This document shows, piece by piece, positions 1-64,000 of a DNA stretch of 64,000 nucleotides (position 1 is its first letter; each line of letters opens with the position of its first letter). Under the pieces are notes generated by a model that was given only the letters and a program-made list of their open reading frames with translations, had not been told where the DNA came from and did not search any database. The translations under genes and the position numbers were made by a program. Origin of the DNA: an uncultured Pelagibacteraceae bacterium. Lineage in GTDB: Bacteria > Pseudomonadota > Alphaproteobacteria > Pelagibacterales > Pelagibacteraceae. The stretch is taken from assembly GCA_902569975.1 (NCBI GenBank), contig CACFWD010000002.1, positions 49,530 through 113,529 of the forward strand. Direction: 5' to 3'.

Positions 1-18
1 AGACAATTAGATGTTATT

Positions 19-1956
19 TCAGGCGCTCTTTTCTTGATTTCCGTCTTTCTTCTCTTCTTTTACTTCTTCAAAATCAGCATCAACAACATTATCGTCTTTT
101 TTATCCTTGTTATCTTTACCATCATCTTTTCCTGACTCAGGTTTAGCATTTTGTTGAGATTTATAAATTGCTTCTCCAAGCTTCATTGAAGCCTGAATTA
201 ATACCTCTGTTTTCTTTTTGATATCTTCAATATCCTCAGCCTTTAAAGACTCTTTTAAGGACAAAGATGCATCCTCAATTGCTTTTTTCTCAGCATCTGA
301 AACTTTTGTTCCATGTTCTTTAAGATTTTTTTCTGTTGAGTGAATCAAAGTATCAGCTTGATTTCTAACATCAACAGACTCTCTTTTCTTCTTATCTGCT
401 TCTTTGTTAGTCTCAGCATCTTTAACCATCTTTTCGATTTCCTCCTCACTTAAACCGCCAGATGCTTGAATTTGAATTTTTTGTTCTTTACCTGTTCCTT
501 TGTCTTTCGCTGAAACATTTACAATACCATTTGCATCAATATCAAAAGTTACTTCTATTTGAGGAACTCCCCTTGGTGCAGGTGCTATACCGACTAACTC
601 AAAATTACCTAAGATTTTATTATCAGCTGCCATTTCTCTTTCACCTTGAAGAACTCTTATAGAAACAGCTGGTTGATTATCTTCTGCAGTAGAGAAGACC
701 TGACTCTTTTTCGTAGGAATAGTTGTATTTTTTTCTATCAATTTTGTAGATACCCCACCGAGTGTTTCAATACCTAAAGAGAGCGGAGTGACATCAAGAA
801 GAAGAACATCTTTTACATCTCCTTGTAGTACACCTGCTTGGATAGCTGCACCCATTGCAACAACTTCATCAGGGTTAACTCCTTTATTTGGTTCTTTACC
901 AAAAAAATTTTTAACCTCTTCAATTACTTTTGGCATTCTAGTCATACCACCAACCATTACAACTTCATCAACTTCATTTGCCGTTATACCTGCATCTTTC
1001 AAAGCCGTTTTGCATGGAGGCATAGTTCTCGCAATTAAATCCTCAACTAGGGCCTCTAGTTTTGCACGTGTAATTTTAATATTGATATGTTTAGGACCAG
1101 TTTTGTCTGCAGTAATAAAAGGTAAATTGATGTCCGTTTGTTCAGCTGAAGATAATTCAATTTTAGCTTTTTCAGCAGCTTCTTTTAACCTTTGGAGTGC
1201 TAGTTTGTCGGATCTTAAATCAATTCCGTTATCTTTTTTAAATTCAGAAATTAGATATTCAACTATTGAGTTGTCAAAGTCCTCTCCACCTAAAAAAGTA
1301 TCTCCATTAGTTGATTTAACTTCAAATACACCATCTCCTAATTCAAGAATTGAAACATCAAATGTTCCTCCACCTAAATCATAAACAGCAATTTTTTTAT
1401 TTTGTTTTTTGTCCAGACCATAAGCTAATGATGCCGCGGTAGGCTCGTTTATAATTCTTAAAACTTCTAATCCTGCAATCTTACCAGCATCTTTAGTGGC
1501 CTGTCTTTGCGCATCATTAAAATATGCAGGTACAGTAATTACTGCTTTTGTTACAGTTTGACCCAAATATTTTTCTGCTGTCTCCTTCATTTTTTGAAGA
1601 ATAAAAGCTGAGATTTGTGATGGAGAATATTTTTCTCCTTTAGCTTCAATCCATGCATCACCTTTATCAGAGTTAATGATTTTAAAAGGTGCTGCTTCGA
1701 CATCTTTTTTAACAGTTGAATCATCAAAGTTTCTTCCAATTAATCTTTTAACAGCAAAAATTGTATTTTCTGGATTTGTCACAGCTTGTCTTTTAGCTGG
1801 TTGACCGATTAATTTTTCACTTTCATCAACAAATGCTACAACCGAAGGTGTAGTTCTAGCGCCTTCAGCATTTTCCAGAACTTTTGGTTGGCTACCTTCC
1901 ATGATTGCAACGCAGGAGTTAGTTGTTCCAAGGTCAATTCCGATTATTTTGCTCAT
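19..1956 (-). CDS. dnaK: Molecular chaperone DnaK (Hsp70)
   Basis: 645 aa [25 protein letters not shown]-terminus, Hsp70 motifs throughout, acidic tail. Confidence 0.99.
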
Positions 1957-2013
1957 AATGTTTTAATACTCTCTTTCTTCATATAGGGGTTAAATCTAAT
2001 TCTACAAGTTGAT

Positions 2014-2718
2014 CTAATCATTATTATCCACTGTTTTTTCACTATTTTCATGATTTTCTTGTCCCTTACTTTGAGTTTTTTTTGAAACACCGACTAATGA
2101 AGGCCTTAAAAGTCTATCTTTCATTGTAAAGCCTTTTTGTATTTCCTGAACAATAGTCCCCGGCTCTTTTTGATTATCTTCAATCTCCATCATTGCCTGG
2201 TGAAAGTTAGGATCGAGTTTTTTGTTTAAACAATCAATCTGATTGATATTATTTTTACCAAATATTGAAATTAAATCTTTATTAATAATATCCAAATGTT
2301 CTAAAATTTTTTTTAATGCGTCAGTATTTTTTAATTTTTCATCGTTTTCTAAAACTTGTTTTGACCTTTCCAGGTTATCTATTAGATTTAATGCTTCTTT
2401 TGCAAAAGTATATCCTCCGTATTCAAATGCATCCTCTTTTTCCTTTTCAAAACGTCTTCTTTGATTTTCCATTTCTGCAAAAGTTCTTGCCAACTTCTCC
2501 TCTAATTCTTTTATCTTTTCTTCAGGAGTAATTTCTTTTTCTTTTGTATCGATATTTGATACACTCTCATTTTCTATATTATTTTCTTTATTATGATGAT
2601 TAGATGCATTTTTGTTATCTATGTCTTTATCATCCATAGTATTAGTTGAACTGTTCTTCTGATTAGATTTTTGATCTTGTTCTTTTTCCATAACGCTTAT
2701 ATGGTAAGAAATTTCCAA
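2014..2718 (-). CDS. grpE: Nucleotide exchange factor GrpE (start possibly at internal Met near 2691)
   Basis: GrpE signature in the C-terminal half (FHQAMMEIEDNQKEPGTIVQEIQKGFTMKDRLLRPSLVGVSKK); adjacent to dnaK. Confidence 0.97.
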   Translation of the reverse strand: MEISYHISVMEKEQDQKSNQKNSSTNTMDDKDIDNKNASNHHNKENNIENESVSNIDTKEKEITPEEKIKELEEKLARTFAEMENQRRRFEKEKEDAFEYGGYTFAKEALNLIDNLERSKQVLENDEKLKNTDALKKILEHLDIINKDLISIFGKNNINQIDCLNKKLDPNFHQAMMEIEDNQKEPGTIVQEIQKGFTMKDRLLRPSLVGVSKKTQSKGQENHENSEKTVDNND

Positions 2719-2732
2719 ATTTCTAGTCTTAA

Positions 2733-3329
2733 ATGAGAAAAATTATTAATCTTTTCATAGGAACAAATAACAAAGGAAAACTCAAAGAAATAAGATCTCT
2801 GTTGCCAAAATACATTAAGATCTATTCTACAAAAGATATTAATATTAAAAGTCCTAATGAGAATGGTAAATCATTTGAGGAAAACTCAATTATAAAATCA
2901 AAATATTTTTCAAAAATAACAAGTTTACCATGTCTCGCAGACGACTCCGGTTTAGAAATAGATATTCTAAATAAAGCTCCGGGTATTTATTCTGCAAGGT
3001 GGGCTGGAAAGAAACTAGATTTCAATAAAGCTATTGAAAGAGTTTATAGAGAATTAAATAAAAAAGATAAAAATTGGAGATTAAAGAAAATTAGAGCAAG
3101 ATTCATATGCGCTTTATCGATTAGTTTTTTAGATAAAAAAATAACTTGTGTTTTAGGAAAAGTAGAAGGAACAATTTCGCCGACACCAAAAGGAAATAGA
3201 GGTTTTGGTTATGATCCAATTTTCATTCCATTTGGAAAAAAATTTACATTTGGTCAAATTGCGCCAAAAGAAAAATATAGAATTGATCATAGATATAAAG
3301 CTTTTAAAAAAATTAAAAAATTTCTTTAA
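2733..3329 (+). CDS. rdgB: Non-canonical purine NTP pyrophosphatase (RdgB/HAM1)
   Basis: GTNNKGKLKEI, ADDSGLEIDILNKAPGIYSARWAG, GNRGFGYDPIF motifs. Confidence 0.97.
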   Translation: MRKIINLFIGTNNKGKLKEIRSLLPKYIKIYSTKDINIKSPNENGKSFEENSIIKSKYFSKITSLPCLADDSGLEIDILNKAPGIYSARWAGKKLDFNKAIERVYRELNKKDKNWRLKKIRARFICALSISFLDKKITCVLGKVEGTISPTPKGNRGFGYDPIFIPFGKKFTFGQIAPKEKYRIDHRYKAFKKIKKFL

Positions 3330-4467
3330 GAGAGCCTTCCTCAATTTTATAAAAATTTAATCGATGATTAATAGTGTTGTCTTTAATATCAAATATTCCA
3401 ATCTTTCCTTTAAATGAATTTCTAGCTTTAAATGATTTACTTATTTCCGTAATATCATTTTTAATAGACAGATAATATATTAAACCAATTAAATCATAAC
3501 CTAACAAAGATAAATGATTTGGGGTTTCATTAAATTTATTATAAAATTTTCTTTGAAATTCTTCTAAGTTTTTTTTATTTATTGAGGGATAGTAAATTGG
3601 CTGTGAAGCAGCTTCATTGAACAAGCTTTCATCAAACCATTGATTAAATGTTATAAAATATTTATCTTTTGGAGAAACATCAGTGTATAATAATGAAGTT
3701 ATAACACTTTTTAGACTTTCATCAAAATCAGCAATTACAACAGAGTCAAACTTAACATTTCCAATTGTATATTTTTTTTCAAGATTTTTTATTTTTTTTT
3801 CTTTGTTAGGATCATCAGAATTTTCTAATCTAGTTATTTCATCAAATAAATTTTGTTTTCGAATTTCATAATTCGTAATATCCTCAATTTGTTTTGTGAG
3901 TTTTTGAGGATCAATATTATAAAAATATTGCTTAAAAGTATTAATTTTTGATTTTTTAATTCCTTGTTTAATTTCTAAATCATAATTTAAATTAGGTATG
4001 AGGAATAAAGTTTTTTTAATTTCATTTTGTTTAATAAATTTTTTTATAGTGTTTAATTGTGATGTTGAGTTTATCCCAGCACTGATAACATTTTTAGGAA
4101 GATCAAGAGTTTTGTTTGTAAAAGATAGAAATGTCAAATCTTTAATTTCTTCTAAGTAAACTAAATTATCGTAAAATACTGGACCAATAACTAAATTAAT
4201 CCCAAGCTCTTTTAATTCGATCGCTGAACGTAAGGTTGTACTAGGATCTGATCCTGTATCTTTTGGAAATATTTCCAAATTGTCTTTATTTATGTCATTT
4301 AAAGCTAATCGAGTAGCCTTAATGATTTGCATACCAATTTCTGAGTTATCTCCAGAGAGTGGTACTAACAAACCGATTTTAAGTTTATTTTCTTCGGAAT
4401 TACTTACATTGATTAAAAATAATAAACTTAAAAAAGAGAAAAAAAGAGTTCTAAAAATTTTATTCAT
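3313..4467 (-). CDS. Periplasmic ligand-binding / penicillin-binding protein activator-like protein (LppC/LivK fold)
   Basis: Signal peptide followed by KIGLLVPLSGDNSEIGMQI; divergent from rsmI, as LppC often is in proteobacteria. Confidence 0.8.
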   Translation of the reverse strand: MNKIFRTLFFSFLSLLFLINVSNSEENKLKIGLLVPLSGDNSEIGMQIIKATRLALNDINKDNLEIFPKDTGSDPSTTLRSAIELKELGINLVIGPVFYDNLVYLEEIKDLTFLSFTNKTLDLPKNVISAGINSTSQLNTIKKFIKQNEIKKTLFLIPNLNYDLEIKQGIKKSKINTFKQYFYNIDPQKLTKQIEDITNYEIRKQNLFDEITRLENSDDPNKEKKIKNLEKKYTIGNVKFDSVVIADFDESLKSVITSLLYTDVSPKDKYFITFNQWFDESLFNEAASQPIYYPSINKKNLEEFQRKFYNKFNETPNHLSLLGYDLIGLIYYLSIKNDITEISKSFKARNSFKGKIGIFDIKDNTINHRLNFYKIEEGSLKEIF

Positions 4468-4501
4468 TTGATGTTACTATTACTCTAATACTGTTTAAAT
4501 T

Positions 4502-5362
4502 ATGGTAAACCCTATATTGCATAAAAATGAATTGAAAAAAGGGCTATATTTAATACCAACTCCTATCGGAAACTTAGGTGATATCACCATTAGAGCTATA
4601 GAGCTCCTCACAAACTCAGATTTTATACTTTGTGAAGACACAAGAGTATCAAAGAAGTTGTTAGATAAATTTAAAATTAAAGCAAGATTAATTTCTAATC
4701 ATAAATTTAATGAAATTAAAAATTTGTCTAAAATTATAAACATATTGAAAAATAATAAAATTGTTTCAATTATTTCTGATGCTGGAACACCAGGAATATC
4801 AGATCCAGGTGCGATTTTAATAAATGAGTGTATAAAGCAAGGAATTAATGTTATCCCATTACCAGGTCCGTCAGCAGTAACGACTGCTGTTTCTGTAAGT
4901 GGGTTTGGTGAAAAATATCTATTCTATGGTTTTTTTCCAGAAAAAGAAAAATTGATTAAGGATGAACTAAAAAATTTATCTGGTTTAAATTTTTGTTTAG
5001 TTTTTTTTGTTTCTCCTAAAAAGATAAATAAAATCATTCCTTATTTAAATACTTATTTTTTAGATAGGAAAATTTTAATTTGTAGAGAAATTTCAAAGTA
5101 TTATGAGGAATATATAAGAAGTAGTCTGGGAAACTTAAAAAAATTTAAAACTGAACCAAAAGGTGAATTAACGATTGTTTTATCTGAAAAACTATTTGAT
5201 AAAAAAGCCTCACAAATATTAAATGAATCAGATAAAATAAACATCAAGACTATGCTAAATAAATTAAGTACAAAAGAAATTACAAATATAATGAGTCAAA
5301 ATAGTAATGTTCCAAAAAAAGAAATCTATGAGTATTGTCTTAAATTGAAAAATGAGAAATAA
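4502..5362 (+). CDS. rsmI: 16S rRNA 2'-O-ribose C1402 methyltransferase RsmI
   Basis: LIPTPIGNLGDITIRAI, EDTRVSKKLL, SDAGTPGISDPG motifs. Confidence 0.97.
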   Translation: MVNPILHKNELKKGLYLIPTPIGNLGDITIRAIELLTNSDFILCEDTRVSKKLLDKFKIKARLISNHKFNEIKNLSKIINILKNNKIVSIISDAGTPGISDPGAILINECIKQGINVIPLPGPSAVTTAVSVSGFGEKYLFYGFFPEKEKLIKDELKNLSGLNFCLVFFVSPKKINKIIPYLNTYFLDRKILICREISKYYEEYIRSSLGNLKKFKTEPKGELTIVLSEKLFDKKASQILNESDKINIKTMLNKLSTKEITNIMSQNSNVPKKEIYEYCLKLKNEK

Positions 5363-5945
5363 ATTATTAGTACTTTTTTTTATAAGTATAATTTTATCAG
5401 GGTGTGCTGGAGTTGCATCAAAAGGGATTTTTGGAACAGGTGTTAGTGTTGCTTTTGATCCAAGAACAGTTGGAACTCAAGTAGACGATTCTATAATGCA
5501 AAAAAATTTATCAACAAGAATACTTTTAGTGGATAAAAAATATTTATTGTCGGTAAAAACAAAGGTTTTAGATGGCAGAATTTTTATTACTGGTAAAGTT
5601 GATAATCCTGAGGAAAAACTTAAGCTCACAAAGCTTGCTTGGGAGATAAAAGGTGCCAGATCTGTAAGAAATGATATTAAAATAAAAGAAGATTTTGATT
5701 TTAAACAGTCTGCAAAAGATATCTTAATTACATCTCAACTAAGATCAGCATTGATTTTCAATAAGAATATTAAAGCTACTAACTATCAAATTGATACCTA
5801 CAAGAAGAAAATTTATATTTATGGTATTGCATTAACTGCAGATGAAAAAGATTTAGTGATAAGTGAAGCTAAAGAAATTCTTGATGTAAAAGATGTTATA
5901 GCTAGTATAATTCTTGTAGACGATCTACGTATTCAAAAAGACTAG
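5352..5945 (+). CDS. BON-domain lipoprotein
   Basis: Lipobox LSGC; two BON-like repeats (KTKVLDGRIFITGKVDNPEEKLKL). Confidence 0.85.
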   Translation: MRNKLLVLFFISIILSGCAGVASKGIFGTGVSVAFDPRTVGTQVDDSIMQKNLSTRILLVDKKYLLSVKTKVLDGRIFITGKVDNPEEKLKLTKLAWEIKGARSVRNDIKIKEDFDFKQSAKDILITSQLRSALIFNKNIKATNYQIDTYKKKIYIYGIALTADEKDLVISEAKEILDVKDVIASIILVDDLRIQKD

Positions 5946-8227
5946 TTTTTTTTATAATCAATAACGTCTGCTGAATATGCTGCTATAGAAGCAAGATTAA
6001 TTATTTCGGATGTAGAGCTTCTCAAAGGAGCAATTTCGATAGGTAGCCCCAATCCAATTAGTAACGGACCAATTACTTTAGTATCTCCAAGAGTCTTCAT
6101 CATTTTGTAAGAAATAGCTGCACTATGTTGACCAGGCATTATTAGGATATTCGCATTTCCAACTATATTTGAAAATGGATACAAACTTTTATATTCTTCA
6201 TTTAGAGCAACATCTGGTTGCATGTCGCCATCAAATTTAAAATCTACATTTTTTTTCTTAAGAATTTCTACAGCATCTCTAATATGTTTTGTTCTGCTTG
6301 TAAGTGGTTGACCAAATGTTGAATGTGAAACAAAAGCAACTTTTGGATCAAAACCAAATAATCTTACTACTCGAGCACTTGAGACAGCAATTTCTGATAA
6401 TTGCTCTGAGCTAGGATATTCGTTAACACTAGTATCACTAACAAATATTGTTTTACCTTTATGAACAACCATATTTAACCCAAACATTATTTCCCCTGGC
6501 CTTGCTGTTACAACTTGTGTAATTTTTTTTAGCGACTCTCCAAATCTTCTTGTATTACCTGTGACTGCTCCATCCGCATCCCCACATGCTACCATGCATG
6601 ATGCCCAAATAACTCTGTCATTTCTTACAAGTCGATCACAGTCTCGCTCTAATAACCCTTGATCTCTTTGAAGTTTTTTAAATAAAAATTTAACATATTT
6701 TGCTCTTTTTGTTTTATCTTTAGAATTAATTATTTTTATATCAAAACTTTCGCTATAACCGATTTTTTTAATTTGTTCTTTAATTTTTTCCTCTTTACCT
6801 ACTAGAATAGGTATCCCTAATTTAGAATTCTTAAATGCAATTGCAGCCTTAAGAGTATTTTCATCTTCTCCATCAGCAAAAACAATTTTTTTTTGATTCT
6901 TTTTTATATATCCATTGATACCCTGCATTATAGTTACAGTTGGATCTAATCTCTGTTTTAAGTGTTCTTGATATATTTCAAAATTTTTAATTTTTTTTCT
7001 GGCAACTCCGGTTTCCATAGCTGCCTTAGCAACAGCCGCTGGAATAATACTTATTAATCTAGGATCAAAAGTTGAGGGAATAATATAATCTTTTCCATAA
7101 CGAGGTCTCTCCCCTCCCATTGCAGCAACAACTTCATCTGGAACATCTTCTCTTGCTAGCTCAGCAATCGCATGAGCTGCCGCAATTTTCATTTCTTCAT
7201 TAATTGTTTTAGATCTGACGTCTAAAGCACCTCTAAATATATACGGGAAACCAATTAAGTTATTTACTTGGTTAGGGTAATCTGATCTACCAGTAGCGAC
7301 AATCGCATCGTCACGCACATCTTCAATTTCCTCAGGTGTAATTTCAGGATCTGGATTTGCACAAGCAAAAATAATTGGATTTTTTGCCATTCTTTTTACC
7401 ATGTCTTTTGTTAAAGCCCCCTTTGCAGAAAGTCCTAAAAATACATCCGCATTTTTTATTGCATCTTTTAATGTTCTATCAGAAGTTTCAATAGAGTGAG
7501 CCGATTTCCATTGATTTAATTTTTTTCTTCCTCTGTAAATGACACCACTTCTATCAACCATTGTAATATTTTTTTGTGGTATACCAGTTTTTTTAAATAA
7601 ATTTGCACAAGCCATCGCTGATGCACCAGCACCATTTACAACAACTTTAATTTTCTTAATTGATTTTTTAGTAATATCTAAGGCATTAATTAAAGCAGCA
7701 GTTGTAATAATAGCAGTGCCATGTTGATCATCATGAAATACTGGAATATCTAAAATTTCTTTAAGTTTTTCCTCAATGATAAAACATTCTGGCGCCGCTA
7801 TATCCTCTAAATTTATACCACCAAAAGAAGGTGCAAAGTTTTTTATTGAATTAATTATTTCATCAGAATTTTCAGAATTAATTTCAAGATCAATGGCATC
7901 AATGTCAGCAAACCTTTTGAATAAAACAGCTTTTCCCTCCATTACAGGTTTTGATGCTAAAGCACCTAAATTTCCCATTCCCAGAATTGCCGAGCCATTA
8001 CTGATTACAGCTACAAGATTACCTTTACTAGTATAATCATACGCAGCCTCAGGATTTTCACTAATTGCTTTAACGGGAGCTGCTACACCAGGAGAGTAAG
8101 CTAGAGCTAGATCTCTTTTTGTAGTCATATTTTTTGATGATACAATTTCTATTTTTCCTGGCTTTTTATGAGAATGAAAATCTAATGCCTCTTTCTCAGT
8201 ATAATGATCTGGTTTAGTTTTTTTCAT
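5942..8227 (-). CDS. maeB: NADP-dependent malic enzyme with C-terminal phosphotransacetylase-like domain
   Basis: AYSPGVAAPVKAI, FHDDQHGTAI; 761 aa two-domain protein. Confidence 0.96.
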   Translation of the reverse strand: MKKTKPDHYTEKEALDFHSHKKPGKIEIVSSKNMTTKRDLALAYSPGVAAPVKAISENPEAAYDYTSKGNLVAVISNGSAILGMGNLGALASKPVMEGKAVLFKRFADIDAIDLEINSENSDEIINSIKNFAPSFGGINLEDIAAPECFIIEEKLKEILDIPVFHDDQHGTAIITTAALINALDITKKSIKKIKVVVNGAGASAMACANLFKKTGIPQKNITMVDRSGVIYRGRKKLNQWKSAHSIETSDRTLKDAIKNADVFLGLSAKGALTKDMVKRMAKNPIIFACANPDPEITPEEIEDVRDDAIVATGRSDYPNQVNNLIGFPYIFRGALDVRSKTINEEMKIAAAHAIAELAREDVPDEVVAAMGGERPRYGKDYIIPSTFDPRLISIIPAAVAKAAMETGVARKKIKNFEIYQEHLKQRLDPTVTIMQGINGYIKKNQKKIVFADGEDENTLKAAIAFKNSKLGIPILVGKEEKIKEQIKKIGYSESFDIKIINSKDKTKRAKYVKFLFKKLQRDQGLLERDCDRLVRNDRVIWASCMVACGDADGAVTGNTRRFGESLKKITQVVTARPGEIMFGLNMVVHKGKTIFVSDTSVNEYPSSEQLSEIAVSSARVVRLFGFDPKVAFVSHSTFGQPLTSRTKHIRDAVEILKKKNVDFKFDGDMQPDVALNEEYKSLYPFSNIVGNANILIMPGQHSAAISYKMMKTLGDTKVIGPLLIGLGLPIEIAPLRSSTSEIINLASIAAYSADVIDYKKN

Positions 8228-8277
8228 TTTTGATAATTAGATGTACAAATGGGGTTAAATTAAGACTAATATGATTT

Positions 8278-9807
8278 ATGAACTTAATTAAGTCAACTGG
8301 GACTTTTAGTTTTTTTACAATAATCAGTAGGTTGTTGGGGTATTTAAGAGATATTTTAATTGCTATTTTTTTGGGAACAAGTTTTTTGGCGGACGTTTTC
8401 TTTGTAGCTTTTAGAATACCAAATACCTTTAGAAGATTGTTTTCTGAGGGTACATTCAATGCTGCCTTTGTACCTAGTTACGCCTCTGAACTTGTACAAG
8501 GAAAAGAAAAATCAAATAAATTTGCAAGTGAAGTTTTTAACTTACTTTTTTTAATTTTATTAATATTAGTTCTTTTAATTCAATTGTTCATGCCTGCGTT
8601 TGTTTCTTTAATTGCTCCAGGATTTGTGGAAGACGATGAAAAAATGAAACTTGCGATTAATCTTACGCGAATAACATTCCCATTTTTACTACTTATTTCA
8701 TTAGCCTCTTTTTTTTCTGCAATACTTAATTCTCATAACAGGTTTGCCGAGTCTGCTGCAGCTCCAATAATATTAAATATTGTCTTAATCATCGTTTTAT
8801 TTTTTAGTAAATTACTTGATGATAACTTAGTTTATTTTTTGTCTTACGGGGTAACATTTGCTGGGTTTCTGCAGTTGATATTTTTATATTTTTTTGTAAA
8901 AAAGTTTTTCAAGTTAGAGATAAATATTAAATTTCAAATTTCCAAAAAAGTAAAATTTTTTTTTAATAAATTACTTCCAAGTATTTTTTCATCAGGCGTA
9001 ACGCAAATTAATATTTTAGTTGGAACGATTATCGCATCATTTCAAGCAAGTGCTGTTTCCTATTTATATTATGCTGATAGAATTTACCAAATAAATTTAG
9101 CTATAGCTGGTATAGCTATAGGAATAGTTATACTTCCTCAACTATCAAAATATATAAATCAAAAAAATAAAAAAAAAATTGATTTAATACAAAATAAAGC
9201 ATTGGAGCTTAGTTTGTTTCTAAGTTTACCTGCCTCTGCAGCTTTATTGATAGGATCTAAAGAAATCATCTCAGCACTTTTTGGATATGGTCAGTTTACA
9301 GAAAATTCTGTTTTAAATAGTTCTAACGCTTTGTATTATTTTAGTTTTGGATTGCCTGCATTTGCAATGATTAAAGTATTTTCGAATTTCTTTTTTGCTA
9401 ATCATGATACGAAAACACCATTTTATATTTCTCTTATTTCAGTTTTATTAAATATTTTAATTAGTGTTTATTTTTTTAGATCAATTGGTTTCATTATAAT
9501 TCCTATAGCAACGACTATTTCCTCATGGTTTAATACAATATTTTTATTTTTTATTTTGATTAACAGAGGCTTATTTAGTTTTAATAATATTTTTATAAGT
9601 CGATTTTTAAAGATTATTTTTTCCTCTGTAGCTATGGGTTTCTTTTTTAATTATTTAATGGATATATTTCAAAATCAGCTTGATTATGATCAAGCTCTAA
9701 AATCTTTTTACCTTATTTTATCAGTCCTTCTTGGAGCATGTTTTTATTTATTGCTATCTTATTTGATCAAAGCTTTTAAATTAGAAGATATTAAATTAAA
9801 GTATTAA
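8278..9807 (+). CDS. murJ: Lipid II flippase MurJ (MviN)
   Basis: Polytopic; RLLGYLRDILIAIFLG, FRIPNTFRRLFSEGTFNAAFVP. Confidence 0.96.
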   Translation: MNLIKSTGTFSFFTIISRLLGYLRDILIAIFLGTSFLADVFFVAFRIPNTFRRLFSEGTFNAAFVPSYASELVQGKEKSNKFASEVFNLLFLILLILVLLIQLFMPAFVSLIAPGFVEDDEKMKLAINLTRITFPFLLLISLASFFSAILNSHNRFAESAAAPIILNIVLIIVLFFSKLLDDNLVYFLSYGVTFAGFLQLIFLYFFVKKFFKLEINIKFQISKKVKFFFNKLLPSIFSSGVTQINILVGTIIASFQASAVSYLYYADRIYQINLAIAGIAIGIVILPQLSKYINQKNKKKIDLIQNKALELSLFLSLPASAALLIGSKEIISALFGYGQFTENSVLNSSNALYYFSFGLPAFAMIKVFSNFFFANHDTKTPFYISLISVLLNILISVYFFRSIGFIIIPIATTISSWFNTIFLFFILINRGLFSFNNIFISRFLKIIFSSVAMGFFFNYLMDIFQNQLDYDQALKSFYLILSVLLGACFYLLLSYLIKAFKLEDIKLKY

Positions 9808-9809
9808 TT

Positions 9810-10811
9810 ATGGGTAAAAAAATTTTTTCAGGTGTTCAACCAACAGGAAATTTACATTTAGGAAATTATTTAGGAGCAATAAAAAATTTTGTCAGACTAA
9901 ATAATGACAGTGAAAATAATTGTGTTTTTTGCGTAGTGGATTTGCACGCTATAACAGTAAAGCAAAATCCAAAAGAACTTAGAGACAATATTAGAGAAAC
10001 AGTTGCAACATTTATTGCTTGTGGAATTGATCCGAAAAAAAGTATTATTTTTAACCAATCAACTGTACCAGCCCACGCCGAGGCTGCATGGTTGTTAAGT
10101 TGTGTTGCTAGAATGGGCTGGTTAAACCGAATGACACAATTTAAAGAGAAGGCCGGTAGAGATAAAGAAAAGGCAAGTGTAGGACTTTATTCATATCCAA
10201 TATTGATGGCAGCAGATATTTTGTTATATGACACAACACATGTGCCAGTTGGTGAAGATCAAAAACAACATCTAGAATTATGTAGAGATATTGCTCAAAA
10301 ATTTAATAATGATTACAATGTATATGATTTTTTAAAAGTGCCAGAGCCACTTATTCAAAAAGAATTTTCTAGAATAATGAGTCTTAAAGATGGAACTAAA
10401 AAAATGAGTAAGTCTGAATTATCAGATTTAGGCCGAATAAATTTAACGGATAATAAAGACGATATAATTAATAAAATTAAAAAAGCAAAAACAGATACTT
10501 TACCTCTGCCCGATAATATCGATGAATTAGTTAACAGATTAGAGGCAAAAAATCTTTTAGGAATTTATTCCAGTCTAACTGATTTAACTTTGGAAAAAAC
10601 AGTTGATAAATTTAAAGGTAAAAACTTTTCAGACTTCAAAGAAAAACTTTCTCAAGTTTTAGTTGAGAAAATAGATCCTATATCCTCAGAAATAAAAAAG
10701 TTGACAGAAGATAAAAGTTTTTTAGATGAAATTCTTCTCGATGGTCAGAAAAAAGCTAATGATTTTGCATCAAAAAAATTGAGAAAAATGCAGGAAATCT
10801 TGGGTTTTTAA
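9810..10811 (+). CDS. trpS: Tryptophanyl-tRNA synthetase
   Basis: SGVQPTGNLHLGNYLGAI and KMSKS motif. Confidence 0.98.
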   Translation: MGKKIFSGVQPTGNLHLGNYLGAIKNFVRLNNDSENNCVFCVVDLHAITVKQNPKELRDNIRETVATFIACGIDPKKSIIFNQSTVPAHAEAAWLLSCVARMGWLNRMTQFKEKAGRDKEKASVGLYSYPILMAADILLYDTTHVPVGEDQKQHLELCRDIAQKFNNDYNVYDFLKVPEPLIQKEFSRIMSLKDGTKKMSKSELSDLGRINLTDNKDDIINKIKKAKTDTLPLPDNIDELVNRLEAKNLLGIYSSLTDLTLEKTVDKFKGKNFSDFKEKLSQVLVEKIDPISSEIKKLTEDKSFLDEILLDGQKKANDFASKKLRKMQEILGF

Positions 10812-10863
10812 AAAAATTTTTTTAACAAGTTCCAATTTTACAATAATTGACTATATAGTAAAT

Positions 10864-11403
10864 ATGTTCGTTCAAACTGAAACAACACCAAATCCTAATT
10901 CATTAAAGTTTTTACCAGGTACAGTGGTATCCAAAGGAGGTTCTTTTGAAATTACAAAAAAAGATGATGTAAAAAATGAATTAATTAGAAATTTAATGTC
11001 TATCAACGGTGTTGAAGGAGTTTTTTTAAGTAAGGAATTTATTTCAATCAACAAATATGAGGAAATTTCTTGGGATGAAATAAAACATATTGTTATTTCT
11101 TTAATTAATGATTTTTATTCAAGTGGCAAAGAATGTATTATAGATAAAAGTCCGTTTGAGGTTGAAGAAAATCTAGGAGAAATAGAAAAAAAAATTGTTC
11201 AAATTTTAGATCAAAAAATTAGACCAGCTGTTGCAAAAGATGGTGGAGATATTAAGTTTAAAGAATTTAAGGATGGAGTTGTGAAGGTTCAATTACAAGG
11301 TAGTTGTTCTGGATGTCCGAGTTCAACGATGACACTTAAACAAGGAGTTCAAAATCTTTTATGTCACTACTTGCCAGAAGTTAAAGAGGTTGTTGCAATT
11401 TAA
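10864..11403 (+). CDS. NifU family Fe-S scaffold protein (Nfu N-terminal domain + NifU C-terminal CxxC domain)
   Basis: MFVQTETTPNPNSLKFLPG and GSCSGCPSSTMTLKQGVQ. Confidence 0.95.
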   Translation: MFVQTETTPNPNSLKFLPGTVVSKGGSFEITKKDDVKNELIRNLMSINGVEGVFLSKEFISINKYEEISWDEIKHIVISLINDFYSSGKECIIDKSPFEVEENLGEIEKKIVQILDQKIRPAVAKDGGDIKFKEFKDGVVKVQLQGSCSGCPSSTMTLKQGVQNLLCHYLPEVKEVVAI

Positions 11404-11405
11404 TA

Positions 11406-12491
11406 ATGAAAAAAATTTTAGGAAATAAAAAAAATAAAGTTTTAGAAACTATTCATAATAATAATCTGGGCTCTATTGTAAGAATATTTCTCAGTAGTTT
11501 TATTTTGATATTTATTTTTTATTCGTTACCTCTAATAGTTAATTTTACTAATGATAATATTTTAAATACTAAAGAGTTCAGAAATAATTCAAAAAAAGTT
11601 TTAGTTTATACACTAGATAAAAAAAATAATAGGTCTTTGGATAGTAATGAGGAATTTGATGAAAGAGATTTACTTGTAGATATATATAGTTTAAATGAAA
11701 AAGAAACTGATGCAGTTCGGTTAGATGCTTCAACCATAAAACAGCTTTATGAAGATACAGATTATAAACTAGATGATATTAGAAAAAATAAATTAGTAAA
11801 ACCAGTAGCACTTGATTCATTTCCTCGTGAAATTAAAATGATTGAAAATACTAAAAAAAGAAAAGAGTTTTTTATACAAATTGTCCTTCCTTTAATACTT
11901 CAAGAAAATAACAACATAAGATTAGATAGAAAAAGACTCTTTAGTATTATTAATAAGAGTAATAACACTGATTTAGAAAAAAAATGGTTAGATAAAAAAT
12001 ATAAACAATACGGCATTCCATCAAAAGACCTGTCTACTCTTAAAATAAGGATGGATGAGATTCCAGTATCATTAGCTCTCGCTCAAGCGGCCAAGGAAAC
12101 AGGCTGGGGAACTTCAAGATTCGCCCAGGAGGGAAACGCATTATTTGGTCAATGGACCTGGTCAGGTGAAGGGTTAAAGCCTAAACAAGCTGATGAAAAT
12201 GAAGGTCATAAAGTTATGAAATTTAACGTATTACAAGCCTCTGTGAGAGCTTATCAGAGAAATTTAAATACGCATAAAACTTATAGAGAGTTTAGATTAG
12301 TAAGAGCACAATTAAGAGATGAAGGACAGCCATTAGACAGTATTATTTTAGCACAATTTTTAGATGAGTATGCAGAGACTGGTCAAGAATACGTTAAAAT
12401 TTTAAGAAAAATTATAGATCAAAATAATTTAAAAGATTTTGATAATGCAAAACTTTTACCCTCAAGTATGGAATTAGAAAGTTTAATTTAA
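11406..12491 (+). CDS. Glucosaminidase (Bax-like) domain protein with N-terminal TM segment
   Basis: PVSLALAQAAKETGWGTSRFAQEGNALFGQWTW motif. Confidence 0.88.
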   Translation: MKKILGNKKNKVLETIHNNNLGSIVRIFLSSFILIFIFYSLPLIVNFTNDNILNTKEFRNNSKKVLVYTLDKKNNRSLDSNEEFDERDLLVDIYSLNEKETDAVRLDASTIKQLYEDTDYKLDDIRKNKLVKPVALDSFPREIKMIENTKKRKEFFIQIVLPLILQENNNIRLDRKRLFSIINKSNNTDLEKKWLDKKYKQYGIPSKDLSTLKIRMDEIPVSLALAQAAKETGWGTSRFAQEGNALFGQWTWSGEGLKPKQADENEGHKVMKFNVLQASVRAYQRNLNTHKTYREFRLVRAQLRDEGQPLDSIILAQFLDEYAETGQEYVKILRKIIDQNNLKDFDNAKLLPSSMELESLI

Positions 12492-13549
12492 TTTTCAGTA
12501 ATTATAAACTGAGCACCAAACCATCTCCATTTTTCATTATCCTTAAGAGAGCAATTAATTCGTCCTCTTCTTGGAAGGAAAGCTTCCCTAAATTTGATAC
12601 TTAAAATATTATTAGTAAAAGTAATATTAGATTTTTCCCATTTATTACCTTCATTAGAGTAACAGTTTATGTTTTGAATATTTTTTTGACCCTCAAAAAA
12701 TTCTACAGAAAAAGTTGGCGGGTTATTTAATGCCCTAAGCTTTTTTTCTTTCGGTATCATCTTTTTATATTCAAGAGGATAGGTTTTAATAATTGAAGTA
12801 AATCTTTCTAATTCTCCATATTTTTCATTAATTGGAAATCTTGGTAACTGAAATTTTTCTTTATTAACATCAATTATTCCCGAATGTTGTCCAAAGGCAT
12901 AAGTAAAATTTTTGGAAACATATTGTCTCATAAATTCAGAATATTCTCCAAAAGGATATGAAAATAAATCAGGAACATATCCAAGTTTATTATTGAAAAT
13001 ATTATTAGCAGTTTCAATATCATTCACGAATTCTTGACCACTTTTATCTATCAAATATTCATGAGAATGTGAGTGATGTCCTATTGTAACAAAATCCTCA
13101 TTATTTATTTCTTTTATTTGTTCCCATGTCATGTACCCATTATTTCCAACAGGTTCAGTTGAAACAAATAAAACAAAAGGTATTTTATTTTCTTTAAGAA
13201 AGGGCCAAGCCGTATCATAAAATGATTGAAATGCATCATCAATCGTCACAAGTATTTTTTTTTGTTTTTTTGGAATATCAAAACTATTTTGAAAATCCTT
13301 AGGATGGATAAATTCATAATTTAATTTTTTTATTAATTGCATGTGCTTTACAAATATATCCATTTTAATATTAGTTGATGGATACTTATTTTCATTAAAT
13401 CGATGATACATAATAGATAAAACACCTTCATCATTTGAAAATTGTTTGATATTATCAGCTGCTGCTTTAAAATTGATAGATAAAAAAAATAATAATATGA
13501 ATAATCTAATTATTGATGCTGCTAATGAAAAAATATATTTAATGCTCAT
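12488..13549 (-). CDS. Polysaccharide deacetylase family protein, secreted
   Basis: Signal peptide; VTIDDAFQSFYDTAWPFLKENKIPFVLFV, HHSHSHEYL motifs. Confidence 0.87.
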   Translation of the reverse strand: MSIKYIFSLAASIIRLFILLFFLSINFKAAADNIKQFSNDEGVLSIMYHRFNENKYPSTNIKMDIFVKHMQLIKKLNYEFIHPKDFQNSFDIPKKQKKILVTIDDAFQSFYDTAWPFLKENKIPFVLFVSTEPVGNNGYMTWEQIKEINNEDFVTIGHHSHSHEYLIDKSGQEFVNDIETANNIFNNKLGYVPDLFSYPFGEYSEFMRQYVSKNFTYAFGQHSGIIDVNKEKFQLPRFPINEKYGELERFTSIIKTYPLEYKKMIPKEKKLRALNNPPTFSVEFFEGQKNIQNINCYSNEGNKWEKSNITFTNNILSIKFREAFLPRRGRINCSLKDNEKWRWFGAQFIITEN

Positions 13550-13883
13550 TAAAGATAAAAATATTTATAGTACCACTCATACAAATAGTAAAACTAATTA
13601 TGAAAAATTAATTATTTTAATCAATGATTTTATCAAAAATTATGATTTGACCATTAATGAAATTTCAAGATTATATGTTAATCGTGGACCAGGGAGTTTT
13701 GCAGGAATTAGAAATTCTCTTGCTGTGGTAAAAGGGTTATTTGTTGCAAAAAAAATTGACTATTATTGCTTTAGTTTTGATGATTTTGACAATTTTCAGA
13801 TTAATAAGTATGAAAATGTCCCCATTCTATGTGACAAATTTAAGATTAAAAAAAATTTGATTAATCCGATTTATATAAGTTAG
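13497..13883 (+). CDS. tsaB: tRNA threonylcarbamoyladenosine biosynthesis protein TsaB, unusually short (128 aa)
   Basis: MNNLIIDAANEKIYL start at internal Met of ORF 13446..13883; NRGPGSFAGIRNSLAVVKGL motif. Confidence 0.85.
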   Translation: MNNLIIDAANEKIYLMLIKDKNIYSTTHTNSKTNYEKLIILINDFIKNYDLTINEISRLYVNRGPGSFAGIRNSLAVVKGLFVAKKIDYYCFSFDDFDNFQINKYENVPILCDKFKIKKNLINPIYIS

Positions 13884-13891
13884 AATTAATT

Positions 13892-14299
13892 ATGTCAGAA
13901 ACAATAGAATCAAAGTGTATATCAAAAGGAGTTAAATTAACTGATCAGAGAAGGATTATTGCTAGAGTGATGTCAGAGGCATCTGACCATCCAGATGTAG
14001 ATGAACTATACAATCGTGTTTCAAAAATAGATTCTAAAATAAGTATTGCAACTGTTTATAGAACTGTAAAATTATTTGAAGAATCTGGAATTTTAACAAA
14101 GCATGAGTTTAAGGGTGGTAAAGCAAGATATGAGGAATTAAATGAAGGACATCATGATCATTTAATTGATGTACGGTCAGGGGAAATAATTGAATTCGTT
14201 GATGAAGAAATAGAAAAACTTCAAAAAAAGGTTGCCGATAAATATGGATATGAACTTGTAGATCATAAATTAGAATTATACGGAATAAAAAAAAAATAA
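13892..14299 (+). CDS. Fur family transcriptional regulator
   Basis: LTDQRRIIARVM, ISIATVYRTVKLFEESGIL, EGHHDHLIDVRSGEIIEF. Confidence 0.93.
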   Translation: MSETIESKCISKGVKLTDQRRIIARVMSEASDHPDVDELYNRVSKIDSKISIATVYRTVKLFEESGILTKHEFKGGKARYEELNEGHHDHLIDVRSGEIIEFVDEEIEKLQKKVADKYGYELVDHKLELYGIKKK

Positions 14300-14300
14300 G

Positions 14301-14924
14301 GTGAATTTTGAAATTTTAAAACCATTTGGTCCATCAATAGTTAAAGTCGTTATGCCCAAAGAAATAGTAGTTGGGATGAATGAATATGTTGATAATTTAA
14401 TAAAAAATAAAAATGAAATAGATAAGCTTAATCATGGTAAATATTTAGCTGGGAATGTTACAAATGAATTTCGTTTAGATGTTGAATTTATGAAAAAAAT
14501 TAAGTGGGTTGAATTTTTAGCTTCTTCTTGTGAAAAATGGTTGCTAGAGGGGCACAATATTACCTTAAGAAGATTTGATATGATCGCTTCTTGGATTGTT
14601 AGACAGTTTAAAAATGATTATAATCCTATTCATTATCATAGCGGTCAAATTTCAGGTGTTGGTTATCTTAAAGTTCCTAATAACATGGGTGAAACTTTTC
14701 AAAAAGATAAAACAACAAATAATAATGGAAAACTAGTTTTAATTGATGGATCAAAAAGATTTGTATGTTCTCCTACTTATACCATAACACCTGAAGTAGG
14801 AAATTTTTATTTTTTTCCAAGTTACATGATGCACACAGTTTATCCATTTGCTGACACATCTGAAGAAAGAAGATCAGTTTCCTTTAATGCAAAAATTGAT
14901 GATGACGCAGCAAAACTTAGATAA
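14301..14924 (+). CDS. Putative 2OG-Fe(II) oxygenase (2OG-FeII_Oxy_5 / TIGR02466-like), GTG start
   Basis: NPIHYHSGQISGVGYLKVP and MMHTVYPF with RRSVSFNAKI match the HxH...H...R pattern of this family. Confidence 0.75.
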   Translation: MNFEILKPFGPSIVKVVMPKEIVVGMNEYVDNLIKNKNEIDKLNHGKYLAGNVTNEFRLDVEFMKKIKWVEFLASSCEKWLLEGHNITLRRFDMIASWIVRQFKNDYNPIHYHSGQISGVGYLKVPNNMGETFQKDKTTNNNGKLVLIDGSKRFVCSPTYTITPEVGNFYFFPSYMMHTVYPFADTSEERRSVSFNAKIDDDAAKLR

Positions 14925-16260
14925 TTTTAAACAAAAAAAAAAAATATTTATTAGGACATTTGGTTGTCAGATGAATGAGTATGATTCTAATCGAATATAT
15001 GACACAGTTAAAAAAATTGGTTATGAAAAAACTGAAAATTATGAAGAAGCTAACTGTTATTTATTAAATACATGCCATATAAGAGATAAGGCAAAAGAAA
15101 AAGTTTACCACGAAATAGGAAGGGTAAAAAAAAAATTTAGATCAAAATCAAAACCCTTAGTTATTGTAGCAGGATGTGTTGCTCAAGCAGAACATGAGGA
15201 AATGTTAAAAAGAGAACCTTTTATTGATCTAGTTTTGGGGCCTCAAGCTTACCATAAAATCAATGACACAATTTTAAAACATCAAGTAAAAAAGGAAAAA
15301 TGGGAAGAAACTGATTTTGATGCGATAAGCAAATTTAAATATTTAAGTAAAATCAAAAATCAAAAATCAAAAATTTCCTCATTCTTAACTATTCAGGAAG
15401 GTTGTGACAAGTTTTGTCATTTTTGCGTAGTCCCTTATACAAGAGGACCTGAATACTCCAGACCTTTTGATCAAATTATTAATGAGACTAAAGAATTAGT
15501 CAATAATGGTACAAAGGAAATCATACTTTTAGGACAAAATGTTAATGCTTACAACTTTGAAAATTACAAATTATCAAATTTAATTTATGAACTTGAAAAG
15601 ATTTCAGAAATTAAAAGAATTCGTTATACAACATCTCATCCAAAAGATATGACTGACGATTTAATTAATGTTTATAAAAATTCAAAAAAATTAATGCCAC
15701 TAGTTCATCTACCTGTGCAAAGTGGCTCAGATAAGATTTTAGACTTAATGAATAGAAAGCATTCAATTAAAACCTATTTAGAAATCTTTAACAGGTTAAA
15801 AAAAATTAATTCAAATATTAAATTTTCAAGCGACTTTATTATCGCTTATCCAGGTGAGGATGAAAATGATTTTGAAGACACAATAAAACTTATTGATGAA
15901 ATTGAATTTATTAATTCATTCTCATTTATTTTTAGCCCAAGACCAGGTACAGTTGCAGCAAAATTACCCTTAATAGATAGAAAAAAATCATTAGAGAGAT
16001 TAGAAGTTGTTCAACAAAAACTGTTTAATAATCAAATAAAACTTAATAAAAAATTAGAAAACTCGACAATTAATGTTCTTGTAGAAAACCGAACAGACGA
16101 TAAATCTAAACTTTTTGGTAGATCAGAATACATGACTTCAGTTTTATTTAGTGGTAGTGATGACTTGATAGGAAAAGTTGTGAAAGTTAAAATTAACAAT
16201 AGTAATCAAAATACTTTATTTGGCGAAGCTATTAAAAAAATAAATCAAAAGGTGGCTTAA
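14902..16260 (+). CDS. miaB: tRNA-2-methylthio-N6-dimethylallyladenosine synthase MiaB
   Basis: IRTFGCQMNEYDSNR, QEGCDKFCHFCVVPYTRGPEYSRP radical-SAM motif; start chosen at internal Met. Confidence 0.96.
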   Translation: MTQQNLDNFKQKKKIFIRTFGCQMNEYDSNRIYDTVKKIGYEKTENYEEANCYLLNTCHIRDKAKEKVYHEIGRVKKKFRSKSKPLVIVAGCVAQAEHEEMLKREPFIDLVLGPQAYHKINDTILKHQVKKEKWEETDFDAISKFKYLSKIKNQKSKISSFLTIQEGCDKFCHFCVVPYTRGPEYSRPFDQIINETKELVNNGTKEIILLGQNVNAYNFENYKLSNLIYELEKISEIKRIRYTTSHPKDMTDDLINVYKNSKKLMPLVHLPVQSGSDKILDLMNRKHSIKTYLEIFNRLKKINSNIKFSSDFIIAYPGEDENDFEDTIKLIDEIEFINSFSFIFSPRPGTVAAKLPLIDRKKSLERLEVVQQKLFNNQIKLNKKLENSTINVLVENRTDDKSKLFGRSEYMTSVLFSGSDDLIGKVVKVKINNSNQNTLFGEAIKKINQKVA

Positions 16261-16263
16261 GAT

Positions 16264-17262
16264 TTGAGCACAAGCATAAAGAAAAATTTTGTTAATAATT
16301 TAAAGTTTGTATATTCTGATAATAATACACTTAGTGTCATTTTTGATGATAACGATTTGTTAATGGGTATTGTTGGAGAATTTAATAAGAACCTTAAGGA
16401 ACTTGAGAGAATCACAGAATCGAATTTATATTCAAGAGGAAATTCTATTTTAATTAAATCCTCACCAGATAAAAATGAAATTGTCAAAAATGCAATTCAA
16501 TTTTTAGTAAATCAATTCATTAATAATGGAAATATAGAAAATAAAGATATACTGTCGTCTATTGATAAATTTATGATTGAAGAAAAAGTTAAAAATCAAA
16601 ATGTTACAGATATTATCAAGACTCCGAAAAAATCTATAATTCCAAGATCTGAGAAACAAAAAAAATATGTGAGAGCTCTAAGACAGAGTGATATTGTCAT
16701 TTCAGCAGGACCAGCAGGTACTGGAAAAACATTTTTAGCTGTAGCAGTTGGCTTAACAATGTTACTTGAAAAAAAAATTGAAAGAATAATTTTATCAAGA
16801 CCAGCTGTGGAAGCAGGTGAGAGACTTGGTTTTTTACCAGGTGATATGAAAGAAAAAGTAGACCCTTATTTAAGGCCTCTGTATGATTCTTTATATGATT
16901 TATTTCATTTTGAAAAAATTCAAAGAATGATTGAAATAGGGGATATTGAGATAGCTCCTCTGGCATTTATGCGAGGCAGAACTTTGAAAAACTCATTTGC
17001 TATTTTAGATGAGGCTCAAAATGCGTCTGATACACAAATAAAAATGTTTCTTACAAGAATTGGAGAAAATTCTAAAATAGTGGTAAATGGAGATCCATCA
17101 CAAATAGACTTACCTAATAAAAATATGTCTGGATTAGATAGATCAAAAAAGTTATTATCTCATTTAAATGAAATTTCGGTAATTGATTTTGATCATTCAG
17201 ATGTTGTTAGACACCCTTTAGTTTCCAAGATTGTTAAAGCTTATAGCAATCATAATGATTAG
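16264..17262 (+). CDS. phoH: PhoH family ATPase
   Basis: SAGPAGTGKTFLAVAVGL, FMRGRTL, ILDEAQNAS. Confidence 0.95.
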   Translation: MSTSIKKNFVNNLKFVYSDNNTLSVIFDDNDLLMGIVGEFNKNLKELERITESNLYSRGNSILIKSSPDKNEIVKNAIQFLVNQFINNGNIENKDILSSIDKFMIEEKVKNQNVTDIIKTPKKSIIPRSEKQKKYVRALRQSDIVISAGPAGTGKTFLAVAVGLTMLLEKKIERIILSRPAVEAGERLGFLPGDMKEKVDPYLRPLYDSLYDLFHFEKIQRMIEIGDIEIAPLAFMRGRTLKNSFAILDEAQNASDTQIKMFLTRIGENSKIVVNGDPSQIDLPNKNMSGLDRSKKLLSHLNEISVIDFDHSDVVRHPLVSKIVKAYSNHND

Positions 17263-17716
17263 TATAGAAGTTGTATCTGATGAGGAAAATTGGTCAAAAA
17301 AAATAAAAAAAGTTGAGATTTTTTTTAAATCTTTATGTAAATCTTTTCCAAGGAAATATCAGTTCTTAAATAAGAAAATATTCATTACATTATTCTTATC
17401 AAATAATAAGAGTATTAAAAAACTTAATAAAAGATTTAGAAAACGAAATAAGGCAACTGATGTTTTATCGTTCCCATTTGAGAAAAAGACAAAAATAAAA
17501 AACAATTTATACTTAGGTGATATTGTAATTAGCTTCAATTTTATGGATAAACCTAAAAATCAAAAAATAAATTTGTTCAAGGATAAAGTTATTAAAACAT
17601 TTATTCATGGATTTTTACATTTATTAGGTTTTGATCACATGAAACAGAGTGATTATAAAAAAATGCTTAAGGAAGAACAAAATATTTATCATTCAGTTAT
17701 CAAAAAAATTAATTAA
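17255..17716 (+). CDS. ybeY: Endoribonuclease YbeY
   Basis: NKRFRKRNKATDVLSFPF, HGFLHLLGFDHMK metal-binding motif. Confidence 0.95.
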   Translation: MISIEVVSDEENWSKKIKKVEIFFKSLCKSFPRKYQFLNKKIFITLFLSNNKSIKKLNKRFRKRNKATDVLSFPFEKKTKIKNNLYLGDIVISFNFMDKPKNQKINLFKDKVIKTFIHGFLHLLGFDHMKQSDYKKMLKEEQNIYHSVIKKIN

Positions 17717-17717
17717 A

Positions 17718-19253
17718 TTGAAAAAAAAAATTTATTTAGAATACTTACTCTTATCTGTGCTCGGTGCGTTAACATCTTTAAGTTTGCCACCATATAATTA
17801 TTTATTTATTAATTTTTTTACATTAGGTTTATTTTTTATTTTTATATTTCAAAAAAAAAAATTTGCTAAAAAACAACAACCTTTTGTATATGGATGGTTT
17901 TTTGGCTTTGGATATTTTCTTACTAATTTATATTGGATAACAATTTCACTAACTTTTGATGAAAATTATAATTATCTAATCCCTTTGGCTTTAGTTTTAA
18001 TTCCATCTTTTCTCGCATTATTTTATGGTTTAGCGACTTATTGTTTTTTCTTAATAAAAATAAAAAAACCTCTTAGTAATTTATTTCTATTTTCACTTTT
18101 ATTTGGTTTAACTGAATTTTTGAGAGGAAATATTCTAACTGGTTTTCCCTGGAATTTAATTGCATATAGCTTTTCAGAAAATCTTGAGATAATTCAAATA
18201 ATATCTTTTATCGGGACTTATAGTTTTAATGTTCTTTGTATATCATTTTTTGCTAGTCCAGCAATTTTTTTAATAAGAGAAAATAGAAATGAGATTTTTG
18301 TGTGTATTTTTTTGTTATTATCTCCAATTATCTTATACTCAATTGGGTCTTCAAAAATAAATTCTTTTCAATCATTAAAAATTCAAAATAACAAATACGT
18401 AATTAGAGTGATAAGTTCAAATATAGATTTAGAAAAATTTTATGGAAACTCTGACACAGTAGAGGTAATTAGTGATTTAATTGAAATAAGCGAACCCGAT
18501 CCAAATACTAAAATGATTTTTTTATGGCCTGAAGGAATAATACCAAACATTAATCAAAAAGAATTCAAAGAATTTAATTTTTTGTTCGAAAAAAAATTTA
18601 ATGAAAATCATTTGCTAGCAATAGGAATAAACAGTTTTTTAAAAGATGAAAATGAAAATAAATTTTATAATACTTTTTCAATATACGACAATAAACTTCA
18701 TCTTATTGATGACTATAAAAAAGTTAAACTAGTACCTTTTGGTGAATTTTTACCTTTTGAAAAAATTTTAGGTAGAATAGGATTAAAATCTTTATCTAAC
18801 AACTACCAATCTTTTAGCAAAGGTAAATTTAGAGAAATAATTTCAATAGACAACGAAGAATTTAAATTCAAAATTTTACCACTTATTTGTTATGAAATTA
18901 TTTACTCAGGAAATATTTTTAAAGATAACAATTTTGATTATATAGTAAATGTTTCTGAAGATGGATGGTTTGGAGACTCTATCGGACCACATCAACATTT
19001 TACTCATAGTATATTTAGAGCAATTGAAAGCGGAAAATATATATTAAGATCTGCTAATAATGGAATTTCAGCTATAATTAATCCTACTGGCATTACTGAG
19101 AAAAAAATAGAACTTGAGCAAATTGGATACATAGATTTTTACGAAACAAGAGTTTTAAATGAAACAATATTTTCAAGATATGGGAATAAAATGTTTTTAA
19201 ACATAATTTTATTATATATTTTTTTGATATTTTCATTTAATAGAATTTTCTAA
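17718..19253 (+). CDS. lnt: Apolipoprotein N-acyltransferase (probable TTG start)
   Basis: [39 protein letters not shown] motifs; TTG at 17718 directly follows the ybeY stop. Confidence 0.93.
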
Positions 19254-20422
19254 TGAGTAATTTAAAAAACTATCTTTTTACAAGTGAGTCCGTATCCGAA
19301 GGACATCCTGATAAAGTTTCAGATAGAATTTCAGATATGGTAGTTGACAGTTACTTATCTAATGATCCTTTTTCTAGAGTAGCCTGTGAAACATTAACAA
19401 CAACTAATAAAGTTGTTCTTGCAGGTGAAGTTAGAGGGCCAGAAATTAAAAAGGACGAATTAATTGAAAAAGTTAGAGACTGCATTAAAGATATTGGTTA
19501 TGATCAGAAGGGTTTTACCTGGAGAGAAGCAACAAAAATTGAAAGTCATTTACATTCTCAATCAGTTGATATTGCAATCGGTGTAGATTCTTCAGGAAAT
19601 AAAGATGAAGGAGCTGGTGATCAAGGAATTATGTTTGGATATGCATGCAGCGAAACAGAAGAACTGATGCCAGCACCTATTTATTATTCTCATAAAATTT
19701 TAAGATTAATGGCTGATGATAGAAAATCAGGAAAATTAAAAAATATTGAACCAGACTCCAAAAGTCAAGTTACATTTGAATATGAAAATGGAAAACCAAA
19801 AAAAATAAAATCTGTTGTAATATCTTCACAACACTCAGCTGATGTAAACCAAGCTAAAGTAAGAGAGTTACTAAGACCTTATATGATTAACTCGATTCCC
19901 AAAAATTTCTTAGAGGGATTTAATGAAGATGAATTTTACGTAAATCCTACAGGAAACTTTGTAATTGGTGGACCTGATGGTGACTGTGGACTGACTGGTA
20001 GAAAAATTATTGTTGATACATATGGTGGAGCAGCCCCTCATGGTGGAGGAGCATTTTCAGGAAAGGATCCAACTAAAGTTGATAGGTCAGCTGCTTACGC
20101 CTCAAGATATATAGCAAAAAATGTTGTTGCTTCAAAAATAGCTGACAAGTGTTTAATACAATTGGCTTATGCAATCGGAGTGTCAAAACCACTTTCAATT
20201 TATGTAAATTTATTTGATAATGATTTAGAAAAAAATAAATTTGTTGAGCAAAAAATTAGAGAAAATTTTGATTTAAGTCCAAGAGGAATAAGAGAGATGT
20301 TAAATCTTAATAAACCAATTTATGAAAAGACAGCTGCATATGGTCATTTTGGCCGAACACCAGAAAGTGATGGAGCATTTTCTTGGGAAAATACTGATAA
20401 AATTAAGGTTTTTTCAAAATAG
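19253..20422 (+). CDS. metK: S-adenosylmethionine synthetase
   Basis: [50 protein letters not shown]. Confidence 0.99.
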
Positions 20423-20428
20423 TTTTTA

Positions 20429-20456
20429 TTGAATTAAAAAAAAACTTTAATATATT
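20429..20456 (+). promoter_or_regulatory. Candidate sigma70-type promoter for nusA: TTGAAT-16 nt-TATATT
   Basis: TTGAAT at 20429-20434, TATATT at 20451-20456. Confidence 0.5.
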
Positions 20457-20478
20457 GCCTTTACATTATTGAATTTAC

Positions 20479-20505
20479 AAAATGGGCTTAAGCCCATTTT
20501 TTTTT
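20479..20505 (+). terminator. Intrinsic terminator hairpin (AAAATGGGCTTAAGCCCATTTT + T-run) in the nusA leader
   Basis: Perfect 22-bp palindrome followed by continuous T tract ending 15 nt before the nusA ATG. Confidence 0.85.
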
Positions 20506-20520
20506 GGAGCAAACATAAAA

Positions 20521-22074
20521 ATGTTAAATAAAAGAGCAGATAAATTAGAATTATTGAGAATCGCTGAGGCTGTAGCATTAGAAAAATCTATTGATAAAGA
20601 ACTAATAATTAGTTCGATGGAAACTGGAATAGCCAAAGCAGCAAAATCTAAATTTGGACAAGAAAACGAAATTAAAGTTTTAATAAATAGAGAAAATGGC
20701 GATATTGAACTTTTTAGAAAATTAATAATTTCTGAAAATCCAGAAAATGCAAATACTGAGATAAAACTTGAAGATGCGATATCCCTTAATGAAATTAACA
20801 AGGAAAAAAAAATTGGAGATGAGGTTTTACAGCCACTTCCATCTTTTGATTTTGGAAGAATAGCAGCTCAAACTGCGAAACAAGTAATTAGTACAAATGT
20901 AAGAGAGGCGGAAAGAGATAGACAGTTTAACGATTTCATAGATAAAAAAAATACAATTTTGAGTGGAATTGTTAAAAGATTAGAATTTGGAAATGTGATT
21001 GTAGATCTTGGAAGAACTGAAGCCATTATCCAAAAAAACGAAATGATCCCAAGAGAAAATATTAAAGCAGGTGATAGAGTTAAAGCATATTGTTATGATG
21101 TTAGGAGAGAACCAAGAGGTCAACAGATATTTTTATCAAGAGCTCATCCTAAATTTATGGAAAGATTATTTGTTCAAGAGGTTCCGGAGATTTATGACGG
21201 TTTAATTGAAATTAAATCTTCATCAAGAGACCCAGGTAGCAGAGCAAAGATTTGTGTCAAGGCTGTAGATACATCTTTAGATCCTGTAGGTGCGTGTGTT
21301 GGTATGAGAGGCTCAAGAGTTCAAGCAGTGGTTAATGAACTTCAAGGTGAAAAAATTGATATAGTAAACTGGTCAGAAGATCCAGCAATATTAGTTTCAA
21401 ATGCATTGTCACCAGCTGAAGTTCAAAGAGTAAATGTTGATGCTGAAAGAAAAAAACTAGATGTTATTCTTACTGAGGAAAATTTGAGCAAAGCTATTGG
21501 TAGAAGAGGTCAAAACGTAAGGCTAGCAACTAAGTTGTTAAATTATGAAATAAATATAATGACTGATGCAGAGGACTCTGAAACAAGACAATTAGAGTTT
21601 AAGGAAAAAACAGAGAATTTTGTAAAAAACTTAGAGCTTGACGAAACTTTGGGACAGTTGTTAGTTGCAGAAGGCTTTTCAACAATTGATGATATCAAAG
21701 ATAGTAATGCGGTAGATTTGATGAAAATAGAGGGTATCGAGGAGGATACTGCAAAAGCTTTGATTGAAAGAGCTAAAGAGTTTCATGAAAAAGATCAAGA
21801 AGACATTTCCCAACGTATAAAAGATCTTGGACTTGAAGAAGCTTTGAGAAATTTAAAGGGATTAACACCAGGTATGTTAGTTACTTTAGGTGAACAAAAA
21901 ATTTTAACGTTGGAAGACTTTGCTGATTTAGCGTCAGATGAATTAACTGGTAGCTATGACATTGTTAAAGGGGAAAGAGTTAAAATTCAAGGTTATTTAG
22001 AAGATTTTGCACTTTCAAAAGAGGAGGCAGATGAATTGATTATGTCTGCAAGAAACATTGTTTATAAAGATTGA
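20521..22074 (+). CDS. nusA: Transcription termination/antitermination factor NusA
   Basis: S1/KH domain sequence (GACVGMRGSRVQAVVNELQGEKIDIVNW); start at ATG 20521 preceded by GGAG. Confidence 0.97.
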   Translation: MLNKRADKLELLRIAEAVALEKSIDKELIISSMETGIAKAAKSKFGQENEIKVLINRENGDIELFRKLIISENPENANTEIKLEDAISLNEINKEKKIGDEVLQPLPSFDFGRIAAQTAKQVISTNVREAERDRQFNDFIDKKNTILSGIVKRLEFGNVIVDLGRTEAIIQKNEMIPRENIKAGDRVKAYCYDVRREPRGQQIFLSRAHPKFMERLFVQEVPEIYDGLIEIKSSSRDPGSRAKICVKAVDTSLDPVGACVGMRGSRVQAVVNELQGEKIDIVNWSEDPAILVSNALSPAEVQRVNVDAERKKLDVILTEENLSKAIGRRGQNVRLATKLLNYEINIMTDAEDSETRQLEFKEKTENFVKNLELDETLGQLLVAEGFSTIDDIKDSNAVDLMKIEGIEEDTAKALIERAKEFHEKDQEDISQRIKDLGLEEALRNLKGLTPGMLVTLGEQKILTLEDFADLASDELTGSYDIVKGERVKIQGYLEDFALSKEEADELIMSARNIVYKD

Positions 22075-22084
22075 GTGATGAGTT

Positions 22085-24304
22085 ATGGAAAACAAAAAAA
22101 CAAAACTTACAATTTCTGGTACAGCCAAAAAATCAATAAAAAATATTGAGATTGCTAGAACTCAAGGAAAAAATTCAGTTGTAATAGATAGGTCAAAGAG
22201 TAATTTTGTTAAAAAAGGGAGCTCATTCAAATCATCAGGATCTAATACTAGACCAAAACAAAATACATCTTTTAATCGTGGAGCACCTTTCAAATCTACT
22301 TTGGGAGTAAAAACACCTTCTATTTCTAGTGATTTTGAAAGAAGAAAGCTTGCAGAACAAAGAGCAACTAAGAGATTAAAAGGTGATAGCGAAAGTAAAA
22401 AAATAAAAATTGGAATTAAAAAAAGAGAAAAAAAATTAACCGTTTCAAGAGCTTTAAGTGATGAAATTGAGGCTAGAGAAAGAAGTTTGGCGTCAGTTAA
22501 AAGAGCAAGAGAAAAAGAACAAAAAAATCTAAATAAAGATGAGAAAAAAGAAAATTTAAAACCAGTAAAAAGAGATATTAATATACCAGAAGCTATTACT
22601 GTAAGAGAACTTGCAAATAGAATGGCAGAACAATCCAGTAATGTAATAAAGTATCTGTTTGGAATGGGAGTAACAGTTACTATTAACCAAACTTTAGCAG
22701 CTGATACAGCAGAATTTTTAGTTAAAGAATTTGGACATAATCCTATTCGTGAGGAAAAGGCAGAGGAAATAATTAAAAAAATTAAAGCAACAAGAGTAGA
22801 AAATTTAAAAAATAGACCACCAATAGTTACAGTAATGGGTCATGTTGATCATGGTAAAACTTCAGTGCTTGATGTATTAAGGAGTGCAAACGTAGTTTCA
22901 GGGGAATTTGGGGGAATTACACAACATATTGGTGCCTATCAAATTGAAAGTAACTCAAATAAATTAACGTTTATTGATACTCCTGGTCACGCTGCTTTTA
23001 CAGAGATGAGAGCGAGAGGCTCTAAATTAACAGATGTTGTAGTTCTAGTAGTTGCAGCAGATGATGGGGTAAAGCCCCAAACAGTAGAGTCTATTAAGCA
23101 TGCTAAGGCAGCAAATGTTCCAATTGTTGTGGCTATTAATAAATGTGATTTACCAGAGGCAGATCCACAAAAGATTAAAAATCAATTATTAGAACATGAA
23201 TTGATTGCAGAAGATTTATCAGGAGAAACTTTGATGGTTGAAATATCTGCTAAAACAAAATTTAATTTAGATAAGTTAGTTGAAGCAATTGTTCTTCAAG
23301 CTGAAATTTTAGATCTAAAAACTGACTTTGACTCGAAAGCGACAGGTGTTGTGTTAGAGTCAAAAATTGATGTTGGGAGAGGTCCCGTAGCAACAATAAT
23401 TGTAACAACTGGTACTCTTAAAAAAGGAGATTTTTTTGTAAGTGGTTTAAAATGGGGAAAAGTCAGAGCGATTATAAATGATAAAGCAAAAAATATTAAT
23501 GAGGCACCTCCCTCAACACCTGTTGAAATTTTAGGTATAAATGGCGCTGCAAAAGCAGGTGACGATTTTATTGTCTTAGACAATGAAAAAGAGGCCAAAA
23601 CTCTTAGTGAAAATAGGGCTGAAGAAGCAAAAGATGGAAAAAACCTGCTATCATTTGCAACTCAAGAGTCAGCTTTCTCAGACAAGTCTACAGAAGAACT
23701 TAACTTGATAATTAAATCTGACGTACATGGTTCATCTGAGGCTATAAAAAATGCTATTAGTCAAATTAAACATGAGGAAGTAAAACCTAAAATTATTTTA
23801 GCCGATATTGGTATGGTAACCGAGACGGATGTAACTCTTGCTAAAGCTTCAAATGCAGTATTAATTGCATTTAATGTTAAACCAAGTAAGGAAGCAAAAA
23901 AACTTGCTGAAAATGAAAATATTAAAATTTCTTCTTACAATATAATTTATGAAGTTTTAGATTATATTAAACAAAGAATGTCTGGATTACTTACACCTGA
24001 TTTACAAGAAAAAATTACAGGAACTGCACAAATTTTGGAACTTTTTAAAGTCTCAGGAGCTGGAAAAGTTGCTGGTTGTAAGATAACAGAGGGAGAAATT
24101 TCAGGCACTTCAGAAGTAAGATTAATAAGAGATGGAAAGATTGTTTATACTGGAAAAGTAGGCACTTTATTTAGAGAAAAAAATCAAGTGAAACAGGTAA
24201 TTAATGGTCAGGAATGTGGAATTACGATAAAAGATTACATGGATTTTCAAAAAGGTGACATGATAGAAGCATTTAATGTAACTTCGAAAGAGAGAACAAT
24301 ATAA
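22085..24304 (+). CDS. infB: Translation initiation factor IF-2
   Basis: [38 protein letters not shown]-motifs. Confidence 0.99.
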
Positions 24305-24684
24305 TGGCTGATAGAATCGGAAAACCAATTACCCAGAGACAACTCAGAGTAGGTGAAATGATTAAACAGGCTTTATGTATGGTTTTCATGAAAAATGAAG
24401 CTAAAGTTCCTAACTTAGAAACAAATACAATTACAGTTACTGAAGTAAGAATGAGTCAAGATCTTAAAATTGCAAAAGCATATGTAATGCCATTAGGTGG
24501 AAAAGATGCCGATAAAGTTATTGATCAACTTAAAGATTATTCTTTTTTAATAAGAAAAATTTTATCTAAAAAAGTATTTATGAAATATTTACCAAAAATA
24601 CTTTTTAGAAAAGATGAGTCTTTTGAATATGCGGAAAAGATAGAAAACTTAATAAAACAAACAAATAAGGAAAAGGAAGTATGA
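24304..24684 (+). CDS. rbfA: Ribosome-binding factor A
   Basis: RQLRVGEMIKQAL, VTEVRMSQDLKIAKAYVMPL; between infB and rpsO. Confidence 0.94.
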   Translation: MADRIGKPITQRQLRVGEMIKQALCMVFMKNEAKVPNLETNTITVTEVRMSQDLKIAKAYVMPLGGKDADKVIDQLKDYSFLIRKILSKKVFMKYLPKILFRKDESFEYAEKIENLIKQTNKEKEV

Positions 24685-24929
24685 ATAGTAAAGTAAAAGA
24701 ATTAGCAATTCATGATAAAGACACAGGGTCTTCAGAAATTCAAATTGCATTGCTAACTGAGAAGATAGAAACTCTCTCAAAACATATCAAACAATTTAAA
24801 AAAGATAAACATTCTTCTGTAGGACTGTTAAAAGCAGTTAATAGGAGAAAGAAATTGCTAGATTATTTAAAAAAAAATAAAATAGATTCTTATAAGAATG
24901 TGCTATCGAAGTTAAATTTAAGAAAATAA
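24681..24929 (+). CDS. rpsO: 30S ribosomal protein S15
   Basis: DTGSSEIQIALLTEKIETLSKHIKQFKKDKHSSVGLLKAVNRRKKLLDYL. Confidence 0.98.
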   Translation: MNSKVKELAIHDKDTGSSEIQIALLTEKIETLSKHIKQFKKDKHSSVGLLKAVNRRKKLLDYLKKNKIDSYKNVLSKLNLRK

Positions 24930-24944
24930 AAATCAAGTTAGATA

Positions 24945-24975
24945 GAACGAAACGAAACGAAATGGAAATGAAATG
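24945..24975 (+). repeat. Short purine-rich tandem repeat (GAAAC/GAAAT units) ending in the pnp start codon
   Basis: GAAC GAAAC GAAAC GAAAT G GAAAT GAAATG read directly from sequence. Confidence 0.8.
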
Positions 24976-27045
24976 TTTAAAGTATATAAAAAGGAAATTG
25001 AAGTAGCGGGAAAGAAGATAAGTTTAGAAACAGGTAAAGTAGCAAGACAGGCAGACGGTGCAATAATCGCAACATGTGGAGAAACAGTCGTACTAGCAAC
25101 AGTAGTAGGAGCAAAAAAAGTAAATCCTGATACGGATTACTTTCCATTATCTGTAAATTACCAAGAAAAATATTATGCAGCTGGAAAAATTCCAGGTGGA
25201 TATTTCAAAAGAGAAGCAAGACCAACTGAGAGCGAAACATTAATCTCTAGATTAATTGACAGACCAATCAGACCTTTGTTTCCTGATGAATTTAAAAATG
25301 AAGTACAATTATTACCAACAGTAATTTCATACGATAAAGAAAATGAAACAGATATTTTATCAATCACTGCGTCTTCAGCAGCTTTAGCTATATCAGGAAT
25401 GCCATTTATGGGTCCCGTAGGAGCTTCAAGGGTTGGTTTTATAGATGGAAAATACGTTTTAAATCCATCAAAAGTAGATTTAGAAAAATCAAAATTAGAT
25501 TTAGTTGTAGCAGGTACAAAAGATGCTGTGCTTATGGTTGAGTCTGAAGCAAGTGGTTTAACAGAAGAAGAAATGTTAAATGCAGTTAAATTTGGTCATG
25601 AGGGTTTTGTTCCACTAATCGAGATGATAGAGGAACTTGCAAAAGATTGTAGAAAACCTGAATGGACTGTTGAAAAGAAAGACCTATCAGAAGTCAAGAA
25701 AAAACTTGAAGAAACTTTTACAAAGGATCTTAAAAAAGCTTTTGCAACAAGAGATAAACAAGATAGATCAAATCAGATTTCAGAGATTACTGATAAAGCT
25801 AAAAAGCTTTATGAAGAAGATGAAAACTACACAGATCTTGATGTTAACAGTCAGTTAAAAAATCTTGAAAAGTCTATTGTTAGAACAGACATTCTAAAAA
25901 ATAAAAATAGAATTGATGGTAGAGGTTTATCAGATGTAAGACCTATCGAATGTGAAGTGGGTGTTTTACCAAGAGCGCATGGTTCTGCATTATTTACTAG
26001 AGGAGAAACCCAAGCAATTGTTGTAGCAACTTTAGGAACATCTGATGATGAGCAAAGAATTGAAAGTTTAGATGGATTACAAAGAGAGCGATTTATGCTT
26101 CACTATAATTTTCCTCCTTTTTCAGTTGGAGAAACTGGAAGAATTGGAACAGGTAGAAGAGAAATTGGTCATGGTAAATTAGCTTGGAGAGCAATTAACT
26201 CTTCATTACCTACAAAAGAAGCATTTCCATATACTCTTAGAGTAGTTTCAGAGATTACAGAGTCTAACGGTTCTTCATCAATGGCTACTGTTTGCGGAAC
26301 TTCTTTAGCATTAATGGATGCTGGAGTACCAATAAAAGAGCCAGTTGCTGGTATTGCAATGGGATTAATTAAAGAAGGTGATGATTTCAGCGTCCTTTCA
26401 GATATCCTAGGTGATGAAGATCATCTTGGTGACATGGACTTTAAAGTTGCTGGAACTAAGGACGGAATTACCTCTCTTCAAATGGATATCAAAATTACAG
26501 GTATTACTTTTGAAATTATGGAGCAGGCATTGAACCAAGCTAAAGATGGAAGAGTTCATATCTTAGGAGAAATGAATAAAGCATTGTCAGCCTCAAGATC
26601 TGATGTTGGAAAACACACTCCAAAAATGGAACAAGTTAATGTTGATAAGAAAGATATTGCTGCTGTCATTGGAAAAGGTGGTGCAACGATCAGAGAGATT
26701 GTTGAAAAATCAGGTGCAAAAGTAGATGTAAATGATGAAGGTGTGGTAACAGTTGCTGCTCCAGATGAAGAGTCGAGAAATATCGCAATGCAAATGATCA
26801 AAGACATAACTGCAAAAGCTGAATTAAATAAAATTTATTCGGGTAAAGTAATGAAGATTATGGAGTTTGGTGCATTTGTTAATTTCTTAGGAAAACAAGA
26901 TGGACTTGTTCATATTTCAGAACTAGCAGATAAAAGAGTTGCCAAGGTTACCGATGTAGTAAAAGAGGGTGATGAAGTTAAAGTTAAAGTAATTGGCTTT
27001 GATAGAGGTAAAGTTAAACTTTCTATGAAACAGGCAGTTGAATAA
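24973..27045 (+). CDS. pnp: Polyribonucleotide nucleotidyltransferase (PNPase)
   Basis: RNase PH repeats, KH ([12 protein letters not shown]) and S1 ([30 protein letters not shown]) domains. Confidence 0.99.
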
Positions 27046-27089
27046 TAGTAAATATTTTCTGATATTTTATGATTGAATAAAATAATTTT

Positions 27090-27842
27090 TTATTTCTTAA
27101 ATATAAGTAATTTACTATTATTCCAAAATCCTGAATAGTTATATTTGTGTTTACATTCACAAAAAAAGATATCCGTAAATTCATTTTTTAAATGCTTAAG
27201 TTTCTCATAATATAATTCCTCACGATAATTTTTTTTTTTTACAAAAACATCTTCTATTATTAGAAAACCACCTTTTTTTAGAAATTTGTGTGTCTCTTCA
27301 ACAACATTTATTTGGTGGTCAAATAGATGAGAGGTATCATCAATTATCAAATCGTATAAAATATTATTTTTTTCAAATAAATCTTTAATGTTATTTTTAT
27401 TGTTAACATCTAAATGAAAGTAATTAACTTTATTTAGTTGGAGTTTTTTTGAGTTTTCTATAAGCTGATCATCATTATCGAAAACATCTATATTTGCATT
27501 TTTAAAATATTCTCTAAACATTTTTAAAGAAGCAGATTGTGCCACACCTAATTCAGCAATATTGATATTGCTAGTTTTAAAATGATTAAGCAACATGTTG
27601 TATATAGGTGTATACGAATGCTGATGATTAGTTTTTTTATTATAAACAGACTTATCAGTTCCGTATTTTTCTCCTAATAAGCATAATTCAGATAAATAAC
27701 CACTAGAATCAATTTTTATGGAACTAAAATTATTTTCTACTTTTTTAAATTTTACTCTATTTTTTAGGTTTATTTTATCAAGAATTTTTTCAAAAAAGTT
27801 TTTCCAAGAACTATAAATTAGTCCTAAATCTTTTTTTTTCAT
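27090..27842 (-). CDS. Class I SAM-dependent methyltransferase
   Basis: NIAELGVAQSASLKMFREYFKNANIDVFDND SAM-binding motif; start at internal Met upstream of which the ORF overlaps fabI. Confidence 0.75.
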   Translation of the reverse strand: MKKKDLGLIYSSWKNFFEKILDKINLKNRVKFKKVENNFSSIKIDSSGYLSELCLLGEKYGTDKSVYNKKTNHQHSYTPIYNMLLNHFKTSNINIAELGVAQSASLKMFREYFKNANIDVFDNDDQLIENSKKLQLNKVNYFHLDVNNKNNIKDLFEKNNILYDLIIDDTSHLFDHQINVVEETHKFLKKGGFLIIEDVFVKKKNYREELYYEKLKHLKNEFTDIFFCECKHKYNYSGFWNNSKLLIFKK

Positions 27843-27852
27843 TTTTAATAGA

Positions 27853-28638
27853 TTAGACAATATTTTTAGGATCTGGCATTCCAACTTTATTATATCCAGC
27901 ATCTACATAATGAATTTCTCCAGTTACTCCATTTGCCAAATCACTCAAAAGATATAATGCTGAATTTCCTACATCGTGGATATCTACATTTCTTTTTAAA
28001 AAAGAATGGTCTTCATTCCATTTATATAAAAATTTTGCATCTCCAATAGCAGATGCAGCAAGTGTTTTAATAGGTCCAGCACTAATTGCATTTACCCTCA
28101 CACCTTTAGCACCTAGATCTCTTGCTAAATATTTTACACTTGATTCAAGAGCTGATTTACAAACACCCATCACATTGTAATTAGGAATAGTCTTTGTTGA
28201 CTCATAAGTTAAAGTTAACAGACTTCCACCTTTCTGCATAACTTTTGAGGCTTCCTTTGCAACTTCAGTAAATGAAAAGCATGAAATTAGCATACTTCTT
28301 AAAAAATTTTCTCTCGATGTATTCAAATATTCGCCTGAAAGTTCTGATTTGTCCGAAAAGGCTACTGCATGGACTACAAAATCTATTTCGCCCCAGTTAG
28401 ATTTAATATCTTCAAATAATTTTACTATTTCTTCTTTTTTTTCAACATCACAGCTAAATGTGAATTTTGAATTTAGTTTATCAGCTAAGGGGATTACTCT
28501 TTTTTTTAAAGCGTCCCCAAGGTATGTAAAAGAAAGTTCCGCACCAGCTTCAGCTAATTTTTGAGAAATACCCCAAGCGATAGATCTCTCATTAGCAACT
28601 CCCATAATTAATCCTTTTTTACCTTTCATTAAACTCAT
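27853..28638 (-). CDS. fabI: Enoyl-[acyl-carrier-protein] reductase (NADH)
   Basis: KGLIMGVANERSIAWGI, YNVMGVCKSALESSVKYLA. Confidence 0.97.
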   Translation of the reverse strand: MSLMKGKKGLIMGVANERSIAWGISQKLAEAGAELSFTYLGDALKKRVIPLADKLNSKFTFSCDVEKKEEIVKLFEDIKSNWGEIDFVVHAVAFSDKSELSGEYLNTSRENFLRSMLISCFSFTEVAKEASKVMQKGGSLLTLTYESTKTIPNYNVMGVCKSALESSVKYLARDLGAKGVRVNAISAGPIKTLAASAIGDAKFLYKWNEDHSFLKRNVDIHDVGNSALYLLSDLANGVTGEIHYVDAGYNKVGMPDPKNIV

Positions 28639-28641
28639 AAA

Positions 28642-29853
28642 TTAAACTTTTTCAAAAATTAAAGCTGCATTAGTTCCACCAAAACCAAAGCTATTTGACA
28701 TTACTGTATTTAATGTTGCTCCCGTTTCAGTTTTTGCAACAATAGGAAATTTTTTAGCACCATCATCCATTTCAGTAATATTTGCAGAGCCTGTTATGAA
28801 ATTATTTTTCATCATTATCAAACAATAAATTGCTTCATGAACAGAAGCTGCCCCCAAAGGGTGACCTGATAAAGATTTTGTTGAACTTATTTTAGGAATA
28901 TTGTCTCCAAAAGTTTCTTTAATAGCATTAAGCTCAGTTATATCTCCCACAGGAGTAGATGTTCCATGAGTATTGATATAATCAATTTTATTTTTAGCAG
29001 TTGCAATTGCCATTTTCATACATCTTACAGCACCCTCACCTGATGGCGCTACCATATCATATCCATCTGAAGTTGCTCCATAACCAGTTAATTCTGCGTA
29101 TATTTTAGCTCCTCTAGCTTTAGCATGTTCGAATTCTTCAAGAACTAACACTCCACCTCCACCAGCAATCACAAAGCCATCTCTCGATTTATCATAGGCT
29201 CTTGATGCTGTCTCTGGTGAATTATTATACTTTGAAGACAAAGCTGTCATTGCGTCAAACATTGCAGTCATTGCCCAATGTATTTCCTCACTGCCTCCAG
29301 CAAAAACAATATCTTGTTTGCCCATCTGTATTAATTCCATACCATTGCCAATGCAGTGACCGCTAGTAGCACACGCAGAACTCATTGTATAATTTGTTCC
29401 TTTTATCTTAAATGGTACAGCCAATGTAGCAGAAGCTGTACTAGCCATAGTTCTTGGAACAATGAATGGCCCCATTAATTTTGGGGTCTTGGCTCTAGTT
29501 TTATCTGCTGCTAAAATAACATTTTCTATAGAGGGTCCTCCTGAACCCATCACTATTCCGGTTTTAAAGTTACTTACTTCATTTTCTTTTAAGCCAGAGT
29601 CTTCAATGGCCTCCTTCATTGCAATAAAATTATATGCTGAACCTGAACCCATAAATCTAATTGTTTTTCTATCGATATGATCTTCAAGTTTAATATTTGG
29701 TTTACCATGAACATGGCTTTTTAAATTATGCTCTTTGTTGTCTTCAGCATAAGAAATTCCTGATTTTGAATTTAATAAAGATTGATAAACTTCTTCTTGA
29801 TTATTTCCCAAGCAAGAAACGACTCCTAATCCTGTAATAACTACCCTTCTCAT
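28642..29853 (-). CDS. fabB: Beta-ketoacyl-ACP synthase I (FabB)
   Basis: [14 protein letters not shown] active site, [27 protein letters not shown]; adjacent to fabA and fabI. Confidence 0.96.
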
Positions 29854-30353
29854 TATTTAAATAGCCCCACCTTCAAATTGTCTGCTGAATATATTTTTTT
29901 CTCGTCTGCAAGAACAATTCCATTCGCAAGACCAACGGTTGTTTCTCCAGGTGACATAATTTTTTTCATATCTATTTCATATCTCACGTTTTTTACAGTT
30001 TGTAATACTTCGCCCGTAAATTTTACTGTTCCTACTCCTAAAGCTCTTCCTTTTCCAGGATTTCCAAGCCATCCCAAAAAAAACCCTACCAGTTGCCACA
30101 TAGCATCTAAACCTAAGCATCCCGGCATAACTGGATCTTTTCTAAAATGACAATTAAAAAACCAAAGATCATCTTTTATATCTAATTCCGCTTTTAATGA
30201 GCCTTTATTAAATGTACCACTATTCTCATTGATTTCAGTTATTCTGTCAAACATAAGCATTGGTGGAAGTGGTAGTTTTGCATTGCCTGGGCCAAAAAGG
30301 TCACCGTTTCCGCAAGTTATAAGATCATCGTACGAGTATGAGTTTTTTTTCAT
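29853..30353 (-). CDS. fabA: 3-hydroxydecanoyl-ACP dehydratase/isomerase
   Basis: [33 protein letters not shown]. Confidence 0.97.
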
Positions 30354-30423
30354 AGATTTGAGCTCCCTTAATACTTGATTTAATGCTAATATAATATAAT
30401 AAAACAGTATATATTAGATTTAC

Positions 30424-30440
30424 TTTAGAATAATTATAAA
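30424..30440. promoter_or_regulatory. Fur/PerR/Irr-type operator candidate upstream of the Fur-family gene: TTTAGAATAATTATAAA
   Basis: Near-perfect inverted repeat; same 16-mer recurs in opposite orientation at 30905-30920. Confidence 0.65.
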
Positions 30441-30445
30441 CAATT

Positions 30446-30874
30446 ATGGCAAAAAACTACAATTTTATTGAAAAATTAAGAGAATTAGGACTTAGACCCA
30501 CAAAGCAAAGAATAAAAATGTGTGAGGTTTTATTTAACAGAGAAAAAACTTTTCATTTCACAATTAATGATCTTGCTAAAATGTTAACAGAGAAAATGGG
30601 TGAAAAGATATCGTTAGCAACCGTTTATAATACAGTGCACGCATTTGAGAAAAAAGGATATTTAAAAGAAATTTCAATTAATAGTGATAAAAGTTATTTT
30701 GATACTAACACTTCAATTCATCATCATTTTTATGATGAAGACACACATGAGTTAATTGATTGTAACGAAAATGATGTTAATCCAGTGATTGTTAAAAAAA
30801 ATATTACTGGAAAAAAAATAAATTCAGTTGAAGTTTTGATTAAAGTTGCGAGTGATTATCAAAATCAAAAATAA
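30446..30874 (+). CDS. Fur family transcriptional regulator, Irr/PerR-like
   Basis: LRPTKQRIKMCEVLF, ISLATVYNTVHAFEKKGYLKEI, SIHHHFYDEDTHELID; no CxxC zinc motif. Confidence 0.92.
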   Translation: MAKNYNFIEKLRELGLRPTKQRIKMCEVLFNREKTFHFTINDLAKMLTEKMGEKISLATVYNTVHAFEKKGYLKEISINSDKSYFDTNTSIHHHFYDEDTHELIDCNENDVNPVIVKKNITGKKINSVEVLIKVASDYQNQK

Positions 30875-30904
30875 TCAAATAAATTCAACTACTTAAAAAC
30901 TACA

Positions 30905-30920
30905 TTATAATTATTCTAAA
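30905..30920. promoter_or_regulatory. Fur/PerR/Irr-type operator candidate upstream of rubrerythrin: TTATAATTATTCTAAA
   Basis: Exact reverse complement of 30424-30439; lies 4 nt upstream of a TTGACA -35 box. Confidence 0.7.
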
Positions 30921-30923
30921 CTG

Positions 30924-30951
30924 TTGACATTAGCGGTTTAACTATTATATT
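30924..30951 (+). promoter_or_regulatory. Rubrerythrin promoter: TTGACA-16 nt-TATATT
   Basis: TTGACA 30924-30929, TATATT 30946-30951; AAGGAG RBS before ATG at 30977. Confidence 0.65.
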
Positions 30952-30976
30952 TTTTCATACAATTAAGGAGAAAAAA

Positions 30977-31393
30977 ATGTCATTAAAAGGAACTAAAACA
31001 GAAGAAAACTTAAAAGAAGCTTTTGCAGGGGAAAGTCAAGCTAACAGAAGATATCTTTATTTTGCACAAAAAGCTGACATTGAAGGTTATAACGATGTGG
31101 CAACAGTTTTTAGATCAACTGCAGAGGGTGAAACAGGTCACGCACACGGTCACCTTGAGTACTTAGAGCAAGTTGGCGACCCAGCAACAGGTAAACCTAT
31201 TGGTGAAACTAAAGCAAACCTAGCATCTGCGGTAGCTGGAGAAACTCATGAATATACTGATATGTACCCAGGTATGGCTAAAACTGCTAGAGAAGAAGGT
31301 TTTGAAGAAATCGCAGACTGGTTTGAGACTTTAGCTAAAGCTGAAAAATCACACGCTGGTAAATTCCAAAAAACTTTAGATTCTATTAGCTAA
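30977..31393 (+). CDS. Rubrerythrin (di-iron domain)
   Basis: [65 protein letters not shown]. Confidence 0.96.
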
Positions 31394-31402
31394 TCAAATT
31401 TC

Positions 31403-31427
31403 TTAGTGGGCGCTTAACGCCCACTAA
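31403..31427 (+). other. Perfect 10-bp stem / 5-nt loop hairpin after rubrerythrin, lacking a downstream T tract
   Basis: TTAGTGGGCG-CTTAA-CGCCCACTAA. Confidence 0.85.
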
Positions 31428-31455
31428 AAACAATTCAATTTTAAAATTTTATAAA

Positions 31456-31554
31456 ATGGTAGAGCAGATTGTACAAATACTCAAGGATTGGTTGAATAAA
31501 CCTGTTGTTCTGATTTCTTTATCATTAATTATTCTTTCAAATTTAGTCATATGA
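31456..31554 (+). CDS. Candidate 32-aa single-TM microprotein (MVEQIVQILKDWLNKPVVLISLSLIILSNLVI)
   Basis: ORF below the track cutoff; stop overlaps the downstream start as ATGA (31551-31554); amphipathic N-term + hydrophobic helix. Confidence 0.55.
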   Translation: MVEQIVQILKDWLNKPVVLISLSLIILSNLVI

Positions 31555-32882
31555 GCAAAGAAGGAAGTTTAGGTGCACCTATAAGACATCCTATAGATTT
31601 TGAGCATCCTGATTTTTTAAATCCTGAAAAGTTAGACGCTGAAATGAGAAGAGTATTTGATATTTGTCACGGATGTAGAAGATGTTTTAATCTCTGCGAT
31701 TCATTTCCAAAGCTATTTGACATGATTGATGAGTCTAAAAATGAAGATGTTGAAAGCTTATCTAGTGAACAATTTGCTCCTGTCGTTGATGCGTGTACTT
31801 TGTGCGATATGTGTTTTATGACTAAATGCCCATATGTTCCACCTCATGATTTTGATTTGGATTTTCCACATTTAATGCTGCGATATAGAACGGCTCAAAA
31901 AAAATTAGGTAAATTACCAAGCGTACCAACACAATTAGCCCAGATAGATCGAAACGCTAAATTTGGTGTTATGTTTTCTAAAATAGTTAACTGGGCATCA
32001 AATATTAAAAATAAATTAATTAGAAAAATTTTAGAATTAATTACTGGAATAGATAAAAGAGTTCAGTTACCAAAATATAACTCAGAAACTTTTTCAAATT
32101 TTTTTAAAAAAAATAAAGATAAGCTAAATTATCAAACACTTTCTCAAAGCAGAAAAGTTGTTATCTATACAACTTGTTTTGTAAATTTTAATAAAAAAAA
32201 TACAGGTGTTGCTGCCTTAAAAGTTTTAAAAAAAAATGGTGTAGAGGTTCAGGAAGCTTACCCTGGTTGTTGTGGGATGCCATTTTTAGAGCAAGCAGAT
32301 TTGCCAAAAGTTGTTGAACAAGCGAAAAAAGTTTCTAAGGATTTAATCGAATGGATAGACAAAGGATATAAAGTAGTAACCCTAACAGCTAGTTGTGGAT
32401 TGATGTTAAAATTCGAATGGCCTTTGTTATTACCAAACGATGAAAAAATAAAAAAATTATCTGCAAATATAATGGATATTGATGAGTATGTCGTGGATAT
32501 TGCAAACAATGAGGGATTAGCAGAAGGATTAAATGAGATTGATGGAGGTGTAACTGTGCATCATGCTTGTCATGCTAGAGCTCAAAATATGGGTATAAAA
32601 GCAAGAGATATGCTCAAACTAATACCAAATATAAAAATTGATATTGTTGAAAGATGTGCGGGTCATGGAGGAACTTTCGGTGTAATGAAAGATACACATG
32701 ATCTTGCAAAAAAAGTAGGTAGACCAACAGCAAGACAAATTAAATCTAAAAATAATAAATACATGGCCTCTGATTGTCCTTTGGCAGGGAAACATCTCAA
32801 ACAACTTGAGGTGGATACAAATATTTCTAATGATGAGGCACTACACCCTATCGAATTAGTAGCTAAGAGTTATAAGTTGTGA
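31551..32882 (+). CDS. Fe-S oxidoreductase, GlpC/heterodisulfide reductase HdrD-like (two 4Fe-4S + CCG domains)
   Basis: CHGCRRCFNLC, CTLCDMCFMTKCP, YPGCCGMPF, RCAGHGGTFG. Confidence 0.92.
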   Translation: MSKEGSLGAPIRHPIDFEHPDFLNPEKLDAEMRRVFDICHGCRRCFNLCDSFPKLFDMIDESKNEDVESLSSEQFAPVVDACTLCDMCFMTKCPYVPPHDFDLDFPHLMLRYRTAQKKLGKLPSVPTQLAQIDRNAKFGVMFSKIVNWASNIKNKLIRKILELITGIDKRVQLPKYNSETFSNFFKKNKDKLNYQTLSQSRKVVIYTTCFVNFNKKNTGVAALKVLKKNGVEVQEAYPGCCGMPFLEQADLPKVVEQAKKVSKDLIEWIDKGYKVVTLTASCGLMLKFEWPLLLPNDEKIKKLSANIMDIDEYVVDIANNEGLAEGLNEIDGGVTVHHACHARAQNMGIKARDMLKLIPNIKIDIVERCAGHGGTFGVMKDTHDLAKKVGRPTARQIKSKNNKYMASDCPLAGKHLKQLEVDTNISNDEALHPIELVAKSYKL

Positions 32883-32884
32883 TC

Positions 32885-33475
32885 ATGCCGAAAGATAAAA
32901 GAGAAATTTCTAAAGAAGATATTATGCCTTTTGATATCTACACGAAAAATAGAAAAGAACTTAGAAAAAATATTGTTGAATTTAAAAAAAATAGAAGAGT
33001 TGCATTAGGACCTTACGCTACTTTTTACTTTGAAAGTTATGAGACGATGTTAGCTCAAGTTCAAGAAATGCTTTACATAGAAAAAGGTGGAGACGAACAA
33101 CTAAAAGATGAACTTGCTGCTTATAACCCGTTAGTTCCAAACGGAAAAGAATTAACAGCAACTTTGATGTTTGAAATAGATAATCCAATTTCTAGAGCAG
33201 CTTTTCTCGGAAAAGTAGGTGGTATAGAAGAGAAAGTATTCATGAAGGTTGAAGGTGAAAAAATAAAAGCAGTACCAGAAGAAGATGTTGATAGAACTTC
33301 TGCTGAAGGTAAAGCATCCTCTGTTCAATTTATACACTTTAAATTCACAAATGATCAAATTGCTAAATTTAAAAACACTTCAGAAATTGAAGTTGGAATT
33401 GATCATGAACACTACTCACATACAACCAAGTTAGCTGATATTACAATAAAATCATTATCTTCAGATTTTATTTAA
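32885..33475 (+). CDS. DUF3501 family protein
   Basis: PFDIYTKNRKELRKNIVEFKKNRRVALGPYATFYFESYETMLAQVQEML; genomic context with rubrerythrin/GlpC-like gene. Confidence 0.8.
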   Translation: MPKDKREISKEDIMPFDIYTKNRKELRKNIVEFKKNRRVALGPYATFYFESYETMLAQVQEMLYIEKGGDEQLKDELAAYNPLVPNGKELTATLMFEIDNPISRAAFLGKVGGIEEKVFMKVEGEKIKAVPEEDVDRTSAEGKASSVQFIHFKFTNDQIAKFKNTSEIEVGIDHEHYSHTTKLADITIKSLSSDFI

Positions 33476-33926
33476 TTACGCCCCACAAGTTTTTTTTATC
33501 GACCCAGCCTTTAACATTCCCAGTTTTAACTCTACACCAATTTTTTTTACATTTCTGAACTATTAATAATCTTCCCGTTTCAATATTAGCAATGGGTTCT
33601 GAAAAAACAGAAGGTTTTTTGAATAATATTTTTCTTTTGGATACAATAACTGAGTTAATTTTTTTAAGTTGTGAAACATGTATCCAACCAGTATTTTTTT
33701 TAAAATCTATAATCCGTCTAAAATTTTCTTTTTCATCTATTTGTTTTATTGGAAGATTTATCTTTTTATAAACATATTTTATAGGAAAAGAAAAACTTGG
33801 ACCATACCTAACATTTACTTTATCTTTTTTTAAAGATAAAAATTTTTCTTCACTTAATGCATTAGAAATTTGAAAAAAAAAAAGTATTATTATTAATTTT
33901 ATAATATTCTTTTTTAACATATACAT
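33468..33926 (-). CDS. Bacterial SH3-domain periplasmic protein
   Basis: Signal peptide; KVNVRYGPSFSFPIKYVY, NWCRVKTGNVKGWVDKKNLWGV. Confidence 0.85.
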   Translation of the reverse strand: MYMLKKNIIKLIIILFFFQISNALSEEKFLSLKKDKVNVRYGPSFSFPIKYVYKKINLPIKQIDEKENFRRIIDFKKNTGWIHVSQLKKINSVIVSKRKILFKKPSVFSEPIANIETGRLLIVQKCKKNWCRVKTGNVKGWVDKKNLWGVIK

Positions 33927-34666
33927 TTTTTTTGTTTTGTAATTTTTGCTTTTCTGAAATTTAAGTTTAATAAATCTAATATGAGAATTTTCTTATTAAG
34001 ATTTTGCCCAATATTTAATATTTGTTTTAAAACTTCATTAGCCTGAAATGTTCCAATTATTCCTGCGACGGTACCGATAACTCCTTCATATTCACAATTA
34101 AGTATATCATCTGAAATTTTATCTTCTTGAAAAAAACATCTTAAACATGGAGTTTTTTTATTTTTAAAATTATATGTGAATAGATGACCATCAAATTTAC
34201 TTATTGCACCTACAACAAGAAATTTCTTTAATTTTAAAGAATTATCATTAATTAAAAATTTAGTTTTAAAATTGTCACTTCCATCAACAATATATTCATA
34301 ATTTTTTATAAGTTTTGTGGCATTTGTATTATTAAGTTTTACATTATAAGTTCTAATTGATATTTTTGGATTAATTTTATTTAATTTATTTTTGGCACAC
34401 ATAACTTTTGACTTATTTATATCCCCAACATCATAAAGACTTTGTCTATGGACATTTGATAAATTAACTAAATCATTATCAATAATACCAATTTTTCCAA
34501 CTCCAGCGCGAGTAAGAAACTCTGCTACCGAACATCCTAATCCCCCAACACCTATAATTAAAACTTTGGCTTCTTTAATTTTTTTTTGACCAAGCGACCC
34601 AATATTTTTAAGTATTATTTGTCTTGAAAATCTCTCAATTTCCTTTTTGTTTAATGATTTGTTCAT
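33914..34666 (-). CDS. HesA/MoeB/ThiF family adenylyltransferase
   Basis: RFSRQIILKNIGSLGQKKIKEAKVLIIGVGGLGCSVAEFLTRAGVGKIGIID. Confidence 0.93.
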   Translation of the reverse strand: MNKSLNKKEIERFSRQIILKNIGSLGQKKIKEAKVLIIGVGGLGCSVAEFLTRAGVGKIGIIDNDLVNLSNVHRQSLYDVGDINKSKVMCAKNKLNKINPKISIRTYNVKLNNTNATKLIKNYEYIVDGSDNFKTKFLINDNSLKLKKFLVVGAISKFDGHLFTYNFKNKKTPCLRCFFQEDKISDDILNCEYEGVIGTVAGIIGTFQANEVLKQILNIGQNLNKKILILDLLNLNFRKAKITKQKKCIC

Positions 34667-35100
34667 TTTCCTGTTGAGCCAAAACCACCATCACCTCTTA
34701 CCGTTTCAGGCAATTCCTCAGCCTCCTCAAACTCAATTTTTAAAACAGGTGTTAATATCATTTGTGCAATACGATCATTCTTATTTACTATAAAGTCCTC
34801 ATTCCCATGATTATAAATTATTACTTTTATTTCACCACGATAATCACTATCAATAGTACCTGGGGTATTAAGTACACTTATATTATTTTTAGCAGCTAAT
34901 CCTGATCTAGGTCTTATTTGAATTTCATAATCTTCAGAAAACGCCACTGATAAACCTGTTGGAATTAAACACGAAGTTTTTGGTTTAATTATAATAGTTG
35001 ACCTAATATATGCCATTAAATCTACTCCAGAAGCTCCTTGTGTTTTGTATGAAGGTAATTCAACTTCAGGGGAGAGTCTCTTAATTAATACTTTAACCAT
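34663..35100 (-). CDS. dut: dUTP diphosphatase
   Basis: GASGVDLMA, RPRSGLAAKN, GTIDSDYRGEIKVI, RGDGGFGSTGK. Confidence 0.98.
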   Translation of the reverse strand: MVKVLIKRLSPEVELPSYKTQGASGVDLMAYIRSTIIIKPKTSCLIPTGLSVAFSEDYEIQIRPRSGLAAKNNISVLNTPGTIDSDYRGEIKVIIYNHGNEDFIVNKNDRIAQMILTPVLKIEFEEAEELPETVRGDGGFGSTGK

Positions 35101-36299
35101 CAGTTTAATTGATTATTAACTCTCTCAACTATTTCCTCAGATATCAATACTTTATTTTTCAATGACAATTTCTCTTGTTTTTTGTTTTTATAGAAAATAG
35201 TTACCTCGTTAAAATCAGAATCGAAACCTATTTCTTGATTAGAAACATCATTAGCAATGATCATGTCACAATTTTTATCTTTTAGTTTTTTAATTGCATT
35301 TTTTTCAAAATTTTCAGTTTCTGCAGCGAAACCAATAACTAATTTTGGTCGCATAGAATTATGATTGGAAATATAATTTAAAATATCTATATTTTTTTCT
35401 AATTTTATTGTTAGTTCATCTGTTTTTTTTATTTTCATATTACTTTTTTTAAAAATTTTAAAATCGGCAACTGCAGCAGAAAAAATAGCTACATCGACAG
35501 GTAAATTTTTTTGAGTCTCTTTAAACATCTGTTCTGCGGTTTCGACTTTTATAACTTTAATATTTTCATCAACATTAATATTAGTAGGTCCAGTTATTAA
35601 TGTTGTTTGATAACCATTTCTTAATAATGATTTTGCTATTTCAAATCCTTGTTTACCACTTGATTTGTTAGTAATAAACCTTACAGGATCTATATATTCA
35701 CGAGTTGGGCCCGCTGTAACTAACGCTTTAAATTTACTATTTCTGTTAATCATAAATAAATAATTATTTAATTTATTTGCAATATCAATTGGTTCAGTCA
35801 GTTTACCCTCACCATATTCTCCACATGCCATTTCACCAATTTCAGGACCAATTATTTTGTAAGAATATTCTTTTAAAATTTTTAAATTTTTTTTCGTAGA
35901 AGGATGTTCCCACATTCTTACATTCATTGCAGGAACTAAAAAGATTGGTTTATTTGAAGCTAAAATTACTGTCGAGGCCAAATCTTCAGAAGAGCCTTTT
36001 GCTAGTTTTGAGATCGTATTTGCTGTAGCAGGCACTACAAGAATTAGATCTGCCCATCTTGATAATGAAATATGATCCATCTCAGCTTCATTTTCAATAT
36101 TGAATAAATCATCGTAAACTTTGCCTTGTGATAAAGACGTAATTGATAAAGGTGTTATAAATTCTTTTGCACTATTAGTTAATATTGTTTTTATTTGACA
36201 ATCATTTTTTTTAAGAATCCTTATTATTTCAAGGCTTTTGTAAGCAGCGATTCCACCACAAATTATTAATAAAATTTTTTTGTCTTTTAAGTTTTTCAT
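35100..36299 (-). CDS. coaBC: Bifunctional phosphopantothenoylcysteine decarboxylase/synthase
   Basis: LIICGGIAAYKSLEIIR, PAMNVRMWEHPS, TAGPTREYIDPVRFITN. Confidence 0.97.
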   Translation of the reverse strand: MKNLKDKKILLIICGGIAAYKSLEIIRILKKNDCQIKTILTNSAKEFITPLSITSLSQGKVYDDLFNIENEAEMDHISLSRWADLILVVPATANTISKLAKGSSEDLASTVILASNKPIFLVPAMNVRMWEHPSTKKNLKILKEYSYKIIGPEIGEMACGEYGEGKLTEPIDIANKLNNYLFMINRNSKFKALVTAGPTREYIDPVRFITNKSSGKQGFEIAKSLLRNGYQTTLITGPTNINVDENIKVIKVETAEQMFKETQKNLPVDVAIFSAAVADFKIFKKSNMKIKKTDELTIKLEKNIDILNYISNHNSMRPKLVIGFAAETENFEKNAIKKLKDKNCDMIIANDVSNQEIGFDSDFNEVTIFYKNKKQEKLSLKNKVLISEEIVERVNNQLN

Positions 36300-36307
36300 C
36301 GAACGAA

Positions 36308-37876
36308 TTAGAATACTAATAGAGCAAAAATTACAACTACTAAAATTCCAATAATTGATTGATTTCTGAACGCTACCATTTCAGATTTTTTATTATTTAA
36401 AGCAGTGTATGAATTCGAGTTTTGAGGAATTTGACCACTTGCTAAATTTGTTAGAGCTTGATTTGCTTTGTCCATAATTTCCGGAAATTCTGGCAAACGT
36501 TTAATAATTTCCGTTGTATTTTGAATCGTTTCATTGACTGTCTTCAAAGGATCTTTTGTTTCTCTTAACCAATTTTCCAAGACTGGTTTAGATGTTGTCC
36601 AAATATTTGTTTCAGGATTAAGCTTTCTCGCTACACCCTCGACTACAACCATTGTTTTTTGTAACATCAGTAATTGTGGTTGTGTTTGCATATTGAATTT
36701 TTCAGTTACATCAAATAATTGTTTAAGAAGTCTTCCACCAGAAATATCTTTTACTGCTTGGCCAAAAATTGGTTCTCCAATTGACCTTAGTGCCTGCGCC
36801 AAATCATCTATTGGTACATCTTTTGGTACTAAACCTGCTATTAAATGAACTTCTGCAACTTTTTTATAATCTCTTTGGATAAATCCATACAAAATCTCAG
36901 CCAGAAATCTTTTACTCATTTTATCTAATCGACCCATTATTCCAAAATCAATAGGAACAATTTGACCATCTTGATCTATAAATATATTTCCTTGATGCAT
37001 ATCTGCGTGAAAAAAACCATCTCTAACAGCATGTCTTAGAAAGTTTTGAATAATATCCTCAGCTATTTTATTCGTATCAATATTTTGTTTCTTTAGTTCA
37101 TCTGTTTCTCTAATAGAAACTCCATCAATCCAATCTAAAGTCATGACATTCTCAGAAGTATAATTCCAAAAGATTTGAGGAACCCTAAAACCAATATCGT
37201 TTTTAGTATTCTCTGCATATTCATTGGCTGCAGCAGCTTCAAATCTTAGATCCATTTCTAAATTAGTTATTTCTTTTAATAAGAAAACAACCTCAACTAA
37301 TTTTAATCTTTTTGTTTTTTTAACTACAGACTCTATTAAAAATGCAAACAACATTATTGCATCAATTTCATCATTAAAAATTTTTTTAATATTTGGTCTT
37401 AAAATTTTTATAGCAACATCCTTTATAGTCCCATTGTCATTAATTTGTGCTTTATGGACTTGAGCTATTGAAGCAGCAGCCACAGGATCGCTCAAATTAA
37501 TAATTGAATTAAAAGCATCTTCACCAAGATCTTTTTTAATAATTTCCTTAGCTTCATAAATTGAAAAAGGTGGGAGTTTGTCTTGTAAGTTTTCTAATTT
37601 TTTGGATAACTGATCACCAATTATATCAGGCCTTGTTGCTAAAAATTGTCCAAGTTTGATAAAAGTTGTACCCATAGATTCGAGTGAACTTGATAATCTT
37701 TCACCCTCATCTTGAGTTGTGCTTATTCGTTTATTTTCCGAAAAAGAAAATGCTAAAATTTTAAATAATATTTTTACCACTAATGGTGGTTTTTGAAATT
37801 TTGAAGTAATTTTTAAGATGTCTGACTTAGCAACCTTTCTACCAAGTTTAAATAATGTAATCAATTTTTTTAACAT
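36308..37876 (-). CDS. ubiB: Ubiquinone biosynthesis regulatory kinase-like UbiB
   Basis: LGQFLATRPDIIGDQL, PVAAASIAQVHKA, FFHADMHQGNIFI; adjacent to ubiE. Confidence 0.96.
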   Translation of the reverse strand: MLKKLITLFKLGRKVAKSDILKITSKFQKPPLVVKILFKILAFSFSENKRISTTQDEGERLSSSLESMGTTFIKLGQFLATRPDIIGDQLSKKLENLQDKLPPFSIYEAKEIIKKDLGEDAFNSIINLSDPVAAASIAQVHKAQINDNGTIKDVAIKILRPNIKKIFNDEIDAIMLFAFLIESVVKKTKRLKLVEVVFLLKEITNLEMDLRFEAAAANEYAENTKNDIGFRVPQIFWNYTSENVMTLDWIDGVSIRETDELKKQNIDTNKIAEDIIQNFLRHAVRDGFFHADMHQGNIFIDQDGQIVPIDFGIMGRLDKMSKRFLAEILYGFIQRDYKKVAEVHLIAGLVPKDVPIDDLAQALRSIGEPIFGQAVKDISGGRLLKQLFDVTEKFNMQTQPQLLMLQKTMVVVEGVARKLNPETNIWTTSKPVLENWLRETKDPLKTVNETIQNTTEIIKRLPEFPEIMDKANQALTNLASGQIPQNSNSYTALNNKKSEMVAFRNQSIIGILVVVIFALLVF

Positions 37877-38580
37877 TAGAATTTCCAGCCACTATGAATT
37901 GAAACAATACCACCAGATAAATTACGGTAAGAACATTTTTTAAATTTACTATCTCCCATCATGGTGATTAATTCTTCCTGATTTACAAAATTTTCAATAC
38001 TTTTTATTAGATATTCATAGGGTTCTTTCTCTCCAACTATTGCATTACCCACAAGAGGTATGAGTTTAGAATAATTTTTATAAATTAAATTCAAGTTAGA
38101 ATTTAATATTTTTGAAAATTCTAGGCATAAAAATCGCCCACCTGGTTTTAATACCCTATAAGCCTCTGATAAAGCTTTTTGAATATCTTTTGTATTTCTC
38201 AATCCAAAACTTATTGTGTAATAATCAAAAGAGTTGTCTAAAACGGGAAGTTTCTCTGCGTGAGCAATAACCCAACTTATATTCTTATATTTGTTTAATT
38301 TTGCTTTTCCTTTAGAAATCATACTTTTATTAGGGTCGACACAACAAATTTTAGTGTCAATTTTTGTATTATCTAAAAATAGTCTACCTATGTCACCAGT
38401 ACCACAAGCGACATCAATCAAATTATTTTTTGGTGATGGATTCATCATATTGATCAAGTTTTTTTTCCAAATTCTATGAATACCTAACGACATAAAGTCA
38501 TTCATTAGATCATATTTGTCATAAACTCGATCAAATACACTTTGAACTAGCCCTTTTTTATTTTGAAGATATTGTTGCAT
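37876..38580 (-). CDS. ubiE: Ubiquinone/menaquinone methyltransferase UbiE
   Basis: VFDRVYDKYDLMNDFMSLGIHRIWK, DVACGTGDIG. Confidence 0.97.
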   Translation of the reverse strand: MQQYLQNKKGLVQSVFDRVYDKYDLMNDFMSLGIHRIWKKNLINMMNPSPKNNLIDVACGTGDIGRLFLDNTKIDTKICCVDPNKSMISKGKAKLNKYKNISWVIAHAEKLPVLDNSFDYYTISFGLRNTKDIQKALSEAYRVLKPGGRFLCLEFSKILNSNLNLIYKNYSKLIPLVGNAIVGEKEPYEYLIKSIENFVNQEELITMMGDSKFKKCSYRNLSGGIVSIHSGWKF

Positions 38581-38611
38581 AAATTATTTTATATAATCAA
38601 TATAGTATTAA

Positions 38612-39475
38612 ATGCCAGAATTACCAGAAGTAGAAATAGTAAGACAATCTCTAGATAAAAAAATTCGACAAAAAAAGGTTAAAAAAGTAATTATAAGAAA
38701 TAAAAACTTAAGAATAAAAATTCCTGTTACTTTTAAAAAGATTTTCGAAAAAAATTTAATCAACAAAGTTTCGAGATTTTCAAAATATTTAATTATTCAT
38801 TTTTCAAATTATAAATTTTGCTTAATTCATTTAGGAATGTCCGGGACTATACATTTGATTAATTTTAAAAATAAAAAAAATTTTACTAATTTAAGCTTTT
38901 ATAACTCTCCTTTTTTACCAAAAAAACATAATCATGTAGAAATTATTTTTGAAAATTTTAAAATTATCTATAATGATCCAAGACGTTTTGGTTTTTTTCA
39001 GATTATAAATAATTCTAAAGATTTAAAAAAAAGATTTATACATTTAGGACCAGAACCATTTGATAATAATTTTAACTTAAAATATTTTCTTAAATTTATA
39101 AAAGATAAAGAAAGAACAATTAAGGATCTTTTAATTGATCAGAAATTTGTGTCAGGCATAGGTAATATCTATGCTAGTGAAATATTATTTTTAAGTAAAA
39201 TAAATCCGATGAAAAAAATTAAACTATTAAGTGGTAAAGAATGTAGTCAAATCATATTTAATTCTAAAAAAGTTCTTATAAGTGCTATTAAAAAGGGTGG
39301 CTCTAGTATAAGAGATTTTAAAAATACAGATGGTAATAAGGGTGGTTTTCAAGACAGTTTTAATGTTTATCAAAGAGAAGGAAAAAATTGTAAACGAGTG
39401 AATTGTAATGGTAAAATTATAAAATTAATAATAGCTAATAGATCATCTTTTTTTTGTAGTTTTTGTCAAAATTAA
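38612..39475 (+). CDS. mutM: Formamidopyrimidine-DNA glycosylase
   Basis: MPELPEVEIVRQSL N-terminus; GIGNIYASEILF; C-terminal Cys zinc finger. Confidence 0.97.
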   Translation: MPELPEVEIVRQSLDKKIRQKKVKKVIIRNKNLRIKIPVTFKKIFEKNLINKVSRFSKYLIIHFSNYKFCLIHLGMSGTIHLINFKNKKNFTNLSFYNSPFLPKKHNHVEIIFENFKIIYNDPRRFGFFQIINNSKDLKKRFIHLGPEPFDNNFNLKYFLKFIKDKERTIKDLLIDQKFVSGIGNIYASEILFLSKINPMKKIKLLSGKECSQIIFNSKKVLISAIKKGGSSIRDFKNTDGNKGGFQDSFNVYQREGKNCKRVNCNGKIIKLIIANRSSFFCSFCQN

Positions 39476-39525
39476 ATAATTATTTGATTGACCGATATAA
39501 ATTCTCAAGTTATACCACTGCGCAC

Positions 39526-39786
39526 ATGGCTAACACAAAATCAGCAATTAAAAGAATAAGAAGAATTTCTAAACAAACAATTGTTAATAAAGCTCGAAAA
39601 AGTAGATATAGAAATGCTTTAAAGAAAATGAACCTTTTAATTGAAAAAAAAAAGAAAGATGAAGCTTTAAAATTCTTGCCTAAATTGAATTCTGAACTGA
39701 TGAAGATTGCAAAAACGGGGATAGTCAAAAAACAAAATGCTTCTAGAAATGTTTCTAGAATTACTAGAAAAATAGTTTCACTATAA
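39526..39786 (+). CDS. rpsT: 30S ribosomal protein S20
   Basis: MANTKSAIKRIRRISKQTIVNKARKSRYRNALKKM; start at internal Met of ORF 39463..39786. Confidence 0.96.
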   Translation: MANTKSAIKRIRRISKQTIVNKARKSRYRNALKKMNLLIEKKKKDEALKFLPKLNSELMKIAKTGIVKKQNASRNVSRITRKIVSL

Positions 39787-40057
39787 TTACTTCACCTGTA
39801 GTTGAATCAACCATAATGATACGCATTATGTATGTTTTGCAAATTTATCTTTACAACATTTAGCTCGAGTAAAATAATTTATTAAAATCTACGTAAAAAA
39901 AAATTTTTAAAAAAGGATACACAAAAAAAATTATTGTCAAAGAATTTTTTTAAAATAATTAATTTTAACACAATCCCAGATTTAATTTATTTTAAAATAT
40001 CATGAATTATTTGTTGCAAAAAAATTATTATGGTTCTAACTGAACTACCGCAATAAA

Positions 40058-41470
40058 ATGAATAACTCTATTAAAAAAAGTAATTTAAAACGTCAAGAGT
40101 TAGACTGGAATGTAATTCAATCCCAAATGAAAAATAAACTAGGCTCAGAAGTTTATGAAAGCTGGTTAAAAAAAATTTATTTTGTAGAAGAATTTAACAA
40201 CTATATTTTATTGAAAGTCCCAACAAGGTTTATAAGGGACTGGATTACCTCAAGATACTTAGATCAAATTTTGCAAATAATTAAAAACTATAAAAAAGAT
40301 ATTATTAGAGTTGAATTTAAAATTGCTGATTTAAAGGAAAAAAAAGATAATAAAAAAGAGGAATTAATAGAAAATTTTGATAATAAAAAGAACATTTCTT
40401 TTATAAAAGACTCATATCTTCAATACAATCGAATAGACCCTAATAAAAGATTTGATAATTTTTTAACTGGCTTAAGTAATAAACTAGCTTACGAAGCTTC
40501 AATGAAAGTTTCTGAAAATATTTCACACTACAATCCACTATATATTTATGGAGGTGTTGGAATGGGAAAAACGCATTTGCTAAATGCTATAGGTTTACAT
40601 TTGAAAAAAAATAATAAAATAATGTTCATTTCAGCGGAAAGATTTATGTATCAATTTGTAAAATCTATTAAATCAAACGATATGGTTAAATTCAAAGAGT
40701 ATTTTAGAAATACAGACATATTATTGATTGATGATATTCAGTTTATGAATGGAAAAGAAGTGATGCAAGAAGAATTTTTCCATACATTTAATGCTCTTCT
40801 TGATAAAGGATCTCAAATTATAATTTCAGCTGATAGAGCACCGAATAAATTGTCTAGAATTCAAGAAAGAATAAAATCTAGATTTTCTGGAGGTTTAGTA
40901 GTTGATATTCAAAAACCTGATTATGAGTTAAGAAAAAAAATTGTTGAGCAAAAAACTGAAGAATTAAATAAGCTTTATTCTGATCAGATTAAAATTTCAA
41001 AAGAAATTCAAGATTATATTAGCACTGAAATTACCGCTAGTATTAGAGAGCTAGTAGGAGCGATAAATAGAATTGTCTCTTTTTCAAGAATTTATAATAA
41101 AGCACCTAATTTAGCAGAAACTAAAGTAGTACTAAAAGATCTGTTAAACATATCTGAGAATAAAGTGACAATAGATCTCATTCAAACTTTAGTATGTAGA
41201 TTTTTCAAAATTAGTAAAAATGAAATGTTATCTTCAAGGAGATCAAGATATCTTGTAAGGCCAAGACAAACAGCAATATACTTAACAAAAATTTTAACTT
41301 CAAAATCATTGCCTGAAATTGGAAGGGAATTTTCAAATCGAGACCATACAACAATTATCCATTCTGTGAAAACTATTGAAAAATTAAAAGAAACAGATCC
41401 TGAGATGGTTGAGAATATTAATAAGTTAAAAAATCAAATTTTATATAATCATAAAGACAATGAAATTTAA
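40058..41470 (+). CDS. dnaA: Chromosomal replication initiator DnaA
   Basis: YGGVGMGKTHLLNAIG, LLIDDIQFMNGKE, REFSNRDHTTIIHSVKTIE. Confidence 0.99.
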   Translation: MNNSIKKSNLKRQELDWNVIQSQMKNKLGSEVYESWLKKIYFVEEFNNYILLKVPTRFIRDWITSRYLDQILQIIKNYKKDIIRVEFKIADLKEKKDNKKEELIENFDNKKNISFIKDSYLQYNRIDPNKRFDNFLTGLSNKLAYEASMKVSENISHYNPLYIYGGVGMGKTHLLNAIGLHLKKNNKIMFISAERFMYQFVKSIKSNDMVKFKEYFRNTDILLIDDIQFMNGKEVMQEEFFHTFNALLDKGSQIIISADRAPNKLSRIQERIKSRFSGGLVVDIQKPDYELRKKIVEQKTEELNKLYSDQIKISKEIQDYISTEITASIRELVGAINRIVSFSRIYNKAPNLAETKVVLKDLLNISENKVTIDLIQTLVCRFFKISKNEMLSSRRSRYLVRPRQTAIYLTKILTSKSLPEIGREFSNRDHTTIIHSVKTIEKLKETDPEMVENINKLKNQILYNHKDNEI

Positions 41471-42572
41471 CGTTAATCAACAAGATTTGCAACAAGCGCT
41501 TAGCTACTGTCAGGGTGTTATTGAAAAAAGAAGTACTCTCCAAATTCTTTCAAATGTCCTATTAGATGTTAAAAATTCACAATTAACTATAACAGCTACA
41601 GATCTTGATTTAATTTTTGTTCATCAAATAAAGAACATAGAGGTTTTTGAGGAAGGCAAAACAACCACTACCTCATCAATAATGTATGATATAATAAGAA
41701 AATTTTCATCTGGAAAAAAAATAAATTTATCTTTGTCTGAAACAAATAAGCTTCAATTAGAGTCTGAAAAATCAATTTTTAATCTTAATTGCATTAGTTA
41801 CTCAGAATTTCCATTAACTGATGAAAATTTTAATGATAATGAGTTTTCTATAAATTCTAAAAATCTATTAAAACTTTTAAATAAATGTAAATTCTCTATT
41901 TCTAACGATGAAACAAGGCATTATTTGAGTGGAATATATTTTCATCAAACTGAAGTTGAGGATAAAAACTATTTAACAGCAGTTGCAACTGATAGTCATA
42001 GAATGTCAATTTCAAAAGTTCGACTTGATCAAAAAATTAGTTTTGACCCAATCATATTACCAAAAAAAACAATTTTCCAACTTGTATCGCTATTAGATAA
42101 TTATGATGGAAATGTAAAAATCTCTAATGTTAAATCTAAAATTAAATTTGAATTAAATAATAGTATTTTGATTTCAAAACTAATTGACGGAAAATTTCCA
42201 AATTATATTCAGGTCATTCCAAAAAATAATCAAAAAAAACTTGAAATAGATCTTAAACTTTTTTCAGGATCTGTTGACCGCGTCGCATCAGTATCATTGG
42301 ATAAAAAGGATGGTGTGAAATTCACTTTAACAAAAGATGCTTTAAATCTTTCCGTTAATAATACAAACAGTGGGGATGGTAATGAAACATTAAATGTTAA
42401 ATTTAATCATGATTTAGAAATAAGTTTTAATTCTAGATATTTAATTGATGTTGCCTCACAGTTAGACGGTGAAAAGATTGAAATATATTTTAATGATACT
42501 GGATCTCCAGCTTTGATTAAAGATCCTGGAGATTTTGATAGCATTTATGTGGTTATGCCTATGAAGGGCTAA
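41460..42572 (+). CDS. dnaN: DNA polymerase III beta sliding clamp
   Basis: MKFNVNQQDLQQALSYCQGVIEKRSTLQILSNVLL; C-terminal YVVMPMKG. Confidence 0.98.
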   Translation: MKFNVNQQDLQQALSYCQGVIEKRSTLQILSNVLLDVKNSQLTITATDLDLIFVHQIKNIEVFEEGKTTTTSSIMYDIIRKFSSGKKINLSLSETNKLQLESEKSIFNLNCISYSEFPLTDENFNDNEFSINSKNLLKLLNKCKFSISNDETRHYLSGIYFHQTEVEDKNYLTAVATDSHRMSISKVRLDQKISFDPIILPKKTIFQLVSLLDNYDGNVKISNVKSKIKFELNNSILISKLIDGKFPNYIQVIPKNNQKKLEIDLKLFSGSVDRVASVSLDKKDGVKFTLTKDALNLSVNNTNSGDGNETLNVKFNHDLEISFNSRYLIDVASQLDGEKIEIYFNDTGSPALIKDPGDFDSIYVVMPMKG

Positions 42573-43270
42573 TTTATATTATTTAATTCGTTATAAATTT
42601 TTTCCTCTAAGTATTTCACAAATTCACTTTTTTCAATTCCAGGGGTTATCTTAGGTAATATAGATATAGTGATTGTTTTTTTTGACATTTTTGATCCCTT
42701 TTTAGGCCAGACATAACCAGAATTAATTGCAACAGGCTGACAAGAAATTTTGAGTTCCTCAAATATACGTCCAGCACCTTTTTTAAATGGAGGTCTTTCG
42801 TCAGGCTTAACTCTAGTGCCTTGTGGAAAAATTATCAAAGGTCTTTGAGTTTTGTTGATTACATTTTTTATATCATAAAAAAATTCTAAATTTTCTTTAG
42901 TAATTTTATTTCTTTTGATAGAAATTGATCCTATTTTTTTTAAATACCAACCGAAAATTGGTATGAATAATAATTCTTTTTTTAAAATAAATACAGGTGA
43001 ATTAAAAATTGTCTGAAGATAAAAAGTTTCAAACATAGATTGATGAGAAGCTGCAATAAAAAATTTTTCATTTGTTATTATATTTTCTTCCCCTAAAATT
43101 TTGATTTTTACAGATAAAATTATTTTTAGACAGAAACCTGTCCAGTAGCCCATTAATTTACCTCCAGATAAAACTACACTTCGAGGCATTAAAAGTGTTG
43201 GAAGAAATATGATGGATATTACAAAAATTCCTGAAAAGAAAATTGTAGAAAATAAAATATTTCTTAACAT
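42569..43270 (-). CDS. 1-acyl-sn-glycerol-3-phosphate acyltransferase (PlsC-like)
   Basis: AASHQSMFETFYLQ, FPQGTRVKPDERPPFKKGAGRI. Confidence 0.93.
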   Translation of the reverse strand: MLRNILFSTIFFSGIFVISIIFLPTLLMPRSVVLSGGKLMGYWTGFCLKIILSVKIKILGEENIITNEKFFIAASHQSMFETFYLQTIFNSPVFILKKELLFIPIFGWYLKKIGSISIKRNKITKENLEFFYDIKNVINKTQRPLIIFPQGTRVKPDERPPFKKGAGRIFEELKISCQPVAINSGYVWPKKGSKMSKKTITISILPKITPGIEKSEFVKYLEEKIYNELNNIN

Positions 43271-43281
43271 TATTTTGAATT

Positions 43282-44496
43282 TTACATTAAATCAGATATT
43301 TTTTGTCTTTTATTTAAAATCTTCATTTTCGAATTTTTGAGTAGTAACTCTAACGGTTTAGGTCTTACATTATAATTTGATGATAATGACATGCCATAAG
43401 CACCAACATCACAAATAACTAGATAATCTTTCTCAGCTAATTTTTGATAATTTTTAAAAGAACCAAATGTATCCGTACTTTCACAAATAGGCCCTACAAA
43501 TTCATAAATTTTTTTGGAAATTTTACTGAACTTTTTCATGGGCATTATTTTATGTTTAGCACCATAAAGAGCTGGTCTCATTAAATCATTCATTGCAGCA
43601 TCTATAATTACAAAATCTTTTTTAAAACCCTCTTTTATGTAAATTATTTTTGTTATCAATACACCTGAGTTACCTACTATGGATCTTCCAGGCTCAAAAA
43701 TAATTTTACAATGATGTATTTTTAAAAATTTTTTAATATTTTCTGAATATTTTTTAAAATCCAAATAAGAATTTTTATGATCATAATCGATACCCATACC
43801 ACCACCTAGATCGATGTATTCAAAATTATATTTAGATTTTTTAATAATTTTACTAATTACTTTAAGCATATTTTGGTAAGGTGTATGATTGAGTATTTGG
43901 CTCCCAATATGAACACTTAAGCATTTCAAATAAAGATTTTTTGATTTTTTAACTAATTTGACTAATTCTAGGAATACTTTTTGATTTACTCCGAATTTAT
44001 TTTCTTTTTTTCCTGTTGAAATTTGACTTAAAGTTTTTGCGTCAGTATTAGGGTTTAATCTAATACCAATATTTACAATCTTTCTTTTCTTTTTTGCGAT
44101 TTTTTCTATTTCTAATATTTCACTTTTAGATTCAGCATTTATTAAAAGAATATTTTTATTTATTGCATATTCGATTTCCTCATTAATTTTACCTACACCA
44201 GAAAATACAATTTTTTTCGGATTGACTCCTGCTTTTAGTGCTTTCATTAACTCTCCTTTAGACACCACATCTGCTCCAAGATTATTTTTTTTAAGTTCTT
44301 TTAAAATACCCAAATTTGAGTTTGCTTTTACTGCATAACATATTAATGGATTAAAATTTTTGAAATGATTTTTAAAATTTTGAATATTTTTTTTTATTTT
44401 TTTATCAGAATAGCAATAAATTGGTGTTTTATATTTTTTTACTAAAGTGCCTATATCAAAACCATCTATTGTAAGTTTATTTTTTTTATAAATCAT
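43282..44496 (-). CDS. lysA: Diaminopimelate decarboxylase
   Basis: CYAVKANSNLGILKEL, HIGSQI, FEPGRSIVGNSGVL, CESTDTFG. Confidence 0.96.
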   Translation of the reverse strand: MIYKKNKLTIDGFDIGTLVKKYKTPIYCYSDKKIKKNIQNFKNHFKNFNPLICYAVKANSNLGILKELKKNNLGADVVSKGELMKALKAGVNPKKIVFSGVGKINEEIEYAINKNILLINAESKSEILEIEKIAKKKRKIVNIGIRLNPNTDAKTLSQISTGKKENKFGVNQKVFLELVKLVKKSKNLYLKCLSVHIGSQILNHTPYQNMLKVISKIIKKSKYNFEYIDLGGGMGIDYDHKNSYLDFKKYSENIKKFLKIHHCKIIFEPGRSIVGNSGVLITKIIYIKEGFKKDFVIIDAAMNDLMRPALYGAKHKIMPMKKFSKISKKIYEFVGPICESTDTFGSFKNYQKLAEKDYLVICDVGAYGMSLSSNYNVRPKPLELLLKNSKMKILNKRQKISDLM

Positions 44497-44627
44497 GAAA
44501 AGATACTTAGTTGAGCACTAATCTTTCCTGAATTTTGATTATTATCTTTATAAACAGGATCTCCTTTTTTGCCACAAGAATTAATTATAATAGCGACGAA
44601 TAGTAATATAAAAATTTTTTTTATCAT
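44493..44627 (-). CDS. LptM/YifL-like small lipoprotein (44 aa)
   Basis: Translated by hand: MIKKIFILLFVAIIINSCGKKGDPVYKDNNQNSGKISAQLSIFS; lipobox-like INSC + GKKGDP; ATGA overlaps with argH and lysA. Confidence 0.82.
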   Translation of the reverse strand: MIKKIFILLFVAIIINSCGKKGDPVYKDNNQNSGKISAQLSIFS

Positions 44628-46015
44628 TTTTCTTTTTTGTATTTCATTATCATTCTTTTTATGTTTTCAAAAGATGTTCCTCCGTAGGATTTTTTTGAAT
44701 TTATTGAATTTTTTAAATCAAAAACTTTTAAAACATCACTAGTTAGCCTAGGTTCAATTTTTTTAAGTTCCTCAATTTTAAGATCTCTTAATTTTTTTTT
44801 CTTCTTTTCAGCATAATTGACTATTTTGGCTGTTTTTTGATAAGCCTCTCTAAATGATATTGAATTATTTTTCACTAAATAATCCGCAAGATCAGTTGCA
44901 GTACTAAATCCAATATCTGCTAATTCATACATTTTCTTTTTGTTAGGCGAAATGTTTTTAAGTATTTCATCAAAAATTTTTAAGGAATTAATCAAAGTAT
45001 CAAAAGATTTAAAAACTATTTCTTTGTCGTCCTGCATATCTTTAAAGTAAGATAGAGGGAGTCCTTTTAGTATTGTTAGCATTGAAAATAAATTTCCAAA
45101 AGTTAAACCAGACTTACCTCTTAAATACTCTAATAGGTCAGGATTTTTTTTTTGTGGCATTATTGATGAGCCTGTTACAACTTTGTCTGAAAGATTAATA
45201 AAATTAAAACCATCAGAATTCCAAACAATTAGTTCCTCAGCAATCCTTGAAATATGCATTGAACAAACTGAAACACAAAAAAGAAAATCTAAAACAAAAT
45301 CTCTATCTGAGACAGTATCTATTGAATTATTAGTCGGACTAGTAAAACCAAGTTTTTTTGCAGTGAAGCTTCTATTTATATTAAAGGATGTTCCAGAAAG
45401 TGCGGCCACACCAAGTGGGCTCTCATTTAAACTTTCAAGATTATTCATAAATCTTCTTTTATCTCTATTGAAAATTTCTACATAAGCCATAAAGTAATGC
45501 GCCAACGAGATTGGTTGAGCATTTTTTAAATGTGTGAAACCGGGCATTACAGTCTCAATATTTTTTTCTGCGATTTTTAGAGTAGACTTAATAATCTTTT
45601 CCAGATGATTATTTATTTCTTTTGTAGCTGATTTGATCCAAATTTTTAAATCAGTTATAACCTGATCATTTCTTGATCTTGCAGTGTGAACATAACCAGC
45701 TTCTTCACCTATAATTTGAAAAAGTCTTTTTTCAATGTTCATATGAATATCTTCGTATTTTGTATTAAATTCAAATTTATTTTTTGATATTTCTTTTTCG
45801 ATTTTTTGTAATCCATAGATGATTTTATTTTTAATCTTAAAAGATATTATTTTTTGTTTGAACAACATTTCAACATGTGCGATTGAGACTAAAATATCTT
45901 CTCTGTATAACCTCTTATCAATGCTTATAGAGCTTCCAACTTTTTCAAAAAGTGAAGATGCCTTTTTTTTTATCCTCGTATTCCAAATTGCTTGGTTGTT
46001 TTTATTTTTAGCCAT
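44624..46015 (-). CDS. argH: Argininosuccinate lyase
   Basis: HTARSRNDQVITDLKIW, GSSIMPQKKNPD. Confidence 0.98.
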   Translation of the reverse strand: MAKNKNNQAIWNTRIKKKASSLFEKVGSSISIDKRLYREDILVSIAHVEMLFKQKIISFKIKNKIIYGLQKIEKEISKNKFEFNTKYEDIHMNIEKRLFQIIGEEAGYVHTARSRNDQVITDLKIWIKSATKEINNHLEKIIKSTLKIAEKNIETVMPGFTHLKNAQPISLAHYFMAYVEIFNRDKRRFMNNLESLNESPLGVAALSGTSFNINRSFTAKKLGFTSPTNNSIDTVSDRDFVLDFLFCVSVCSMHISRIAEELIVWNSDGFNFINLSDKVVTGSSIMPQKKNPDLLEYLRGKSGLTFGNLFSMLTILKGLPLSYFKDMQDDKEIVFKSFDTLINSLKIFDEILKNISPNKKKMYELADIGFSTATDLADYLVKNNSISFREAYQKTAKIVNYAEKKKKKLRDLKIEELKKIEPRLTSDVLKVFDLKNSINSKKSYGGTSFENIKRMIMKYKKEK

Positions 46016-46039
46016 GATAACTACTTATACCTTTTAAAT

Positions 46040-46549
46040 ATGAGAATTTTAATAATATTTATATTCTTTATTTCTTCCACTATGGCAGATGAAGCGCCAA
46101 ATATTAAAAATATTGTCATCAATAAAGAACTTAAAACATACGACAACATAGCTTTTCTAGACATAAATGAAAAAATTATAAAACTATCAGATTATAAAGG
46201 AAGCTTAGTATTATTAAATTTTTGGGCCACATGGTGTGCTCCTTGTAAAGAGGAAATGCCTTCTCTTGATGCTTTAAAAGCAAATTCAGATTTATCTGAA
46301 ATCAATATATTTCCTATTAATATTGGTAAAGATAATTCTGAAAAATCTAAAAAATTTTTTAAAGACTTAAATATTAAGTATTTAGACATATATTTTGATA
46401 ATCCTGTTACATTGGCTAAACAATTAGGTTTAAGAGGTATACCCACAACAATTTTATTTAACAAGAAAGGTGAAGAGTTTGCAAGAGTTATTGGTTCAAT
46501 AAATTTTGAGGATGAGGAATTTATTCATTGGATAAAAAAATATAATTAA
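46040..46549 (+). CDS. TlpA-like thioredoxin family protein
   Basis: LLNFWATWCAPCKEEMPSLDAL; start at internal Met preceding a signal peptide. Confidence 0.92.
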   Translation: MRILIIFIFFISSTMADEAPNIKNIVINKELKTYDNIAFLDINEKIIKLSDYKGSLVLLNFWATWCAPCKEEMPSLDALKANSDLSEINIFPINIGKDNSEKSKKFFKDLNIKYLDIYFDNPVTLAKQLGLRGIPTTILFNKKGEEFARVIGSINFEDEEFIHWIKKYN

Positions 46550-46749
46550 TTTTTAAAAAAATAAGCAAAAAGTATAAGAAGAACTATTGCAACAAATTGT
46601 AAAAGAACCCTAAGTTGCATTAACTTATTCGAATATTTTTTACTAGCCTCCCCTCCTTTGAATAATGTTCCAATACCAAGAATTAAAACAATTCCTACTG
46701 CTATTAAAAATATAATAGATAAAATTTTAACAAATATTCCTGTTAACAT
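46546..46749 (-). CDS. HIG1-like twin-transmembrane protein (67 aa)
   Basis: MLTGIFVKILSIIFLIAVGIVLILGIGTLFKGGEASKKYSNKLMQLRVLLQFVAIVLLILFAYFF. Confidence 0.75.
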   Translation of the reverse strand: MLTGIFVKILSIIFLIAVGIVLILGIGTLFKGGEASKKYSNKLMQLRVLLQFVAIVLLILFAYFFKN

Positions 46750-46798
46750 ACTTATATTGTAGAATGTTTTTAAAAATAAAAAACAAATTAAACTAGTT

Positions 46799-47449
46799 AT
46801 GACATTTTGTCTTGAAAGCACAATTATAAAACCTGAAAAAGATGAGGATATCAACAATGCAGTTGTATTATTACACGGTTATGGAGGTGATGGTAGAGAT
46901 ATAAGCATGCTTTCTCTAAATTGGAAAAGATATATGCCAAACACAATCTTTATTTGTCCGAATGGACATGAAACTTGTTCAATAAGTCCATCAGGTTATC
47001 AATGGTTTGATTTAACAAATGATGATCCTAATTATATTTTAAATGAATCTTTAAAAGCGGAAAAAAAGATTAATCAATTTCTAAATGAGGTAAAAAAAGA
47101 GTATAGGCTTGAAAATGAACAAATTATCTTATCTGGTTTTAGTCAAGGGTGTATGATGTCAATTAACGTAGGTCTTACGTGTGAACAATCATTTAGGAGT
47201 ATTATAGGTTTCTCAGGAAAAATCATAAATCTTGAAAATTTAAAAACCAGAAAGAAAAATTATACTGACATTCTTTTAATTCATGGTGACCAAGATGATA
47301 TTGTTTCACCAACACATTTATTGGAGGCAAAAGATTTTCTTTTGAGAGAAAAAGTAAATGTTCAGACTCATCTTATTAAAGATTGTGGTCATCATATTCC
47401 GATTCAGGCATCAAGTATAGCTCTAAACTATATTTTGAAAATTATTTAG
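46799..47449 (+). CDS. Phospholipase/carboxylesterase family alpha/beta hydrolase
   Basis: AVVLLHGYGGDGRDI, LSGFSQGCMMSINVGL, HGDQDDIVSP, GHHIP. Confidence 0.9.
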   Translation: MTFCLESTIIKPEKDEDINNAVVLLHGYGGDGRDISMLSLNWKRYMPNTIFICPNGHETCSISPSGYQWFDLTNDDPNYILNESLKAEKKINQFLNEVKKEYRLENEQIILSGFSQGCMMSINVGLTCEQSFRSIIGFSGKIINLENLKTRKKNYTDILLIHGDQDDIVSPTHLLEAKDFLLREKVNVQTHLIKDCGHHIPIQASSIALNYILKII

Positions 47450-47498
47450 CACATTAGTAACATTGATATCATAATTTATTTGATATAAGGTTTTAAGT

Positions 47499-48068
47499 AT
47501 GAATGAATTTGCTGAACAAAATGTTTCATTAGAAAAATGTCCTGCACTTGTTTTAAATGCAGATTATAGGCCTTTAAGTTATTATCCACTTTCTCTTTGG
47601 TCATGGCAGGATGCGGTTAAATCAGTTTTTTTAGATAGAGTAACCATAGTCAGTAATTATGATCGACAAATTAGAAGCCCATCTTTTGAAATGAAACTTC
47701 CAAGTGTTATTGCTCTTAAAAGTTACATAGTACAGCAGTCTAAACCAAGTTTTACAAGATTTAACGTTTTCTTAAGAGATCGTTTTTCATGTCAATATTG
47801 TGGAAGTGGGGAAGAACTTACATTTGATCATTTGTTACCTAGATCTAAAGGTGGAGAAACTAATTGGGATAATGTTGTTACAGCGTGTTCAGCATGTAAT
47901 GTAAAAAAGGGAGGAAAGCTTCTAAAGTTTTCAGGTATGAAATTAAATCAAAATCCATATCAACCATCAACAGAGGATTTACATAAGAATGGTAAACATT
48001 TTCCTCCAAATTATCTTCATAAAAGCTGGATGGACTACTTGTATTGGGATGTTGAGCTAGAGTCTTAG
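47499..48068 (+). CDS. HNH endonuclease family protein
   Basis: FSCQYCGSGEELTFDHLLPRSKGGETNWDNVVTACSACNVKKGGK. Confidence 0.93.
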   Translation: MNEFAEQNVSLEKCPALVLNADYRPLSYYPLSLWSWQDAVKSVFLDRVTIVSNYDRQIRSPSFEMKLPSVIALKSYIVQQSKPSFTRFNVFLRDRFSCQYCGSGEELTFDHLLPRSKGGETNWDNVVTACSACNVKKGGKLLKFSGMKLNQNPYQPSTEDLHKNGKHFPPNYLHKSWMDYLYWDVELES

Positions 48069-48074
48069 TATTAC

Positions 48075-48602
48075 TTAAATTTTTTCAGAGATATTAATTG
48101 CTATCTTGGATCCAGTTTTAATGATTTTATCAAGAATAGAATAATATCCCTTCTTTGTGGCTCCTTTTTCATAGGCTATGTCTTTATGGTGAAGTTCATC
48201 TTTTCTAAATTTTATAATCTTTTTTTTAAGCTCAATTTCATTTTTATCTAATTTATCAATTTGATTTTGGTAATGTTTATCAATTACTTCTTCAACTGAA
48301 GCTGTACATAACATTGCAGCTTTTTTACCGAGTAATGTTGAGCCAAAACCTAAACTTACACCAAGTAAATCCCATAATGGAAGAAGTTTTGTTGGCTTTA
48401 TATTCCTTTTTTTTATTTCTTTTTCAAAAAACTCACAATGTTCTTTTTCATGTTCTCTCATATTTTCGATTATTTCTTTTAATTTTTCATCCTCAACAAG
48501 TGTGTTTAAGGCAAGAAGTTGTCCTTCATATATTTTTACAGCACCCCGTTCTCCAGCATGATCTACACGAATAAATTCTTCAATTTTATTTTTTGAAATC
48601 AT
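48075..48602 (-). CDS. coq7: Demethoxyubiquinone hydroxylase COQ7 family
   Basis: IRVDHAGERGAVKIYEGQL, MREHEKEHCEFFEKEI, CTASVEEVIDKHY. Confidence 0.94.
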   Translation of the reverse strand: MISKNKIEEFIRVDHAGERGAVKIYEGQLLALNTLVEDEKLKEIIENMREHEKEHCEFFEKEIKKRNIKPTKLLPLWDLLGVSLGFGSTLLGKKAAMLCTASVEEVIDKHYQNQIDKLDKNEIELKKKIIKFRKDELHHKDIAYEKGATKKGYYSILDKIIKTGSKIAINISEKI

Positions 48603-49071
48603 TTTTTACTAAATAAACTTTTGTTGACAATAAGAACATTAATACACTAATAAATATGTTATATGTTGTAAGCGATAAACCAAAAATTTTAAATGCTACA
48701 TCTTTGCAGCTTACTCTCATTACCTCAAGTGACTTTAATATATCCTCTTTTGTGAGTAAATCTAAGTTATTTGTGGCACAGACTGCAGATTCTTCAATAA
48801 TACCTTCCTCAATACCCAGATGGTAAATTGAAATTATGATAGAAAATGAAAAAACTAATATTAACAAAACACTATGAAAAATTTGATTACTTTTAAAAAA
48901 ATAATTTATAATTAAAATTATTATTGCTAGCCCATATGGAATTCTTTCTATTAAACATAGATTACAAGGTTGAAATCCAAAACCGTATTCAATTATAAAA
49001 GCAGATATTAATACTGTAACACTTAAAATAAATAAAATTTGTAAATAATTTACTTTTTTAAAAGTAGTCAT
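48586..49071 (-). CDS. dsbB: Disulfide bond formation protein DsbB-like
   Basis: FGFQPCNLCLIERIPY CxxC motif, second Cys pair, four TM segments. Confidence 0.88.
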   Translation of the reverse strand: MTTFKKVNYLQILFILSVTVLISAFIIEYGFGFQPCNLCLIERIPYGLAIIILIINYFFKSNQIFHSVLLILVFSFSIIISIYHLGIEEGIIEESAVCATNNLDLLTKEDILKSLEVMRVSCKDVAFKIFGLSLTTYNIFISVLMFLLSTKVYLVKNDFKK

Positions 49072-49669
49072 AAATTTTCATTAATAAATAAAAAACAACT
49101 GCAACAATTACAATAATGATTCCTATTATGGTAAACCATTTTTGGCCGTATTTATTCATATAGTTTGTGAATCTGTCTGCAAACTTAAATGATAAATAAG
49201 ATACTATAAAAAATCTAAGACCCCTTGAAAGAATACTTATTGAGATGAATATGAATAAATTAAAACTTATAAGACCACTTGCTATAGTGAATACTTTATA
49301 AGGTAAGGGAGTAAAACCAGCTAGAAATAAAATTCCAAGCCACGCATAAAAACCATTTCCTTTAGAAAGAGTATCTTTAATATATATGAGTTTGTTCTCA
49401 TAAGCATAATATTCTACGATTTTTATCGCAAAATCAAAAAAATATGCACCAATCAAATATCCAAAAATACCTCCTAAAACAGAAAAAATTGTAGCGATTA
49501 AAAAAATTTTAAAATAATCTCTCTTTTTAGCAATAACCATTGGTGCAATCATTACATCTGGAGGAATTGGAAAAAAAGAACTTTCTATGAAAGAAATAAC
49601 TCCAAGAAAATATTTGGAGTTTTTGTGAGCTGCTAATTTTAAACAATTATTATAAAGTTGAGTAAACAT
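49058..49669 (-). CDS. YqaA/DedA family membrane protein
   Basis: FIESSFFPIPPDVMIAPMV, GYLIGAYFFDF. Confidence 0.87.
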   Translation of the reverse strand: MFTQLYNNCLKLAAHKNSKYFLGVISFIESSFFPIPPDVMIAPMVIAKKRDYFKIFLIATIFSVLGGIFGYLIGAYFFDFAIKIVEYYAYENKLIYIKDTLSKGNGFYAWLGILFLAGFTPLPYKVFTIASGLISFNLFIFISISILSRGLRFFIVSYLSFKFADRFTNYMNKYGQKWFTIIGIIIVIVAVVFYLLMKIYDYF

Positions 49670-49730
49670 TTTTTTTTGTTTTAATATAATTTTTGTTCTT
49701 ATACTATTTAAATAATATTTTTTAAATTAG

Positions 49731-49815
49731 GGGCGAATGGCGGAATTGGTAGACGCGCACGACTCAAAATCGTGTTTTGAAAGAAGTGAGAGTTCGATTC
49801 TCTCTTCGCCCACCA
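49731..49815 (+). tRNA. tRNA-Leu (CAA), CCA encoded
   Basis: Acceptor GGGCGAA/TTCGCCC, anticodon loop CTCAAAA, variable arm, T-loop GTTCGATTC, terminal ACCA. Confidence 0.96.
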
Positions 49816-49822
49816 AAAAATT

Positions 49823-51556
49823 ATGGAATTAAAAGAAATAAATAGTCTGGTTGAACTTTTTTTTGATAAATTTGAACAATTAAGTTTAGATAACGAAAAA
49901 AATATAAAGAACACATTCTTAGTATCTCTTAAAGATAAAAACAAGAATGATAAATTTTTTTCTTATTCGTGGGAAATAACAAATGCTAAAATTACTTTTT
50001 TATCAAATTATTTAAAAAATAAAATATCCAAAGGTGATAGGTGTATTTTATTATCAGAAAATCGACCTGAGTGGCTTATATCTGATATAGCAATAATGAA
50101 TTCTGGAGGAGTGACTGTTCCACTTTTTACTACTTATTCTAAAAATGATTACAAATATATCATTAATGATTGCGAACCAAAAGTTTGTATTGTTTCAAAT
50201 TTAGAACAATTTCAAAAAATTAAAGAATATATTAAAGAAGATACAATTTTAATCTCAATAGATTTTTTTGATAAAGAGGTGGTAAGTTTAAATAAAATTT
50301 TTGAAAAAGTTTTTGATGATAATCCAAAAAATAATAACCAAATAAAAAACCAATATAATAAAAATATTAAAAGAAATGATCTGGCTTGTATAATCTATAC
50401 ATCAGGCACAACAGGAAACCCAAAAGGAGTAATGCTTAGTCATGGAGGAATTTTATCAAATTGCGAGGGAGCACAAGAAATTTTAAATTCATTAACTAAA
50501 GATGAAAAACCAGTTTTTTTAACTTGGCTTCCGCTATCTCATTCGTATGAACACACTGTTCAATACGTGCAAATAAAACTTGGAGCAAAAGTTTACTATG
50601 CTGAAAGTTTAGAAAAATTATTACCTAACATGAATATTGCACAACCCACAATTATGACAGCTGTGCCAAGATTTTATCAAAATTTATATAATAAAATTTC
50701 TTTAAATTTTTCAAAACAAAAGGGATTTAAAAAAAAATTAATAGAAAATACTATTTTACTAGGAACAAAAAATTTAAATAACGAAAAACTTAATTTTAAG
50801 GAAAAAGTTCTTAATTTTTTATGTGAAAAATTGGTAAGAAGAAAAATAAAAAAACAGTTTGGTGGTAAGCTTAAAGCCTTTGTTTCTGGTGGGGGTGCGT
50901 TAGATAAAAAAATAGGTGAATTTTTAAATGCTATAGGATTGCCAACCCTACAAGGATATGGTTTAACTGAGACTTCACCCGTGGTGAGCTGCAATATTCC
51001 AGGAAAAATCAAGATTGAGACAGTAGGACCACCATTTAAAACTAACAAAATAAAAATTGCTGATGATGGAGAGATATTAGTGAAGGGTGAAAATGTTATG
51101 CTTGGTTACTGGAATATGGAAAAAGAGACAAAAAATATAATTAAAAACGGATGGTTACATACTGGAGATATAGGAGAAATTACAAAAGATGGAAATTTAA
51201 AAATAACCGACAGAAAAAAAGAAATTATAGTTAATCTTGGTGGTGACAACATTGCACCATCAAAAATTGAAAATTTATTATGTCTTAATGAAAAAATTAA
51301 GCAAAGTTTCATATATGGAGATAAAAAAACTTATTTAGTTGCTTTAATTGTGACTGAAAGCGAGCAGAATAAGAAGGAAATTGAAATTTATTTAGAAAAT
51401 TTAAATAAAAGTTTATCTTTAGTGGAAAAAGTAAAGAAATTTAAATTAATTAATGAAGAATTTACAATTGAAAATGGAATGTTAACACCAACTTTAAAAC
51501 TAAAAAGAAAAAAAATTTTAGAAAAATTTAAAGAAGATTTAGAAAAACTTTATTAA
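49823..51556 (+). CDS. AMP-dependent synthetase / long-chain acyl-CoA synthetase
   Basis: IIYTSGTTGNPKGVMLSH, GYGLTETSPVVS, GWLHTGDIGEI. Confidence 0.93.
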   Translation: MELKEINSLVELFFDKFEQLSLDNEKNIKNTFLVSLKDKNKNDKFFSYSWEITNAKITFLSNYLKNKISKGDRCILLSENRPEWLISDIAIMNSGGVTVPLFTTYSKNDYKYIINDCEPKVCIVSNLEQFQKIKEYIKEDTILISIDFFDKEVVSLNKIFEKVFDDNPKNNNQIKNQYNKNIKRNDLACIIYTSGTTGNPKGVMLSHGGILSNCEGAQEILNSLTKDEKPVFLTWLPLSHSYEHTVQYVQIKLGAKVYYAESLEKLLPNMNIAQPTIMTAVPRFYQNLYNKISLNFSKQKGFKKKLIENTILLGTKNLNNEKLNFKEKVLNFLCEKLVRRKIKKQFGGKLKAFVSGGGALDKKIGEFLNAIGLPTLQGYGLTETSPVVSCNIPGKIKIETVGPPFKTNKIKIADDGEILVKGENVMLGYWNMEKETKNIIKNGWLHTGDIGEITKDGNLKITDRKKEIIVNLGGDNIAPSKIENLLCLNEKIKQSFIYGDKKTYLVALIVTESEQNKKEIEIYLENLNKSLSLVEKVKKFKLINEEFTIENGMLTPTLKLKRKKILEKFKEDLEKLY

Positions 51557-51685
51557 TTTTTCGTTAAATAAGCGGTTATAAAGCGCATAAACATTAACTT
51601 TTTTTAAATTGTAAAAAAATAATTTATTTTTTATTTTTTTAAACTTATTTTTTTATTTTTGATTTTTTTCATTTTAATTAAAGAA

Positions 51686-51714
51686 TTGACATAACTTGTT
51701 TAAAAAAATAAAAA
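51686..51714 (+). promoter_or_regulatory. Candidate promoter TTGACA-17 nt-TAAAAA for the polycationic microprotein
   Basis: TTGACA 51686-51691; TAAAAA 51709-51714. Confidence 0.55.
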
Positions 51715-51723
51715 TAAGTTAAT

Positions 51724-51744
51724 AACGAATCAAACTGATTCGTT
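51724..51744. promoter_or_regulatory. Perfect 9-bp inverted repeat AACGAATCA-aac-TGATTCGTT in the 5' leader
   Basis: Read directly from sequence; centred ~33 nt upstream of ATG 51767. Confidence 0.75.
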
Positions 51745-51766
51745 TAACTAAAAAAGGGAGCTAAAG

Positions 51767-51850
51767 ATGCCTAAGAGAAGAAAAAAAGCGGCAAAGAAAA
51801 CTAAGAAGAAAGCTAAAAAGAAAAAAGCTAAAAAAAGAAGAAGAAGATAA
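51767..51850 (+). CDS. 27-aa polycationic microprotein (MPKRRKKAAKKTKKKAKKKKAKKRRRR)
   Basis: ATG with upstream AAGGGAG; 14 Lys + 6 Arg of 27; flanked by its own promoter and terminator. Confidence 0.8.
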   Translation: MPKRRKKAAKKTKKKAKKKKAKKRRRR

Positions 51851-51870
51851 TAACTTAGTATTCTTTACAA

Positions 51871-51912
51871 AAAACGCTTCTCATCACGTTATGTGTGAGA
51901 GGCGTTTTTTTT
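51871..51912. terminator. Hairpin terminator, likely bidirectional (microprotein on +, CarD on -)
   Basis: AAAACGCTTCTCATCAC...GTGTGAGAGGCGTTTTTTTT; A-tract 5' and T-tract 3' allow use on both strands. Confidence 0.8.
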
Positions 51913-52813
51913 AATCTTCAATAGGATCTGCATCATCAGCTTCACTAATTGGCTCTTCAGCAGGTAAATTATCAGTAGGTGCTTTTGAAGCAGTTGTTGT
52001 ATCTGCAGGCTGTTGAGTTGCTCCTACGTTTCGTTTTAAGGCTTTATCAAGCTTTTTTTGTGTATCTTCTAAAGAAACACCTAATACAATTTGAAATTCT
52101 GATAGAATCCTCTCATATGCTTTTTCAAATAATTGTCTTTCGCTATAAGATTGATCAACCATAAGATCATCTCCTTTATTTAAATCTCTGACTACTTCGG
52201 CTAATTCATAAATTTTTCCAGAAGAAATTTTAGCTTCATATTCTTGAGCTCTTCTACTCCACATTGATCTTTTTATTTTCGGTTTACTCTTTAAAATAGA
52301 TATACATTTATTGACTTGGTTTATTGTTGCTAAAGCTCTAAGATGAGATTGCTTATTTACTGGAACCATTCCATTTGCTTTATCCTTTTCAAATTTTATC
52401 ACATAAGTTTCAACATCAATTCCACCAATATTTATTTTTTTGAATTCAGTTATTTGACCAACCCCATGTTTTGGATAAACAACATAATCTTTAACTTTAT
52501 ATTCTTTTTTTTCAGACTCTTGTTTTTTAACTTTTTTAATTTCCGGTTTTAATTCATTATTTTTTGGTATTCTTAAGTTATCATTTTTAATCTCACTTGA
52601 TTGAGTAATTTTGGTGTTAATCTTTTTATTTTTCTTTTTTTTATCTTTGAATACTTTTTTCTTAATTATTTTTTTTACTTTTTTTTTGGGTAAAATTTTC
52701 TTTATTTTAGTTGTTCTACTTTTTGTTACTTTTTTAACTTTTTTAACTTTTTTTTTTGAGGATTTTTTTTTAAAGGTTTTCTTTAAAATATTTTTTAAAC
52801 TTATCTTGCTCAT
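51911..52813 (-). CDS. CarD family transcriptional regulator with long Lys-rich N-terminal extension
   Basis: [46 protein letters not shown]-terminal ~70 aa dominated by Lys. Confidence 0.93.
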
Positions 52814-53096
52814 TTATAAATTTTTCGTGATCCAGTGGAGGATCTTTTTTTTCACTTATATTAGGCCAGATTTCAGAATATTGTTTATTGATTTCTAACC
52901 ATTTTTCATTACCTGGTTCTGTATCAGCGACAATAGCATCAACGGGACATTCAGGCTCACAAACGCCACAATCTATACACTCATCAGGTTTAATTACAAG
53001 CATATTTTTACCCTCATAAAAACAATCAACTGGACAAACTTCCACGCAGTCCATAAGTTTACATTTTATGCATTTGTCATTTACAATATAAGTCAT
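52770..53096 (-). CDS. fdxA: Seven-iron type ferredoxin FdxA
   Basis: [47 protein letters not shown]. Confidence 0.96.
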
Positions 53097-53509
53097 TTCA
53101 AACTTTCTTTTTTTATTTCCTCTTTAATATCTCCCATTATTTTACTGTCAATATAGAGAAGTCCCGCAAGCCTTCGCATTAAATTTGTCTCATAGATATC
53201 AGCATCTTTATTAGAAAAAATAATTTTCCATAGAGATTTGATAATTTTTATTTTATCGGACTCTTCAAGATTTTTAATTTCTTTAGTAAAATCTAATATT
53301 TGATTTGCATCTTGCTCAAATTGCTTTGCCTTAGTAATTAAATTTTCTAATTTATTTTTATTTGCCCCAAGATCTAACAACGTTTTTTTTATGATATTTT
53401 CTTCTTCTAGAGAGTAGTTTTCATCAATCTTAGCAGCATGTATAAGTAACGCGCCAATTTTAATAAAACCAGTCTCATGATTATTTTCTTTTTTTTTATT
53501 AAAAAACAT
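53093..53509 (-). CDS. TerB-like domain protein
   Basis: [58 protein letters not shown]. Confidence 0.8.
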
Positions 53510-53512
53510 AAA

Positions 53513-55993
53513 TTAGCTTAGATTTAAATTTTTTAATATTTTAAAAGGATTTTCAGTATCAGATTTCTTTGAAGAAAATTTTTTGAATCTTTTTTTAGGT
53601 TTATATTTAAAAAATATTTCCTCATTTTTTTCAGAGACCTCATAATTCATTTTTTTAATTAAACTTTTAAATTTTTCTTTACTACAACCAAGTAGATTCA
53701 GCATTTCTGGAATCAATTTTATATTTTTATTTTCTTCAAATCCAGAATTAATTATTTTTACAAATAATCTTTCTAAGATGTCAATTCTTACAAAAAAATT
53801 GTCAAATCTTTCAAATCCACAGAGCAGCATAAAATTTTGATTTTTTTTATCTTTATCATCTATAAAATTTAAACCAAATGTAGGAGGTTTTAATTTAAAG
53901 TACTTTTGATGATAATTTTTCCACAATAAAGTTCTTATTGTTACTGGTTCTGGCTTGATTAACTTATGTAAGAAAATATGATATCTACCAAATTTTACTC
54001 CTAACTCTCTTAAAGTTTTTCTTTCACTTTGACCTAAATTTTTTAAATATTCATAAACATTTTCTCTTTTTAACACCCCATTATTTTCATAGAGTTGGTA
54101 AGCCAAAGCCTTTATTGAAGAATTTTTATCTTTAAGATTTTTTAAATCTATCAAACTTTGCAATACTGTATTTATTTTATTTTCTAACCATTTTTTTATA
54201 AATGATTCTAGTTTTTTTCTTTGATCTTGCTCAAGAATATCATCAACAATCAATTCAAAATTTGGATTTAGATAATCATTACCAGATGTTAGTTTTGCTA
54301 TTGAAAAATCTTTCCAGTAAATTTTGAAATCTTCTTTAAGCTCTATAAGTCCTGTATCAATTATACTTTGAATCCTTTTTTCTAATTCTGGACCAATAGT
54401 TTGTCTTGCTGCTTTTTTAAGGGATTTGATATCTGTTTCCAAAGCACCTTTTTTTAGATCTAATTTTAATTTTAAGCCATTAATTTTACCTATGAATTGA
54501 TCATCAATTTTCACATCGTTATTATCAAGTATCTCTATTTTAAATTCCATGTCTTGTTTTAAACCTCTTGAGAGTATGCTTGCTCTTTTATCAATGAAAG
54601 TTTTTGTAAGTTCTTCATGCAGTCTATCTGAAAGTCTATCTTCTAACAATTTTGTTTTTTCAATCCAGTAATTTTGATTTTCAGTCCAATTATTTTTATT
54701 TGAAACATATGACCAAGTCCTGACATTTGCAATTCTATTTGATAAAGAATCTACATTTCCATCTAATTTGTCCAATTTCATTAGCTGTAATCTCATATAT
54801 TCATCAGTAATTTCGCCCTTTTCACTTGATAGAAATTTAAATACATTTTCAATTACCTCATAATGATTTCCATAAGTCTTTTTTACAAAATCTGGTATTT
54901 GACAACATTCCCATAACAAATTGAGTGTTTTGTTGTCAAAATTTATATTTTCAAGATTTTTATCTCTAAGAAAATATTTTAAGGCTTTTTCATCTTCACA
55001 TTCATGAATTTTTCTTAACCATTCCTTGTGAGGCCTTTCCTCTAATGATTTAATTAAGTTATACGGACTATCAAAATTAAGATTTGAATTTCTCCAAAAT
55101 AGAGATCGAATTTCTTCAAATTTATGATTTTCTAATAAATTAACTTCTTCTGCATTTATTTCTTTACAATTCCCTGTAATGCCAAAAGTACCATCATTTA
55201 GATATCTTCCAGCTCTACCAGCAATTTGTCCAATTTCAGATAAGTTAAGTTTTCTAAGTTTTTTTCCATCAAATTTTCTTAAATTAGAAAAATAAACATT
55301 ATCTAAATCCATGTTAATACCCATCCCAATGGCATCTGTAGCTACCAAAAAATCTACATCTCCTGATTGATATAATTCCACTTGGGAATTTCTTGTTTTT
55401 GGACTCAATGAACCCATAACAATAGCAGCGCCACCTTTTTGTCTTCTTATTAATTCAGCAATTCCATACACATCTTCTGCTGAAAAAGCTATGATAGCAG
55501 TTTTTCTATTAATTCTAGAAATTTTTTTATGACCTGAGTAAGAAAGTTTTGATAGTCTTTCTCTGTTTATAAATTCAATATCATCATCCAATTTTGAAAT
55601 TATTTTTTTTATTGTATTAGAGCCCATTAACATTGTTAGTTTGCTACCCCTTGTATTTAAAAGTCTGTCGGTAAAAATATGGCCTCTTTCATGATCAGCA
55701 CACATTTGAATTTCATCTACACCAACAAACTCTAAAGATTTATCGATTGGCATTGATTCAACCGTGCATAAATAATACTTTGCATCAGGAGGAATTATTT
55801 TTTCTTCTCCAGTAATTAGAGCAACTTTATTTTGTCCAACTTTGTTAATTACTTTGTCATACACTTCTCTTGCTAATAATCTTAATGGAAAACCAATCAT
55901 CCCGGTATCAAAAGACAACATTGTTTCAATTGCTAAGTGTGTTTTCCCGGTGTTTGTTGGTCCTAAAACAGCTGTAATTTTATTTTTTGTCAT
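53513..55993 (-). CDS. Suv3-like/MgpS-type DEAD/DEAH RNA helicase
   Basis: AVLGPTNTGKTHLAIETML, VDEIQMCADHERGHIFTDRLL, ATDAIGMGINMDLDNVYF, QIAGRAGRY. Confidence 0.93.
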   Translation of the reverse strand: MTKNKITAVLGPTNTGKTHLAIETMLSFDTGMIGFPLRLLAREVYDKVINKVGQNKVALITGEEKIIPPDAKYYLCTVESMPIDKSLEFVGVDEIQMCADHERGHIFTDRLLNTRGSKLTMLMGSNTIKKIISKLDDDIEFINRERLSKLSYSGHKKISRINRKTAIIAFSAEDVYGIAELIRRQKGGAAIVMGSLSPKTRNSQVELYQSGDVDFLVATDAIGMGINMDLDNVYFSNLRKFDGKKLRKLNLSEIGQIAGRAGRYLNDGTFGITGNCKEINAEEVNLLENHKFEEIRSLFWRNSNLNFDSPYNLIKSLEERPHKEWLRKIHECEDEKALKYFLRDKNLENINFDNKTLNLLWECCQIPDFVKKTYGNHYEVIENVFKFLSSEKGEITDEYMRLQLMKLDKLDGNVDSLSNRIANVRTWSYVSNKNNWTENQNYWIEKTKLLEDRLSDRLHEELTKTFIDKRASILSRGLKQDMEFKIEILDNNDVKIDDQFIGKINGLKLKLDLKKGALETDIKSLKKAARQTIGPELEKRIQSIIDTGLIELKEDFKIYWKDFSIAKLTSGNDYLNPNFELIVDDILEQDQRKKLESFIKKWLENKINTVLQSLIDLKNLKDKNSSIKALAYQLYENNGVLKRENVYEYLKNLGQSERKTLRELGVKFGRYHIFLHKLIKPEPVTIRTLLWKNYHQKYFKLKPPTFGLNFIDDKDKKNQNFMLLCGFERFDNFFVRIDILERLFVKIINSGFEENKNIKLIPEMLNLLGCSKEKFKSLIKKMNYEVSEKNEEIFFKYKPKKRFKKFSSKKSDTENPFKILKNLNLS

Positions 55994-56133
55994 ATCTATT
56001 ATTGGTATATCTTTTTTTTAACCTACCAGATATTGTTGGCCTTAAAGAACAAAAAAGGACTAAAACATGTCCGAATCGTTAAATAAAATGTTCTCATTAT
56101 TTTTAAATTTTAATTATATTGATTAAATTAGGA

Positions 56134-56565
56134 TTAACCGCCAGGACCTAAATTTAAGGGATTTACTTTTAAATTTTTCCAAACTCCTGATGCTGAGGCT
56201 ATAATTTTATCATTACAATTTAATTCACAAAATACAAAAATTAACGTTTTTGTTTTTTTTAATATTTTAGCTTTACCAATAATTTCGTCTCCAGTTTTTG
56301 AAGTTCCAATAAATTTAAGATCTAAAGAAATTGTTACACATGGAGCATTACCTGCAGAACGATGAGCTGCGGTTCCCGCTCCTGCATCAATTAGTGCTGC
56401 AAGATATCCTCCATGAGTAATACCTAAAGCATTTAAATGATTTTCATTAATTGTTGATTTAAATTCATATTCTATTTCAGAAACATTTCTAAATAATACT
56501 CCGCCATTATGCTTCATAAAACCAGATTTCAAACTAATTTGTTCAAATTTTTCAAAGTCGGCCAT
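56134..56565 (-). CDS. PaaI/hotdog-fold thioesterase
   Basis: NALGITHGGYLAALIDAGAGTAAHRSA motif. Confidence 0.9.
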   Translation of the reverse strand: MADFEKFEQISLKSGFMKHNGGVLFRNVSEIEYEFKSTINENHLNALGITHGGYLAALIDAGAGTAAHRSAGNAPCVTISLDLKFIGTSKTGDEIIGKAKILKKTKTLIFVFCELNCNDKIIASASGVWKNLKVNPLNLGPGG

Positions 56566-56695
56566 TACACCTACAGTATTAGTGTTAAAATAATTATGAT
56601 TACAAACACAATAATAAAAAATAATATTACTGATTTTTGTAAGGATATATTCATAATTTAATAATATAATAAATAATTATCAAAATAAATTTAAA

Positions 56696-57553
56696 ATGGT
56701 AAATAATAAATTATCTATATTAATAATTCTTTATGAAGAAAATTATCAAATTGTCAACAAGTGCTTGGAGCAAATAAAAGATCATAGAATAATTGTCATA
56801 GATAATGCTAATGATCAATCTTTAAAAGATAAAATAATTAAAAATCACAAAATTTATAAATATTTTTTGAACAAAAAAAACGTAGGCTTTTCTAAAGCTG
56901 CAAATCAGGGTATTTTAGAGTGTGATACTGAATATTTATTGATATTAGGTGCAGATTGTTTGATTACTAACAAAGATATAAGACAATTAATTTTTGCTAA
57001 AGAAAAATATGAAAATTGTTTTTTAGTTGCACCAACATTTTTTGATGAAGAGGGAAGATATACTTATAATGGAGGACCATTATCAGAAAATGCTCCAAAA
57101 AATGTTGTTCTTAAAAATTACGGAGATGTTTGTGTAGATTCAATTTTAACTTCAACAGTGTTATTTAAAGTAAGCGATATTAAAGATTTAGGATTATTTG
57201 ATGAAAGTTTTTTTTTATATTTTTTGGATGAAGATCTCTGCAGGAGAATAAAAAAAATTAATAAAACGATTATTCAAGTATACGACGCAAAAGTAACGCA
57301 TACTCATGGACAACTCAAAATTAAGAATAAATTAAAAAAAATGTTTTTCAGACATTACTATTTTGATTATGATGAATTGTATTATTTATTTAAAATTAAT
57401 TTGCACGAAAAAAAATACAATGAGGTAAAAAACAAAATTTCTAAATATATAATTAAGATGCTAATTAATTTATTGATTATGAGAATTGACAAAGGCATTT
57501 ATTATCTAGCTAAAATTTTAGCATTTCAAAAATTTAAAAGATTACTAAAATAA
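56696..57553 (+). CDS. Family 2 glycosyltransferase
   Basis: NKKNVGFSKAANQGILECDTEYLLILGADCLI, FDESFFLYFLDEDLCRRIKK. Confidence 0.9.
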   Translation: MVNNKLSILIILYEENYQIVNKCLEQIKDHRIIVIDNANDQSLKDKIIKNHKIYKYFLNKKNVGFSKAANQGILECDTEYLLILGADCLITNKDIRQLIFAKEKYENCFLVAPTFFDEEGRYTYNGGPLSENAPKNVVLKNYGDVCVDSILTSTVLFKVSDIKDLGLFDESFFLYFLDEDLCRRIKKINKTIIQVYDAKVTHTHGQLKIKNKLKKMFFRHYYFDYDELYYLFKINLHEKKYNEVKNKISKYIIKMLINLLIMRIDKGIYYLAKILAFQKFKRLLK

Positions 57554-57557
57554 ATTT

Positions 57558-57634
57558 TGGTGCACCTCGAAGGAGTCGAACCCTCAACCTGCTGATCCGT
57601 AGTCAGCCGCTCTATCCAATTGAGCTAGAGGTGC
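57558..57634 (-). tRNA. tRNA-Arg (ACG), CCA encoded
   Basis: Reverse complement GCACCTCTAGCTCAATTGGATAGAGC...CTGACTACGGATCAG...GGTTCGACTCCTTCGAGGTGCACCA. Confidence 0.96.
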
Positions 57635-57703
57635 TGATTGGAAATAACCTTAATTATATAGTATTATCATGTTTTAATATAATTTGTTAAAACATATTTG
57701 AAA

Positions 57704-58879
57704 ATGACAGATAAAATTAACGAAGTTGTAATAGTGGCAGCTGCTAGAACACCAATTGGTACTTATAAAGGTTCATTAAGCAATATAAAAGCTGATAAAC
57801 TCGGATCTATAGTTATTGAAGAAGTTATCAATCGAGCAAAGATAAACAAAACAGATATTGATGAAGTAATAATGGGTCAGGTTTTAACCGCAGGAACTGG
57901 ACAAAACCCTGCTCGACAAGCTGCAATAAATGCTGGGTTGTCAAAATCAATACCAGCACACTTAGTCAATCAGGTGTGTGGTTCTGGCTTAAGATCTGTT
58001 ATTTCTGGATTTCAGACAGTAAAACTTAATGAAGCGAAATATTTAGTTTGTGGTGGTCAAGAAAATATGTCTTTAGCCCCACATACATTATCATATAGAA
58101 ACAAAAAAAAATTATCTGAGGACATGTTATTGGATAGCATGATTAATGATGGTTTAATGGATGCATTTAATAATTATCATATGGGAGTAACAGCAGAAAA
58201 TATTGCAAGTAAATTAAAAATTCCAAGAGATGAACAGGATGATTTTGCTTTGAAATCTCAAATTAAAGCTCAAATAAGTTTAGAAAAGAGGAAATTTGAT
58301 AATGAGTTAGTAAAAGTAAATTTAGATGATTGTTATTTAGATAAAGACGAACACCCTAGAAAAAATTTAAAAATTGAGGACTTAAAAAAATTGAAGACTG
58401 TCTTTAAAAATAATGGAACTGTAACACCTGGAAATTCGTCAGGTGTAAATGATGGTGCAGCAGCTGTATTACTCTCATCTCTGGATGAAGCAGAAAAAAA
58501 ATCTTTAAACCCTCTTGTAAAAATTGTTTCCTGGTCTTCTGTGGGAGTTGATCCATCATTAATGGGCTTAGGTCCTATAGGTGCTGTGAGGTCTGCTTTA
58601 AAAAAGGCAAACTGGAAAATGGATGAAGTTGATTTATTTGAAATTAATGAAGCTTTCGCAGCACAAAGTATAGCTGTGATTAAAGAATTAGCTATCAATG
58701 AAGAAAAAGTTAACGTGAATGGAGGTGCAATAGCATTAGGTCATCCTATAGGTGCATCTGGAACTAGAATTCTGGTAACTTTGATTTACGAAATGCTCAG
58801 ACAAAATAAAAGTAAAGGCTGCGCAACACTCTGTATCGGTGGTGGAATGGGTATAGCAATTTGTGTAGAAAAAGTTTAA
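57704..58879 (+). CDS. Acetyl-CoA C-acetyltransferase (thiolase)
   Basis: AARTPIGTYKGSLSNIKAD, NQVCGSGLRSV, NVNGGAIALGHPIGASGTRILV, CIGGGMGIA. Confidence 0.96.
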   Translation: MTDKINEVVIVAAARTPIGTYKGSLSNIKADKLGSIVIEEVINRAKINKTDIDEVIMGQVLTAGTGQNPARQAAINAGLSKSIPAHLVNQVCGSGLRSVISGFQTVKLNEAKYLVCGGQENMSLAPHTLSYRNKKKLSEDMLLDSMINDGLMDAFNNYHMGVTAENIASKLKIPRDEQDDFALKSQIKAQISLEKRKFDNELVKVNLDDCYLDKDEHPRKNLKIEDLKKLKTVFKNNGTVTPGNSSGVNDGAAAVLLSSLDEAEKKSLNPLVKIVSWSSVGVDPSLMGLGPIGAVRSALKKANWKMDEVDLFEINEAFAAQSIAVIKELAINEEKVNVNGGAIALGHPIGASGTRILVTLIYEMLRQNKSKGCATLCIGGGMGIAICVEKV

Positions 58880-58992
58880 ATGCTTTTTCTTTTAAATTTT
58901 TTTTCTAAAAGAATTTTTTGGATCCAAAATTGACTATCAAGTTGATTTAGATCTTTATTTTCTAAATAACGTAGTATTAATTTTTTTAACAT
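58876..58992 (-). CDS. Possible 38-aa small protein MLKKLILRYLENKDLNQLDSQFWIQKILLEKKFKRKSI
   Basis: ATG-initiated small ORF filling the thiolase/aceE gap on the minus strand; amino-acid-like composition only. Confidence 0.3.
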   Translation of the reverse strand: MLKKLILRYLENKDLNQLDSQFWIQKILLEKKFKRKSI

Positions 58993-59086
58993 AATGTGAT
59001 ACTACAGGCTAAGATTGTTCAAAATTTGCACAAATTGTGACGAAAATTACAAATTATTGTTAATTTTTAGTGTATAAGTTAAAAAA

Positions 59087-62000
59087 ATGAGCGAAAAATT
59101 ATTTGTTCCTGATATCGGTGATTTTGAAAATGTAGAAGTAATTGAAATTTTAGTAAGAGAGGGTGAAGAAATTTTAAAAAATGATCCAGTCATAACAATT
59201 GAAAGTGATAAGTCTAGTGTTGAAATACCATCAACTATTTCTGGTAAAATAGAATCTATCAAAGTAAAAGTTGGTGACAAGGTTTCAAAAGGAGATTTAA
59301 TTCTAAATATATTAAGCTCTGACCAAAAGTCCTCTACATCTATAGTAATTCCAAAAGACACTGAAAATTTGATTTTAGAGGCAGAAAATGCTCTTAAAAA
59401 ACCACAAAAACAAATATCTCAAATAGAAATAGATAAACCAAAGATTATTCAAACTGTTAAGGATGGCGATTTAGACCCACAAGAGACTAACGAGTGGTTA
59501 GAGTCGTTAACTGCAGTTATAGAAAAAGATGGCAATCAAAGAGCGCATTATCTAATTAAAGAGTTAATAAATAAAGCATATACGGAAGGCGCTAATATTC
59601 CTTACACTCAGAACACTCCATATATAAATACAATTCCAACTAATGAAGAAAAAAAATCAAATGGTGATCAGAATATAGAGAGAAGAATTAGATCTTTAAT
59701 TAGGTGGAATGCTGCAGCAATGGTTGTAAGAGCAAACAAGAAGTTTCCGGAACTAGGAGGTCACATTGGGACGTTTGCTTCTGCTGCAACACTCTACGAT
59801 GTTGGAATGAATCATTTTTGGAGAGCAAAGAATAATAAGTTTGGGGGAGATTTAATCTATTTTCAAGGACATAGTGCACCTGGAATGTATGCAAGAGCAT
59901 TTCTTGAGGGAAGACTTAATGAAAAACAGTTGGATAGTTTTAGACAAGAAGTTAACCCGGGTGGCTTATCATCTTACCCTCACCCATGGTTGATGCCTAA
60001 GTTTTGGCAATTCCCAACTGTTTCAATGGGATTAGGTCCAATGTTAGCAATCTATCAAGCAAGATATATGAAATATTTAATTAATAGAGGTTTAATTAGA
60101 GATGAGGGAAGAAAAGTTTGGGCTTTTTTGGGAGATGGAGAAATGGATGAACCAGAATCCTTAGGTGCAATTGGTTTAGCTGCAAGAGAAAAATTAGACA
60201 ATCTGATTTTTGTGATTAATTGTAATTTGCAAAGACTGGATGGACCCGTCCGAGGTAATGGTAAAATCATACAAGAGCTAGAGGGAATTTTTAGAGGCGC
60301 TGGATGGAATGTAATTAAAGTTATTTGGGGATCATATTGGGACTCATTATTAGCAAACGATAAAACTGGACACTTAGTAAAAACAATGAATGAAACTGTT
60401 GATGGTGAGTATCAAGCAATGAAAGCAAGGGATGGCGCTTATGTAAGAGAGAAATTTTTTGGAAAATATCCAGAAACTAGTGAATTGGTATCAAGTTTAT
60501 CAGATAAAGATATTTGGAGACTTAACAGAGGTGGGCATGATCCACATAAAGTATTCGCAGCTTACGATAAGGCATCAAAAAGTATTGGAAGTCCAACGGT
60601 AGTAATTGCAAAGACTATAAAAGGTTATGGAATGGGTAAAAGTGGAGAAAGTGTTAATACAACACATCAAACTAAAAAATTAGGTATAGATGATCTAATG
60701 TATTACAGAGATAGATTCGATGTACCTTTAACTGACCAACAAGTAAAAAATATTGAATATTATAAACCGGATCAAAATTCTCCAGAAATAAAATATTTAA
60801 AAGAAAGAAGACTTCAATTAGGTGGATTCATTCCTGAGAGAACAACTTATGCAAAACCAATAAAGGCTCCCCCAAAAAATATTTTTGATAATATGAAAGA
60901 GTCCACTGGGCAAAAAGAAATGTCTACAACAATGGCCCTAGTTCGAATGCTTACAAATCTTTTAAGAGACAAGAATGTTGCTCCAAGATTGGTACCGATT
61001 ATTCCTGATGAAGCTAGAACTTTTGGCATGGAAGGTTTTTTTCAAAAAATTGGTATTTATGCTCATGAGGGACAGAAATATGAGCCTGAAGACTCTGCAC
61101 AATTAAGCTCTTACAGAGAAGATAAAAGCGGACAAGTTTTGGAGGAAGGAATTAATGAGGCTGGCGCAATGTCTTCTTGGATTGCAGCAGGAACTTCTTA
61201 TACAAATCATGATATTGAGATGATACCTATTTACCTTTTTTACTCGATGTTTGGTTTTCAAAGAATTGGAGATTTTGCATGGGCGGGTGCAGATAGTCAG
61301 TCTAGAGGATTTTTGATTGGTGCTACAGCTGGCAGAACAACTTTAGCAGGAGAAGGTCTACAGCATCAAGATGGTCATAGTCATCTTATGGCTTCAACTA
61401 TTCCCAACTGTGTATCATATGATCCCACATTTCATTACGAATTAGCAGTTATTTTTAGAGATGGATTAAAACGTATGCATGAAAAAAAAGAGAATATTTT
61501 CTTCTACATTACAACTATGAACGAAAATTACCCTCATCCAGCTATGCCCAAAGATAGATCTTGTGAAGAGGGAATCTTAAAAGGAATGTATAAAATTAAA
61601 GAATTTAATAAATACAAAAAAACTAAAATCCAATTTTTGGGATCGGGCACAATTTTAAGAGAAATGATTGCAGGTGCCGAAATATTACAAAAAGAATATC
61701 AAATAGATAGTGAGATTTGGAGTGTGACAAGTTTTAATGAGTTAAGAAAAGATGGTCTAGAAGTAGAAAGATATAATCTTCTAAATCCAGACAAGGAACC
61801 AAAGAAGTCTTATGTTGAAAATTGTTTAGGCAAAACGGAAGGACCTATATTAGCTGCTTCAGATTATATGAGAATGAATTCAGATCAAATAAGACCCTAC
61901 GTAAATAAAAGTTTTTATTCACTAGGAACAGATGGCTTTGGACGAAGTGATACTAGAAAAAATTTAAGAAATTTTTTTGAAGTTGATAAGGAGCATGTTG

Positions 62001-62116
62001 TTACTTATGGATTAAGTGTATTAGCCAAAGAACAGCTTATATCATCTAAGTACGCTAAAGATGCAATTAAAAAATATAAAATAGATATTAATAAACCAAT
62101 GCCAACAAAATTATAA
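59087..62116 (+). CDS. aceE: Pyruvate dehydrogenase E1 (homodimeric AceE type) with N-terminal lipoyl domain
   Basis: aa 1-78 lipoyl/biotinyl domain (ITIESDKSSVEIPS); then AceE (DPQETNEWLESLTAVIEKDGNQRAHYLI, GDGEMDEPESLGAI, AGRTTLAGEGLQHQDGHSH). Confidence 0.95.
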   Translation: MSEKLFVPDIGDFENVEVIEILVREGEEILKNDPVITIESDKSSVEIPSTISGKIESIKVKVGDKVSKGDLILNILSSDQKSSTSIVIPKDTENLILEAENALKKPQKQISQIEIDKPKIIQTVKDGDLDPQETNEWLESLTAVIEKDGNQRAHYLIKELINKAYTEGANIPYTQNTPYINTIPTNEEKKSNGDQNIERRIRSLIRWNAAAMVVRANKKFPELGGHIGTFASAATLYDVGMNHFWRAKNNKFGGDLIYFQGHSAPGMYARAFLEGRLNEKQLDSFRQEVNPGGLSSYPHPWLMPKFWQFPTVSMGLGPMLAIYQARYMKYLINRGLIRDEGRKVWAFLGDGEMDEPESLGAIGLAAREKLDNLIFVINCNLQRLDGPVRGNGKIIQELEGIFRGAGWNVIKVIWGSYWDSLLANDKTGHLVKTMNETVDGEYQAMKARDGAYVREKFFGKYPETSELVSSLSDKDIWRLNRGGHDPHKVFAAYDKASKSIGSPTVVIAKTIKGYGMGKSGESVNTTHQTKKLGIDDLMYYRDRFDVPLTDQQVKNIEYYKPDQNSPEIKYLKERRLQLGGFIPERTTYAKPIKAPPKNIFDNMKESTGQKEMSTTMALVRMLTNLLRDKNVAPRLVPIIPDEARTFGMEGFFQKIGIYAHEGQKYEPEDSAQLSSYREDKSGQVLEEGINEAGAMSSWIAAGTSYTNHDIEMIPIYLFYSMFGFQRIGDFAWAGADSQSRGFLIGATAGRTTLAGEGLQHQDGHSHLMASTIPNCVSYDPTFHYELAVIFRDGLKRMHEKKENIFFYITTMNENYPHPAMPKDRSCEEGILKGMYKIKEFNKYKKTKIQFLGSGTILREMIAGAEILQKEYQIDSEIWSVTSFNELRKDGLEVERYNLLNPDKEPKKSYVENCLGKTEGPILAASDYMRMNSDQIRPYVNKSFYSLGTDGFGRSDTRKNLRNFFEVDKEHVVTYGLSVLAKEQLISSKYAKDAIKKYKIDINKPMPTKL

Positions 62117-63375
62117 TGTCAGAAATTGAGATAAAAGTACCTAATATCGGAGATTTTAAAGATGTAGAAGTGATTGAGGTTTTAGTTTCTGAGGGCCAAA
62201 CTTTAAAAAAAAATGAACCTTTAATAACAATAGAGAGTGACAAGTCTAGCGTAGAAATTCCTTCAAATTTTGAGGGTAAAATTAAAACTTTAAAAACAAA
62301 GGTGGGAGATAAAGTTTCAGAGGGTGATTTGATCTTAATTTTAGAAAATATTAATGAAGTGAAAGAAAAAGTTGAAAAAAAACCAGAAATAAAAAAAGAG
62401 ATTAAAAAGACACAAGAAATTAAACCAGAGACACAAAAAATATCAACTGATCAAAATAAAATTTTTAATATACCATCTGCAAGTCCAAAGGTTCGAAAAT
62501 TTGCAAGAGAACTTGGGGTAGATATTAATCAAGTTGCAGGCAGTGAACGTAAAGGTAGAGTTATTGAGAGTGATATAAAATTATTTGTAGCTTCAAAATC
62601 TAATAACTTTATCAATAATGAGAATAAATATAATGAAAAGATAAAGCAAGAATACTCTCACTCAGAATTTGGAGAAGTAGAAAAAAAAGATATACCAAGG
62701 GTTAAAAAATTATCATCAAAATACTTGATGAATTCTTGGACAAATATTCCTCATGTAACAAATCATGATGAAGCAGATATCACAGAGTTAGAGGAATTTA
62801 GAACATCGCTTACTGATATATATACTGGTGAAAAAAAAAAAATTACACCTTTAGCTTTTATTGTCAAAGCATTGACTGCTTCATTGAAAAAATTTCCCAA
62901 TTTTAATAGCTCTATCGATGATATTGATGGTGGAAAAATGACTGTTAAAAAATATTATCACATCGGAATAGCTGTAGATACTCCACATGGTTTAATGGTT
63001 CCTAAGCTAAGAAATGCAGACAATAAAAATGTTAATCTTATAAGTTCTGAGCTTAAAAAGCTTAGTGACCAATGTAGAAATCTTAAAATTGATAAAAAAG
63101 AATTATTTGGAGGATCAATGACAATAACAAGTTTAGGTGGAATTGGAGGATCATTTTTCACACCTATTATAAATTTTCCTGAGGTTGCGATATTAGGAAT
63201 TGGAAGATCCGAAAAAAAACAAGTTTTCTTAGATGGAAAATTCGTTACAAGAATTATGTTGCCTTTATCATTGTCTTACGATCATAGAATTATTGATGGA
63301 GCAGAAGCTGCCCGTTTTAACAATGAGTTAAAAGAAAATTTAGGAAAAAACTTTGCTTATAAGTTAGCAGTTTAA
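62116..63375 (+). CDS. aceF: Dihydrolipoamide acetyltransferase E2
   Basis: Lipoyl domain, E3/E1-binding domain (SASPKVRKFARELGVDINQVAGSERKGRV), catalytic SYDHRIIDGAEAARF. Confidence 0.96.
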   Translation: MSEIEIKVPNIGDFKDVEVIEVLVSEGQTLKKNEPLITIESDKSSVEIPSNFEGKIKTLKTKVGDKVSEGDLILILENINEVKEKVEKKPEIKKEIKKTQEIKPETQKISTDQNKIFNIPSASPKVRKFARELGVDINQVAGSERKGRVIESDIKLFVASKSNNFINNENKYNEKIKQEYSHSEFGEVEKKDIPRVKKLSSKYLMNSWTNIPHVTNHDEADITELEEFRTSLTDIYTGEKKKITPLAFIVKALTASLKKFPNFNSSIDDIDGGKMTVKKYYHIGIAVDTPHGLMVPKLRNADNKNVNLISSELKKLSDQCRNLKIDKKELFGGSMTITSLGGIGGSFFTPIINFPEVAILGIGRSEKKQVFLDGKFVTRIMLPLSLSYDHRIIDGAEAARFNNELKENLGKNFAYKLAV

Positions 63376-63383
63376 AGCAGATT

Positions 63384-64000
63384 ATGTCAAAAACAGTCTC
63401 ATTATTAAGTGCATTATTATGTACATTTATTTGGGGAACCACTTTTATTGCCCAGGATACAGGCATGGACAATATAGGCCCTTTCACTTTTAATGCTGTA
63501 AGATTTTTTGTCGGATTTTTGGCAATTATTCCTCTTGTATTTTTATTTGAGGTAAAAAAATTTAAATCTGAGTTAAAATTAGACTTTAAAACATTTGCAA
63601 CGCTATCTTTTTTAATTGGATTATCACTTTTTTTGGGTTCAGCATTACAACAAGTTGCTCTTCTGTATACAGATGTAGCTAACGCAGCATTTTTCACTAT
63701 TTTTTATGTCCCCATGGTCCCAATAATAATTTTTCTATTTAAAAAAAATTCAATACATTGGAGTGTGTGGCCTTCTGTAGGCCTGTGTTTAATTGGTGGT
63801 TATCTACTTACGAATTTTCAAGATGCAATAGTTAAACTTGGCGATGCGTTAGTTGTGTGTGGAGCTTTTTTTTGGAGTACTCACATTATATTTACTGGCA
63901 TTATAGTTAAAAAATATAATCTACCATTACTACTTGGTGCCATCCAAACACTTATTGTTGCTTTTATGTCTTTCATAATTGGTTTAATTTATGAAAATAT
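63384..64000 (+). CDS. DMT superfamily (EamA) transporter, truncated by window end
   Basis: Begins ATGTCAAAAACAGTCTCATTATTAAGTGCATTATTATGTACATTTATTTGGGGAACC (MSKTVSLLSALLCTFIWGTTFIAQD); open to the window end. Confidence 0.85.
   Translation, partial: MSKTVSLLSALLCTFIWGTTFIAQDTGMDNIGPFTFNAVRFFVGFLAIIPLVFLFEVKKFKSELKLDFKTFATLSFLIGLSLFLGSALQQVALLYTDVANAAFFTIFYVPMVPIIIFLFKKNSIHWSVWPSVGLCLIGGYLLTNFQDAIVKLGDALVVCGAFFWSTHIIFTGIIVKKYNLPLLLGAIQTLIVAFMSFIIGLIYEN

Follow-up and report, generated by a model that had tools for sequence, protein, structure and literature searches.

A compact gene between an AMP-binding gene and carD

The window analysed here, a 64,000-nucleotide stretch of DNA from an uncultured SAR11 bacterium of the family Pelagibacteraceae, contains at positions 51686-51912 a unit of approximately 230 bp built around a single 27-codon open reading frame (ORF). 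Upstream, the unit is flanked by a gene encoding an AMP-binding protein of the acyl-CoA synthetase type (49823-51556, plus strand; PF00501, E = 2e-71), directly ahead of which lies a tRNA gene (49731-49812, plus strand; Rfam tRNA). Downstream, the unit meets a convergently transcribed carD (51911-52813, minus strand; PF02559 and PF21095), followed by a ferredoxin gene, a TerB-domain gene and a Suv3-like helicase gene. The predicted CarD protein carries a lysine-rich N-terminal extension of approximately 100 residues, with the RID domain following at 105-160 (Pfam RID), and similar extensions, variable in length, are found across the family.

Within the unit, whose promoter, leader and ORF read on the plus strand, a -35 box (TTGACA, 51686-51691) is separated by a 17-nt spacer from a probable -10 box (TAAAAA, 51709-51714), the latter assigned on the basis of AAAAAAATAAAAAT, a block conserved at this position within the genus. 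These elements are followed by a leader stem-loop with a perfect 9-bp stem (AACGAATCA-AAC-TGATTCGTT, 51724-51744), a ribosome-binding site (AAGGGAG, 51754-51760) and the ORF itself, which together with its TAA stop codon spans 51767-51850 and whose product, MPKRRKKAAKKTKKKAKKKKAKKRRRR, contains lysine or arginine at 20 of 27 positions. Between the stop codon and the terminator lies a 3' UTR stretch on the same strand (TTAGTATTCTTT, 51855-51866) that is strongly conserved in the genus. The unit closes at 51869-51912 with a terminator consisting of a hairpin (51869-51910) and a T run; the RNA of positions 51851-51912 is predicted to fold at -23.3 kcal/mol (z = -6.5), and the alignment contains 14 conserved pairs, two of which have changed on both sides. 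This terminator is probably common to the peptide gene and the convergent carD.

In a simple scan of the region, promoter-like sites were no commoner than in shuffled sequences, and the promoter by itself is therefore no proof of a gene; the proof lies in its conservation. TTGACAT is found in nearly all homologues, and of 153 homologous stretches, 133 place the hairpin 33 nt from TTGACA and the remainder deviate by no more than 1 nt (32-34 nt). The GGGAG of the ribosome-binding site is invariant across the aligned leaders. The original prediction had described the promoter, the ribosome-binding site, the basic 27-residue ORF and a strong hairpin terminator; all four can be read directly from the letters, and the fixed spacing, the invariant GGGAG and the terminator fold bear them out. 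The leader hairpin, which is also conserved, was absent from that description.

Phylogenetic distribution and coding signature

A DNA search of 61 relatives recovered the locus from most genomes of the genus, and in public SAR11 genomes the same small ORF lies beside carD in 79 of 80 CarD loci. A covariance model built on the promoter-leader-start region matched 202 of 297 sampled genomes of the order, representing five genera of one family, and a sixth genus with the gene was reached through carD. When genomes of the genus and family that scored E below 0.05 with this model were re-searched, the ORF was present in 19 of 19. The arrangement of AMP-binding gene, peptide ORF, terminator, carD and fdxA is maintained in the genus and in genera g5, g6, g8, g9 and g10, such that the search of SAR11 genomes for carD/fdxA synteny proposed with the original prediction finds the locus conserved across genera of the Pelagibacteraceae. 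These genome searches rest on DNA patterns, the leader covariance model and carD synteny; a profile HMM of the peptide missed a genome known to hold the gene (G061), and HMM negatives were not counted.

Near-complete genomes of the genus without a model match usually lack carD as well, and in three model-negative genomes that have carD a contig terminates in the ORF, beside it or in carD. The apparent absences that were checked are thus contig ends, and all ten single-contig genomes checked carry the gene (seven of the genus, two of g5 and one of g6). Many SAR11 assemblies break within approximately 100 bp of the ORF, making the gene seem absent from otherwise good genomes (G004:C11:1, G001:C29:1, the end of G005:C14, G093:C9:14, G202:C8:10, G284:C26:1, G076:C5:55 and the ends of L193 and L194).

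Neither synteny nor pattern searches located a comparable ORF in f2, the sister family within the order, where a different gene lies downstream of carD. The start-region pattern, which is strict, had no match outside the family among 289 genomes of the class; divergent forms may occur beyond the family. A phage origin was considered and rejected, with no match among phage records or viral contigs. The nearest named relatives of the CarD protein are all from SAR11, nearly all of them filed under Pelagibacteraceae or Ca. Pelagibacter. Secondary DNA matches in the search of relatives stem from a different gene, encoding a protein, probably secreted, whose N-terminal part is FecR-like and which ends in a very long KKKATKKK-type tail (L051:209-1186 and L052:101-1441). 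This gene adjoins one for an apparent CHASE2-domain sensor, the domain names here having been assigned by reading, without a profile search.

Intact ORFs were found in 157 fetched stretches, some of which overlap, and comprise 90 distinct nucleotide sequences encoding 60 distinct peptides of 21-35 residues; in two other genera, the ORF is 36-50 codons long. Stops or frameshifts, named in the original prediction as what would speak against a gene, were not seen among the homologues. For ORFs of equal length, 148 substitutions were inferred on minimum spanning trees and compared with 2000 simulations in which the same substitutions were placed at random on the same bases. With tree edges taken as independent, third positions received 90 substitutions versus 48.8 expected (sd 5.1, simulated maximum 66), and 80 codon changes were synonymous versus 42.7 expected. 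Changes to acidic residues (22.9 expected) and to stop codons (6.1 expected) did not occur. These excesses and absences show that selection acts on the peptide, and that the ORF encodes a selected peptide is close to certain. Synonymous positions vary while the basic fraction stays between 0.68 and 0.83, and the claim of an autonomous gene for a polycationic peptide is now strongly supported by its conserved synteny, its conserved signals and this clear coding signature.

The original prediction had also raised the alternative of a small RNA whose A/G-rich body happens to be open. A regulatory RNA of this type, with the peptide as a by-product, would account for the conservation of the leader hairpin, the 3' UTR stretch and the terminator, and the transcript would be only approximately 190 nt. 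However, the synonymous excess together with the lack of changes to stops and acidic residues refutes an ORF left open by chance, the ribosome-binding site and start codon are conserved, and changes in length are in frame. The structure conserved outside the ORF corresponds to the needs of a small stable mRNA, and Rfam returned no match. We consider a regulatory RNA very improbable; the transcript may be a dual-function mRNA.

Conserved features of the leader and 3' UTR

The leader (51721-51766) is predicted to fold at -8.5 kcal/mol (z = -3.3). Over 23 diverse leaders, 99.4% of cells in the stem are paired and the changes are all wobble-compatible, with G-C becoming G-U in genera g8 and g9, and A-U becoming G-U. 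The stem, with CGAATC as its left arm, and the GGGAG are retained in this alignment, and genera g5, g6 and g7 have a different stem at the same position of the leader. As the spacing between the -35 box and the hairpin is fixed, the predicted start of transcription is no more than a few bases from the hairpin, which probably constitutes the 5' end of the mRNA. A stem at the extreme 5' end is known to shield bacterial mRNAs of the ompA type from decay, and by analogy the leader hairpin may protect its own message.

Other causes of this conservation were considered. The leader dyad contains GAATC and GATTC, both of which fit the CcrM methylation site GANTC, but methylation was rejected because the right-hand site is lost in g8 and g9 (GATTT), where RNA pairing is kept through G-U. 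A general operator was likewise rejected, the dyad GAATCA-N(0-8)-TGATTC being present once in the assembly. The dyad may be a gene-specific DNA operator, although the G-U changes would break such an operator. A known SAR11 RNA motif was also discarded, as a survey of Pelagibacter RNAs describes no motif at carD (PMC2704228) and the unit has no match in Rfam. At the other end of the transcript, the conserved 3' UTR stretch is partly complementary to the region of the ribosome-binding site. Pairing of CTTAGTATTCTTT with this region is better than that of shuffled 3' UTRs, and native pairs have no consistent advantage over clade-swapped ones.

Composition and possible function of the peptide

The 60 distinct peptides consist of lysine, arginine, alanine, threonine, proline, serine and glycine only. 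Family-wide, the products are 21-50 residues of lysine, arginine, alanine and threonine (rarely proline, serine, glycine or valine), essentially without hydrophobic or acidic residues, and the forms of 21-35 residues have a net charge of approximately +15 to +24. Length is loosely constrained, spanning 21-35 residues within one genus and shifting by KKA- or KKKA-like units; peptides from other genera include MAKRRKKAKKATKKKAKKATKKKGKKKKATKRRKKR (g5), MAKKRKKAKKTSKKRKASRRKPAKKAKKRRR (g6) and MAKKRKKAAKKKAPAKKKKVAKKRKPAAKKKAPAKKRKPAKKKTAKKRKR (g7), the g7 form being 50 residues long with KAPA and KPAA motifs. Arginine accounts for 34% of the basic residues in the first seven positions and 67% in the last six. 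Between the ends it accounts for 6 of 535 (1.1%), leaving a middle of lysine and alanine, although a single common transition converts AAA to AGA. This confinement of arginine to both ends is a new fact. The charge-neutralising composition proposed originally holds insofar as 68-83% of residues are kept basic, but the limitation of arginine to the two ends means that more than charge is constrained.

The peptide matches no curated protein family in the collections searched (Pfam, NCBIfam and PDB): 16 diverse members and the forms of 31-50 residues had no matches in Pfam and NCBIfam at E values up to 10, and no relative was found among PDB sequences, with the caveat that profile searches serve short low-complexity queries poorly. 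In the papers searched, nothing was found on a lysine-rich small protein of SAR11.

The peptide is likely to be a general nucleic-acid polycation, and DNA or ribosomal RNA is probably what it binds. We favour DNA as the likeliest partner, with rRNA second; that DNA is the main partner has, in our estimate, slightly less than an even chance. The same tentative standing, just short of even, applies to the reading as a whole, in which a free-standing polycation resembling a histone H1 tail would condense or screen nucleic acid, principally DNA. A vegetative-type promoter of its own would give rise to a short monocistronic mRNA, stabilised at its two ends by the leader and terminator hairpins. The free peptide would be disordered and act like the C-terminal tail of histone H1 or a small protamine: clustered arginines at the two termini would hold phosphate backbones, and the lysine/alanine linker of variable length would neutralise charge. 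Together, these ends and linker would leave nucleic acid condensed or screened, most likely in the nucleoid of these very small cells. On the other hand, a peptide this charged would attach to RNA, polyphosphate and other polyanions no less readily than to DNA, and the sharp partition of arginine and lysine exceeds what bulk charge neutralisation calls for and could reflect a specific RNA site. More speculatively, the near-minimal peptide, a lysine/alanine linker capped with arginine, may serve SAR11 as a dedicated general nucleic-acid condenser, a bacterial analogue of a free H1 tail or protamine that has been missed through its shortness and its fragmentation by trypsin.

Ribosomal RNA would be the target if the peptide were a ribosomal micro-protein working like bS22, mS38 or eL41, i.e., as a short, very basic helix in the 16S rRNA pocket at h2/h27/h44/h45, left unannotated on account of its size. 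Proteins of the bS22 type are 24-33 residues long and 55-65% basic, bind a structurally conserved rRNA pocket, and are encoded by tiny genes that annotation misses, as in Borrelia (PMC10618245, PMC10085706). The SAR11 peptide has a comparable size, a higher basic content and an arginine-rich C-terminus. A search of 38 genomes of the order, with control matches in Corynebacterium, yielded no bS22-family gene, so the site could be free. However, the peptide has no match to the COX24_C (PF08213)/bS22 profile, and its alignment to a bS22 sequence (mean z of 0.66 versus order-shuffled peptides) is at the level of composition. It also has essentially no hydrophobic residues and no histidine, and a fixed pocket should not tolerate lengths that range from 21 to 35 residues in one genus and up to 50 in the family. 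We regard a ribosomal role as the main rival reading, though an unlikely one.

Less probable again is a polycation serving another polyanion (polyphosphate, RNA condensates or the envelope), or a partner of CarD or RNA polymerase. Polyphosphate has a precedent as a target in Pseudomonas, in which the H1-like protein AlgP is associated with granules of this polymer (PMC9239181), whereas an envelope target is at odds with the lack of any hydrophobic or signal-peptide segment. A CarD partner would fit a gene that always adjoins carD, the product of which is itself lysine-rich at its N-terminus, but carD is convergent and is not co-transcribed. SAR11 gene order is conserved in general, and synteny with carD alone therefore says little.

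SAR11 are the commonest bacteria of the ocean surface, and few free-living cells have genomes as streamlined as theirs. A 230-bp unit that is retained family-wide, complete with a promoter and terminator of its own, should therefore be important to these bacteria. The ORF falls below the usual ORF cut-offs, and trypsin, which can cleave at almost every bond of the peptide, would leave it nearly invisible to proteomics based on this enzyme. The peptide may be a component so far overlooked in SAR11 DNA packing or ribosome building. The question is open to direct experiment, given that cultured SAR11 strains are available and that synthesis of the peptide costs little.

Relation to known basic proteins

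The H1-like proteins (the tails of AlgP and PhaF, and Chlamydia Hc1 and Hc2) have in common with the SAR11 peptide a lysine/alanine-rich, disordered sequence whose length varies by repeat units. The KAPA and KPAA motifs of the g7 form resemble AlgP repeats (PMC9239181), and the size of Chlamydia Hc2 varies with the number of lysine-rich pentamers (PMC2848022). In contrast to these proteins, the SAR11 peptide is a tail alone, without a globular domain, and measures 21-50 residues versus about 150-240. Its arginine is confined to both ends, and this short low-complexity query matched no H1-like family profile in Pfam or NCBIfam.

With bS22, mS38 (AURKAIP1) and eL41, the peptide shares tiny size, extreme basicity and a small gene of its own that is easily missed by annotation, and differs in its variable length and its lack of hydrophobic residues and histidine, the similarity being one of composition only. 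Size and basicity are also common to bTHX, for which NCBIfam, Pfam and PDB sequences gave no match, a weak test for so short a query; the glycine and aromatic residues of bTHX have no counterpart in the SAR11 peptide. Compared with protamines and other small arginine/lysine-rich DNA condensers, the peptide is bacterial, has a lysine/alanine core and shows no sign of replacing other DNA-binding proteins; what it has in common with them is a minimal polycation with clustered arginine.
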